Positions 1 through 64,000 of a stretch of DNA of 64,000 bases are shown one piece after another. Location of the stretch: contig OY253669.1 of assembly GCA_958009085.1 (NCBI GenBank), positions 1,712,542 through 1,776,541 on the forward strand, in the 5' to 3' direction. Under the pieces are notes generated by a model, which was given only the letters and a program-made list of their open reading frames with translations, did no database searches and was not told the DNA's origin. Both the position numbers and the translations under genes were made by a program. Source of the stretch: Protoeuglena noctilucae. Its lineage: Eukaryota > Chlorophyta > Pedinophyceae > Marsupiomonadales > Marsupiomonadaceae. The first letter of the stretch is position 1, and every line of letters begins with the position of its first letter.

Positions 1-1944
1 GCCCAACGTTGCCCCGGCCCCCCAGCGCCTGCGGACAAACAGGGAGCCAGGCTCAGATGCGCAAGGCGCGCCATGAAGGGGCTGTCGGCGGCACGCTCGC
101 GAGCCCCAGTCGCCTGATTGATGAGGTTGTTCCCGGACGCCCCGCCAGCGAGCGCGTTGATCTGGCCGACCGCCCCGGAACCGGCCCCATTGTTGCCCAC
201 GGCCTGGGAGCCACGGCGTTGGAGATGGCGGGTCAGGTCACGGCGCCGCGGTGCCAGGAAGCCGAGCAGCCCTGCGCATGGCTCAGGGCGCACAGCAGCA
301 GGCGGGCGGGCACTGGAGAGGGTGCCGAGTCGCTGCGACCGCACCTGGTTGATGAGGTTGTTGCCGCCGCCGGTGCCCGTGCCCGTCTTCTTGGGGTCGG
401 TGCTGCCGGAGCCGCCACCCTGCTGTGCGTTGGTCTGGGCAACGGGTGCGCCGCTCGACCCGCCAGAGCCGCTCCCGGAGCCGCTGCCCGACCCCACTCC
501 CGCGCCGCGCACGACCTGCATTACGTGAGCGCGGTGCTGGCTGTCTTGTGACCCTGGCCCAGACGCCCGCGCGGTTGTCTGTGCCGGCACCCACACACGA
601 CGCGCTGGCTCAGCGTGGCACCTGGTTGATGAGGTTGTTGCCACCAGCCCCAGCGCCCGTCTTCTTGGGGTCGGTGGTGCCGGTCCCGCCACCCGCCAGC
701 GCGTTGATCTGCCCCACGGCTCCCAGCCCAAACCCATTGCCCACGGCCTGCGAAACGAAGCTCTGGATCCCGCCTTCAGCATGCATGCCATGCACGGGGT
801 CAGACAGGGGCAACTCCGTGGTCTCCACTGTGTGAAGCCACGGCACTCGCCCGCCTCGACCCATGACATGGCATGCTGGCCGCGGTCGCATGTTGCTGCT
901 GGGGGCGGCGACGCTGGCTCAGCGCGGCACCTGGTTGATGAGGTTGTTGCCACCAGCCCCGGCGCCCGTCTTCTTGGGGTCGGTGGTGCCGTTCCCGCCC
1001 GCCAGCGCGTTGATCTGCCCGATGGGTGCGCCGAACAGGCCGCCCACGACCTGCACCGCACGAACGGCCAGCGGGGCCTCATGCAGCATGCGATGCCGCT
1101 GCCGGCGCCAGAGCTCATGCGCCGAGAGCAGCCTCGACGTACCTGGTTGATGAGGTTGTTGCCACCAGCACCATTTGGTGCCGGGGCCGGGGGCACCTTC
1201 GGAGTCGGAGAGCTCTTGGGCGTGGGCGAGCTCTTGGGCGTGGGCGAGCTCTTGGGCGTGGGCGAGCTCTTGGGCGTGGGCGAGCTCTTGGGCGTGGGAC
1301 CCTGCGCCAGCCGCCGGCTCCTCACGGCCTGCGAGGGGCACGTTACATCACATCCCTGAGGATCCAGGCTCCCGGAGAGTAAGGGATGGTTGCTCCCGCA
1401 GTCGAGGTGTACAGCCCTGGGGGCTTTGTGCATCAGCCATGCATGGAAAGGTCGCAGGCACAGCGCCGGGCCCCAGCAGCACCGGCATGCACGGTGCATC
1501 CCGCCGCAGCTGCTCCGCGTCACCTGCTCCCCGAGGTCGACCTCAATGTCCGGGAAGGCACCGGAGACCGCCGATAGCTGCCGAGGCTGCAGGGCCTGCG
1601 GGGCATGACCACGGAAACTCGGGGTATGGATCCAGGCCAGGATGCGAGGCCAGCGGCTCACCGCAGCTCCCTAGCCCGCTTGAAGTGTGCGTGGAGGGTG
1701 CCGGGCCTCGGCATGGGCATCGATGCACCGGCGGACCGCACAGAAGCCATACACTCACCTGATCATGCGGGAGGATGTTTGCTTGGGCTGCGGGCACGGG
1801 GGAGAGGGGAGGGCATGTCGATGGCAGAATGTGCTTTGCACACCTCGTGGAATGCGGGGCCGTGCTGGAGGACTCACCGGCCGCCCGCGATGCGCTGACC
1901 GCGAGCAGCAGCAGGGCTGCCACAGTGCAGATGGCCTTCTGCAT
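1..1944 (-). CDS. Secreted [13 protein letters not shown]-module protein, copy A (3' end outside window)
   Basis: Exons on the minus strand at 1944-1878, 1787-1759, 1595-1524, 1328-1143, 1050-931, 747-622, 515-345, 203-114 and 28-1; the last is cut by the window edge. It mirrors copy C at 13735-15719 (coordinates sum to 15679) with only a few differences. The first exon encodes a signal peptide (MQKAICTVAALLLLAVSAS, then RAAG). A Lys/Ser/Pro spacer of repeated PTPKSS follows, then phase-0 exons each carrying one module: a GQINALAGG core, usually a TDPKKTG linker, and an ending GNNLINQ at the donor. The intron after exon 8 begins with GC. Exported structural role is inferred from signal peptide and composition. 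No family recognised. Confidence 0.8.
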
Positions 1945-1984
1945 GTCCGCGTCGCGACGTGGGATGCGGAGGGACCGTGTGTGC

Positions 1985-2040
1985 GGAAATGATGTCACCA
2001 GTGCACACTTAAGCTCATGGCAGCTATGACGTCACTGCAC
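1985..2040 (-). promoter_or_regulatory. Promoter of copy A with CRE/bZIP-like sites
   Basis: Mirror of the region upstream of copy C. A perfect TGACGTCA lies at 2027-2034 and a TGACATCA variant at 1990-1997, 45-90 bases before the start codon. TGACGTCA is the palindromic CRE bound by bZIP factors; binding here is inferred. Confidence 0.5.
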
Positions 2041-2555
2041 ACGCAGCGGCAGCGCTGCCATGTGGAGGTAGCATGGCGCAGCCAACCATGGCTCGCTGCA
2101 GCGACGGCAGGCCGCGCCGGGGCCGAGCTGCGGGTCAACGCATCGGGACGTTATCAAGAGGCGCGACGGGCACGGTGGCTCTCGCATGCCGGCGTGGGAG
2201 GAGTCGGACGAAGGTGCCGCTGGCGCCATCTCCCGGCAGTCTTCCGCGCCGCGCATGCGACACAGAAACGGAGGTCGCCTTGGCGATCTGCTCGAGATGC
2301 TCAGTCGCTATGGTTGGCGGTGGCTCCGGGGGCCGCTTGGGCGGGCCGAGCCGTGCACTTGCTGGTCAGGTCGTGGCAGCAGGTCCAGCAGCAACGGGCC
2401 TTACGGGCGCAGTGATGGCATCACTGGTGGCTTAGCTATTATTAAGCCGTTAGGGCTGCGAGTACCGGGCTGAGCACCGCGCCTGCTCCATTGCCGGAGC
2501 CAGCGCTGCATTCAAACACTTCACTCGTCTGCGGCGCTGACAGCCATACAGAATC

Positions 2556-3343
2556 CTATTCTCCCCGGACCGAATCGCGCCCCAGCGCCTCGTCAATCAC
2601 GCGCTCCAGCGCGCCACACAAGGCATCAACGCGCTGGATGACGGCTCGCCTGGCTTCCCTGGCGCTGCCCTGCAGGCCCTCCATGGCATCCATCTCAAGA
2701 ACCTTGCGCTCCAGCATCTCCCGGGCCTCACGCGCCCGCTGCAGGAAGGGCGGCCGGGGGCCGGGAGGCTCCGCCGCTATCGAGACAGGCTCCGGCCCCG
2801 GCGCCCTCGCCTCCTCGACCATCGCCTCGACCTCGCGCCCCCAGCGATCGACGGATGACCGAATTTCTTCGATGCGCTCCTCGGCGTTCCTCGGCGCGGG
2901 CGCTGCGCCAGGGGTCGGGTCGGCGTCCGAAGGCCCCGCCAGGGCCAGCAGCTTCTGCCCGCTGCGAACCCCCGAGGTCGCCAGCGGAGCTTGAGGATCA
3001 CGCACACGGCCCCGAAAGATGACCTGCACACGGTCCTGCGATGGTCCACGCGACCGAAAAGCTTGCAATGCGCCCAGCGGCCACGCTGCGCTCCCTGACG
3101 CCGCGCTGCGCCTCACGCTGGGCACGCCCGCTGCTTGGGAGAGCTTCTCCGTGACATCGCGAAAGGTCCCCTCGATTGGCAGCTGCGGCAGGGCACGAAC
3201 CGAGGGTCGTGGACGTGGCGTGCGATCCCGCGACAATTGCGAGCGCCGCATGTCCAGGGAAGACCAGGCGCGCAATAGAAAGCCCTCACCTGAAGGTCAT
3301 AGCTCTTTCCCTCGAAGGAGACCTTGAGCTCCATCGTCGCCAT
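2556..3343 (-). CDS. BAG-domain co-chaperone with N-terminal ubiquitin-like domain
   Basis: Three phase-0 exons (3343-3290, 3182-3117, 3035-2556) give 199 residues. The first ~75 residues form a ubiquitin-like fold: MELKVSFEGKSYDLQ, then LPIEGTFRDVTEKL, then VQVIFRGR and GQKLLALA. The C-terminal ~110 residues are a charged helical BAG domain, starting EERIEEIRSSVDRWGREVEA and ending in helices around ALCGALERVIDEAL. BAG proteins bind the Hsp70 ATPase domain and promote nucleotide exchange; UBL-BAG architecture is typical of the plant BAG1-4 group. The second intron has no in-frame stop, so unspliced reading inserts 27 codons. A second Met at residue 4 could also start translation. Its promoter is the 486-base gap before RanBP1. 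Confidence 0.85.
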
Positions 3344-3829
3344 CCCGCCCCCTGCAACAGAGTGAGACTGCTGGAGTGATCGCCGGCGCTGACAGGCTGT
3401 ACGAAGCCTGGGATCCCACCTCCGAACTCTGTGACTCCATATGACACTGCAACGACCATCCAGTGCGCCCCTCGCGGCGGCCCAATCACCACTCGCAGCC
3501 TGGCCCATCCCTTGGCGCCCGCTCGTCCCGCCGGCACGCCACCGGCCTGTCCTCGTAGCCGCTTTACAAAGTCAACCTCGCGGTGGGCCGAAACTCGCAG
3601 GGCCTCGGGGCCTCTCGGAACGGCAGCACTCCACGCACTTCACCTAGCACGATGCACACGGAGGGAGACAGCGCAGCGGCTATCTGTGGCGGCAGGGCCA
3701 CTTCTCAAACCCAACCACGACGGACTAGACTTTTCATGGTCCACGTTCTCACTCCCAGATGTTTTTTTTTGCCAGATTCAAGCGCGTGCAGCCCGAGCTT
3801 CTCATGCATTCAAAGACAAGGATGCAATC
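3344..3829. other. Intergenic gap between BAG and RanBP1 genes
   Basis: 486 bases between two minus-strand genes; must hold the RanBP1 3' UTR and the BAG promoter. Contains a T8 run near 3763. No further feature seen. Confidence 0.5.
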
Positions 3830-5680
3830 CTACTTGCCGTCCTCGCCAGCAACAGCAGCGCTTTCCAGCTGCGGACAAGAAAGGTGACGACTTTCAGCTC
3901 GCCCTGCAGCCTGCACCAGTCAACCATGCCCTGTACGGTCTTTGCCCCACCTTGGACGCCAGCTCGTCCGCATCCTTCCCAGCCTCCTTCTCCGACTCAG
4001 CAGCACCGGCCTCGCCATCCGCGCCCGCGGCTCCGCCCCCCAACAGCTCCCCGTTGGCCTGTGTATGGGGCCAGCCAGCAGCCGCTCCTCGCCCATCCAG
4101 GCATGCCCAAACCCGACCGACCTGCAGTGACACGCGCTTCAGCATTCAACCCTCCAACCCCTCACCTCAGCCGCCTTCTCAAAGGCCGTCTTGAACTCAG
4201 CTGCCTTCTCCTCGCTCCCAAACCGCACGCAGAACATCTCCGGCTTGAGCTCCCCCTCCGCAAAGTCTGCAGAGAAAGCGACTTCCTCTCGCAAGCCGAC
4301 AACACGGCCGCTCCAGCCACACAGAGCCACACGCGGCGCCCTCTCCTCCACGAACCAATCACCACACCAGCCCCGCCCTTCTCACCCATCGTGCGGTAAA
4401 CCCACGCCTTGCTTGACCCCGCGTGCTCCTGCAGCTCGGTTTTGGGCATCACGATGTGGTTGGCTCGGATCTTGAACGTCTGCGGTCGACGGGCGGGGTG
4501 CAGTCGCGTCGCACGTGTGTTCTGGGCACGGGCGCTTCCTCACTATTGCCGCCCCTGCCCACCATCCCCCCACCACCCCTCGCCTTCTCCTGCCGCATGA
4601 GCAGCCGCGTCTTGCCGGACTCCCGATGCCGCAGCAGCTTGACCGGCCCCACCCCACGCTCCTTCCACTCGTTGCTGTCCAGGTCAAAACGGTACAGCTT
4701 GCACTTCAGCTCTAGCATGAGCTCCTCGTCCTCCTCGCCCGTCTGCGACACGCGAACGGCCAGAACGCAGAGACATTGGACTTCCGCAACAGCACTCAGC
4801 TTCCCTCGCCGTCCCTGACCTCCCGACGGGCAGCGTCACCTTGGTCTCCACCTCCTGCAGCTGCACCACGGGCTTGAACTCCGCTTTGCACTCCTCCTCC
4901 GCATTCTCCTCGCCTTCGCCGTGGTCCTCCCCCTCGCCCGCGTCGTGCTCGGGCGCCTGCGGATGCGGCGCACACTACGTGGCGCGCACGGGCGCTTAGG
5001 GCGCGGCCCGCGTGGTCGCCGCAGAGATGCGCATTGGCTGCATGTTGAGATCGTTGTAAAGAGCACGGAGAGCGATCCGTGCGCGGCGAACGGGGCGTGT
5101 CGGCGGCGGAGGGCCCTGCGTCGCGACGATGGCGACCGGCTCACCTTGGGCGCCGCGCCGGCCGCGCCGCCCGATGCCGCGAACGCCGCAAAGCCCGACC
5201 CGGACCCCAGTGAGAATCCCTGCCCAAAAACGAAGGCGGGCGCCTGCGGAGGGAGGCGCCAGGGAGGCATCGGCGCCCCGCACTCGGCATCTCTGGGCGT
5301 TCGCGACCTGCCGGGGCCCGAGCCGGCCCGCAACGTGAGGCTTGGCGAGGACCTCCGCCATCGTCCCGTCGCGACGCTCTGATTCAGGGGCACCTCAACG
5401 AGCGAGGCGCACGGGTCCGAGGGCGTGCGCGGGGATCTCGGGCACAGTGGCTGCATCGTCAGCATTCCACGCGCGTATCTTGCATCGAGACGCGAGGCCA
5501 CGAGGCCGGAGATCCAAGGCGGGCGGGCGAAATTCTCCCCAGAGGCGCCCCCCGGTCCCCGGGACCGCCAGCGACAGCGCCGGGCCGTGCCGCGTCGTGC
5601 GCCAGTTCTTTCGACAAACAAGCGATCTGCTCGCGCCACGTCATCACCTTCTCAGCCGGCTTCTCCTCCCCGCCCGACAT
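3830..5680 (-). CDS. RANBP1: Ran-binding protein 1 with an FG-type N-terminal segment
   Basis: Eight exons in continuous frame (5680-5648, 5243-5145, 4956-4840, 4742-4584, 4479-4386, 4266-4166, 4058-3951, 3868-3830) give 249 residues. The RanBD runs about 70-190: TGEEDEELMLELKCKLYRFD, then GVGPVKLLRHRESGKTRLLM, KIRANHIVMP, KAWVY and FCVRFGSEEKAAEFKTAF. Residues 12-44 are FG/Gly/Ala-rich (FVFGQGFSLGSGSGFAAFAA) and recall RanBP3/Yrb2 more than plain RanBP1. An acidic stretch precedes the RanBD. RanBP1 stimulates RanGAP and releases RanGTP from transport receptors in the cytoplasm. The intron after the fourth exon starts with GC (4583). An extra small exon between the first two cannot be excluded. 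Confidence 0.9.
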
Positions 5681-6082
5681 GATGCTCCTGGAGGACAAGC
5701 AGCAGAGATTCCAAGCGGAAACGATGCTCCTTGCACTCAAGGCAGCGCAGAGTGACGCTGGGCGGTGGGCGCGCCGACAATCTGGCCACAAGGGGCTCTC
5801 TCGGTTCAAGTTGCGCTGGCACATGTGCGGCGTGTAAGACCGGGGGGAGCCGTCAGGCGACTCCTGCGCGCCAACAGGACGGCAATCGCTCGGGCGAAAG
5901 GCGACGCGGTCCCCTCGACGGCGCCTCCGGGACTCCAGCGGCGCGGTGGCCACGCCGTGTCGTTAAGCTGCAACTCCGTCCCTCCCAGCCCGGCCGAACG
6001 ACTCAAATCAGTCGCTGAGGTCCACTGCCGTGACGCGGCTGGGTACGGAGGCCTCGCGCCCCCGTGAGCGACCTGCATCGCA
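5681..6082. promoter_or_regulatory. Bidirectional promoter region, RanBP1 / IFT38
   Basis: 402 bases between divergent start codons. Not resolved into individual elements; shared promoter is inferred from spacing. Confidence 0.45.
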
Positions 6083-8568
6083 ATGTCGTACCGAGAGGTT
6101 CGAAGTGAGCGTGGCGAAGGGGCGACCGTGGACACCTTGACGTTCTGACGCAGCTTATCCGTCCTTTGCGAGACTGATGGGTTCGTGACTCGCGCCACGT
6201 GGGTGGGATGATCTTTGTCGGTTTTCGCTCCCTTCCTGCCGCTCCCGTGCCCCGTGCGGGTCTCCTCGGGCCGCATGCGCATGGCTACTCTTCTTCTAAC
6301 ACAAACCCATTTATCTCCGGGCCTGGGGGCGCTTGGCTGGCGCCCCTGTTGGAACGAGGAGCTTGTGCATGTGCGCAGGCTTCTGCGAGATCATGCGGAC
6401 GCTGGGGTACCCGCGAATCATCTCTATGGAAAATTTCCGAGAGCCCAACTTCCCCTTGGTGGCCGATTGTCTCGAGTGGCTCGTTCGGAGGTACGACCAG
6501 GTAATTGCGGCGTCCCGGCACTTGCCGAGCGTTCACGCACTCGCTGAGCGATGGGAAGCCCATAACACGAGGCAGGCGCGTGCCGGCAGCTTCCATGGGC
6601 GCAGCGGACATCTCTCTTTCGCAGGGGGTAGTGATTGCCGCCGACATTGACACGGCGTCCGACCGCGTGCTTTTTCTCCAAACCATCGACCGGACCATGT
6701 TCGCCAAGGCCCGCATCAAGCTCAACCTGCGGAAACTTTACACGGGTGCGCAACTCGGCTCTGCGCGCCACCTCCCCGCGCCGCTGGCCCCCTGCCCAGC
6801 TGATGACGCATGCGTCGCCTGACCCCTGCAGCCGACGGCCACGCGGTGCGCGAGCTGCTCAAGGTCGCGAGACTCCTCTTCGACGCCAACCGCTCCGCGG
6901 ACACTGCCGACCCGGCGGGAGACGTGGACGGGGGGGTGGTGTCCTCGGCCTTGCCGGCCGACGCTGCGCAAATGCGCACGGTGCGTGGGCGGGCGTCGGC
7001 GCGCGCGTAGTCGCACTTTGCGCCGCAAGCTGTGGCGCGGCACGCCCCTCGCGACGCCTGACGGCCCCCCGTCCGCCTGTGCCGCGCAGGTGCGGGAGCT
7101 GGCGGCCGAGGTACAGGCGGTGGGCAACCTGCTGCAGGAGGCCCTGCTCCGGGAGGGGGAGATGAGCCGCGCGCGGGCTCGCGCGTTTGCCACAGACACG
7201 CAGGTGGTGCAGGATCAGCTGCGCGAGGCGGTGCAGGGGGTGCGTGGGTCGGCGCACAACATGGAGGCGCAGGCGGATCAGATGGACAAGGAGCGGAGGG
7301 CGTTGGAGGGCAAGATGCGCAAGCGCGCGGACGAACTGGAGCGACAGAGGCAGAGGTGAGACTCCTGTCCGAAACAGGCGGGTAGTGCGGCCGACGGGGG
7401 CGGTCTTGCGCCGGTGTCGCTGCGCGGCCGTGGCCTGGGGCAGCGCCGGAGGCCTCGCCGCATCGCGCCCTCTCCTCCTCTCCCCAGACTGGTGGCAGTG
7501 CAGGGCGTGCGCCCCGCCTACATGGCCGAGTACGAGCGCCTGATGGAGCAGCTGCAGGCGCTGTTTGCCGAGTATCTGGAGCGGCACCGCAACCTGGAGT
7601 ATCTGCAGCGGCGGCTGGAGAGCCTGGAGGCCAAGGAGCAGCGGGAGGCGGAGGAGGACGAGAGGAGGATGCGGAAGGCACAGGTGAGAGGAGGGATGCA
7701 CAAGGCGGGATTGTTGTGGTGCCTTGTCGCATGGCAGTGTATGGGGGTGCAAGGGTGGGCCGGGCGGCACGGCGGTTGAGCGCCGGCGCAGTAGAAGGAC
7801 GCGTTGCGGGTTGTCGGGCATTCCTGGCCACGCATCCTCGAAAGTCTCTCTCGCCCCCGTCGCAGGCCAAGATGCAGCGGGAGATGGAGGGCGTGCTTGG
7901 CGGCAACCATGAGGTGGACGACTCGGGGCTGGACTCCATGGAGTCAGGGGACATTGAGTTCAGCAACGACGGAGATTCGGACGGGCGAGGGGCGGGGAGG
8001 GACACGCTCAAGCGGCCCACGCAGCCGGACAGGCGAGGGACTGGGGCGTGGGGCTCAGTGTCCCAGCCACTGCTGCTGCTCGCGCTGCAGGTCCGCCGCT
8101 GCTCTGTCTCTTCTGATGCCAAGGCTGGGCCTGAGGCGCCGCGACGCCACCCCGGCCGCTCGCTGCAGGGGTGCGCGCCGGCAGGCGACGGGTGGTGCGC
8201 CCCCACCGGGTGCAGGCGGGGGGCGCCAGGTGGGCAACCTGTCCCCCGGAGCTGCGGCGGACGACGACGACTCGCTGTCGGGATCGGGGCTGTCCGACGA
8301 CGACGGATCGGCCAGCGGCGGGGTGTCCTTCGGGAGCGAGGTGGAGGCAACAGGCATGGGCAAGGTGGGGCATGAGAGCTCGTGGGATTAAAATGCTTGT
8401 CGATGCCCGCGGCGAGCTTGCTGTTACGCCACCTCCGCCTCGCCGCCCCAGGACCGCCTCAGGGCCAATGCCGGGGGCCTGCTGGGCATGGATGAGGACG
8501 GGGACCTCCTTGGCGGAGACGGCGACGCGGGCATCTACGAGGATACCGAGTCCAGTGGGGACTTTTAG
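6083..8568 (+). CDS. IFT38: Intraflagellar transport protein IFT38 (CLUAP1 / DYF-3 / qilin)
   Basis: Nine exons: 6083-6104, 6379-6500, 6625-6745, 6832-6980, 7090-7355, 7488-7683, 7865 to about 8090, one ending 8364, and 8452-8568. The 7-codon first exon splices to give [20 protein letters not shown], the diagnostic start of the CLUAP1 calponin-homology-like domain, followed by [20 protein letters not shown]. Then come [20 protein letters not shown] and the central coiled coil (about residues 145-290), rich in Glu/Arg/Gln. The C-terminus is acidic and Ser/Asp/Gly-rich, ending [12 protein letters not shown]38 belongs to the IFT-B2 complex carrying cargo along the axoneme. The exon 7/8 boundaries are the least certain part. 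This gene shows the organism builds a cilium or flagellum. Confidence 0.93.
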
Positions 8569-8698
8569 CCATCTTTGCGCACTGCTTGTAATTTCAGCTA
8601 GGAGCGCGGCGAGAGTTTTAAAATCTGGCATTGCCACTTGCTGTTTCACCTGGTGCGGCCTCCTCAGGCGCGGTCGCGGTGTCAGGCGATCGCATAGA

Positions 8699-8885
8699 TT
8701 CCTCCGTGAGCTCGTCGGCGCCCCGCTGTGGCAGGCGCAAGCCGCAGCGGAGGCTGCAGTGGGACCCATGCCAGCCCACTGCACGCCGTGCCTGCGCTCC
8801 CATGCAAGCGACGTCACCGTGGGAGTGACGTCATGCGATTTTGGGGCTTAAAAGCCAGGTGAGGGGCCTCTCCCAGGCAGAGTTC
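8699..8885 (+). promoter_or_regulatory. Promoter of gene B with paired CRE-like sites, shared with gene D
   Basis: Almost identical to 16208-16394 (offset 7509). Contains a GACGTCAC half-palindrome near 8810, a perfect TGACGTCA at 8826-8833 and a TATA-like cttaaaag at about 8847-8854, ~70 bases before the start codon. The rest of the 355-base gap after IFT38 holds that gene's 3' UTR, with TGTAA at about 8586. Confidence 0.6.
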
Positions 8886-8923
8886 GGGCCGCCCCCGGCT
8901 TTGGAGGCCCTACCTGCCCGTGC

Positions 8924-11900
8924 ATGGGAGCTCGTCGCCGCGGCGTCGCTGCGGCGGCGTTGATTATCGCCGCGGGCCTCTTCTCGCAGACTCTGGCCTG
9001 GGCGCCGTCCTGCCTCGACCATGCGGCCGGCCACAAGTGCCTGTACCAGGTGCAGAGAGTGCATGCAGCTTGCTTTGTGGCAGATGGCTGCGCGCGCGCT
9101 CCGTAAGCCACGGCGAGATTCGGGTCCGCATCCCAACACTGATGCCAAAGTTGGCAACATTGCCGCAAACCAAACAATAATTACAACAATAATTCCGCTT
9201 TGCAGGCCGGGGGCATCGTGACGGATGTCCATGCGCTGGCGGGATCGACCTTGACCAGCCAGGCCATCGTCGGCCGGCGGCTGGCAGATGACAGAACCCC
9301 CAGCCCGCCTCCGCCGAGCCCTCCGGGACCGCCGGGCCCCACCGGTCCCTCTGGTCCCCCCGGTCCGCCTGGTCCGCCTGGTCCGACGAGCCCCCCGGGT
9401 CCGCCAGGCCCCACTGGTCCCTCCGGTCCCCCCGGTCCGTCGGGTCCGCCGAGCCCCCCGGGTCCGCCGGGACCCAGCGGTCCTGAAGGGCCCCCTGGTC
9501 CGTCTGGTCCGCCGAGCCCCCCGGGTCCGCCGGGACCCAGCGGTCCTGAAGGGCCCCCTGGTCCGTCTGGTCCGCCGAGCCCCCCAGGTCCACCGGGCCC
9601 CAGCGGTCCTCCCGGCCCCAGCGGCCCCTCCGGTCCTGAAGGCCCCCCAGGTCCGTCGGGTCCGCCGAGCCCCCCGGGTCCGCCGGGACCCAGCGGTCCT
9701 GAAGGGCCCCCTGGTCCGTCTGGTCCGCCGAGCCCCCCAGGTCCGCCGGGCCCCAGCGGTCCTCCTGGCCCCAGCGGGCCCTCCGGTCCCGAGGGCCCCC
9801 CTGGTCCGTCGGGTCCGCCGAGCCCCCCGGGTCCGCCGGGACCCAGCGGTCCTGAAGGGCCCCCTGGTCCGTCTGGTCCGCCGAGCCCCCCAGGTCCGCC
9901 GGGCCCCAGCGGTCCTGAAGGGCCCCCTGGTCCGTCTGGTCCGCCGAGCCCCCCAGGTCCGCCGGGCCCCAGCGGTCCTCCTGGCCCCAGCGGCCCCTCC
10001 GGTCCCGAGGGCCCCCCTGGTCCATCTGGTCCGCCGAGCCCCCCGGGTCCGCCGGGCCCCAGCGGTCCTCCCGGCCCCAGTGGGCCCTCCGGTCCCGAGG
10101 GCCCCCCTGGTCCATCGGGTCCGCCGAGCCCCCCGGGTCCTCCAGGCCCCAGCGGCCCGTCCGGTCCCCCTGGCCCCTCTGGTCCCTCCGGTCCCGAGGG
10201 CCCCCCTGGTCCATCTGGTCCGCCGAGCCCCCCGGGTCCTCCTGGCCCCAGCGGCCCGTCCGGTCCCCCTGGCCCCAGCGGTCCCTCTGGTCCTCCGGGC
10301 CCCAGCGGCCCGTCTGGCCCCGAGGGCCCCCCTGGTCCGTCGGGTCCGCCAAGCCCCCCAGGTCCGCCGGGCCCCAGTGGCCCTTCTGGCCCCCCGGGCC
10401 CTACTGGCCCTTCTGGTCCTCCAGGCCCTGGTGGCCCCTCCGGTCCCGGAGGGCCCCCTGGTCCGTCTGGTCCGCCGAGCCCCCCTGGCCCGTCGGGTCC
10501 CTCCGGCCCACCGAGCCCGCCGGGTCCGCCTGGTCCGTCGGGTCCTTCCGGGCCCCCTGGTCCGCCTGGTTCCCCGAGCCCCCCAGGTCCCCCGGGTCCA
10601 CCTGGCCCGGCCGGTCCCCCGAGCCCTCCGGGTCCGCCGGGTCCTGGCGGCCCCTCCGGTCCCCCGGGCCCCAGTGGTCCCTCCGGTCCCCCGGGTCCCA
10701 GCGGCCCCTCCGGTCCTCCCGGCCCCGGCGGCCCCACGGGCCCGTCGGGTCCGCCGAGCCCCCCGGGTCCCCCGGGCCCTCCTGGTCCGTCTGGTCCGCC
10801 TAGCCCCCCGGGCCCTCCCGGCCCCCCTGGCCCGTCGGGTCCTTCTGGTCCCCCGAGCCCGCCGGGTCCCCCGGGCCCCTCCGGTCCCGAAGGGCCCCCT
10901 GGTCCGTCGGGTCCTCCGAGCCCCCCAGGTCCCCCGGGTCCACCTGGCCCGGCCGGCCCCCCGAGCCCCCCGGGTCCGCCGGGTCCTGGCGGCCCCTCCG
11001 GTCCCCCGGGCCCCAGTGGTCCCTCCGGTTCCCCGGGTCCCAGCGGTCCCTCCGGTCCTCCTGGCCCTGGCGGCCCCACGGGCCCGTCGGGTCCGCCGAG
11101 CCCCCCCGGCCCTCCAGGCCCCACGGGCCCCACGGGCCCTACCGGTCCTCCGGGCCCCACTGGTCCGTCGAGCCCTCCGGGTCCTCCGGGCCCCACGGGT
11201 CCGACGGGCCCCACAGGTCCCTCCGGCCCACCGAGTCCCCCCGGCCCCTCCGGTCCCCCGGGTCCCAACGGTCCTCCGGGCCCGTCCGGTCCCAACGGCC
11301 CGCCCGGTCCGTCGGGCCCGACTGGCCCCAACGGTCCCCCTGGCCCCACGGGCCCCACGGGCCCGACGAGTCCCCCGGGTCCCACGGGCCCCCCCGGCCC
11401 CACTGGTCCGTCTGGTCCGACCGGGCCCTCTGGGCCTAACGGTCCCCCGGGTCCCTCTGGTCCCAACGGCCCCCCAGGTCCCAACGGGCCCTCGGGTCCC
11501 TCGGGCCCACCCGGCCCCAACGGTCCCAACGGTCCCAACGGTCCCCCCGGCCCCACGGGCCCCTCGGGTCCTACGGGCCCCAGCGGTCCGTCGGGTCCCT
11601 CGGGTCCCAACGGCCCTCCGGGTCCCTCGGGTCCCAACGGCCCCGCCGGCCCCCCCGGCCCCACGGGTCCGACGGGCCCCGCGAGCCCCCCTGGTCCTCC
11701 GGGTCCCCCGGGTCCCCCTGGCCCTCCCGGTCCGACCCCTCCGCCCCCTCCGCCGACCCCGACTCCCAAGACCCCCCCGGGCCCCAAGAGCCCCCCCAAG
11801 AACCCGCCCGCCCCTGCCCCTGGCGGCAACAACCTCATCAACCAGGTACGGATGCGGAGGCTCTGGATGTCGCCGAGCTTCATCGCGCCTTGACTGCCGC

Positions 11901-13099
11901 GGTGCACCTGTGCTGACACACCGCACGCTGCCGACGCAGGCTGTGGGTGGCGGCGGCGCTGGCGGCGCTGCTGTCGGTCAGATCAACGCGCTGGCGGGTG
12001 GCGGGACCGGCACCACCGACCCCAAGAAGACGGGCGCCGGGGCTGGCGGCAACAACCCCATCAACCAGGTGAGGGTGCAGGGCGCGCCGCTGTATTTGCA
12101 CCTGGCAGCCTGGCTGGCTCGCGGCCCTGTCAGAGGCACGCGGCATCTTCTCGCGTTGCTCTCAGGCCGTGGGAGCGGGATCGTCTGGCTCTGGCACGGG
12201 CTCCGGCATCGTCGCGCAGATCAACGCGCTGACGGGTGGCGGGGCCGGTGGCGGCAACAACCTGATCAACCAGGTGCGGTGACGTCTACAGGGGGCCTGC
12301 TGGGTACAGGGGGCCTGCTGGGCAAAGGATGTGCTGCAGCTGTGCATGCGTGGCGCGCTGTGCGACTTGATAATGCGCTGTGCCGGAGTCTGCGCCGCTG
12401 CGATCGTCAATTGGAGGCCCCGGCTGTCCTCGCCCATGCAGGCCGTGCCGGGCTCGGGCTCGGGCACTGGCTCGGGCACTGGCTCTGGCTCTGGCTCTGG
12501 CTCGGGCACTGGCTCGGGCACTGGCTCTGGCTCTGGCTCTGGATCTGGCTCGGGCTCGGGCTCGGGCTCGGGCTCTGGCTCTGGCTCCGGCTCTGGCGGC
12601 GCTCCTGTCGGTCAGATCAACGCGCTGGCGGGCGGCTCCGGCACCACCGACCCCAAGAAGACGGGCGCCGGGGCTGGCGGCAACAACCTCATCAACCAGG
12701 TGCGCGCGCAAGGCGTGGCGGTGCGTGGATGCTGGATGCTGGATGCTGCCGCTGGCCGCGTGCCTTGCTGCAGAGCGCTGGTAGCGTGGCTAGAGGTGTC
12801 GAGGAGCATCGACCGCGTCGCTATGCTTGTGTGGTGCAGGCCGTGGGCGGCTCGGGCGGCGGAGCTGTCGGGCAGATCAACGCGCTGGCCGGCGGCGGCG
12901 GCGGCGGCAACAAGCTCATCAACCAGGTGCGTGCGGCGTGACGGGTGCTGACGGGCCGCGATGCTGTCCGTTGCGGCCCCGTGGTGGTGACCCGTCGCGT
13001 GCCAAGCGCCCGCAGGCTTTGGGCGGTGGCTTCGGGCTGGGTGCCATCGGCCAGATCAACGCGCTGGCAGGCTTGGGTGGCCGGCGGCTGGCCGCGTAG
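8924..13099 (+). CDS. Secreted collagen-like [13 protein letters not shown]-module protein (gene B)
   Basis: Seven phase-0 exons: 8924-9049, 9206-11845, 11940-12068, 12166-12273, 12442-12699, 12840-12926 and 13016-13099, giving 1143 residues. The first exon encodes a signal peptide ([18 protein letters not shown], then [12 protein letters not shown]). The 880-codon second exon is a long Gly-Pro-X domain and ends NNLINQ at the donor. Five module exons follow; exon 5 carries a (GS)n/(GT)n linker before its GQINALAGG core, and the last ends [16 protein letters not shown] and stop. The 3' part, introns included, is nearly identical to gene D. Likely a secreted, proline-hydroxylated matrix or wall protein; this is inferred from composition. 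No enzyme domain. Collagen-like triplets are convincing, the modules unclassified. Confidence 0.85.
9289..11750 (+). repeat. Gly-Pro-X tandem repeat (collagen-like coding repeat)
   Basis: Roughly 820 codons of Gly-Pro-X triplets, X mostly Ser, Pro, Thr, Asn or Glu. Gly is replaced by Ser at regular places, giving [13 protein letters not shown]. In the first half the unit is about 21-27 residues (63-81 bases); the second half shifts to GPTGPT and GPNGP. The repeat opens long false reading frames on both strands. Confidence 0.9.
12613..13091 (+). repeat. Tract shared by genes B and D (copy in B)
   Basis: About 480 bases including two introns, matching 16995-17473 at a constant offset of 4382 with no indels. 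Intron identity means recent duplication or gene conversion. Confidence 0.85.
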
Positions 13100-13317
13100 C
13101 AAGCTGGTCTCCTCTAGAGTGCAACTAATCTTCTAGCTAGCACTTGATATTAGAGAGTGCACTGTCCTCGACTTAGAGAGTCTTGGAATGAGTTAGTACA
13201 CTAGCCACTGGCTCGCCTTCTGCCTCGCCCTTTCTACTGCTGCTCGTCACTACGACTGTTAACGCATGAGACGCGCGCTAGCCTGTGCAAGGGCGACGTG
13301 ACGCATGTGGGCCCCCG
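13100..13317. other. Gene B 3' UTR and gap before the inverted repeat
   Basis: AT-richer stretch with repeated CTAG-containing words (tctagctag, cactagccac). Comparable words follow gene D. No gene seen. Confidence 0.5.
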
Positions 13318-15678
13318 CAGGTGCACGGCTCGGCCCGCCCAGGCGGCCCCCGGAGCCACCGCCAACCATAGCGACTGAGCATCTCGAGCAGATCGCCAAG
13401 GCGACCTCCGTTTCTGTGTCGCATGCGCGGCGCGGAAGACTGCCGGGAGATGGCGCCAGCGGCACCTTCGTCCGACTCCTCCCACGCCGGCATGCGAGAG
13501 CCACCGTGCCCGTCGCGCCTCTTGATAACGTCCCGATGCGTTGACCCGCAGCTCGGCCCCGGCGCGGCCTGCCGTCGCTGCAGCGAGCCATGGTTGGCTG
13601 CGCCATGCTACCTCCACATGGCAGCGCTGCCGCTGCGTGTGCAGTGACGTCATAGCTGCCATGAGCTTAAGTGTGCACTGGTGACATCATTTCCGCACAC
13701 ACGGTCCCTCCGCATCCCACGTCGCGACGCGGACATGCAGAAGGCCATCTGCACTGTGGCAGCCCTGCTGCTGCTCGCGGTCAGCGCATCGCGGGCGGCC
13801 GGTGAGTCCTCCAGCACGGCCCCGCATTCCACGAGGTGTGCAAAGCACATTCTGCCATCGACATGCCCTCCCCTCTCCCCCGTGCCCGCAGCCCAAGCAA
13901 ACATCCTCCCGCATGATCAGGTGAGTGTATGGCTTCTGTGCGGTCCGCCGGTGCATCGATGCCCATGCCGAGGCCCGGCACCCTCCACGCACACTTCAAG
14001 CGGGCTAGGGAGCTGCGGTGAGCCGCTGGCCTCGCATCCTGGCCTGGATCCATACCCCGAGTTTCCGTGGTCATGCCCCGCAGGCCCTGCAGCCTCGGCA
14101 GCTATCGGCGGTCTCCGGTGCCTTCCCGGACATTGAGGTCGACCTCGGGGAGCAGGTGACGCGGAGCAGCTGCGGCGGGATGCACCGTGCATGCCGGTGC
14201 TGCTGGGGCCCGGCGCTGTGCCTGCGACCTTTCCATGCATGGCTGATGCACAAAGCCCCCAGGGCTGTACACCTCGACTGCGGGAGCAACCATCCCTTAC
14301 TCTCCGGGAGCCTGGATCCTCAGGGATGTGATGTAACGTGCCCCTCGCAGGCCGTGAGGAGCCGGCGGCTGGCGCAGGGTCCCACGCCCAAGAGCTCGCC
14401 CACGCCCAAGAGCTCGCCCACGCCCAAGAGCTCGCCCACGCCCAAGAGCTCGCCCACGCCCAAGAGCTCTCCGACTCCGAAGGTGCCCCCGGCCCCGGCA
14501 CCAAATGGTGCTGGTGGCAACAACCTCATCAACCAGGTACGTCGAGGCTGCTCTCGGCGCATGAGCTCTGGCGCCGGCAGCGGCATCGCATGCTGCATGA
14601 GGCCCCGCTGGCCGTTCGTGCGGTGCAGGTCGTGGGCGGCCTGTTCGGCGCACCCATCGGGCAGATCAACGCGCTGGCGGGCGGGAACGGCACCACCGAC
14701 CCCAAGAAGACGGGCGCCGGGGCTGGTGGCAACAACCTCATCAACCAGGTGCCGCGCTGAGCCAGCGTCGCCGCCCCCAGCAGCAACATGCGACCGCGGC
14801 CAGCATGCCATGTCATGGGTCGAGGCGGGCGAGTGCCGTGGCTTCACACAGTGGAGACCACGGAGTTGCCCCTGTCTGACCCCGTGCATGGCATGCATGC
14901 TGAAGGCGGGATCCAGAGCTTCGTTTCGCAGGCCGTGGGCAATGGGTTTGGGCTGGGAGCCGTGGGGCAGATCAACGCGCTGGCGGGTGGCGGGACCGGC
15001 ACCACCGACCCCAAGAAGACGGGCGCTGGGGCTGGTGGCAACAACCTCATCAACCAGGTGCCACGCTGAGCCAGCGCGTCGTGTGTGGGTGCCGGCACAG
15101 ACAACCGCGCGGGCGTCTGGGCCAGGGTCACAAGACAGCCAGCACCGCGCTCACGTAATGCAGGTCGTGCGCGGCGCGGGAGTGGGGTCGGGCAGCGGCT
15201 CCGGGAGCGGCTCTGGCGGGTCGAGCGGCGCACCCGTTGCCCAGACCAACGCACAGCAGGGTGGCGGCTCCGGCAGCACCGACCCCAAGAAGACGGGCAC
15301 GGGCACCGGCGGCGGCAACAACCTCATCAACCAGGTGCGGTCGCAGCGACTCGGCACCCTCTCCAGTGCCCGCCCGCCTGCTGCTGTGCGCCCTGAGCCA
15401 TGCGCAGGGCTGCTCGGCTTCTTGGCACCGCGGCGCCGTGACCTGACCCGCCATCTCCAACGCCGTGGCTCCCAGGCCGTGGGCAACAATGGGGCCGGTT
15501 CCGGGGCGGTCGGCCAGATCAACGCGCTCGCTGGCGGGGCGTCCGGGAACAACCTCATCAATCAGGCGACTGGGGCTCGCGAGCGTGCCGCCGACAGCCC
15601 CTTCATGGCGCGCCTTGCGCATCTGAGCCTGGTTCCCTGTTTGTCCGCAGGCGCTGGGGGGCCGGGGCAACGTTGGGC
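13318..15678. repeat. Right arm of 2.36 kb near-identical inverted repeat
   Basis: Reverse complement of 1-2361. The arms lie about 10.96 kb apart, with the promoters of copies A and C facing inward, so the segment between could invert by recombination. Confidence 0.93.
13640..13695 (+). promoter_or_regulatory. Promoter of copy C with CRE/bZIP-like sites
   Basis: Perfect TGACGTCA at 13645-13652 and variant TGACATCA at 13682-13689, 45-90 bases before the start codon, with a gagcttaag TATA-like word between them near 13663. Confidence 0.5.
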
Positions 15679-15719
15679 AGATCAACGCCCTGGCCGGCGG
15701 CAGGAGGCTGGCTGCCTGA
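13735..15719 (+). CDS. Secreted [13 protein letters not shown]-module protein, copy C
   Basis: Nine exons: 13735-13801, 13892-13920, 14084-14155, 14351-14536, 14629-14748, 14932-15057, 15164-15334, 15476-15565, 15651-15719; 309 residues. Signal peptide in exon 1. Exon 4 carries about five PTPKSS repeats encoded by an 18-base repeat, then NNLINQ. Exons 5-8 are modules of 30-57 residues (GQINALAGG core, TDPKKTG linker, GNNLINQ end); exon 7 is divergent, with AQTNAQQGG in place of the core, and exon 8 lacks the linker. Exon 9 ends [14 protein letters not shown] and stop, as in B and D, which supports the GC donor (gcgact) used after exon 8. Module exons are phase 0 at both ends, so units can be gained or lost without frameshift. 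Confidence 0.85.
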
Positions 15720-16207
15720 CGCACAGCCAGCAGACGAGAGAGCATGGCACCGGAGCCACCATAGCACTTGCATGACACCTGACGTAGCGGTCTGTTCCTG
15801 GCGCTAGATGTCCACTAGACCCTAGGGCAGTGCCACTGCCGGTGGTTCAAGGTGCCTAGTGTCGACAGCCAAAGGCAGCGCGCTACTGCGCTTTCCGACA
15901 CCCCCCGGGCACCGCAACCTGCTACTTGTCCGCCGCCCTTGATTCCCATCCCGGGAAAGCATCGCGGACTCCTGCTGCTTTCGCTCACAGCACGTAACCG
16001 GGCTCTGGCATTTCGTCCCGCCCTCTTCCTCCTCTCCACCGTCTGGTCCGTCGGGGCGTCCATCGACGGGCCCTCCCGCTCCGCCTTCGATCTCAAGTTC
16101 CGCCAGCGGCGGAGTTCCTGGACGAGGCCTCCACGGACATCCCCGGCCTGCCCCACCGAAAAGCTTTCGCGAGCGGGGCTTTCCTTACTGCCATAGGGTT
16201 GCGATGG
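15720..16207. other. Intergenic region between copies C and D
   Basis: About 490 bases. No coding or RNA feature recognised; the gene D promoter repeat begins at 16208. Confidence 0.5.
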
Positions 16208-16394
16208 ATCCTCCGTGAGCTCGTCGGCGCCCCGCTGTGGCAGGCGCAAGCCGCAGCGGAGGCTGCAGTGGGACCCATGCCAGCCCACTGCACGCCGTGC
16301 CTGCGCTCCCATGCAGGCGACGTCACCGTGGGAGTGACGTCATGCGATTTTGGGGCTTAAAAGCCAGGTGAGGGGCCTCTCCCAGGCATAGTTC
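16208..16394 (+). promoter_or_regulatory. Promoter of gene D, near-identical to that of gene B
   Basis: Two substitutions seen relative to 8699-8885. TGACGTCA at 16335-16342, a second GACGTCAC just upstream, and cttaaaag at about 16356-16363. Confidence 0.6.
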
Positions 16395-16432
16395 GGGCCG
16401 TCCCCGGCTGTGAACAGAGCCTTTTGCTTTGC

Positions 16433-17481
16433 ATGGGGGCTCGTCGCCGCGGCGTCGCGACGGCGGCGGTGATCGTCGCAGCGGGTCTCTTCTCGCAGGC
16501 CCTGGCCTGGGCGCCGTCCTGCCTCGACTACGCGGCTGGCCTGTACGACGGAGGGTGCGGGTATCTCGGCTCTGTGGACCCAAGTGTCCTGTATGCCGAC
16601 TGCCCGTCTCTGCGTGGGCCGCTTGGCGCCTGCGGGTACACGGGCGGCACTAACGCTGGATCCGGGGGCACTGGCACGGGCAGCGGCGGCAGCGGCCAGA
16701 CGAATGCGCAGTCGGGCTCTCCTTCGCCATCGCCCACTTCCGCCCCTACGCCTACCTCTGCGCCCCTGGCACCTCCTGTGGCGCAGATCAATGCTCTCGC
16801 AGGCTCTGGCGCCGGCCTTGGCGGCAACAACCTGATTAATCAGGTGAGGGAGTCTGCACATGGCCGGCGCGCCCCCCGCACAAGCGTAGCACGTGTTGGG
16901 CCCTGCCGCATGCAGAGCACCTGGGCTTCCCCTCTCGCCTCCTCAGGCAGTGACTGGGTCCGGCAGCGGCGGCAGCGGGTCGGGCGTCGTCGCGCAGATC
17001 AATGCGCTGGCGGGCGGCTCCGGCACCACCGACCCCAAGAAGACGGGCGCCGGGGCTGGCGGCAACAACCTCATCAACCAGGTGCGCGCGCAAGGCGTGG
17101 CGGTGCGTGGATGCTGGATGCTGGATGCTGCCGCTGGCCGCGTGCCTTGCTGCAGAGCGCTGGTAGCGTGGCTAGAGGTGTCGAGGAGCATCGACCGCGT
17201 CGCTATGCTTGTGTGGTGCAGGCCGTGGGCGGCTCGGGCGGCGGAGCTGTCGGGCAGATCAACGCGCTGGCCGGCGGCGGCGGCGGCGGCAACAAGCTCA
17301 TCAACCAGGTGCGTGCGGCGTGACGGGTGCTGACGGGCCGCGATGCTGTCCGTTGCGGCCCCGTGGTGGTGACCCGTCGCGTGCCAAGCGCCCGCAGGCT
17401 TTGGGCGGTGGCTTCGGGCTGGGTGCCATCGGCCAGATCAACGCGCTGGCAGGCTTGGGTGGCCGGCGGCTGGCGGCCTAG
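16433..17481 (+). CDS. Secreted [13 protein letters not shown]-module protein (gene D)
   Basis: Four phase-0 exons (16433-16843, 16947-17081, 17222-17308, 17398-17481) give 238 residues. The signal peptide and following APSCLDYAAG resemble gene B. A Cys-containing segment follows (GGCGYLGSV, YADCPSLRGPLGACGY; three Cys after the one in the signal region), then Gly/Ser/Thr and SPSPTSAPTPTS spacers and a short module ending NNLINQ. Exons 2-4 are modules; the last ends LGGRRLAA. From about 16995 on it matches gene B. The collagen-like domain of B is absent, so B and D differ mainly in spacer. Secretion is a firm prediction, function unknown. Confidence 0.85.
16995..17473 (+). repeat. Tract shared by genes B and D (copy in D)
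   Basis: Counterpart of 12613-13091. The genes diverge again just before the stop codon (ctggccgcgtag in B, ctggcggcctag in D). Confidence 0.85.
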
Positions 17482-17891
17482 CTCTAGAACACGGTGTGCT
17501 AGTTGCTAGCTAAAATGTTAGACTGCATGTAGTCTTAGCTGGTATTGAAATGGTCTAGTCAAATACCTTCCGCAACCCAATCCCGACCAGCCCACCTGCT
17601 CCCCACCCGATGTCTCCCCGGGCCGGCTGGTTAGTGTTCACTGGGTTGTCCCCAAAGACTGGGGCAGTCTTGGCCCCGGGGAAACTGACGGACTGACGGG
17701 CGAAGTGGGTAGGGTACAAGGCTGTAGGTCAGGGTAACAAGACTGTAAACAGTCACAATACCAGACAGTTGGACGTCAGGCGTACTTCCTAAGTGCCCTC
17801 GTGTCAACGGTTTTAGAGTTGCGGTGACGGGGGTGCTCCATCGGTAAAACTCAGCTTGCCTGCAAGCCTCTGAGCTCGCCTGAGCTCGCCC
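17482..17891. other. Intergenic gap between gene D and PEF-1
   Basis: 410 bases holding the gene D 3' UTR (CTAG-rich, as after gene B) and the PEF promoter. A short inverted motif (tgtccccaaagactggggca) lies near 17650. No gene seen. Confidence 0.45.
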
Positions 17892-18903
17892 ATGGCCGCC
17901 GACGACCAGCTCCGCAACTGGTTTAACAGTGTGGATCAGGACAGAGATGGCGTAATCAAGGCCGACGAGCTGGTGAGCTGGTAGCATTTGGTTTTCCGGG
18001 TCCTCGGCACGATCCCCGAGATTGGTTGATATATGTCCCTCCTCACTTTCCTTCGCGGGAATTGGCGGCGGATCGCCGCTGCCTCGTCTAGGGCGGCCGA
18101 CCAAGGCTCTCCTCGTTCCCCATCTTGGGCGCCATCGGCAGCGTCGTCATCCACGTCTCGGTTGCGATGAGCATCTCTGGACATGGGCGCGCGTTGGGAT
18201 CTCAGTCTCCCAGTCCCCCCTGACCGCAGAGGACGGCGCTCGAGGCAGGGGGCCTCAAGTACTCCCTCAATCAGGCCGGCCAGCTCGTCCGTATGTTCGA
18301 CAGGGACAACAAGGTACGTCCAGCTGTCGTGCGGAGGCTGGTGCGCGGTAGGATTGGCTGCTGGGCAACGCAGAGTTGAGAACGTGGCTTTCGCAGGCCG
18401 CGCTGACGTACGAGCAGTACACGGACCTTCACAACTGGCTCATGCAAGTCAGGTGCGCTTCTCGCCAGCAGCAAGCGTTCTGATATTGCCAGGGCGACCT
18501 CCTGCGCTGAGCACTTGGTTCCCTTCCGTCCCAGGGAGTCCTTCATCCAGAACGACGTCGGCAAGAAGCGCAGTCTCACTTACTCCGAGGTCCAGGCGGC
18601 CCTGCAGGCGGCGGGATTCATCATCGACGCCACGCCGTTCCGGTGCGTGGACGCACGAGCTTCCCCCTCGCAGCGTCGCTCCGCGACCGCGCCCGACCCG
18701 CGGTCCCCCGCCGCTTTCGCAGGAGATTGTGCGATGTGTTCGACCCCACGCGCTCGGGGCACATCTTCCTCGAACAATTCGTCGGGATGTGCGCCTTCCT
18801 CAAAGGGGCATCTGCAGCCTTCCGGGCCTTCGACGGCGGCGGCCGCGGCGTCGTGGAGCTCGACTTCGGGCAGCTCATCTACGTCGGCACCTTCCTGCGG
18901 TGA
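17892..18903 (+). CDS. Penta-EF-hand calcium-binding protein (PEF-1)
   Basis: Five exons (17892-17972, 18230-18313, 18397-18452, 18535-18642, 18723-18903) give 169 residues. EF1 is canonical: FNSVDQDRDGVIKADEL. The next unit (LVRMFDRDNKAALTYEQYTD) and DVFDPTRSGHIFLEQF are plausible EF loops; the last (AFRAFDGGGRGVVELDF) has lost acidic ligands, as usual in PEF proteins where the fifth hand mediates dimerisation. The ending QLIYVGTFLR matches the sorcin/ALG-2/peflin group. The Gly/Pro-rich N-terminal tail of many PEF proteins is absent. Family members bind membranes and partners in a calcium-dependent way. A second PEF gene lies at 47.6-48.4 kb. Confidence 0.87.
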
Positions 18904-19180
18904 CCCGGCCGGAGCTACCGTCCCCAGCACCACCTCCCCGACCCTCCACTGCGGCCCTCCTGCCGCGCCCTCCGGCAGGTGTACGCATCCCTGTCGGCCT
19001 TCAGGACTCTTCCTCGCATGTATGCTTCGACCTGCGTTCTACCCCATGCGTCCTACCCCTGTGCTCGCCCCCTTCAGTGACACACAGCACGAGTCCCCTC
19101 CCTTGCCTTTGTCCTGACCCAGGGGCTTTCTTTTCAACACAATGCCGCGCCACCCTTAACGCCAGGTATTTGCTAGCACC

Positions 19181-21488
19181 CTAGCTACCCCCCGCGTCCC
19201 CCGTTCCCAGTGGCGGGGGCACCACCCCGCCGCCTTGCCTTGAAGGCTCCTCCCCCATTAACCAGCTGTCGACATGGTCAGGCGAAAGGAATGGCAGTGG
19301 GGAGGGCCACAGACCCGCCGTCACCTCCGCCGAATAGCGCTGGGCGGGCGGCACGTGCGACGGCGTGACGTGGTGTTCGGGCAGCATGTGGTGTGCGGGC
19401 GGGATGCGATGTGCGGGTGCGATGTGGTGTGCGGGCGGCACGTGGTGTGCGGATGGCACGTGGTGCGAAGTCTCCATTGCACCCATGGCTGTCCCTGCGG
19501 GGAAGCAAGCAAGCGGAGGTGGAGCGGTGCCCGCGCATCCCCACGCAAGCCACGCAAGCCACGAGGCACGAGGCAGGCGCCTCCATGCGCGTCTGCCTCC
19601 ACCCTCGCCAGCCACAGCCCGACTTCCACCTGGGAAGGGCTCTCCTCCCGTCCCCACCGCCAGCGGCCCCGACGTTGCCACCGCCAGCGAACCCCCCACC
19701 CACTCGGGACCCTGGCTGTTGCGGAGTGGCCGCAGGAGGGAGGGCACCACGTGCGGCATGGCCGACACGATGTGCAGCGCTTGCCGTGAGTGCTCTGGCT
19801 GGATGGTGCCGTGGTCCCGCAGTGCCGCCACCACCTCGAGCACACCCTGGCGCAGCGCTGGGGTAACAGGGGCGGGCGGGGCAGAGTGTTTAAGAGAGGG
19901 GTGGGGGGGACAGTGGGGTGGGAGGGGCAAGCAAGGCAGCGGAGATGCCAGGGACTGAGCTGCGGCATCGATGCCGGCGGCTCACCCGTCACGTCGGCCT
20001 GCAGCACCGCCAGCGCGCCCAACACTTCGGCGCGTAGGGTTTGGATCATCTCCATGGCACTTTCCGTTGACACGGCAGCAGGCGCTGGGGCGGGGGCCTT
20101 AGCAGCGTCAGGCGGTGCGGTCACGATGTACTTGCCCAGGGACTGGGGGCGCGGGAAGGAGGCAGTAACTCGTTAGTGTGCGTGTGGGGGCATGAGGGGC
20201 AGTCAAGGCAGTTGCGCGTGTGGGAGCCCGGCAGGAGAAGAACGGGTGGCTTTGTGCGATAACGCGGCTGTGAGAGGTGGGGCATCCAGGGCAGCGCGCC
20301 TGTCAGAGCGGGAGCCCACGGCCCTTTGGGCAGGCGACCGGGCCAGGCCCCCTCTCACCGTCCGGAAGTCTCGTGGGCCCGTGAAGAGTGGGGCTGCTGC
20401 GAGCCCCGTGCCCACCGCCACCACCGCCGCCGCCCCCGCCGCCGCTGCCTCGGCCCACTCGCGCATGCCCTCTTCCCCCGACCCCTCCCTGCGCCCGCTG
20501 CTGTCCCCCGGCGGCTGTCCCTCGGCGCCCTCGGTGCCACCCTCCTCCCCAGCGGTGGGGTGGCGCAGCAAGGGCCAGTATGTCGAGGCCCGCAGGTACC
20601 GCGTGAGGGCGAGGAACTGCGGCAGGGCGGAGCGGGGGGTGAGAGCACGGTGGGGGAGCTCCAGCGACGCGGCGCGTGGCCCCTTCCCAACTCGCACCGC
20701 TCCCGTCGCGCGTGTCGCGCGTGTGCAGGCGGCCGCTTTACCAACTCACCAGGGGCGTCTTGCGCAGGGGAGGGCGCTCTGCCATGGCGTTATACACCAC
20801 CGGCAGGGGCACCAGCCGTAAGTGGCCCACCGTCGCCGCTTCCTCTCCGATGTGCTCCCGGAGCACAGCGCGCACGGATTGGGGTGCCACGAAGGCCCTG
20901 GGCAGAGGCGACGCAAGAAGTGACGTGAGGAGACGCGGGTGGACAAGAGTAGTGGGCCCAGACACCCCAGGCACCCCAGCGCGGTCGTTCCAGCACGGCA
21001 GCAGGCGGAAGGGTCGGCATCGCGTCAAGCCATGCAGTATGGGACTACCGGGTCGTGATCGCGCTAAGCCATGCAGCATGGGACTGTCGCGGCGCGCTCA
21101 CCCCACCCAGTAGAGAGGGTCCGGGGCCTGTGCTTGGAGGGGCTGGCGTGGCACCACCAGGCGCGCCACGCGTGGCCGGCTGAGCTTGCGGGCGTAGTTG
21201 GGGTCGAGGATCGGCTTGAGGTAAGACATCGGCACGAGGACATCGCCGGTGTCCTGGTCCTCCACGACGGGGCAGCACTCTGATGCAGACACCCCCACGG
21301 GCAGCACCCCGGGTCGCGACACTTGGGGGCCGGGGGCGGGGACCGTGGCGGCGCCATCCGAGGCCAGGCGCGCGCGCTTGTGGGGCGGCTGCGGGAGAGG
21401 TGGAGCGGAGCGTTACTCTGAGGCGCGCGGGGGGCTGGGCTCGTGCAAGTGCCGACGCCCTCGCGTGACGCGCGCGACGCACCGCCAT
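19181..21488 (-). CDS. Unidentified protein with N-terminal NLS-like basic motif
   Basis: Proposed exons: ATGGCG start at 21488, second exon from about 21388 beginning PPHKRARLASDG, then blocks GDVLVPMSYLKPILDPNYAR, QSVRAVLREHIGEEAATVGH, LPVVYNAMAERPPLRKTPL, FLALTRYLRASTYWPLLRHP, an Ala-rich segment, a helical TESAMEMIQTLRAEVLGALA and, from 19857, GVLEVVAALRDHGTIQPEHS. The frame then runs through a low-complexity tail with HHVPPAH repeats to a stop at 19181; the tail may include an unspliced intron. PHKRAR suggests nuclear localisation. Donor and acceptor phases agree across the first five introns. I do not recognise the family; it could be a transcription-complex subunit, but nothing decisive supports that. 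Confidence 0.6.
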
Positions 21489-22981
21489 GTGCGCCCGGGC
21501 TCGGCCGCAGATGCGGGGAGGTCAGCCCACCCTCTCAGGGGCCCGGTTCTCCGAGCTCGCCCCCCGACCCCGGCCCCCGTGCGCCCCTCCCTTCCCAAGG
21601 GCCCTGGCGCGCCCTGGGCTGCAGGTAGCACGACCGTCCCCGCAAGGGCCTGAGCAATGTCCGCGACACTTCACCGTGGTCCCTAAACGCAAGACGAAGC
21701 GGGTATATCAGTTGCTCGCGCTGTCGTGACGCGGGGACGTTGCAGTCGCAACCATTCGACGCACAGGCACAGCCGCGTCACATTGGCGACGCGTCAGGGT
21801 CGAGAGTGCGAGCATGACTGACCAGGGACAAGTAAGCGACGCACGTGGGGGCGCAGGAGGGTGGTAAACGTCCCCCAGGCGAAGGAAAACCGGCTGACAA
21901 GGTGCTCTTCGCTGGGCAGCAACTGTGCGCAAAAGCAGCCCGACAGGCGCTTATATCAAAATGTCAGTTCATGGCAACACGGACGCGGACGTTGAGAGGG
22001 GAACTGCTTTGGTTTCTTTATTAACTGGCGTTTCAACGCTCCCTTCGCCGGGGGCTCTGAACAGCGCGATCGGACGCGACCATCGTGCAATGTATGGTGT
22101 CGGGGGGCCTCCCACCAACGCCCGCGCGCTGCCTTCCACTCCCCGCGACGAGCCTTCGCGCCTCGCTGTCCGCCGTCGACCCCGCGCTGGAGTCGCTCGC
22201 GCTGCCACCCAGGCCTTCATTCGTTCAACCGCTCATCGCCGGGTGCTTCCCGGCGAAGGAGGCTCGGGAAACAGACCCAGGTGCCGACGGCGGCCCCAGA
22301 TGGCCCGGGGGCTGCCCGCGCCAATAGAGAGGCCTCGCGCGTCGTATTTCTTGTCACGTCGGAGCGTCTGGCGGGCCCCCGGGCTTCCGTCGGGCCCCCA
22401 GCGTCCCCTCCAGGGCTGGGCCAACAAGGGGCCACCTACCGGGCGACAGGAGGGCCGATAGTCCCTCTCCCCTCGTATGTGGATCGCCAAGCGTCCTATT
22501 TCTGCGTCAGCAACGCCCCCGCCGCCCGCCCGACACGATCGCACGCCGCTTTTTGCCGATGCAGGGCGGCGCATCTACGAGGGTCACCGGCGCGCCATCC
22601 GCGCGCCCGGCCCTCCGCTCGGCCGCGGAGCAGCTCCGCACGCGCCAATAACACCGTCTACCCTCGGCGATGTGGATCCTCGGCCCCAAGTGCCACTCGG
22701 TGGCTGGACAGGACTCGCGGGCCTCCCAAAAGGTGCGGCGGGCGCGGCTCCTCGCTGGGCGCCGGAGCGCTCGGCAAACTGTTTGAGTCTTGAGCCCGCA
22801 CGCCCGCGCACCGGATCAGCGGCTCGACGGCAGGGCGTGCTTCCCTGGACGCGCCCCACCCTCGGTTGCTGGCCCGCAGGCCCTCTCAGCGACGTCCTTC
22901 CGCGCCACGACGTCAGCCGTCGGATCGACGTCTCGGCCCCAGTCGCCCCCCGCGGTGCGGTGCCCCGCGGTCCCGGATGCC
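21489..22981. other. Long intergenic region between divergent genes
   Basis: 1.49 kb between start codons of the unidentified minus-strand gene and the CofD-type gene. Several open frames, none with recognisable content; likely two promoters and 5' UTRs. Confidence 0.45.
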
Positions 22982-25812
22982 ATGCGCAGCCCTGACCCCG
23001 GCCCGGGTCTCCACGGTTCCCGCTGGCCGGCCCGCGGCGGCGCGCACCCGGCGCCCGTGGCCCCGACGAGCACGCTGCTCTCGGAGATCGATCGGAACCT
23101 GGAGGAGCGGCGCGCGGCAGGTGGGCTGAGGGCAGTGGTGCTGATTTGCCCGCCGCACTCAGCGCGCACGTTGGGCCCGCCGGCCGCGCGCTTGGCCCAC
23201 CTGCTTCTTTTGCTCCTCCGCAGATCACCCCAGCACTCTGCTCCAGGCCCTGGACATGACGTCCCTGTCCAGCGGCAGCTCCCACCTGTCCGACCCCCTG
23301 GCGCGTCACGACAGGTGAGGGCCATGCCGCGACGGGCCGGGGTCACGCGCCGCTCCCTTCGACTCCGAACAACTGCCGCACGCGTGACCAGGTCCACCTC
23401 CGCCCTCCCTGCACCCGGCGTCCCACCTCCCCGGCCCCCACCGCACCCCACCCACCCCACCCCCACGACCAACCATTCCTCCTCCCCGCCCCCAGTGACA
23501 CGGACGTTCTCTTCGACGATCACGGCTTCCTCCTCGACCAGGCCGGGCCCCGCAGCCCCGCGTCACTGCGGGCGTCGGCATCCCCCCGCGCCGCGCCCCA
23601 CGCCCGCCCCGCCACGGGCCCCCCGGGCCCCTCGCCCCGCCACTCCGCGCACTTCGCGGACGCAGCCCCGGCGCACCCGACCGCCGCCGCCGTGCGCGTG
23701 GCTTCCCCGCCCTCGCCCCAGCCCCTGCCCCCGTTCTCGCCCCCGCTCCCCCTGGTCGTCGCACCCGCGAGCCCCGCCACCGCCCCCCGCGCCTCCCCCG
23801 CCGCCGCCCCGGCCCCCGAGTCCCCCCCTACCCTGGTGGTCTTTTCGGGCGCGACGGCCTTCAACACGGTCGCGGCGTCGCTGCGCGGCCTCACCACGCG
23901 CGTCACGCACGTCCTTCCGGTGTCGGACGACGGCGGCTCGACGGCCGAGATCGTGCGCGTGCTGGGGGGCCCGGCCGTGGGGGACATCCGCTCGCGCTGC
24001 CTGCGCCTGTCGGACCGCAGCGACGACGAGGGCCGCGCGGTGGCTGCCCTCTTGGGCCACCGCCTCCCCGGGACGTCCGCGGCTGAGGCGAAAGCGCAGT
24101 GGTACGCGATCGTGGAAGGGGACCACGAGCTTTGGCGCGGGGTGTCAGAGCCCTACAAGCACACCATCCGCGCCTTCCTGGTCCACTTCCAGGCCAACAT
24201 CATGCGGCACTCGTCCGAGCGGTTCGACTTCCGCAACGGAAGCGTCGGAAACTTCTTCTTCGCGGGGGCGCGCGTCTTCTTCCGATCACTCGAGGTGGGG
24301 ATGCAGTGTTCGGGGTGGGCGGGGGCTTGTGCAGCCGCGGTGCCCTGGTGTTTGCGTTCAGTGCCACCCCCACTGCCACTCTCGCCCACACCCACATCCG
24401 CACCCTCACCCTCACTGCCACCCTCACCCTCGCTGCCACCCTCACCCTCACCCTCACTGCCACCCTCACCCTCACCCTCACTGCCACCCTCACCCTCGCT
24501 GCCACCCTCACCCACACCCTCACTGCCACCCTCACCCTCACCCTCACTGCCACCCTCACCCTCGCTGCCACCCTCACCCACACCCTCACTGCCACCCTCA
24601 CTGCCACCCTCACCCTCACCCCAGGCCGCCATTTTCCTTTTCTCCCGCGTCGCCCGCCTCCCTGAGGGCTCCCTGGTGGCCCCGGCCATCCTCACCGAAG
24701 AGCGCATCACGCTGGGGGCGGAGCTGGCTGACGGCACCTTCATACGGGGGCAGAACGCCATCTCGCACCCGCCCCGGGGCCACGGCGGCGTCGAGGCCGT
24801 GAGGAAGGACCTGGAGGACCCCCCCATGCCTGCCCGTGTGCGACGCGTCTTTTACCTGGTGAGGCCCGGCGCCATGGGGGTACCCTCCGTGACACTGAGG
24901 GTGGTTAAAAAGGGCACAGGCCAAGGGCACGAGGAACGAGGGGGCTGATGAGGAAACGAGATATACTACCACCGACATCGCTGCGCATGCCCTCGTTGAT
25001 CCGCGATGGGTCGTTCCGCCGATGCGCTCCCCCTCGCGCGCCCTCGCCCTCCGCCCTTGCCACCCCAAGCGCTCCCTGACCCGCCACCCCTCCTTTTCCC
25101 CCCGCAGTCCTCCGAGGGCACCCGCGGCGAGCACGAGGTCTTCCCCCGCGCCAACCCCCGCGTTCTGCAGCAATTGGAGTCGGCCGAGCTCATCGTCTAC
25201 GGCATGGGGTCGCTCTACACCTCCGTGTGCCCCAGCCTGGTGCTGCGAGGCGTGGGGGAGGCCGTGGCAGCGCGGGCGTGCCCCAAGGTGCTCGTGCTCA
25301 ACGGATCGCACGACAGGGAAACTACTTACATAGAGGGAGGCACAGAGGGAGCGGATGGGGAGGGCGGGCGCGCGTTCATGAGGGACATGGCGGCGGGCGA
25401 GGGGGGGACGGGCGCAGGGGCCGAGTTGGTGCGGGGGGCGGGCGGCGAGGGGCCCGGGCCGGCGGGTGGTGGAGAGAGCGCGGGGGCGGCGGGCGTGCGG
25501 CGGATGCGGGCGAGCGACGTGGTGACGGCCGTGGTGGACGCGCTCAATCGCCGGCACGCCCTGGGCGCGTCGTCGCTGTCCCACTCCCCTGGCGCCTACG
25601 TGACGGCGCTGGTGGCGCCCGAGGGCGGCGGGGTGGAGGTGGACGAGGAGGCACTGTGGGCCCTGGGGGTGCACCGGGTGGTGCGCGTCGCAGCGCACCC
25701 GGACGGCCGGGGCGGCGCCCTTTACGACCCCGACGCCCTCGTGGCGGCGCTGGGGGAGCTGGCGGGAAGGGGCGGCGCTGCGGGGGAGAGGGGCGCTTCG
25801 GAGGAGAGCTGA
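22982..25812 (+). CDS. CofD / YvcK-type (UPF0052) family protein
   Basis: Five exons: 22982-23120, about 23223-23316, 23496-24294, about 24624-24858 and 25108-25812. Exon 3 encodes LVVFSGATAFNTVAASLRGL, then HVLPVSDDGGSTAEIVRVLG and VGDIRSRCLRLSDR, the nucleotide-binding start of the CofD fold, followed by NGSVGNFFFAGAR. Exon 5 has SAELIVYGMGSLYTSVCPSL. The family includes archaeal/bacterial 2-phospholactate transferase CofD and bacterial YvcK; fungi and plants have homologues of unclear role. An N-terminal Ser/Pro/Ala-rich extension of about 120 residues precedes the domain. An acidic Gly/Ala-rich insert lies after HDRETTYIEGG. Substrate unknown; coenzyme F420 synthesis should not be assumed. 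The ends of exons 2 and 4 are approximate. Confidence 0.85.
24375..24620 (+). repeat. CTCACC/CTGCCACC minisatellite in a CofD intron
   Basis: About 240 bases of CCCTCACCCTCACTGCCAC-type units, some with cgctgccacc, filling the 3' half of the intron before the exon at about 24624 and forming its pyrimidine tract. Confidence 0.8.
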
Positions 25813-26382
25813 CGGGGAGCGCCTTCCAAGGCCTGTTTCGGGCGTGCGTTGCGTGCCCTCGGTGCATGCCTATCTGCTTTTTGAGTTTTTTTTCCAGCTG
25901 GCCTCTTGGCTGAGCTGTTTCTTTTCCTGCCTACCAGCCGCGCTGCGGCAATACGTTGCGCGAGCTGCGCGTCCCACGCTCCGTGGCGTGGCGTCCCCGT
26001 TGCTACCCTACGGTCGCGCGCCTTGGCCGCGGGATCGGCTTTTCCATCGCGAACTGCGAACTCCCTTGAATTGTCCAGACAATCCGAGCGTGACGCTGCA
26101 AGAAGCCGAGACTCAGACTCACAGCCCAGTGCCCTGCGGGACGCAGGTGTACACTTCGCGTCGTGTCGCATTCGGCGGTGCCCAGTGTGCGCGCCACCAA
26201 GCGTTGGCATTGAGATCGCGGATGAACTGCATTTGTACGCCCCGCCCGGGCCTGGCTCTCGCTGTGTCGGTAGCAGTCGCTGTCGGGACGACTGTTCTTG
26301 CCGCACTGCAGGAGGAGGGCCCCCCTAGCGAACCGCAGGCCTCACGCGGCCAGGCCACGTCGCGGAACGTCGCGTGAGAATC
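25813..26382. other. Intergenic gap between CofD-type gene and PEX19
   Basis: 570 bases; CofD 3' UTR with a T8 run near 25886, and the PEX19 promoter. No further gene seen. Confidence 0.45.
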
Positions 26383-28138
26383 ATGTCGAACGAGGGGGAC
26401 TTTGACGCCGTGTTCGAGGAGGCGCTCAAGGGCTTCCCGTCGCGCATGAGACAGGTGCGCCGGCGGACGTGCGCGGCGGGGCGCGCCCACCCGCCCCGTG
26501 CAGCGCAAGGGGCCCCCGCGCATCGCTGGCGCACGTCAGTTGCCACATCGCAGCGATTCTCGTTCTTTGTATCGTCTACTTGCAGGCTGTGGATGCCGGA
26601 GGCGGGGCAGGGGACGGAGCGCCCGCGGCGGGGGCTGCAGCGGGGTCGGGCCAGGTTGCCGGGGCGAGCTCCGACGCGGGACCCGGCCCTGCCGCCCCCG
26701 GGCGCATGACGTTCGATCCTCTCGGTCGGAAGCGCCCAGCGGCGTCGCGTCCCAGGCCGGCGGGTGCTCCGGAGGGCGACCCTGGTGCCGCTGTGGGTGC
26801 GGTCCCGCCCGGCGTCTCTGCTGGCGCCGAGCCCGGTCCGGCCGTGCCAGGGCCAGCTGATCCAGGTGTAGATCAGCTGGCTGCGGACGTGGTGCGGCTC
26901 CTGGGGGAGCTGCGGACGACGGGGGCGGCGGGGGGCGCTCGGCCGGGCCCGCCCCCTCGCCCGTCCGCCCACCGCAGCAACCGTGCGAGCGCGGGGTCCG
27001 CGGCCCCTCGCGCGAGCGCGGGCGCGGGGCCTTACGGCGACGACGCCTTCGCGGAGACGCTGCGGCGTCTGCAGGCGGAGGTGGGGGGGTCCGGGAGGGG
27101 CGCGGGTGGCGACTCCCCGGGTCCGTCGGTTGGGTTTGACCCATCGCAGGCCTTCACGGATGAGGAGCTGGATGGCCTGGCGGATCAGGTGAGGATTTGG
27201 GGATGATGGGTGGGGTGGGTGCGATGGGTGGGGTGGCGACGGGGGGAGGGGTTAGCTGGCGAGGGGGCGTGTCGTGTCAAGGATGATGATGAATAGACTT
27301 AACCTCGCCATCCTTGCAGTTCCACGGTTCGGGCGACTCCCCGGAGATGCACGGCCTGATGGACACCATCATGCGTCAGCTGCTGAGCAAGGACGTGCTG
27401 TACGAGCCACTGAGGTGAGAGAAGCACGATGGGAGGAGCACCGTGGGCGCAGTTGAGAGGATGGCTGCTCTCACACGGCAGGGGAGGCGCCGCGTGTGGT
27501 GTGCGAAGGTCTGTTAGAGACACTTGCATCAAGTACCTCATAGCTAACTGACGTGCCTTCCCCACCTCATCCCCACACACAGGGAGATTGGCAGCAAGTA
27601 CCCCGCCTGGCTGGAGGAGCACGGTGCGTCGCTGTCCCCAGAGGAGCTGGGCCGCTACCGCCGTCAGCTGGAGTGCATCCGCCGCATATGTCGACAGTAC
27701 GAGGAGGACGACGGGGACTTCCCGGCCATCATGGGAATGCTGCAGGAGATGCAGGTGAGGGATGGGGGATTGTGTGGGGAGGGGTGAAGTGGCACGGGTG
27801 GAGTAGGATGGGTTGCTGCAGGAGGTGCAGGTGAGGGGAGGGATACACACGGCATGGATGGGGAGAGTCCCTTTCCCAGACGGCCACCCGATGCAGGAAC
27901 CGAGCAGGCAGGGCGGCCCAGCGTCACCGTGGCTGCCGGCACATGGCCCCACGCGCTGTACAGTCGCTCATCACAACATCCCTTTCCCCCCCCGCCCGTT
28001 TGTTCCCAGGAGTGCGGCCAGCCACCCGACGACATTGTCAAGGAATTGGCGCCAGGGATGAGTTTCGGGCCAGACGGCCTCCCTTCAATCCCCGCCATGC
28101 CCGGGCCTGCGGGAGACGGCAACTGCAGCGTCATGTGA
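26383..28138 (+). CDS. PEX19: Peroxisomal membrane protein import receptor/chaperone PEX19
   Basis: Five exons (26383-26454, 26586-27188, 27320-27414, 27583-27754, 28010-28138) give 356 residues. The N-terminus (MSNEGDFDAVFEEALKGF) matches the PEX3-binding region. A disordered Ala/Gly/Pro-rich stretch spans about 25-200. The C-terminal helical domain begins near residue 230: GLMDTIMRQLLSKDVLYEPL, then EIGSKYPAWLEEHG and CRQYEEDDGDFPAIMGMLQE. The last four residues are CSVM, a CaaX farnesylation box as in yeast, plant and animal PEX19. PEX19 binds newly made peroxisomal membrane proteins in the cytosol and docks on PEX3. The intron after exon 4 contains a decayed copy of that exon's end. Confidence 0.95.
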
Positions 28139-28608
28139 GATGACGGAGAAGCGAGGCTATGTATCGATTGCGTTCTTGTTGAATGCGACGGCAGCAATCG
28201 CCCTAACTGGCCAAGTGTTGAAGGACTTCCACCCGGGTGTGTTGGCTGGGCAGCACCGTAGCACAGCCGTTGCGTGTGCGCGTTGGCATCCCACGGCCCA
28301 AGAGCCCCCCAGGCTCCTGACTGCCTGCGCTTGAGGTGATTCCAAAGGCCACTCGGCATCTCAACAAACAGGGACCCGACATGACGACCGCTGACACGCA
28401 CACTTGCGTTTGTGCCACTTGCACTACGTCGTCATGTTTCTCCCTCCCACTCGCCGCCATCTCAATTCAATCTACCTTCTCCTAGCGCCCACCCGGCGCT
28501 CTCGGCTCCGCATCGCGCACACCGGCCGCAGAGTGAGCCGCTGACGATCTCCCGCCCCGACAGTTCATCTCCGGGCCGTCTCGCCGTGTTCCAAAGCGTG
28601 TTTGCATC
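28139..28608. other. Intergenic gap between PEX19 and the RRM gene
   Basis: 470 bases. PEX19 3' UTR and RRM-gene promoter; nothing else recognised. Confidence 0.45.
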
Positions 28609-31600
28609 ATGTTGTTCCGGTCCGGGCTCCGAGCCCTGCTGCGGACGCAGGCCTGGGCGCCCCGGGACGCCAGCGCTGGCGCCGTCGGTGTTATGGAGCT
28701 CGCCAGGTGCAGGACACAGATCCGATGCCCATGTCGTCGCAGATGTGTTCCGAGATGTCATTTGTATCCACAGCGAGGCCGGCGGGGGCCATGAAAGGCG
28801 GCGTCGCTCGCGGGGGCACGCCTCGCATCGTGCAGGCTGCTGCCCGCCCCGCTGGCCCGACGCGGCCGATGCGCCGCTGCGCCACCCTCCTGCGCGCAGA
28901 CGCATGTCTACGGGTGCCGATCCCGTTCTCGGGCGGACCGAGGGGCGCTACGGGCTGCAGGTGTCCAACATCCCGGCCGACATACAGGTGCGGCCGCGGG
29001 AGCGCATCCGCACGCGCTGAACGAGCGATCTCTCGCTATTTGCGCACGAATGGGAGGTCCGATGCTATCAACCTGCGCCCCGCCCCGCAGGCCGCGGACG
29101 TGGCTGCCGTGTTCCGCGTGTTCGGTCCCGTCAACCACGTCCACTTGCTGGGCGCCGCTGGGGAGGGGGAGGTGGAGGGCGGGCGGGTGTGGAGGGACAA
29201 AGGAGGGAAGCGGAGCGCGATGGCAGCGGACGAGTGAGCGTTTGGAGGCGTAGATGCACTCGGTCGATTGCCGATGCGTATTCCGTCCCAGTTTGTGCGT
29301 CCCTGCTCTCTCCATGTGCACTCTCTGGCTTGCGCTCGCTCTCACCTCCACACAGACGCTCTTTCCTCTCCCCTGACTGCCCCACACACTGTTCCCTTCA
29401 CGCACACCCACCCTTCCCCACTTCCCCACCCCAGCACCCGCCCATCTCTGACTGCCCCACCCGCACGCACTCTCTTCTTCTCACACGCACACCCAGACGC
29501 ACTCTCCCATTCACACCCACGCTCTCCTCCCCACGCTCTCAGCAATCGCCCATCCCTGACTGCCCGCGTGGAGATGGCCACGCGCGCGAGTGCCGACTGC
29601 GCCATCCTGGAGCTCAACCGGCGGAGGCTGTTCACGGGCGGGCCGGGGCCGCTGCTGGTGTCGTACAGCAAGGGGACCAGGGACTGGGTGAGTGGGTGGT
29701 GGTGGTGGTGGTTGTGTAGTACAGAGATGAGGGACTGGGTGAGTGGTCATTCCGTCTCATCTCTCACCCCACCTCTCCCCATCTCCCCCCAGCTCTCCAC
29801 CCTCGTTGCCCGCGAGCTGGGCCTCGCCGACGCGCTTCAGTCCAAGGAGGGCACCACCCCCCGCGTCGCCATCCGCAACGTGCCGGAATCGTGGGGAGAG
29901 GACCGACTGCGTGATGCTCTGGCGTCCCTGGGGGTGGGGGAGCCCGTGGGGGTGGAGGTCAAGGGCAGGAGCGGGACCATGTGAGTGAAGGGGGGTGTGG
30001 ATGGATGGGTGTGAGGGTGCATGGGTGTGGGTGGGGGTAGCTGTGTGGGTGTGGGTGATATGGATGGGGAGAGAAGGTGCAGGAACGGGACCATGTGAGT
30101 GAATGGGGTGGGTGTGGATGCATGGATGTAATTGAATGATGGGGACTGCGGGGTGCAGGGAGTTTGTGGTCGTGAGTGCAAACACTCTTGTTCACAACAC
30201 ACACAATGCCCCTGCCACTCCCTCCCTCAGCCTGTGTTGCCGTGTGCACACACACACACACACACACCTCCCCTCCCCCCCCCATCCCCCCAGTGTAATC
30301 GAGATGCCATCCCCAGATGCCGCCATTGCTCTGAAGAACGCCGCGTGGGAGTGCGTGGTGGATGAGGAGGGGGGGCAGCTGGTGCGGTCGCCCACGGGGA
30401 GCGGAAGGCGAGTGGGCGGTTGATTGATAATGCGATTACTAGACGTTTCACAGTCACTCACAGTTAATGGCTCATTCATATCTCATCCATCTGACGTCGC
30501 CCAGGGGGGGCGGCAGGCGAGTGGTCCATCCAATGTTGCACAGTGCCACTCTACCCTCAACACCCCGTCTCTCTCCCCTCTTCCCCACCCACTCTGCCCC
30601 CATCCACTCTCACACTCTCCCCCCCTCTCCCCCCAGGCGCCTCCGCGTGACCATGTACGACCCCGAGACAGCCATGGCCAGGCGACTGGTGGTGGGGGAG
30701 GTGAACCCGGAGAACCGGTGAGTGAAGTGATGGGTATCTATCAAGTAATGGAGGAGACGGGTGGTGGTGGCAGATGTGAGACTGGTGGTGGGGTGGTGGA
30801 TGCATTCACCATCACCCACACCCATCCTCGCCCTCTCATCAAAGACAACACTTACCCACCCAACCCCCTCCCCCACTCCCCCCCAGCTGCCTGTGGATGC
30901 GCTTCGCCGTCGACCCCAGCCGCCCCTTCCGCGCCGACATGGTGGGGGAGTTCGCGGCAAGGCACGGGGAGGTGCAGCACCTGTCCACGTTCGAGGTGAG
31001 ATGGGGATGATGGGGATGGCAGTGGAATGGTTTGGTACACGTGAACAACAGTGGATTTGTGATTGGTGCATTTGAACAAAGGAGTTGCAGCACCTGTCGA
31101 CATTCGAGGTGAGTAGTAATTGAATGGATGGTTTGGTACACGTGAACAAGGGTGGTTGGATGGGTGCATTTAAACAGGGGAGGTGCAGCACCTGTCGGTG
31201 TCACTTCCCTCTCATCCCACAGCCCCACCTCCCACATACCCACCCACACACTCACCCCCACCCTCACCCCCCCCCCCCCCTTCCCCCAGCGCGACGGCGC
31301 CGTGACATCCGAGGTCCTCTTCCGCCGCATCTCCGCCATCGAAGCGGCCATCACATCCCTAGACAACCCAGAACACAACCGCGACGCCCTGTGTGCCATG
31401 GACGGTCGCGTGGCTGCCATGCCCGTGTCTAGGCGCACTCGTCGCGCTGTGCAGCGCCTGCCGCCCCCCGGGGTGCCCCCCTCCCACGTGGCGCTGCGGG
31501 TGTTCGGGGGGCTGCCCGAGGAGGGGAGGGAGGCGGCGGGGGTGGTGAGGGAGGCGCTGAGGTGAGGGGTGGTGGTGGGGGGGGAAGGGGGTTGGTTGGT

Positions 31601-32871
31601 TGGTTGAGTGAGGGGTAGTGGTTGGGTAGTGACTGAGAGGTGGGGGATGGTGCGGGAGGCGCTGAGGTGGGGGGTGGGGGGGTGGGGGGGGGGGGGGTGG
31701 AGTAGTGACTGAGGGGTGGGGGGTGAGTGTGGGGGGTGGTTGAGAGAAAGAAAGGGAGGGTTAGAGGGTGCAACGGGGGGGGCACGCAGCTGCATGAGCG
31801 GTTTACGACTCTTTTCATCCACCCTCACGCACCCGCCTCATCTCATCTTACCTCGTCTCATCTCATCACATCGCATCTCATCTCATCCCCTCTCATCTCC
31901 CCCCGTCCACCCCACCCCGCAGGCAGCTGGGCAGCTTCACGGCCGTCACCGTGCGCCGTGCCCGGACCGGCCCCACCGTGACGGCGTGGGGGACGGCGCA
32001 GGACGTGCAAGCGGCTTTGAACGAATTGAACGGGCGGACCCTCGCGTGAGTGGCAGCGTGGATGGAGTTGGGGTGTTGGTGTTAAGATGAGGGTGTTGGT
32101 GTTGACATGGCATGGCATGCCACCCTCGCGTGAGTGACGCATGCCGCCTATGCCGTGCATATGCTCCGCTCACCCAACCTGTCTGTTGAAATAGCCGCCG
32201 TCTGAGCCGTGGCTGCACTGCACTGCGCTTCTCACTTCGCATAGCTCTTACCACCCCCACCACCCTCACCGCCCTCACCGCCCTCACCGCCCTCACCCCT
32301 CTCACCACCCCTGAACCCCCCTCACCCTCACCACCACCCTCACCACCCCACCACCCTCACCCTCTCCCACACCCTCACCCTCACCCCCCTCACCCTCACC
32401 ACCCTCACCACCCCCACCACCCTCACCACCCTCACCACCCCCACCACCCTCACCACCCCTCACCCTCCCCATCCCCCCAGCGATGGCCTCGGCCCCGTCA
32501 CTGTGCGCCGCAACATGGTGGTCGGCATGTGGGACTACGTGCCAACCACGGGGGAACTCAAGGTGAGCTCGATAATCATGGGTCATGGGCCATTCATGTA
32601 TGTATATATGTATATATATTATGAAGGTCATGTCATGCATTGTCATGGCATTAACGCATCTGTCACCTGCCATGTGCACATCTGCCTCTGCCATCGCCCC
32701 GTACAGTTGTGCGTCTGCAGTCGTGCATGTCTGTTGCCACGAGCGTTGTACCAGTGGCATGTTCCATGATCCCATGCTTCACTGTGTTTCCCCTCTGCCG
32801 CAGCGTGTGGAGGTGCGCGGGAGGGGCGGGGAGCACAGGGAGGGGGGCGACGACGAGGGCGGCAGGGCGTG
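28609..32871 (+). CDS. Multi-domain RNA-binding (RRM-type) protein
   Basis: About 12 short exons. The first (28609-28706) encodes MLFRSGLRALLRTQAWAPRD, Arg-rich without acidic residues until its end, possibly an organelle presequence. Then RYGLQVSNIPADIQ (28900-28987), VAAVFRVFGPVNHVHLLG (from 29091) and ASADCAILELNRRRLF with GGPGPLLVSYSKG (about 29552-29687), which together read like an RRM of the CELF/FCA type. Further exons repeat RRM-like elements: RVAIRNVPESWGEDRLRDAL, VALRVFGGLPEEG, FTAVTVRRARTGP, VQAALNELNGRTL, and a C-terminal VTVRRNMVVGMWDYVP. The last exon ends GGDDEGGRA. Family assignment beyond RRM-type is uncertain, RNP motifs are weak, and some exon edges are approximate. At least five introns contain decayed copies of the preceding exon end and donor. 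Confidence 0.65.
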
Positions 32872-33276
32872 AGGGGGGGCGTAGCAAGGGCATGGGTCGA
32901 AGCTAAGAGGAGCAGTGCTTCGGGATGTGAGAGGGCGCCATAGATTGGGTGTGGGTCAAAGCGGAGAAGTGGCGGGGAGTCAGGGGAGTGAGGGTCGCCA
33001 TGACCAGCGGTGGCGGTGGTGTGCTCGACGTTGAAAGGCAACGCAAGCGACGCCGCGGCTGACGAAGAATAGAAATGCGACATGAATATGATGAAGCGAG
33101 TGATACTCGGCAAGTAAGTAATACTAACTTGACGTGACACCGGCTTGCCTGTCAAAACAAGCCAGCCGGGGCCCAATGGCAACCAGCACAGGAAGCTGCC
33201 ACACGCAGATACAGATACACTAACAATGAGCCGAATGAACGAATGGAGGTGTTAGTGAGAGGAATGCAGATGTTAC
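32872..33276. other. Convergent 3' UTR region
   Basis: 405 bases between the stops of the RRM gene and the heme oxygenase gene. No additional feature seen. Confidence 0.5.
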
Positions 33277-34850
33277 TTAGAGCTCCGCGGCGCCCCCCGC
33301 TGCCCCACCGGTGCCCCACCCCAAAGCCCACATCACTGTCCCCGCCACCCCACCTGCCACTCCCCGCCCCACCACCACGCATGCCCACATGACCAATCCC
33401 ACCACCCCCTGCACCGCCCTCACCACCGCCCTCACCACCGCCCCGCACACCCACGCAACGATCGCCACCACCACCCACACCGTCCTATACGCCAGTATCA
33501 AAAGCAACGCCCCCGCCACCAGCACCACCGCCCCCAGCTGCAGCAGCGTGGCGCCCGTCAGTTGCTTTCCCGTGGCCATCCTCACTGCAGTGTTGAATGC
33601 CTCCCATCGAGTGCCCTGATACTGTGCCACCAGTGCGTTGTTATGCTCGTACACCTTTATCGCCTCATCCACCACGGCGTCCTTGTCACCCGCGCTCAGC
33701 TGGCAGGGGCCGGGGCCGTCCGCCGCGGAAAGCAGAGCGCTGCGGGGGAACAGGGAGGGTCAGATATGCATGCAAAGATGGGTCGCCTATCGCAGGCCAC
33801 GACACCCCTCTCTCGTCACTAAGCACTCCCTCTCCCTCTCACCCACTCACTCACCCGCCCCTTGCCCCTCGCCACCCCCACCACCACCATCCCCGCCCCT
33901 CACCGCAGCCGCTTGGCCACTCACCCACCAGTTTCCACCATTTCTCCCCTACCCACTTCCCCTAACCACCCCCACCACCACCCCCTCTAATAACCCCTCA
34001 CCGCAGCCGCTTGGCCACCCCCGCGTCCCCCCCATCGATGTTTTCAAATTCAAACGCCCTCGTCGACGCGCTCTCTCCCAGCGCCTCCTTTATTCGCTTC
34101 CGGATGACCTTGCCCCCCGCTGTCAGGGCCATGCCAAGCACATACGCATAGGCAAGCAAGCGCACGGGCTGCGACTCCGCCAGGTGCCTCAGGTGCCCCA
34201 GGTACGGCTGGCAGGGGGACTTCTGAAGACCAGGGGGGGAGGGGAGACTGACTGTGAAACGGTGGAGGTCATTTCTATGCAGTAACCCCATGACCCACCA
34301 CCTGCGCTCGTCACCTCAGCCACTGCCCCACCCACCCACCTGCACTCATCCCCTCTCCTACCCCTCCCCCCCCCACCCATCCACCCACCCACCTGCACTT
34401 CGCCTGTCCACCTGTCCCCCATAATGGCTCTCAGATTCGCCTCAAAAGCCCTCTTCCGGTCCATCGCTTGCCACACCTCCGCGGCCTCCCGCAGCACGGG
34501 CAGGCGGCCCCGGCACTCGCTCAGCAGCCGCTGCACCTCCGCAAATACCGGGTAAAACAGCGACAGCGCCTGGGCGAATCGCTCTGCGCGAGAGGCGGAC
34601 GCGAGGCAGGGGTCACATCACACGTTGGGAGAGAACAGCGCGCGCGTGAGAAAGCCTTCGTCGGCCTCACCTCTGCTTCTAAGCGCAGCGACCAGTTTCA
34701 TGTTCACCAGCGCGTCCGACAGGCTGCGTGTGCGAGCGCGGGAGGCCTTTTGCAAGCGTGAACGTGACGGGACCTCCCGCTCGCCTCGCCGCAGGCCCAC
34801 CTGTGCGCTTTGCGCGTGGCCTTGCGCAGACGTGTTTGCAAGGGCTCCAT
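33277..34850 (-). CDS. Heme oxygenase with C-terminal membrane anchor
   Basis: Five exons (34850-34801, 34723-34671, 34583-34393, 34222-34002, 33739-33277) give 325 residues. The first exon splices to give LRKATRKAHSLSDALVNMKL; H16 aligns with the proximal heme-ligand His of heme oxygenases (motif ATKEVH in animal HO-1). ERFAQALSLFYPVF corresponds to helix 2, and AYVLGMALTAGGKVIRKRI to the Gly-rich distal helix, where the animal GDLSGG is replaced by a longer GMALTAGG lacking the catalytic-pocket Asp. VYEHNNALVAQYQGTRWEAF is the C-terminal helix. Residues ~235-325 are strongly hydrophobic with two or three membrane segments. No transit peptide, so probably an ER/cytosol-facing enzyme making biliverdin, CO and iron, unlike plastid HO for bilins. 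Confidence 0.85.
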
Positions 34851-35194
34851 CGCGAGCGCCGCGACCTCTTGGGATCGGCCGCAGGCCACAAGACCAATGC
34901 TGCGGGAAGCTCTTGAGCTTGTCGCTGCCTGCCGCGGATCAGAGAGCTCAAAGCCAACCCTTCTGGCCATCCCATTCATGCACAGCTTCCTGCTGCCCCT
35001 GGGATCTTGACCCTCGGATCTCCAGCGAGTGCAAGTTTGTCCGACCTACTGGCGAGGGTCTCAGCCCGGTCTGCTTCATATAGAGCGTCGGGGACGGACA
35101 GAGAAAGCTGACTTTGTGACGGTTAGGACCTTGATTGCTTGATCCCAGAACGGCTCGCTGCCTCGCCGCGTCTGGGCGCCGAATCACAGCGCCC
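34851..35194. promoter_or_regulatory. Divergent promoter region, heme oxygenase / Maf
   Basis: 344 bases between opposite start codons; no individual element resolved. Confidence 0.4.
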
Positions 35195-36361
35195 ATGCTT
35201 GTCGAGCACCTCCCGCACCTCCAGGTGAGCATCACACAAGCTTACTGGTCGCGATGTGCAATTTATGGTTAGTTCGATTAACTCGTCTGGTCATCGTCGC
35301 TCATGCATCACGCCCGGGTTGCCTGTGCAGACGCTGCGGGTCATCCTGGCCAGCGCGAGCCCGCGGAGGCGCGAGCTGCTGCAGCTCCAGGGCCTGAAGT
35401 TCGAGGTGGTCGTTTCGGGTTTCGCGGAGGACTTTTCGAAGTCCTCATTCGCCAGCGCGGCGGACTACGCGCGCGCGACCTCAGCAGCCAAGGCGCAGGA
35501 GGTGGCCGGGCGCGCCTGGGACGCGGGCGCGACGCCGGACCTGATCATCGCAGCGGATACAGTAGTGGAGCACAACGGCGTGATCCTCGAGAAGCCAGCG
35601 GACGAAGAGGACGCCTTCCGGGTGAGCTGCGAGGGACCGACCGAGGTAGCATGGTTTGTACCATTAGTTACTACGCATGCTGCCTTGGCTGCACTCCCTG
35701 AGTATAACTGACACCTCCCAGCTTCCACTTTGACCTCTCCGCCAGGTGTTGCGGTCTCTGTCCGGCAGCACCCACCACGTGCACTCGGGGGTGGCGCTGG
35801 TGCTGCCGCGGGGACCGAGGAGGGCCGAGGCAGTGACCCGCAGCTTCGCGTGCACCACCGAAGTGAAGTTCGACCAACTCAGGTGACACCTGGGGGAGAT
35901 GCTGCGGTGGATAGGCACACGGGTGTTGTGGGGGAGTTCGACCATCTCAGGTGTGACACTTGAGGGAGATGTTGTGGTGGGTGGTACAGGGCTAGCTATG
36001 CACACGGCTGTCGTGGGGCAGTGAGCTGGGTGTCAATCAGCTGCGGCAAGCAAGCTGGTGCGTCGTGGTGGCTCTGCCACGCTCAGGCGCGCCCGCCCAC
36101 CCTCTCGCATTCCGACACGCACACCTACCCACACCCGCCCACCCTGCCCCACACCCACCCACCCTCATCCCCAGTGACGCCGTCATATGGGCATATGTGA
36201 AATCAGGCGAGCCGATGGACAAGGCTGGGAGCTACGGCATCCAGGGCGCGGCGGGGGCGTTCGTGCGTGGCATACGCGGGTGCTACTTCAACGTGGTGGG
36301 GCTGCCTGTCAACCGAGTGGCGAGGGAGATTGCGGGGATGGTCAACGAGGGGCTGCTGTGA
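35195..36361 (+). CDS. Maf/HAM1-type nucleoside triphosphate pyrophosphatase
   Basis: Four exons (35195-35224, 35331-35621, 35746-35882, 36175-36361) give 214 residues. Maf signatures: [18 protein letters not shown] near the start (SxSPRR phosphate-binding loop), [60 protein letters not shown] and [20 protein letters not shown]. Maf proteins hydrolyse dTTP, UTP or modified nucleotides to monophosphates, a house-cleaning role; the AADTVV and SGEPxDKAGxYGIQG motifs fit the dTTP/UTP subgroup (YhdE, human ASMTL N-domain). No targeting sequence seen. The intron after exon 3 carries a decayed second copy of the exon end with its own gt (about 35935-35960). Confidence 0.93.
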
Positions 36362-36733
36362 GGGAGAGGGTGGGGTGGTTGTTGTTGTGAGAGACATGGG
36401 GGTGGTTGTTGTTGTTGTGGGGGGCCGATGGGGTGGCCCCATCTGGGCGAGCCTGTCGCAGTGTGCGAGGGAAGGAGAGGAGCTGGGCTCCATCTACTGC
36501 GCTTCGTAGTAATCGCTGCTGTGTTCCATCGCTGTGCACGTTACGCTTCGATTGAATCCATGACTACACGTCCATTGCATCGGTGCGAGCGTTGGCAGGC
36601 GCCCCGCCATCAGCCAAACCCGCCCCACAGCTGATTCATGGCTGTCCTGGTCCGGATGACCATGTCTGCGGGGACAGGCGAGAGGAGAATTGTCGCTGTT
36701 TACACTGCGGTGGTGCCAGTAAGCGCGCCAATG

Positions 36734-39691
36734 TTACTTTCCGCGTGCCAATGCACTTATGCCAGTACTCGACAAGCAACCCCACATTACCATTGCCAGT
36801 CCCTCACCCGACACGAGGGCGTAGTCCGGTGGCAGCTCGAAGTGCCTGATGGACAGCCACACGCGCACGGCGCGCTGGATGATCACTACCTTGCGCCGGA
36901 TGGTGGTGAAGGGGCGGGGGGTGGCCAGCAGGCCCAGCACGCGCTGGCGGGCCAGAGCCCTGCGGGGTGGAGGGGGCGGTGAGGGGTGCGGAGTGAGGGG
37001 TAAAGAGGGTTGGCGTGCCGTGTTACTACACATGCAGCGAGATGTTGGGCAGCGGCTGCGACACTGGACTGCTGACGAGACTGCGGCATGACGTGCGGCT
37101 GCTAACGATAGTTGTCTTACCTCTTACTGCACTATCTGTCAGATAGTCTTATGCATGTCTGCGTGCCTCCTGCTTCGCCCCACCCCCACCGCCGCCTCAC
37201 CTCATCGGCCGCTTCATCCCCAGCATCCCAATGCGCACGATCATCTCCTCGCAGAACTCCTTGCGGGTCTTCTTGGCACGCCACAGCTTCTGAATGACGC
37301 CCGCCGCCCTCTCCCTGCGCAAGCGGGGCAGGCGGCGCGTCGGCTAATAGCGGCAATGCGAGCATGGCACAGTGCCACCACCGGGCAGGGTGACGATAGT
37401 GACCTGTCACCCATGCATATCCCATCCGTGCGAATGCCACTCGCTCATGTGCCACCCACCCCACACCGTCACCTGCTGCTCTCCCAGCGCTGCCTCATGC
37501 TGCCCCTGCCCCTCACCGTCCCCTCACCTGCTCTCCCGGACCTGCCGAATGCACCGTCGGAACATCTGCTGCCGCCAGTGCATCTCAATGAGAGCCACGG
37601 CGTCCGCCAGCCGCAGGATCTCCCGTCGGTCCACGTAGCCACGCCAGTGGCGCTGCGGGGAGACGGGGGGCAGAGGGACAGTGTGAGCTTCACAGGTGCG
37701 AGCGGGAGAGAGAGAGCGAGAGCGAGAGCGAGAGTGAGATCGAGAGCGAGAGCGTCTGTGGGCCAGCGATAGCGTGACGGTCGTGGCCATAAAAGTAACG
37801 CCAACCTGAGTAGCAGGCACAGTGCCTCCCTCATCTCCCCCATTCTCATGTCCACCACTCTCATGTCCCCATCAGTCCTCACCTGGATGGCCACCGCGCA
37901 CGCCTCCTCCCTCATGTCCCCCAGCTCGTCCTGCGCCGCCCCCGTCTCGAGGTTGTACCACACCCGCCGGCCGTAGTAATCCCAGAAATCCATCCAGGGA
38001 CCCGTCATGGGGATCTCCTGCGTTCGTTAAGACACCAGGGGGCATGCGACGGGCATACGGTGGGCATGGGCTGGTTGGCTGTGACACAGGGTGGTAGGGG
38101 ACAGGGTAGGGGACTAACAGGCGTGGGTGAAGGATCAACGGGTGGGGTGAGGGTGAGATTAAGAGTGCAAGCGATGGGTGCGCGTGCTAGACAGACCGTC
38201 AGGTGTGAGTGAGGGTGAGATTATGAGTACAAGCGAACAGCAAGCATGCGAAACAGACCCATCTCGCCCCATCTCGCCCCACATCACCCACCTTGCACCT
38301 CCGAATGACCCCCTCCTCGTCCAGCGCCCCCGGCTCAAACCGCGCGGGCGGCCAGTCGTACAGATCCGGGAGCACCGACAGTCGCGGACGGGGCTCCAGC
38401 CGCGCCTTGCGCACCAGCTGCTGGTGGATGCGCACCGTGGGGTTCTCACGCGACTTGGCGCCCGTGCGCACGTTCACGAACTCCACCCCGCCGTCCGCCG
38501 CCACGGCCCTGGGGTGATGACGAGCGAAAGCAGAGCTGGGACTGTTTACTAATATGCACGTAAGAACGCTGTCCCTCCAAACGGATGCCGGTCCGGTGCT
38601 GCAACAGCCCTCTCCCCATTCAGCACCACCCCTGCACCCCTCTCAGGGCAACACCCCACCCCCAGGTCCCCCCCTCGCCTCTGCCACCCGTCCGGCACCC
38701 CCTCGAGCACCGCCTTCTTGGCGATCCACGTCAGGTGCGCGTCCACCGTCGGCTCGATCTCCAGGCGTCGGCACATGCGGGCCACCTCCCCCGGGTCCGA
38801 CAGCGGGCCCAGCAGCTCCAGCACGAACAGGTCGTTCACCGGCTGCTGCTTGTTCTGCAACAATAGGAGAAACACAAAAACGCGATGCGGGGTCTCGCGG
38901 AGACCCGTGGACCCGCACAGCACGTATCGCACGGCACGTCACGCGAAGCACGTCGCGACGCCCCCCGCGCATCGCTCGCCTTGGCCCACTTGAGGTACTG
39001 GACGAGTTTCTGGAATCGCTTAAGCGCCGGGTGCTCTGTGGAGTCGACGCCGTGGGCCAAATGGACGTAGTGAAGCGTCCCCGACATGTGCTTGACGATC
39101 TTCCAACCCGCCGGGAGAGGCTGCTGCAGCATCGCACGGTACTCCTCCACCACCCACGTGATCTCAAAGTCCATCAGAGGATCGATCCCCAGCAGCAGCA
39201 TCAGGGCCCTGCGGACAGCCACAAGTTGCGAACGAAGTCGAGTCCCTTGGCGCCAGTGTCGGGGCCTACCATCCTCGCGACGTGGCCGCCAAGTCCCATT
39301 CGCGTGCCCGCGCAGCTCCGGTGCTTGCAGAGCCCTGCCCGCACGCTAGCATGGCCAGCCCTCCCCACGCACCGCGAGTTGTCCTTCGCTGCGCTCAGGT
39401 CGTTCTTCATCTCCTCCATCTTGTCCTGCATTTGCTTTATACTCGCTCCCGCCGCGAGCCGCCTGAGAGCAAGGCCCGATGCCGCCGGTGGGCGGGCGGG
39501 GACAGGCAAGCGAGCGCCGATAGGGCACACGTCCGCGGCGCACGGCGCCCGAGAGATGGAATATCGGCCGTCAGGAGACGAACTGTGCATTCAACGTGCT
39601 CGTCGTCGATGGGCGCGACTCACCGGCTCTGCACGGACGCCACCGAGCGCGGCCCCGCCACGGAGGTCACGCGCGACACCTCCGTCGCCAT
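36734..39691 (-). CDS. WW- and IQ-motif protein, CEP164-like WW units (ciliary/centrosomal type)
   Basis: About nine exons from ATG 39691. Exon 2 is a coiled coil (KQMQDKMEEMKNDLSAAKD). Two units follow, each a short helical preamble ending in a WW domain: MDFEITWVVEEYRAMLQQPL with PAGWKIVKHMSGTLHYVH, and VDAHLTWIAKKAVLEGVPDG with GWQRAVAADGGVEFVNVRTG. This preamble-WW pattern is that of CEP164 and related basal-body proteins. A third WW-like piece is MDFWDYYGRRVWYNLETG. Then IQ-like calmodulin-binding helices: RHWRGYVDRREILRLADAV, AAGVIQKLWRAKKTRKEF and KVVIIQRAVRVWLSIRHF. Two introns begin with GC (38979 and 38678). The 3' end is uncertain: the last frame stops at 36734, but a further donor (GTGTCGGgtgagg) precedes it. 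Ciliary role is inferred. Confidence 0.7.
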
Positions 39692-40562
39692 TTCTGCGTC
39701 CCCTCCCGGAGTCCCGCGCCGCGGAGAATGTCGTTCCCTTTGCGCGGAAGCAGCTACAGCGGCGTCTCCTCAATGCCCGAGATGCAGTCGAGGATTCCGA
39801 CTATCGCTGCATGTGGGCCGGCTTGAGGCCCTCTGCGCGGAGCCCAGCGCTTGAGGAATCGCGCACAGGCCCTTGAGTGTGTGATTATGACGTAGCGCTG
39901 CACAAAGCGATGCTGGGCGCGGCCTGGGGGCAAGACACCAGAGTAGCTGGCGTGAGGCCGCGGCGAAAGGTCTCCGGAGTCAGTATGTGGACACCTATCC
40001 CGGCACATGACACGATAGGGTGGCTGTTTGCGCCTCTGCGTCGCGCGATGGCAGAAGACCATCCCGCACGCTGCATGAAACCGATGTCGTCGCCAGGCTG
40101 GCTGGGTCTGTCCGTCCCCGCGCTCCCGCGACTCCAGTTCTGCACTCAATCAGCGTCGACAGAAGACGTCGGAGTTTCCAACGGCTGAGCTCTCGGGTGC
40201 AACGCCTCCCAATAGTGTTGTGCGTGGAAGCGAAACCCCGCAAAGCTGCGTTGATTCCAGGTGCGTTTGGCCTGCGGTGAATGGGATTGTCGATGGGAGC
40301 GTATCGTGTCACGAGCGAGCCGCGATGCGCATTCTCGCGAGCAGGGGCCAGTGCAGCTAGGTGGCGCTGCTTCCTGGCCGCGTCCCGCCACATGGACCGC
40401 GCAATCCGCTCCCGGCTCGCAGTGCTATCCCTGTCATCGCAGCACCTATTCATCGACGAAGCCATTCTTCCGTTCGCCCCCGCTTCGTGACCCGCTGGGG
40501 AGCGCCCTCTCCATCGTTCCCGCGTCCGGCGCCGGGGCGGCCCCGCGGAGGACATCGGAGCC
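39692..40562. other. Divergent intergenic region, WW/IQ and ELMO genes
   Basis: 871 bases between opposite start codons; open frames lack recognisable content. Presumably two promoters. Confidence 0.45.
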
Positions 40563-43500
40563 ATGTCCGACGATGAATTCGACTATGCCTTCGATGGCGA
40601 GGCGCGTTCCGGCGAGAACTTCCAGCGGCAGGTGGGGGCAGCGCCATGCCCCGCACTAGCGCCGCGCGTGCCATCCCCGCGGCCCCATTCCCGCGTGTCT
40701 CGCCCCGCAGTTCAAGGCGGAGCCCATGCCGGCGCGGCTCGTCATGAAGCAGTCCCTGAAGACCCCCTTAGAGTGCGTTTTAGAGGAGGAGGAGGTGGGC
40801 GAGGCTGCTGATGTCAACGGCGGGTCGCCACGCCAGCCGCGGCGCAACCAGGGCCGCAAAGGCGGCGCGGCGCCTCTCATCGCCGAATCGGTTACGGCAA
40901 TAACGGCATCAGCGGCGGCCACCCCAGCCCCCGCCCTACCTCGCGCCCCCGCACCCCCGCCGGCCCCCATCCCTGCGGCAATCGGAGCGCCGGTGCGGGG
41001 CGGTCGGATCGCCGTCGCCGCCCCCGCCGCGCCCGTCGCTCCCCGCCCCGCCCCCCCGGACGCGCCGCCACCCCCCGTGTTGCACTCGCGTGGGGCACCT
41101 GGCAAGGGGGCTGGGGCTGGGTACGTCGCTTTACTTGCATCGATGGGTGGCGCAGAGGCGAGGGCTCTGAGGGCTGGGCTCGTGGCGGTGCCACCTCGGG
41201 AAGCGGGGGTGGGGGAGAATGGGGAGGGTGGGGAGGAGGATGAGCTGAGGTGAGACGGGGTGCGTTGGGGTGGGACATGGCAAGGTGAGAGGTGGATGAG
41301 ATGAGACGAGATAGGATATGATAGGTTGGGGTGGGTTGGGGTGTTGGGTGGTGGGGTGAGGGGGTGGGTGGAATGGGGTAGATGGGTTGTGGCATGGTGA
41401 GGTGAGGGGGTGGATGGAATGGGGTGGGATGGGATGGGAGGTGGCGTGGTGAGGGTGTCGTGGCGGTGTGTTCTTCTCATGTCCCCTTCTCCTCCATCTC
41501 TCCCATTCTCCATCTTCTATCCCATCTCATTCATCTCTCATCCATCTCTCCCCCATTCCCAGGCTCATGTCCCTGCGTGCGTTTGGCACCGAGGACCCCG
41601 GAGACGCGGGGGGGGCCGACGACGACAATCAAGCACACCACGATGCGTGGCAGGGGAGGGACACGGGAGATGCAAATGCACATGCGGAGTGGAGGGGACA
41701 AGAGGGCGTAAATGGTGCCGCAGAGAGAGACGCATCTGCGCACCCGCATGCACATGCACATGCACATACACACGGTGTCGTCATGCCAGCCCCCGCCCCC
41801 CCCCCGCCCTCCGCCGACCTGGGGGGCTTCGGCAGCGTTGACATGGCCGTGTGGTCGCCCGTGGCAGCCGCGAGGGGCGCGGCGGCGGCGCAGAGCGGCG
41901 GGGATGGGGATGGGGTGGTGAGAGGCCATACCGCACAGGAGTGTGGGGGGTTAAGCGGAGCATCGGAGGGGGATGGGTCGGAAGCTGCCGGGGCGGACGA
42001 GTGGGGAACACTGGGAGCGGTGGTGCTTGACTTGGGTGAGGAGCAAGAGCAAGAGACATCCGAGGGGACGGGGGAGTGGCCGGTGCGACCGGGGTTGCGC
42101 GGCACTATCACCAAAGGGGGTGGTGCGCCACCCCTCCCCAGCCACGGCCAGGGCCGCAATCGGGAACCCAGCCGGGACGCCAGCTACCCCGGGAGCACCG
42201 CGAGTGCTCCCAGCGGCGCGCAGTCACCGCCGTGGTCGGCCGCCGGTCACCCGGCCGCCCCCCTGCACCTCGCCCGCTCCGCCCTGCTCTCCCAGCAGCG
42301 CCGGGGGTCGCACAACTCCCCCTCCGCCAGCGCCGCGGCTTTGGGGGCCCGGGTGCCGCCTTTTGACGATGCAGCCTCCCCCGGCCGCCGCCCGGCTACT
42401 AGCGATGACGGTGCGAGGGGGCCGAGGGGGGCGGCTGCTGCGATCCTCAGGGCGTTTGGGGGCGCGCCCGGGCCGGGAATGGCGCCGCGCGAGGGCGAGG
42501 GGGGGGTGCCGGTGCCTGGGCGGCGGATGAGGTTCGATTCCGGGGGCCCTGGGCTGCAGGCGGAGGGGAGCGGGGCGTCGTTGGACAGCGTGGGGAGTGC
42601 CGCGAAGGGTCGCATCAGCGGCGGCGGGGGGCTGAAGGGGACGGGGAGGCGAGACAGGAAGCAGTCGGGTGAGGAGGGGGGGGGTGCTGTGGTGTTGTAT
42701 ACTATGCTAGTGAATATCGCACTGCGATGTACATGAGTCCCTCTTGGTAACTCTCTCATCCACCCTTCCATACCCTCTCGCATCTCCTGGTTTCACTCGC
42801 TTCTCCTAACATCACCACTCAACCCCACCCCACCCTCTCTCCCCCCCAGTCAAGTTCGCGGATGACGACGCCCCGTCCCCCGCCCCCTCCCCCGGCCCCC
42901 CTCCCGCCCCCTTCTCCCTCAGTCGGCTGGGCAGCGATGCCTTGGAACAGCGACGCGCCGCCGCGATGGCAGCCGGGTCTCCTGCCACCAGCCGCGGCAC
43001 CAGTCGCCCCAGCAGCAACCAGAGCAGTTGGCGGGGCAGCCGATTGGGCAGCTCGCCCGCTGTCAGTCAGACCAGTCTGGCTATGGGGAACGCGGGGGAC
43101 ACGGATGAGGGGGACGGGGGGAGGGGGGCGGGGAGGGGAGGGGCGGGGGCGCTGGGGGTGTGGAGGGAGAGGGAGGGGGAGGGGGTTGGGAAGGAGGGTG
43201 ATGGTGGCAGGGTGAGGGGGGCGGTGGGTGGGGGGTGATGTGTGGAGGGGGGGTGACATTCACATAGGATGCTTGTTGACTCCCTGTGTCGACAATTCTT
43301 GGCTTTTGTATTGCATTGTGTTCATATGATTGCACGCTTAACCACCGCCGCCACCACCCTCGTCTTCTTTGCTGCCGCCACACCTTGGCTCTGTGCTTAC
43401 TCGCCACCATCGCTTGCTGCTTTTATGCCTTTATTCTTTTCTCACTCGCCACCCCCGCTGTGCCGCACTGTCGCATCACTGCCCTATGCTCTCACAGGCA

Positions 43501-46500
43501 CCCCCCTTTCGTGCTTACCATCGCAGGAGCCCCCCACCCCCGCTCTGGGTCCCATGGCCAGCCCCCGCATGCAAATGGCGGCGGAAGAGGGGTTCTTTCC
43601 CGTGGCACCGGGTGAGGTTGATGGTGATGGGGGGGGTAGTGGTGGTGGGGATGGTGGTGGTGGGGTTGATGGATGGTGGGGGTAATGGTGGGGTGATGGG
43701 GGTGGGAGGTGGTGGTGGGAGTGATGGTGGGTGATGGTGGGGTGACAGTGATGGTGGGGGTGATAGGGAGGGTGGTAATGGTGGGGCGGACAGTCATGCG
43801 ATGGTGGGAGTGATGGTGATGCGGGCAGAGGGAAAGTGATAATCGTTTTTTCACCTTCTCTCATACGCAGCTCATCACTACCCCACCCGCACATGTCGCT
43901 TACTGCCACCCCCTCCCTCCTCCGCCCCCCCAGGCACCCCCCGCTCGGCCCCCCCCCGCCGCCTGCCCCGCCACAAATCAGACGGCACTGCCATGGCGGA
44001 TCTGCTGGAGGTGGGGGATGCACAGCGACACACTGTCTAGACTAACATAACATAGATGCACTGCCATGGCGGATTTGCTGGAGGTGAGCATGCTGGGTGC
44101 ACAGCGACACACATGGCATTGCACGACACGCACATGCACCCCGTGCCCCTCTCAGCCACTCTCACAACCGCACTCCACCCCACCTCACTCTCACTCTCAC
44201 TCTCAGTCCCCCCACTTCCCCCCACAGTCTCCTGACCCCCATGCTACCCCCGACGACATCCACATGCACCCCGTCCCCCGCGGCCGCCCCGACGCCCGCG
44301 GCTCCGGCGCCCGCACCCTCTCGGTGCCCGGCAAGCGCATGACGGCGAGGGACCGGAGCGTGAGCAGCCGCAAGCAGGGGCCGGGGAGGGCGGAGGGGGG
44401 CGGCAGGGATCGGGATAGGGATAGAGACAGCGCGACGAGCCGGGACGGGAGCGAGGCGGCAGCAAGGAGGAGGTACACGGGTGAGGGGGTGGATTTATGT
44501 GGATGTTTGGAAATATGGATGTAGCTATGATAAGTATAACCATGAAGATGGATAGATGGATGGGTGGGTGGATTGGTGGATGGATGGGTGGGTGGTTGTG
44601 CGTGGGTGAGTGGCGGGTGGGGCGGGTGAGTTGCCGGTGCGCGTTTGATCATGAGGTGTGCAGTGAGTGCATTGATTGCGATGCGACGCGAGAAAGCATG
44701 CGTGCGTGTCTGCGTCCCGCGTGAGAGGCTGTCACGAGCATCAACTACCTCGCTCCACCCCTTTCAGGCGGCTATGAGACGGGCAACCCCCACCGCCGCA
44801 AGTCCACGGCCGTGGCGTCGCGGAAGTCGAGCGGCTGGCACCTGCCGAGGGTGAGAAGGGTGATGGCATATGGGGTGATGGGATGAGAGTTAACGTTGCA
44901 TATCAACACTCACCCACTCCCTTTATCCACAGGACCTCCCCGGCGATCATCCCGACATGCTCGACCTCCCCGACGACTTTGGGGACGGGGCAGAGTACCC
45001 GGGGGACGAGTGGGCCAGGGCGGTGAGAGAGGGGTGCATGCGTGGCGGTGCATTTGGGGGTGCATGCGGGTGCATGCGGCGCAACCAGTCGTGCCGTCCA
45101 CCCCACCCCTCCCCTCCCCCTCCCTCTCTCACTCACAACCAGTACAATCACACTCACCTCACATTCCCCTGCCCCATCACTCACAACCAGTACAGTCACA
45201 CTCATCCCCCCCACCCCCTCTCCCCTCTCACTCACAACCAGTAAACGTCACACTCACATGCACACCCCCTCCTCCCCATCTCTCCCTCAGAACCAGGATT
45301 TGCGCGCAAAGGCCGCCCCCCGCCGCGAGGGCGCCTTCTCCCCCGTCACCTCCGCCGCGGCATGGCAGGACCTCTCCTCCCGCGACATGTCGCAATTACT
45401 AACAGCCGACGTGGTATTTGAGAACAGCCCCGGGGGGTGCATGGGGATACTGGTGTCGGTTCTGACGCCGCGGCTGTCGGAGCCGGCGATGGTCGAGGAG
45501 AGGCGGAGGCTGTTCGGGGTGGCGAGGATGAAGCTGGACGACGAGGATCCCATGCACATGTGAGGGATGCTGGGGGTGTGGGGGGATGTGCTATGAGTGG
45601 TGTTCTGTGCTGTGCGGTTGACACCTCTCATCCCTCCCCCCCCCCCCAACACCCCCAGGCGCGTGCTCTCGACCGCATGGCAGCTGTACATGCATCACAC
45701 CCACCCCTCCCATCTCTCACCCCTCATCTCTCTCTCTCCTTCTCTCTCTCACCCCCAGGCGCGTGCTGACCACCGCGTGGCAGCTGTACATGAACGTGGA
45801 CCGACTGCCCCCCCGCATCGGCACTCACTGGGAGGTGCTGGGGTTTCAAAGGGACGACCCCGCCACGGATCTCAGGGCCGCGGGGTGAGTGGGGATGGGG
45901 GTGTGACATGGGGTGGGGGGGTTGATGGGGATGGGGGGGTGAGCGTGTGTGGGTGGGTGGGGGGGGTGTGTTGAGGGGGTGTGAGGGGGGGAATGGATGA
46001 GAGGAGTGATGGATGGGAGAGTGGTGGGTGGGTGGGTGAGAACGGGAGGTAGAGGGAGTGCGGTGTGAGCGAGGGGTGTGGTGCATGGATGCTACGTGCT
46101 GGCGGCGCTGGGACCGGCTTTGCAACGCACGGCTCACCACCCCATCCCCCTCCCACCCTCACATCCTCACTCCCCTGTCTCAATAACCCTCCTGTCTCCA
46201 TCCCCCTCATATCTTCATATCTTAATACCCCTATCCCCATGCCCCCCCAGGATGCTCGGCCTTCTCCACTTCCTCCACCTGGCTGAGCTGAGCCTCAGCC
46301 GCGCCAGCGAAATGCTCGAGTTCTCAAGGGACAGGTAAATGGGGTGGGGTGTGTGATAACTGGGAATGTGAGATGATAAAAGTGGTTATGATTGTGTGTG
46401 TGAGATGCTCGAGTTCTCAAGGGACAGGCGAGTATTACTGGTTGGGTGTGTGAGATGACGGGAGTGGTATTGGCTGGGTATGTATGCGAGATGCTGGAGT

Positions 46501-47122
46501 TCTTTAGGGACAGGCGAGGGGTGGGGTGTGTGATGACTGGGTATGTGAGGGGATGAAACATATCAAACACACCCACACCCCCACCCCCACCCCCACCCCC
46601 ACTGCCACCCCCACACCCACACCCACCCCCACCCATCCTCATCCCCACCCAACCCCCCCCAGTTCCTTCGGCTTCCCCCTCGCCGTGGTGAGCATCAACG
46701 CCACCAAATGGGCCATGGACGTCATCCGATCGGGCGCCCTCAATCGCCTTGCTATTCGGCACCGTTCGATGGAGCGGGCGGCCGCGCTGTTCCAGGCGGG
46801 GGCGGTCTACACGTTTGTGGACAAGTGGAGGAGGGGGAGGTTCACCATGGCGCAGGCGAGAGGAGGGGTGGGGTTGTAGGGGTGTGGGGATGGGGGTGAC
46901 GGTGGGGGTAGCAGCGTGGGTGATATGCGGGGGTGGTATTGCGACGCGTGTATTGGAGTCCCATCTCACCTCAATGCCTCACCTCATCTCCCCCCATCCA
47001 ACCCCCTGCAGTCCGGCTTTGTGATGCGTGACGTGGAGAGCCAGGCCAAGCGCCACCCCCGGGAGATGGTCGCAAGGGCACTCGACCGGGACTTCCAATT
47101 CGAAGTGGTGGCGCTGTCATAG
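40563..47122 (+). CDS. ELMO/CED-12-domain protein with long disordered N-terminus
   Basis: Start MSDDEFDYAFDGEARSGENF at 40563; stop at 47122. Roughly a dozen exons. The first half is low-complexity Ala/Gly/Pro/Ser with a HAHAHAHTH stretch from a microsatellite near 41740, and Arg/Ser-rich segments (YETGNPHRRKSTAVASRKSS). From 45.3 kb: AAWQDLSSRDMSQLLTADVV, then TAWQLYMNVDRLPPRIGTHW followed by EVLGFQRDDPATDLRAAG, MLGLLHFLHLAELSLSRASE and FGFPLAVVSINATKWAMDVI. The run W-x-x-L-G-F-Q-x-x-x-P-x-T-D-L-R-x-x-G-x-L is the ELMO-domain core containing the ELMOD GAP arginine. ELMOD proteins act as GAPs for ARL2/ARF GTPases and affect ciliogenesis. Internal exon edges in the disordered half are approximate. 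Introns at 44.0, 45.7 and 46.3-46.5 kb contain duplicated exon edges. Confidence 0.8.
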
Positions 47123-47597
47123 TGAACGGTGTCAGACACTGCTGTAGTCGCTGGTGACTGTGCGTGCCATGCGGAGGGGTGGCGCTGTTGTAGTCAATGG
47201 TGGCAGTCTGCCATTAAGAGTAGCAGTGATGGATAGTGTTGCACAATGCTAGCCACACTAGCGCGACGTGGCGGACCCACCGCCGCATGTGGCGGTGCAT
47301 CCCCCATGCATAGAAAGCGTAGCGTAGCAGCAACTTAGGAGTGAATGTAGATGCAAAGCAGTAAATCGCGCTCTCCCACCACACTTCAACGAGCAGCGAG
47401 CAGGGTCAAAGAAACGAACACCAGTCACGTGCACAGGAACTGCGTCCCCCAGCGCCCATGCCTCCCATCACCAGCATCACATCGCATCGCGTTGCATCAG
47501 CGTCTGCATCGGTACCAGCACCAGCACCAGCAACTGCGTGAGTGCACCCTTTCACGCACCCCCCCCACCACACCCATCCACCCCCTACGCCTGACCC
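47123..47597. other. Convergent 3' UTR region, ELMO and PEF-2 genes
   Basis: 475 bases between stop codons. Two short direct repeats with gtggcgctgt near 47106 and 47180, and a cag/cac-rich stretch near 47515. No gene seen. Confidence 0.45.
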
Positions 47598-48396
47598 TCA
47601 GCGCAGGTTGGCCCCTGCGTATACGAACTGCTGGAAGTCCATGGTGACGGTCCCCACGGCCCTCTTGTCAAACGCCCGGAAGGTGGCGCGGCACGACTCG
47701 ATAAACACGCTGAGCATGATGAACTCGGCCATGCCCATCGACCCGGTCTGGTTGGGGTCGAAGGCCGTGAAGCACCGCTCAAACACGGGGGGCTCCAAAT
47801 GGATGCTGTTGTACTCCAGGGCCTGGGCCACCTCGGAGCGAGTCAGGGAGCCGTTCCTGGGGGCCGTGTCGAAGTAATCGAAGTTCTCCCTGAGGGGGGG
47901 GTGGGGGGGGGGGTTGGGGGTGTGGGGATGGCAGTGGGGGTGGCAATGGGGGTGGGGGTGGGGGTGGAGGTTAGGCTGGCAGTGAGAATTGAGAATGAGA
48001 GCGCAAGTGCGGGTTTACGTGACCACAAGCATGCAGCTTGCAAGCGAGACCCCCGCTAGATGGTCGTCAGCCCCCCACTCACTTGCACCGCGCGAGGAAT
48101 CGGTGGCATTCGCCGAACTCGGACTTGGTGAGGCACCCGATGCGCCGGGAGTCGAACATGCGCATGATCTGCAAAGGCCACGCAACAGCACGCTCGCCAC
48201 GCTTCCCCATGCGTCGCACCCCGAAGCCGTCCCTGCGCGGCGCTGAAGCGCAGCGCTGGGGCCATCCTTGCCCCGCACGACCTCACCATCGCAGTGGCCG
48301 TCAAGCTCAGATTGATGCGGTATTCCTGCTGGAGCGCAAGCTGCATGGCCATCGTGGTCATCTCCTCCCCCGCCTGCACATAGCTCCCGTACCTGC
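47598..48396 (-). CDS. Penta-EF-hand protein (PEF-2), 5' end uncertain
   Basis: Recognisable exons on the minus strand: about 48396-48287 (YGSYVQAGEEMTTMAMQLAL, NLSLTATAM), about 48172-48085 (IMRMFDSRRIGCLTKSEFGE with CHRFLARCK) and 47889-47598 (ENFDYFDTAPRNGSLTRSEV, CFTAFDPNQTGSMGMAEF, TFRAFDKRAVGTVTMDFQQF, ending VYAGANLR and stop). The arrangement and ending match PEF-1 at 17.9 kb and the sorcin/peflin group. EF loops FDPNQTGSMGMAEF and FDTAPRNGSLTRSEV lack some ligands, so calcium affinity may be low. The frame stays open upstream to 48688 (a Met there), but an acceptor (ccacccgcag) sits just before YGSY, so I end the supported part there; the N-terminal exon is unplaced. Confidence 0.75.
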
Positions 48397-48858
48397 GGGT
48401 GGCGAACCTCGTGTAAACTTCAATACCTATTCGGCGCGAGGCCTGGAGGTGCGTTTCGGCGCTCCGGGACGCGAGCACGGTGAGGGCGCCCCAGCCAGGG
48501 CCCTGCACACGCTCTGGAGGCCGGGCAGGAGCAGCGCGGGATGCCAGGGCTCCTCCCTCACGTGGTGTCAGGATGTCTACCCCAGGCCGGCCCCGACATC
48601 CTCCCCGAGCTTCAGCCAGCGCACAGTGGACGGTCCCTGCTGCCACAACGGTCCCTTCCTTCACAAAAGCGCAGGATTGAGCGGACACACTGGTTGCGCC
48701 GTTTCTCCGGCGGTCGCGGGGCCCCGGCCGTGAAGGGAGGGCCGCGGCCAGGCTGTTTCCTGGCGCCGGATGGAGTCCCCGGCCGATTTCCCGCAGACGT
48801 CGCCGCGACGTGCTGCATTTCGGTCGTTAGGACGCGTGCGCGCCCCCCGCTGCGTCTG

Positions 48859-49857
48859 ATGGCGGCGCCCCGCGCCGGCTGTCCGGTTGGCAGCGTCGCA
48901 ATAGGGCAGCCGTTTCCACGAGCCTCCTGTGCACTCTGCGTTTCAGAACTGCGCCGGCGACATCCTTCGGTGCCAATCTCACGGCCGGCTGTGTTATCTC
49001 CACGCCTGCGTCCCCACGCGCGGCTCTGCACGTCTGCAGGTACGCGAAGCTGCAGCGAGACCTCCCGAGCTGTGCGCGCTGCGACCACCCGCTCTGATTA
49101 GCCCACCCCCACCTCGACGCAGCTGTCTCAGACCCCTGCTCGTCCGGCTATTCCCCCGCGGTGCGCTTCCCCGGGCCGCCCGACCTCCACGGCCTGCAGC
49201 CGCGGCAGCGGTGGAACGCCAACAGCCTCGCGTATGTCGGGGACGCTGGCAAGTTGCATACCCTCCTCCCGCTCAGCTGCGCTCCCTGCCCGCCGCGCTG
49301 CGACGCCGGGCGACACGCGTGCCCTGCTCTCCCCGCCCCGCAGTGTGGGAGCTCTTCCTTCGATCGGAGTTCTTTTACCCTCCCCGCGCCTCCGGTCTCA
49401 TCCAGTCCTCCGTCGTGGCCATGGCCCGGGCCGAGGCGCAGGATACCCTGCTGCACGCGATGCAGGACTCCCCGTTTCTGACGGAGCACGAAAAGGACGT
49501 GCTGGTGAGGGGCGGTGCCTTCATGCTTGTCGCAGGCGGGTGGCTGTTGCTGAGATGCGACCTGGCGGCAGCTCTGCCCTCGCCCACTAGTTAATGTGCT
49601 GTGACTTGTATGTGATGCTGGTCCCAGTGCCTCTCTCGCAGCGTTGGGGCACGCGGGCAGAGGTGCGGCCGCCCCGGGGCCTCCCCCGCCGCACCTACAG
49701 CAACGCCACGGCGGTGGAGTGCCTTTTCGGGTTCCTGTGGATGACCGATCACGCGCGGCTGAGGGAGGTGCTGCAGTGGTCGAGGGATGCGCTGGGGGAG
49801 GGCGGCGGGGCGGGGCGAGCGGACGGGGAGGTGGCGGGGGGAGAGGCCGGGGAGTAG
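48859..49857 (+). CDS. Mini-III type ribonuclease (RNase III catalytic domain only), organelle-targeted
   Basis: Four exons (48859-49039, 49132-49248, 49344-49504, 49642-49857) give 224 residues. Residues 1-70 are Arg/Ser/Ala/Pro-rich without acidic clusters (MAAPRAGCPVGSVAIGQPFP), a likely plastid transit peptide. The catalytic domain begins NANSLAYVGDAVWELFLRSE, the Mini-III form of the RNase III signature with its metal-binding Asp, then MARAEAQDTLLHAM, LTEHEKDVL, and TYSNATAVECLFGFLWMTD with the second acidic site (Glu in ATAVE). There is no dsRNA-binding domain. Bacterial Mini-III (MrnC) matures 23S rRNA; plant RNC3/RNC4 act in plastid rRNA and intron turnover. The second intron is GC-AG (donor gcaagt at 49249). 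Confidence 0.88.
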
Positions 49858-49961
49858 CGTTGATGTGTTTACGTGCGACTGATGCTTAAATCACGCCACA
49901 GTTACAGCGACATGCGACCGGTGTTACTGCTGCCATCGCATCACGCCGCGCTTTGCTAGTG

Positions 49962-50714
49962 CTAGTGGTGGTACGGCTCCCCACGAAGGATGGTCCACGC
50001 TCGATAGATCTGCTCCAGCAGCACCTGCGCTCGCGAAACACGCCTTGCGTGCAAATGTGACGCGGCTGCTTGCATTTGCATCCGGACAACTGCGTGAAAT
50101 CCCCTGCTCTCTCACCAGATGCGCGATTTGGTGGTTCAGGACGCACTTGGACAGCGACAGGGATCGGTTCGACCGCTCGACAACTGCCTTGCCGTGGCCA
50201 AAGGGGCCGCCGATGCAGAACTGCGGTTGCGGACGGGAGCCGCGCGATGCCGGGCCGCGCATCGCCGCGATGAACGCAAACGTTTGTCGGCGGCAGCACG
50301 CACTACCACGCGGCCGCGGCCCTCGTCTCCTGCGCCCGCCAGCAGGGCCGCGAGTCCCTCGCTGCTGATCAGCTCGCCCCGCTCGTCCAGCCGCACCACC
50401 AAATCGCCCGGAGTTAGCAGCCGCGCAACGCGCTTTCCCTCGTCCTCCTGCTGCCGCGCCGGGTCGCGCACGTTGCCCGGGTTCGGCCGCACGACGTCGG
50501 CAGAAAAGGATGTGTATCTCTGAATGCGGGACTCGTACTCGCGTGCGAGCGCGTCGGCGCCGGGCAGGGCGCCCCGGCTGACCGTGATGACGGAGATTGG
50601 GACGGCGCGCACCGCCCGGGCTCCCTGCGCGGGGCCAGACGCGCGAATCCTGCACGAGCGGCGCGGCGCAGGTGCGCAGGGGACGCGCACCCAGGCGTGC
50701 GCCCCACCGCCCAT
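49962..50714 (-). CDS. RlmH-type 23S rRNA pseudouridine N3-methyltransferase, organelle-targeted
   Basis: Three exons (50714-50307, 50220-50116, 50024-49962) give 191 residues. The core matches RlmH (SPOUT fold): DLVVRLDERGELISSEGLAA, then FCIGGPFGHG (the SAM-binding knot GGPxG), LSLSKCVLNHQIAHL and the hallmark ending VLLEQIYRAWTILRGEPYHH. Residues 1-45 are an Arg/Ala-rich extension (MGGGAHAWVRVPCAP, then RRSCRIRASG), consistent with plastid or mitochondrial import. RlmH methylates pseudouridine 1915 of 23S rRNA in 70S ribosomes. Its stop is 104 bases from that of Mini-III; both act on organelle-type 23S rRNA. A broken copy lies at 55.0-55.5 kb. Confidence 0.9.
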
Positions 50715-51189
50715 CAGCGCGGCGCGGGTCCTTCACGGACGCACTGCATTGTCTGCCAGCTGTGCAGTGCAGAGTGTCTTCTAGCAGAAGCGCGTGCCCC
50801 GTCCAGGTTTAACGGCACTGTGTCGGAGACTGGCAAGGTCGACCTTGCCAGGGGGGCAAACGTCGCTCTTCGTCAGGACCGGGGGGCACCCCCTGGTCCC
50901 TGCTCGGCAGTGGGACAGGCGGGGCTGAAAGAAGTCATTGGAAAGGTGGTCATCTGGTTCAATGGCGTCTATTCTATGGGAGGCTAGCTAGCCGCGCTTG
51001 TGTTGGCAGAGACGCCTCAGATGGCCATGGGCATGGATGTGGAACAAGCGTGTACCTCCCTCTCTGCCCCTCTGCCGGCCGAGATGTTGTACAAATTCCT
51101 CAGCGCCGTCATGTCCATCACAACCCCGCACCTCCACGCGCAACGCAGACGATAGCACGATCCACGTCCTTTGCAGCACCGCCCCCCCC

Positions 51190-51276
51190 ATGCGTATGGT
51201 GGCGTGGATGTCGGGCAAGAGAACCGATGTCGGGCACGGGTCCTCTTGCCTGACAACGACGCCGTCACGCGCATGG
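51190..51276. repeat. Imperfect hairpin 1
   Basis: Arms of about 35 bases: gtcgggcaagagaacc on the left pairs with ggtcctcttgcctgac on the right, extending outward through ggcgtgg/cgccgtc. Loop about 13 bases. Confidence 0.7.
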
Positions 51277-51811
51277 AACAGGCGGTCAACAAGCGACATG
51301 GGTGGCGCTGCCATCTGTCGTCATATCCATCGCGGTGATTACGCTCCCCATCGCCCTCTCATCAACCCAGGACCGCTGCCTCACCGCAGTCCCCCTACCC
51401 ACCGTTCCCCTAAAAGCGACGCAATTCAAGTGCGGTGATCAAACGACCAGAACACGGCGGCGCATGTGGCGCCATGTAAGTCACCACGGCGTCGCCATTC
51501 GGCCACAGTAGTAGCCACAGTAGTAGAGAACTTGGATCGCCCCGCTTCTTGGGGAGAACGGTGGCAGGGCAGGCTGTACCCAGGAGACACAGCCGTGCCC
51601 TGCTGTGGAGAGGACAACAGGGATCGCCGCTGTCGCCCGTGGCGGCAGAGGCACTCCCCGTCATCCTGGCCACAAGAAGCACCGCAGTAACCACTGTTGT
51701 ACAGTCCACCCGTGGGACCGCGTCGCTTGTCGAGAGAAAGAGAACGGTGGGAGGGTGCCTTGCACGACGCAGACGGCGGTTCAGTGTTGGGGGGGCGACA
51801 GCGACATGCCA

Positions 51812-51924
51812 GGCACGCCGTGGCGCGAGCATCCTTGTGGGTCCTGGATGTGACACGGCAGGTCCAGAGTACCCACCATGTCGCGCCCAGCACCCAGAAC
51901 GAATGGTCGCGCCACGGCGTGTCC
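51812..51924. repeat. Imperfect hairpin 2
   Basis: Arms of about 48 bases beginning with near-perfect cacgccgtggcgcga / tcgcgccacggcgtg. Read outward-in, both arms encode similar peptides (TPWREHP and TPWRDHS). Confidence 0.75.
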
Positions 51925-52846
51925 GTGACGGTGATCGGGGGCCCCGACGGTCGTCTCCCCTTTGGCTGGCCGACGCACGCATCCTGGGGGCAAGGGGCGA
52001 GGCGCGGGACATGTGGGGGGTGCAAGGGGCATAAAAGGTCGCACGGATGAACTCGCACAGTTGGGCGGGTGGCATGACGAAGCAGCGATGCGGCATGGAT
52101 AAGTAAGACACTCATAGGTCCACTTGTTTCCCTCGCAAAGCGGCGGCGTCCCTGTTGCCCTGCATACCGTCGTCGTGACCATCAACATGCTCATCCAACA
52201 TGCCCCCATCATCGAGACGCAGCTCACCCTCGGTAGGTACATCGCCACTGACACCACCGCATCTTGCGTGACCATCCGACGGCGACGTTGCGCTCCCTCT
52301 CGTTGACAACATCGTCCACCATTTGAGGCCAGACGCCCTGTTGAAGGACGGGAAAAGCGTTCCGAAACTACGGGGATGCGAGTGGACGCCGTCGCGGTGG
52401 TCGATACCATCACGATGGCATCAACTTGCACCTCCATCTCCCCGGAAACACCTTTGTCGGCCTTCTTCGGGACATCTGGCCTGACATGGTCCACGATGCT
52501 CCCCACGAAACGGCGCTCCCTTACATGAGTGAAGCCTTGCGTGTTGTGCAGGCGGTGTCCTGCGGCAGAGGGGAGGGTGTGGGTGTGCGTGGGCGAGAGG
52601 GGGGCTGGTGGACGGGGCATGTGAGTGAAAGGGTGGTGGGGCAGAAGCGAGGGCATGTGTGTGTGCGACAGCGGGGCTGCCGGATGGGGCGTGTGGCCGC
52701 CGACAACACTGCTAGCCCTCGAAGCCACCGCAGCTGTCCTCCCCTTGACCAGAGATGACGGCGCAGGCGAGGCCCCACTCACCGTGTCACGGTGTGGTGG
52801 CGCCTGCTCCAATCCCACCTTCCGCCCGGGGCGTTCGTCTGTCGAT

Positions 52847-52944
52847 TCGTTGTTCCCACAATGATCATCGTGAATGCCGGCGTGGCTGCAACCACGGTGG
52901 TCACATACACGCCGGCTTGGAGAACGATCATCGTGGGAACGACG
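52847..52944. repeat. Imperfect hairpin 3
   Basis: Arms of about 48 bases with almost no loop, starting cgttgttcccacaatgatca and closing tgatcatcgtgggaacgacg. Each strand encodes VVPTMI...AGV..TTVV in the same register. Confidence 0.8.
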
Positions 52945-53309
52945 AGTGGATTAGCGGAAGCCCCCGCGTCACCAGGGATCGTGCAGAGCCTGTTGTGTTC
53001 GGGCCTACCCAGGGGCTGGGTACCCATGCCACCACGGCAGTTGCAAACGGCGATTCGTGGCGCTCTCACCTTCTCTTTCCGTCAATCGCGCGCCCTTGGC
53101 CCACGCCTCTTCCCCGCCCCCACCCGCAGTCTGTCACCTCCGCATTACGCGTCGATGACGAACTCTGGGCAAGGGCAGAAAGAAAGAACGGGCCAAAGGC
53201 GGCGACACCGAGCCAGGCACCTCCAACGCCACTCCATCCCAACCCCACACAACACGCTCACCTCTCCCCCGACCGCCGTCGTGGCCGTGCCTGCTGCCGG
53301 GAGTGTGGA

Positions 53310-53427
53310 ACGGCAGCAGCCGCCGCGGCTCTACGCGAAGATAACTACTCGGCAAAGCCAGGGGGCGTGGCCTCGTGGCTCAGCGAAGTGGTCATGCTCG
53401 TGTGGAGCCGCGGTGGCTGCTGCGCCC
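53310..53427. repeat. Imperfect hairpin 4
   Basis: Arms of about 52 bases: ggcagcagccgccgcggctc on the left mirrors gagccgcggtggctgctgcg on the right. Weaker pairing may extend outward to about 53285-53460. Confidence 0.75.
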
Positions 53428-54063
53428 GTGCTCCTGACTGCGCCGGGCCGCCCGGGGCGGGCCAGCGGACAAGCGCTCCCTGGCCGGGCTGGCCGGAGGC
53501 GGGGACGCACTGGTGCTAGTGCGTATCGGTCTGGCACAGGGTAGGTGGCCTGCCCCAGGCACAGACGGAGTCGCCCTAGCTCACGCACCAGTCGGGCCCC
53601 GCCTCTGCCCCCACCTTCATCCCCAAGCTCGCCACCGCCTCCTGCAAAGGGGGGCAGGGGGGCTCGAGGCGGTGCCGGCGCTAGCTCGTAAAGGGCGATG
53701 CGGGCTAGGGGACGATGACAAGGCGGGTTTCGAATCGTCCTCCCATCCCCGCCTTGAGCATACCCGCCGGTCCCCCAGGGGGGCCCATTCCCCGTGGGGC
53801 CCACTCTTCCCGGAACTTCTTGGGCTGCAGGTGGAGGGCGTGCACGTGGAGGCGGTGAACCGCGACTCCCGAGACATGAAGCTCTGCGCGTCTGCACTGG
53901 GACGCGTGGCACGTGGCACTCACCGCGCCGGGGCAGTGGTTGGTTCGCGGTGTGCAGAGCGTTGAAGGCGCACCGCAGGACCAACGAGCAACGCTTCACC
54001 CTCTACAAGCTCCCCGACTGCCAGCCGCGCGCGTTGGAGGCCTACGTGTCATTCAACATGCAA

Positions 54064-54260
54064 GAGGCGATCGTCCAATACCTCGTTAACCTCAAGAACA
54101 TCACCCGGGCGCCGTTCGGGGACCCGTGCCGGGGCACAGGATCTCCGTGCACAGAGCATTCCAGACGCCCTGTGCACCGCGAACCACTGTTCCGGCGCGG
54201 GTCCCGGAAAGGCAACCCGGTGATGTTCTTGAGGCTCATGAGGTATCTGACGACCGCCTC
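54064..54260. repeat. Imperfect hairpin 5 (longest, ~97-base arms)
   Basis: Left arm gaggcgatcgtccaatacct mirrors right arm aggtatctgacgaccgcctc, with pairing continuing across the centre near 54162. The plus strand reads AIVQYLVNLKNITRAPFGDP and the minus strand AVVRYLMSLKNITGLPFRDP, so the arms are inverted copies of one coding-like sequence. Confidence 0.88.
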
Positions 54261-54432
54261 CAACGGCGCGGCTGGGACTCAGGGAGCTTGCGCAGGGCGT
54301 ACGTCGGAGAGCATCGCCTTCTAAGGGGGATCCTCGGCTTTCCCGCAAGCGCATGAACGCGCGTGCCGGCGCCAGCAGCTGCGCCGGTGCAGATCACCTA
54401 AGCAGGTCCCCGAATCTCGCCGTGCTCTATGT

Positions 54433-54570
54433 GGCGAGCTTCATGAGGAAATCCCCGTCTGCGTTGACGGACCACTGGGTGTCCAGCAAGAGCCCTGCTT
54501 GACACGAGGGTTCTTGCTCGACACCCAGTGGTCCATGGACGCAGACTTGGCTTTTCTCATGAAGCTCGCT
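54433..54570. repeat. Imperfect hairpin 6
   Basis: Arms of about 60 bases: gcgagcttcatgag and gaccactgggtgtc on the left pair with ctcatgaagctcgc and gacacccagtggtc on the right; loop about 12 bases. Confidence 0.85.
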
Positions 54571-54999
54571 TGAAGGAGCCCCGGGCCGTCGACCTTCGCT
54601 AGTACATTGCGTCACAGATCCCGTCGCCTTCGACAACCGCATGCATGGCGCTGTCCCATAACGCCTGCAGGTAGGGGTCGTGATGGGACGCCGCTCGCGG
54701 GGTCGATGGGTCTGGCGGCCGACCTGGAGTTGCGCACGACGCAGCGGTGGCATGTCAGGGGGAAAAGTGAGCTTAACGCACGCTTAGACTGGCCGGACTG
54801 CTGGACTACCCTACCCTAATGGATTGGCGTTATGCGCGCGGCCGCGCATGTCACCGGCACGGGGCACCAATCCATCGCAGATCCCCGGTCGTCGCCTCAC
54901 TCCGTCCGCACCAGGAAACGAAGTGCGGCGTCCCGGAGCCCGTTAAATTTCAGAGCGACTCGCTCTGAAACCTAACGTCCACTCAGGAGGCCCGATGCA

Positions 55000-55620
55000 T
55001 CGCAATCTACGACCATGATCTGCGGCCACTTGGATCGTCGGGCATCGTGTGACCCCGGAGTGGACGCCAGGTCCTGGAGCGACCCGCAGACCTCGTTGGC
55101 TGTGGCAACGCGTCCGTCGATCTGCGACAAAGGGCGCGCTGGCGTCACGGTCGCGCAGAGACGTGCGTTGTAGTGGGATGAGCTGCGGGGGGCAATTTCG
55201 TCCTCCACACGCGCTCCGCCCGCTCCCAGCAAGATGGCTGTGTTGACATTTCACACAGTTCGGTTCCCGGGCGCCTCGTTCGTGAACGCGCCCCCCTGCT
55301 CCATTTGCCCCGTCCGCACCTGGAAGCGGCGTCCGTTCACGCGCTTCACTCGTCTCCTGCTGGCAGGCCAGGTCGCGAATGTTCCCCGAGTCCTGCCGCA
55401 CGACCTCGGCCGAAAAGGCCTCGCGATCACGCGCCAGCGCGTCCACGCAGGGACGGGCGCCTTGGCGGGCGCCCCACCGCCCATCAGCGCGGCACAGGTC
55501 CTGTACGGACGCATTGCGTAGTCCGCTGGCCGTGCAGAGCGTCTTCAGCGCGTACGTCGCCGTCTACCTTCACGTTCCAGGCGAAGAGACTGGCGAGGTC
55601 TGCCAGGAGCGTGGGGGCCC
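55000..55620 (-). pseudogene. Broken copy of the RlmH gene 5' part
   Basis: The start ATGGGCGGTGGGGCG (about 55485), its upstream sequence to about 55620, and DALAREREAF-like codons match the intact gene at 49962-50714 and its upstream. Here the frame is DALARDREAFSAEVVRQDSG with DLACQQE, but a deletion joins the start to this part out of frame and the knot and C-terminal exons (GGPxG, EPYHH) are missing. Similarity fades below about 55250. Duplication followed by decay. Confidence 0.8.
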
Positions 55621-55771
55621 AAAGACTGAATTGTGCATATGCGAGCGAAAAGAGGGACAATCTTTTGATGTTCTTGGCCAGCGGGAGTCACTTTTGCTGA
55701 GCTAATTCCTGTATTTTACCCCCTTATGAAGTCCACTGCGCCCTGCGCAGTCCCGGAGGCGCATTCTCGTT

Positions 55772-58700
55772 ATGATTCTGTACGGCAAAGCCTGGTGGGG
55801 CATCCCACTCCTGTTCCGCGTCTATGGCTCAGCGCTCCCGCGGGCCCAGCCCTTCGCCATCATCGCCGTGGTCGAGAACGTCCTGCTGACGCAATTTGCA
55901 GGTCCAATTGCTATTCTTGTGCTCGTACGCTGCACATCTGTGCTCATACTTTCTCTGTGGCCGTGCCGCTTTCCGCGACGCCGCCCCCGCGATTCGCGGC
56001 TGCAGACAAGCGGGCCGAGCTCTGGTGGCGGCACCCGTATCCCTTCGCGGCTTTCGCCTGGGTCGTCGGATTCGTGCTCGTCTTCCGGAGCAATAATGCA
56101 TATACGCGCTACTTCGAGGCCCTGAGCAGCTTCCACAACATGACGGGCGAGTAGCACAGCATGCGCATCGTGCACGCCGCCAGCTGCGCCATCCCCGCCG
56201 CCCCTCCTCCCCCGCCCTCGCTGCGACGGGCAGGACGCTGGGCACACGGTGACATCCCACGCGTTAATATCCCCGTCTGCCCCGCGCTCCCGCAGGTCGC
56301 CTGACGGCGCTGGTGACCATGGGCCTTTCCTATGACCTCGACTTAGAGACGCAGAAGCGCCGGGAGGACCATTTCCGATTCCAGCAGCGCCTCATCCACT
56401 CCGCCAGCCTCTTCCTGGGACTGTCAGTGCAGGTGTGCCTCCCAAGCGCATGCGCTCTCACCCACTCCCACCCTCGCACTCAACCTCACCTCTCCTCACC
56501 CCTCACGTGTTCTCCCCATCCTCAGGCCCTGCGCCTGGACTGGGACCTGGCCAACGTCGTGCAGCACGAGGGCTCCAAGCCTCCCCCCCTGGACACCTTA
56601 GTCCTTCCCGATGTGGGCCGGTTCAACCGCAACCACTGGGTGTTCCGACCACGCGACATCGTGCTGCTCAGGTGACATGACGGGGCAAGCAGGGCTGCCC
56701 ACATAGACTAGACTGTCATGTCGCTTTCTGTGACCCACGGATGTGCCACGACTGTCACGACTGCGCCTGTAGTTTGACGCCGGTGGCCTTGCTCGTACAC
56801 ATGGTGTACATGTTGCATGCGGCAAAGATGAACAGCCCATCATCCACCCATCCCCATGCATCTCTCCCGCCCCCCCAGGTCCAGTCGCGAGGACCGCCGC
56901 AAGTTCAACCAGGGCCTCCCCGTGCCCGTGCTGGGGGGACTGCTCCCCGAGGAGGCCAGCGAGCTGAGGGCGGGAGCCACGAGCGGGGACCTGCAGGACG
57001 ACTTCTACGACTCCAACGCCGCAGGCGAGGGGGAGGGGTGGGGTGGGTGATAGCAATTGAGTGAGGCAGGCGAGGGGGAGGGAGTGGGGGTGGGGGTGGG
57101 GGTGATAGCAAGCGAATGTGGCGGGCGAGGGGTGGGGTGGCATGTGGAGTGCAGCACGGGTTGCACCAAATCCTGTAGAAGTTCCCGCTTGATCGTGTCT
57201 CTCATCCCACGCCACCCTCTCCCCGTCTCTGCAGAGCGCCCCAGCGTGGCTGCCATGTGGCTCATCGACGTGCTGACTGAGAGGCGGGCGGAGGGGGGAC
57301 TGGGGGTGCCGGCACCCATACAGACTAGGATGGACCAACAGCTCGGGGAGGTGAGGCTGTCTGGTTGTCGTCGTGACTGGGTGTGGGACCGTTGGGTGTG
57401 ATTGCATCGGTGTGCACGCATGCGTGCGTGCATGCGTTCGGTCACTCCCACCGTAGCCATGGCTCCACTCCCTTATCGCCAATCATGTTTCCCACTTCAT
57501 GTGCTATTCTAGTGCAATCACTCCACACCTCATCCCTTCCCCCCAGGTCCTGGTGGCGTACGAGCAGTGCCGCAAGATCGCACAGATGCCCTTTCCCTTT
57601 CCAACCACTCAGTTCCTGCTCGTCATCCTCGTCATCTACGCACTCTCGACGGTGAGACACGGCAGGGACTGCGGGCGGGGGGCTAAGGGTCAAAATAGCT
57701 GGCAGCGTGAGACTGGGGGACGGAGCAGGTGGGTGCAAGGGGGGTGCGGTGTGGCGCAGGAAGGCTTTGTGTGGTTGTTTCGTCTCCAGTGGTCGCATTG
57801 GTGCTATCCTAACGACCATGCTGTCCTTGTCCCCGCAGCCCATATTGATGGCTGGGTGGGTGCCGTCGAGGTGGCTGTCGGCCGTGTTGACTTACATCGC
57901 CGTCGTCACCTACTGGAGCGGTAAGCAGGGGTGATGGGCATGTATGACTCGCATGCTGCTGACTGTTGTCACGCTCTGGAGTGGTGAGCACGGGCGTCGA
58001 TGTGGTTTGCATGCTTTAGAGCCTCAATAGTAATACTAAGGCGATGTGCTGCTTTTGGCTCCCATGCGTGGCCGCTCCCACTCAAATGCCCATCTCCCAC
58101 GCCCATGCCCCTCGTCCCGTGTCTCCAGTCAATGAAATTGCGAGAGACATCGAGGACCCTTTCCTATACGACCCCAACCACCTGCCCGTGACACGACTGC
58201 TGGTGAGCAATGGTGCATGCAGATGACATGGGACTGCTGGTGAGAGGGGACGCATGCAGATGGCACGCCCCTCCACGTGCATCCATCCATGCACTCACAC
58301 CCATCCACCCATCCACTCTGCTATCATGCACTCACATATCTTATCTCTGTTACTCACACGCAGTACCAGTTCAACGAGCGCCTGATGCACCTGTGCCGGG
58401 CGCGCAGCCGCGTCATCCCCGTGTCTCGATTGGAGGGTCGCGAGATCGAGGGGCTGGTGCGGTTCGGGCAGACCAAGGCATTCGAGACGCACGGGAGCAG
58501 CCCAGAGATGCTCAAGGCGAGGGCAAAGGCTGCGACTGTGGTTGCAATGCAACCGTGACTGTTTACTGCCAAGGTCTTCCCCACTGCCAGCCCCACCCCC
58601 ACTGCCACCCTCACGGTGCACGAGGCTCCTTTTGCTGGGTGGTAGTAATCTTGGCCGATTGCAATCCCCACCGCTCTCGCTCCTCGTCCCCGCAGCGTTA

Positions 58701-58917
58701 CATGGCTCAGGTGGACAGCAGCTTCGCCAGCCGCGCCCCCGTGCACCCGGCAGCCGACGCGGTCATTAGGGAAGACGATCACATGTGGGGGGGAGGGGCA
58801 GCGGGGGAGGGGGGCAACGGGGAGGGGGAGGGGGCGGCCAGCAGAAATCGACGGTTCAGTGGGGTGACGACGACCAAGACGGGCGGCAAGTACAGCACGG
58901 TGTCGTCGGAAGCTTAG
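55772..58917 (+). CDS. Bestrophin-like anion channel
   Basis: Eleven exons (55772-55901, 56006-56146, 56296-56432, 56526-56671, 56879-57024, 57235-57350, 57547-57651, 57839-57920, 58129-58202, 58364-58516, 58696-58917) give 483 residues. Bestrophin/RFP-TM features: FRVYGSALPRAQPFAIIAVV (TM1), RHPYPFAAFAWVVGFVLVFR with SNNAYTRYFE (TM2), the paired helices FPFPTTQFLLVILVIYALST and WLSAVLTYIAVVTYWS, and EIARDIEDPFLYDPNHLPV, the cytosolic loop that gates calcium-dependent bestrophins. A Gly/Asp-rich tail ends TTTKTGGKYSTVSSEA. Algal bestrophins include thylakoid bicarbonate/chloride channels; whether this one is thylakoidal is unknown, as no clear transit peptide precedes the first Met and an upstream exon may be missing. 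Three introns are GC-AG (56147, 57025, 58517). Confidence 0.87.
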
Positions 58918-59298
58918 TTGACATGCATGGAATGAGTATATGCAAGCATGAGAACAGACAACCACAGCAGGGGATCGGAGCGGTGGGGCCAGCCGCAGCG
59001 TGCCTCAGCGTCCGCTGTTCGTGGCGGTGGGATTGATAGCGGGCGTGCGGCTGACCTAACCGTGCCAGGCTGCCTTGCGGATGCACGCCCGGTAGACTGT
59101 GAAGGGAAGACGTCTTTGTAGCATTGGAGCCTGCATGGGCGCCACAGCTGTCAGCCCCGGTGTCACAAGCAGGTAGGGTTTTGGACTCCCCTGGCCCTTT
59201 CGAGCCTTCCTTTGGCAAGCAAGACATCACAGCTGTCGTCAGCATTGGGAATCTCTGAGTCTCAGCCCCACTCTCGCGCGAGTGGCTTCAGGGCACCC
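58918..59298. other. Intergenic gap between bestrophin and AroB genes
   Basis: 381 bases; 3' UTR and promoter. No element resolved. Confidence 0.45.
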
Positions 59299-61716
<2,418 letters not shown>

Positions 61717-62402
61717 CTTCCTGCCAGCCGCCGTGGATTGAGGCGTTTTGCGCGCGAGCGCTTTTTAAATCGGATTTTCAGACTCGACGTGTACAGTTCT
61801 TTCTGATTGGATTGCCCGATGTTGCGAAATACTGCCCAGGGAAAGCCCCTGTAGGGAAGTCGTCACCATGACCGATCGCGGCTATCCAAGGGGCCCGGGC
61901 ACCGCCACCTGGGTCATATGCAATGGTTTCGAAGTCTCATGCGAGCTGCCAACAATCAGGCCCCGAGCACGCGTGGAGCGAGTAGTGGCTCGCTATGAGC
62001 CACTACAGGAACAAGGTGTGCGGTCCGTGGCGGCCTTTGGATGCAGTGATGGACTGCCTTGCCATGGGAAAGGCTGAGACGCCTCGAGTGCGTCCATCGC
62101 GTGAAAAGACTTTCGCACGCGCGCCTTCCCCCTGAGGGGCTTTGTGGCTCGTCGGTGGCCCGCCAGGCAAGGTATTCCTGCCGCTAATTTGCACGACTGC
62201 GCGGTTTATGCATGACTCGCCCAGCCTTGGTGTCTCGGCGCGCCTCTGGCCCTGGTCTGGTCGAAGGGGCCAGTGCCCTCCATGCCCCGCACCGGCGCCC
62301 CCTGCGCGCGCCATCCACGCCGCGTCCGCTGCGCAGCTTTGTATTGTGCACTGCGTGTGGCCGTCTCTGAGCTTTCAGAGCCCGCGAAGCCCCGCGCGCG
62401 AG
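61717..62402. other. Intergenic gap before the last gene
   Basis: 686 bases. AT-richer just after the AroB stop (near 61760-61820). No gene, tRNA or repeat recognised. Confidence 0.45.
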
Positions 62403-63753
62403 ATGGGCGTCCGGGTTGCAGAGGACACCCGGAAGCGCGCAGCGCAGGCGCTCCCCGCTCTTGCAACTCGGATTTGCCGGTTTTATGTAGCCTTTTCCAT
62501 CGTTTCGCGTCTCTCGCTTTTCGCCCGCCCCACCGCCGAGGCTGCCCCGCCCCCACCGCAGTCGCTGGCTCCCTCCAGTGACCCCGCCTACCTCAACACG
62601 GGCGGGGCGGGGACGGGAGTCCTGCAAAACGCGGCAGCATATGGCGGGGCGTACGCAGGAGGCCTGGGGATGGGCCAGGAGGTGAGGCTCGGGGCGGGTG
62701 GCGCGCTTGCACCCATGCATTGCTTGGCGTGGTTGGCTGGCACCATCCGCAGCCCCGCGGTTCGCGATTGTCGTCTCTTGCTTTCTCTGCCCGCAGGGAT
62801 GGCCCATGGGTCACTACTACGACCCGGTGAGTGCTCCCTGTCCCCCGCTTGCCACGACAAAGCTGCCCTTGCACTCCCTCCCCTGCCTTTCTATGAACGT
62901 CCCATGGATCTCCCCATGCCACACATGCCAGGTATCTCAATCAGTACCGCCATTCACCCTCCTGCTCCCCCGCAGTCATCATATGCGTCGCTATATGCCA
63001 GTCAACTCGACCCCTACCACAGCCTGCGTGCCCGGGACATGGCCGCGTCGATGATGGGGTGGGACGCATACAGCATGGGCATGTACTACTCGGGTGAGCA
63101 AAAAACCATGGGAGTGACCGTAGGGAGTGTCCTCAGGGCTGTGTACGTGCATTTGTGTGCATGCGTTTGTGTGCCTCGTGCCATGCGCTGCACTGCCACG
63201 GCCCAATATGACCCTGACCATTGTGACCCTGTACTATTGTTACCCTAACCTCTCTCCTCCCCTCCCCCCAAGGCCTCACTTCCCCCACTCCCTTACAACT
63301 AGCCATCACGACATTTTGACACTCCCCCTCCCCCCCCCCCCCCAGGCCTCACTCCCCCCCTCCCCTACGGCTACCCAGGCAACCCTTACGCCCCACCCCT
63401 GCCCCTCCTCCCGGGCACCGCGCTGCCCTCGGCGCCCCCAGGCATGGCGCCAGAAACGTGGGCGGCTGCGCTGGAGTCGAATTCAAATCTCGCCATGCTC
63501 AAGGAACAGAGGGGGGCGGGGGCGGGGAAGGGGGGGGCAGGTGCAGGTGCGGTGGTGGTGACGGTAGAGTGACATGAGTGGTATAGATGGGCACACGCAA
63601 TGACACACATAACATACTATCTCACACCCGTCACGTCTCCCACTCTCCCACGCGTGCTTCTGCCCACCCCCCGCAGCTGCTGCCGCCACCCCCGCTGAGC
63701 TGGGGCAGGGGCGGGGCAGGCGCAACAACGCAGGTGGTGGGGGTGCGGGTTAG
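62403..63753 (+). CDS. Telomere-abutting Gly/Tyr/Met/Pro-rich protein, probably truncated
   Basis: Proposed exons: 62403-62681, 62797-62826, 62976-63093, 63346-63540 and 63677-63753. Phases agree throughout. Text includes DPAYLNTGGAG, GWPMGHYYDP, SSYASLYASQLDPYHSLRAR, MMGWDAYSMGMYY, LPYGYPGNPYAPPLPLLPG and APETWAAALESNSNLAMLKE. Low-complexity Tyr/Gly/Pro composition resembles disordered RNA-binding or prion-like regions; no domain recognised. In the last exon the frame reads RRNNAGGGGAG and stops at TAG 63751-63753, inside the first telomeric repeat. If the 63540 donor is skipped, the frame stops at 63572 instead. The first exon may start upstream. The gene may have lost its 3' end when the telomere was added. 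Confidence 0.55.
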
Positions 63754-64000
63754 GGTAGGTTAGGTTTAGGTCATTAGGGTAGGTTTTTAGGGTTAGGGTT
63801 AGGTTAGGGTAGGGTTAGGGTTAGGGTTAGGGTTAGGGTTAGGGTTAGGGTTAGGGTTAGGGTTAGGGTTAGGGTTAGGGTTAGGGTTAGGGTTAGGGTT
63901 AGGGTTAGGGTTAGGGTTAGGGTTAGGGTTAGGGTTAGGGTTAGGGTTAGGGTTAGGGTTAGGGTTAGGGTTAGGGTTAGGGTTAGGGTTAGGGTTAGGG
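63749..64000 (+). repeat. Telomere, (TTAGGG)n
   Basis: Degenerate variants (ttaggg mixed with taggg, tttaggt and tttttaggg) from 63749 to about 63805, then uninterrupted TTAGGG repeats to the window end. G-rich strand 5' to 3' toward the edge identifies the right chromosome end. No subtelomeric satellite separates it from the last gene. Confidence 0.97.

Follow-up and report, generated by a model that had tools for sequence, protein, structure and literature searches.

Genes and upstream boxes in the window

The window, the whole analysed stretch of 64,000 nucleotides, contains three genes on the + strand (A1, C2 and D3) and an inverted copy of gene C2. The gene models of A1, C2 and D3 give spliced frames free of internal stops, and the original prediction of four window genes with a common module is confirmed by these three genes and the inverted copy, all of which splice. 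The box TGACGTCA lies upstream of each.

1..1944, − strand: inverted C2 copy, ATG at 1944, final 41 coding bases left of the window start
1944-1878, 1787-1759, 1595-1524, 1328-1143, 1050-931, − strand: inverted C2 copy, exons 1-5
747-622, 515-345, 203-114, 28-1, − strand: inverted C2 copy, exons 6-9, the last continuing past the window
2027..2034, + strand: TGACGTCA palindrome, 90 bp upstream of the inverted C2 copy
8826..8833, + strand: TGACGTCA box, 98 bp upstream of A1
8924..13099, + strand: gene A1, 7 exons, 1143 aa, spliced gene model
9206..11845, + strand: A1 exon 2, GRRLADD, collagen-like (G/S)PX tract, lysine/proline linker and GGNNLINQ, from translation
11940..12068, + strand: A1 module exon, gene model
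12166..12273, + strand: A1 module exon, gene model
12442..12699, + strand: A1 module exon with long GS-rich lead, gene model
12840..12926, + strand: A1 module exon with GNKLINQ, gene model
13016..13099, + strand: A1 terminal half-module exon, GRRLAA then stop, gene model
13645..13652, + strand: TGACGTCA box, 90 bp upstream of C2
13735..15719, + strand: gene C2, 9 exons, 309 aa, spliced gene model
14629..14748, + strand: C2 module exon, gene model
14932..15057, + strand: C2 module exon, gene model
15164..15334, + strand: C2 module exon with GS lead and AQTNAQQGGG variant, gene model
15476..15565, + strand: C2 module exon, GC donor in the next intron, gene model
15651..15719, + strand: C2 terminal half-module exon, GGRRLAA then stop, gene model
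16335..16342, + strand: TGACGTCA box, 98 bp upstream of D3
16433..17481, + strand: gene D3, 4 exons, 238 aa, SPSPTS linker, 3 modules and terminal half-module RRLAA, spliced gene model

The A1 protein consists of a signal-like N-terminus, GRRLADD, about 811 amino acids of (G/S)-P-X triplets, four full modules and a terminal half-module. Its first 199 amino acids match Pfam Collagen (3.6e-16, 59.1 bits, cut-off 27.2), and the approximately 270 triplets, with Pro at 267 of 270 second positions, resemble those of collagen-like proteins, from which they differ in that Ser replaces Gly at 28 of the 271 first positions (Gly 241, Ser 28, Pro 2). Inositol_P also scored at the start of A1 (E 0.0017; 18.3 bits, below the cut-off of 27), a doubtful match; the site is missing from the 12 matches of the genome search with this family.

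In gene C2, a signal-like N-terminus is followed by RQLSAV and SRRLAQG, PTPKSS repeats, modules and the terminal half-module GGRRLAA. Comparison with the inverted copy revealed 6 differences and 3 gap positions in 2573 aligned bases, and the two predicted proteins are identical. Over its final 494 bases (3'), D3 shares 99.0% identity with the A1 end, and the A1, C2 and D3 proteins all finish with QINALAG..RRLAA-stop. Modules, GQINALAGG cores, the TDPKKTG linker, GNNLINQ at the donor and the RRLAA ends were found where the original prediction had placed them, and the gene models bear out its view that spacers vary while the module is kept, with Pro-rich spacers restricted to A1 (SPP), C2 and its inverted copy (PTPKSS) and D3 (SPSPTS).

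The signal peptides proposed earlier are in line with the N-termini of the modelled genes, whose first exons are hydrophobic and signal-like as judged by eye; in gene C15e, ACG stands where the start codon would be. The motif R-x-L, chosen post hoc from the sequences themselves, stands ahead of the repeats in 9 of 10 distinct N-termini (shuffled mean 1.74, maximum 6, 0 of 5000 shuffles reaching 9); D3 lacks it. Its location between the signal-like N-terminus and the repeats suggests, at the level of sequence, that R-x-L marks a processed propeptide.

The genome encodes a CP26-like light-harvesting protein, for which the best whole-length match is PDB 6kac_S, from what we take to be a Chlamydomonas structure, with the multi-domain LHCI chain 9vfj_11 scoring slightly higher. 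TTAGGG repeats are found at the window end, and together with the CP26-type protein they indicate a green alga, perhaps a core chlorophyte. Prasinoderma coloniale is similar in genome size and GC content (25.3 Mb, 69.8%; PMC7455551), but its reported kynureninase-HAAO fusion did not turn up here: TIGR01814 had 0 matches in a search that detected 9 of 14 controls, 2 of them over the cut-off, and PF06052 had 0 matches in a search that detected no control. This makes Prasinoderma coloniale less likely. Diatom frustule proteins also carry R-x-L, described as a potential proteolytic target in PMC9650480, but differ in host, as the CP26-type protein here points to a green alga.

Alternating half-modules and their introns

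The repeat unit is made of two alternating half-modules, GQIN-ALAGG and NNLINQ-AVGG, with Gly-rich loops of variable length between them. Across the 64 loops in 11 motif-bearing proteins, the alternation is broken only once, in D3; lengths range over 9-57 and 6-21 in the two loop classes, and the shortest aligned units are 27 aa. Genome-wide, 14 genes were modelled, 13 of them with the motifs. DNA encoding GNNx[IV]NQ occurs at 42 sites in the 26.3 Mb genome, none outside three clusters (16 sites on contig C2, 11 on C12 and 15 on C15), whereas the reversed pattern, used as a control, has 0 sites across the same 26.3 Mb, indicating that the recurrence is not due to chance. A weak match outside the three clusters lies at C1:837388 (E 0.32, 33% identity).

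Half-module borders hold 40 of the 52 introns, at three positions. In A1, C2 and D3, 13 introns directly follow N[NK]xINQ, all in phase 0; introns of the C12 genes are in phase 2, within the N of QIN, and C15 genes have additional Q|IN or QI(N) introns. The proposed rule of one module per exon between phase-0 introns fails for the C12 genes and for C15 genes with these additional introns, phase 0 being true for part of the family only. Twelve of the 16 phase-2 introns come from the near-copies C12a-c and hence are not independent cases. All 52 acceptors are CAG; donors are GT in 48 introns and GC in 4, among them one module intron of gene C2. The RRLAA gene end is confined to genes of the contig C2 cluster, while the C12 and C15 genes end otherwise, with AGRRG, AGRRGFY, INQAL, INQAV and others.

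Copy number differs between close paralogues, with C12b one module short of C12a and C12c having one extra. An alignment of C12a with C12c has 16 differences over 473 exon sites and 15 over 597 intron sites, giving no sign of stronger exon constraint in these recent copies. Considering the introns at half-module borders and the near-identical paralogues one module apart, arrays may grow and shrink by recombination.

Searches for relatives

In agreement with the earlier statement that no named family has this pattern, 0 of 16 modules matched Pfam (at E≤1) or NCBIfam, and PDB sequences gave 0 matches at E≤10; in seven proteins (A1 as its first 199 aa), Pfam left the module unmatched and found no pherophorin domain. 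Protein searches at E≤1 gave 4 matches among 230 candidates, and a further search gave 10. All 4 of the former and 9 of the latter were rejected as relatives, being fragments of open frames from the genes described here: six are exact over their whole length, and three over at least 77 of 78, 89 of 90 and 78 of 84 residues. One protein search was dominated by GS-linker matches. P0125, encoded on a 3,024-base contig of another genome, has both half-modules flanking an unrelated acidic linker; its best E value against this genome is 0.19, and its longest exact match to the fetched loci is 12 residues.

Viral and prokaryote collections yielded 20 and 112 pattern stretches, respectively, and 0 confirmed relatives. 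The degenerate pattern GGNN[LF]INQ was found in 4 viral and 39 prokaryote stretches, which we attribute to chance because Q[IV]NA lies near none of the 43. The strings nnlinq, qinalagg and inalaggg were absent from the literature text searched, and titles and abstract openings revealed nothing on this family; in a partial text of the green algal matrix review PMC10762512, 'glycine-rich' and 'amyloid' each have 0 occurrences.

Candidate functions of the arrays

Judging by their sequences, these genes probably encode secreted structural proteins, a family restricted to its lineage, that would form part of the coat or matrix of a green alga. The precursor would start with a signal peptide and a short propeptide terminated by R-x-L, and continue with an optional spacer (collagen/HRGP-like, PTPKSS, SPSPTS or Gly-Tyr) and the half-module array; a protease probably cuts at R-x-L, freeing the mature chain, in which GQINALAGG and NNLINQAVGG alternate, linked by flexible Gly-rich loops. 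Self-association of the half-modules is plausible: they would act as conserved 'stickers', while the loops and linkers would be freely varied 'spacers' setting length, charge and chemistry, and the same stickers could let copies of one chain, as well as different chains, associate. Such a family offers concrete coat-protein candidates for a small green alga and a natural experiment in the construction of secreted repeat proteins, with three intron-position versions in one family and paralogues one module apart; if the arrays self-assemble, they would also supply building blocks that are small, poor in cysteine and low in charge, and whose linkers can be tuned.

By composition, the seven arrays counted (Gly 27-40%) have the high glycine content of glycine-rich secreted structural proteins. 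Plant and algal glycine-rich proteins and pherophorin-type HRGPs share the signal-like N-terminus, the low-complexity Gly/Pro-rich spacers and a likely extracellular structural role, but the family described here differs in its conserved alternating half-modules, its border introns and the lack of a match to wall domains in the seven proteins.

A stronger form of the structural reading, in which the half-modules are short strands of beta-arch, functional-amyloid-like fibres, Gly loops serve as turns and N/Q ladders form as in curli, is possible, if on the unlikely side. It would account for the two conserved stretches of N/Q and aliphatic residues, their alternation, the variable Gly loops between them and the half-module ends in the contig C2 cluster genes. 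Against it, the Gly content also fits disorder. Two low-confidence AlphaFold models show no strand (mean pLDDT 55.7 and 50.8); their input, a 93-aa read-through piece rather than spliced tandem modules, was unsuitable, so that they speak neither for nor against beta-stacking. Pfam, which presumably includes a curlin model, gave 0 families at E≤1 for the 16 modules and none relevant in the seven proteins, and PDB sequences likewise gave no match. According to PMC10192328, curli repeats average 23 aa, compared with 27 aa for the shortest units here, contain Gln/Asn ladders and tolerate loop insertions, and the curlin amyloid kernel is N-$-Psi-$-Psi-$-Q, which NNLINQAV and GQINALA do not fit when compared by eye. 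The likeness to CsgA as described there (Asn/Gln-rich tandem two-motif repeats, loop insertions, half-repeat ends) is one of working principle only: no sequence relation is detectable, and the present family has loops that are longer and vary more, and genes with eukaryotic introns. We consider it unlikely that the arrays constitute a new eukaryotic class of self-assembling extracellular protein, with intron-bordered half-modules as interchangeable strand stickers and evolution editing fibre length and chemistry by gain or loss of whole modules or loops; they would then be the eukaryotic, intron-built counterpart of bacterial functional amyloids, in logic and not by descent.

Low-complexity secreted proteins may also stay soluble or act as adhesives, which counts against a structural role. 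An adhesive or mating/flagellar-surface function, in which a variable stalk, collagen-like in A1, would carry the sticky modules, would suit the long rod-like (G/S)PX stalk of A1 and the clustering of paralogues with near-identical copies, but is quite unlikely, given that the stalk is missing in most members and Pfam matched neither a lectin nor any further adhesion domain in the seven proteins. Equally improbable are disordered glycine-rich wall proteins that are covalently cross-linked, through di-tyrosine in GY-rich members and Gln-Lys bonds in members with TDPKKTG, the conserved Gln serving as acceptor. While Tyr reaches 5-17% in the C12a, C15b and C15f arrays, Gln is conserved at both half-module borders and Lys occurs within the TDPKKTG linker, the C2, D3 and C15d arrays are devoid of Tyr, and the five arrays counted from C12 and C15 have 0-1% Lys. 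Transglut_core had 0 matches in the genome, in a search that detected 10 of 14 controls and that intron-split genes can escape.

Neutral expansion of GC-rich repeats having no protein function would explain the low complexity, the tandem DNA, the near-identical copies and the lack of excess exon constraint between C12a and C12c, but is highly improbable, as diverged genes retain their reading frame and splice sites along with R-x-L and signal-like N-termini, and P0125 retains both half-modules despite its unrelated linker.

A family of repeat proteins and its module

The observation is real and family-sized, and the searches made turned up no named relative for the family. The originally predicted modules were found in the window DNA, and the predicted four-gene set was recovered as three forward-strand genes that splice to open frames, with an inverted copy of one of them as the fourth.

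Family genes in the window
8924-13099, + strand: A1, spliced open frame
13735-15719, + strand: C2, spliced open frame
16433-17481, + strand: D3, spliced open frame
1-1944, inverted: copy of C2, predicted protein identical to C2

Throughout the 11 motif-bearing proteins, counted with the two inverted copies set aside, QINA-like motifs take turns with NNLINQ-like ones, and the loops separating them measure 9-57 residues in one direction (32 loops) and 6-21 in the other (32 loops). The motif pattern behind these counts does not pick up the QINS present in C15b. The sole break of this alternation is in D3, which has two QxNA consecutively. Alignment of 16 modules leaves Q, N, A, G, G, N, N and Q invariant.

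Half-module borders are marked by intron position across the whole family. The tally covered 52 introns from 11 gene models, leaving aside the two inverted copies and C15e, and its counts are not independent, as the C12 genes are near-copies. Phase-0 introns follow the NQ of NNLINQ-like motifs in 21 cases (20 N[NK]x[IV]NQ, one TNAVNQ), phase-2 introns lie inside the N of QIN-like motifs in 16, and three split GQ|IN in phase 0; nine, in phase 1, close the signal-peptide exon, and the remaining three, in phase 0 near N-termini, also follow Gln. Phase-0 introns at NNLINQ had been proposed for the four window genes; they are the rule in the C2 cluster and in most of C15d, but not family-wide. All 52 acceptors read CAG; donors are GT (48) or GC (4).

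Distribution and relatives

The degenerate pattern GNNx[IV]NQ has 42 sites in the genome (16 in the C2 cluster, 11 in C12, 15 in C15) and none outside these three clusters, and its reversed control has none genome-wide. The pattern for QINA is found at 70 sites and its reverse at 18. Of the 70, the C2 and C15 clusters account for 28, and the other 42 are scattered outside them. The one outlying site looked at among the 42, C12:104741, reads QINAHLVDELG and was rejected as a module. A protein search of the genome (E<=10) returned 19 matches; 18 fall within the C2 or C15 cluster. The 14 gene models comprise four in the C2 cluster, three in C12 (C12a, C12b, C12c) and seven in C15 (C15a, C15b and its inverted copy, C15c, C15d, C15e, C15f). 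C15c, which has neither motif, is a Gly-Tyr rich paralogue of C15a, sharing the latter's signal exon (locus L006, 4866-5368); its stop falls just ahead of a GT that may once have served as a donor. C15e (locus L007, ~2660, - strand) has ACG at the expected start codon of an otherwise intact signal-peptide-like exon, and is either a non-AUG start or a dead copy.

As anticipated, no named family emerged: Pfam and NCBIfam each matched 0 of 16 modules, and PDB sequences gave 0 matches at E<=10. With seven proteins, A1 entering as 199 aa, Pfam yielded only Collagen and a sub-threshold Inositol_P, both in A1, and PARP at E 0.13 in C2. The marginal Inositol_P match covers the A1 N-terminus (window 8924-9271; 18.3 bits, below cut-off), the first part of which is common to D3.

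From 5.8 billion proteins, the 7991 candidates sharing most words were compared, giving 10 matches at E<=1, nine of which are open-frame fragments of this very gene set (five on 'ena' contigs). P0125, a relative from another genome on a single 3,024-base contig, matched at E 1.5e-5; both halves flank an acidic linker. Since P0125 has both halves and its best match in this genome is at E 0.19, this one sequence suggests that the family extends beyond this genome. The two half-modules resemble each other and P0125 holds an intermediate, QINQAVGG, from which we infer that the module may stem from half-module duplication.

Probable nature of the proteins

Most likely, these are secreted structural proteins of a coat or matrix, a reading we consider reasonably probable; the module is what is new, and low-complexity extracellular protein is the familiar kind. 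Nine of ten distinct N-termini (C12a representing all three C12 genes) carry R-x-L downstream of the signal-like segment and ahead of the repeats, the D3 N-terminus having none.

R-x-L sites
GRRLADD, SRRLAQ, SRTLLQ, GRQLAQ, GRKLNW, TRRLAQ, GRRLNY, GRALNW, GRQLTA

Shuffling the segment that starts at residue 22 and stops at the first motif or at residue 75 gave a mean of 1.74 and a maximum of 6 in 5000 shuffles, for a motif picked post hoc from sequences already seen. A propeptide may be cut at R-x-L; in diatoms, PMC9650480 describes an RXL motif as a potential proteolytic target. RRLAA forms the C-terminal end of C2-cluster proteins.

Stacked-beta assembly is a lead, and a rather doubtful one. 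A non-spliced piece, P0122, was predicted with zero strands both alone (pLDDT 55.7) and with ten rows (pLDDT 50.8); these two predictions speak for that piece, not for tandem modules. The two-motif, variable-loop logic is comparable to that of curli; membership was rejected because the curli kernel does not fit this family.

Copies, upstream box and genome setting

Each cluster holds highly similar copies, as inverted pairs in C2 and C15 (100% over 2396 bases in C15) and at 97-98% in C12. C12b is C12a minus one module; C12c has one module more and a different 3' end. A 200-base N run, either a gap or a withheld stretch, lies near the C12 cluster (locus L003, 9518-9717). Gene C2 and its inverted copy show 6 differences and 3 gap positions in 2573 aligned bases, and the ends of D3 and A1 are 99.0% identical over 494 bases. 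A near-perfect inverted repeat of ~2.4 kb (window 1-2365 and 13314-15678) runs on into the locus L001.

The window contains four copies of TGACGTCA where 0.86 would be expected; 0 of 100 shuffles gave four, and all four boxes sit 90-98 bp upstream of family genes.

Upstream boxes in the window
8826: TGACGTCA, 98 bp before A1 ATG
13645: TGACGTCA, 90 bp before C2 ATG
16335: TGACGTCA, 98 bp before D3 ATG
2027: TGACGTCA, 90 bp (by arithmetic) before ATG of the inverted C2 copy

Because the A1 and D3 promoters are near-identical (98.5% over 201 bases) and the other two are copies, at most two contexts are independent. None of the eight C12 and C15 genes looked at has the box at 90-98 bp; C12b has one, at 323.

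On sequence grounds, the host is a green alga: its genome (26.3 Mb, 26 contigs) gives 21 chlorophyll a/b-binding matches, tallied per exon, and its CP26-like protein matches, over its whole length, CP26 chains that we take to be from green algae and plants. The window, at 1712542-1776541 of contig C2, closes with TTAGGG repeats at the contig end (window 63814-64000), which puts a probable chromosome end at ~46-64 kb from the cluster. This telomere-type repeat is TTAGGG and not TTTAGGG, the usual plant telomere repeat.
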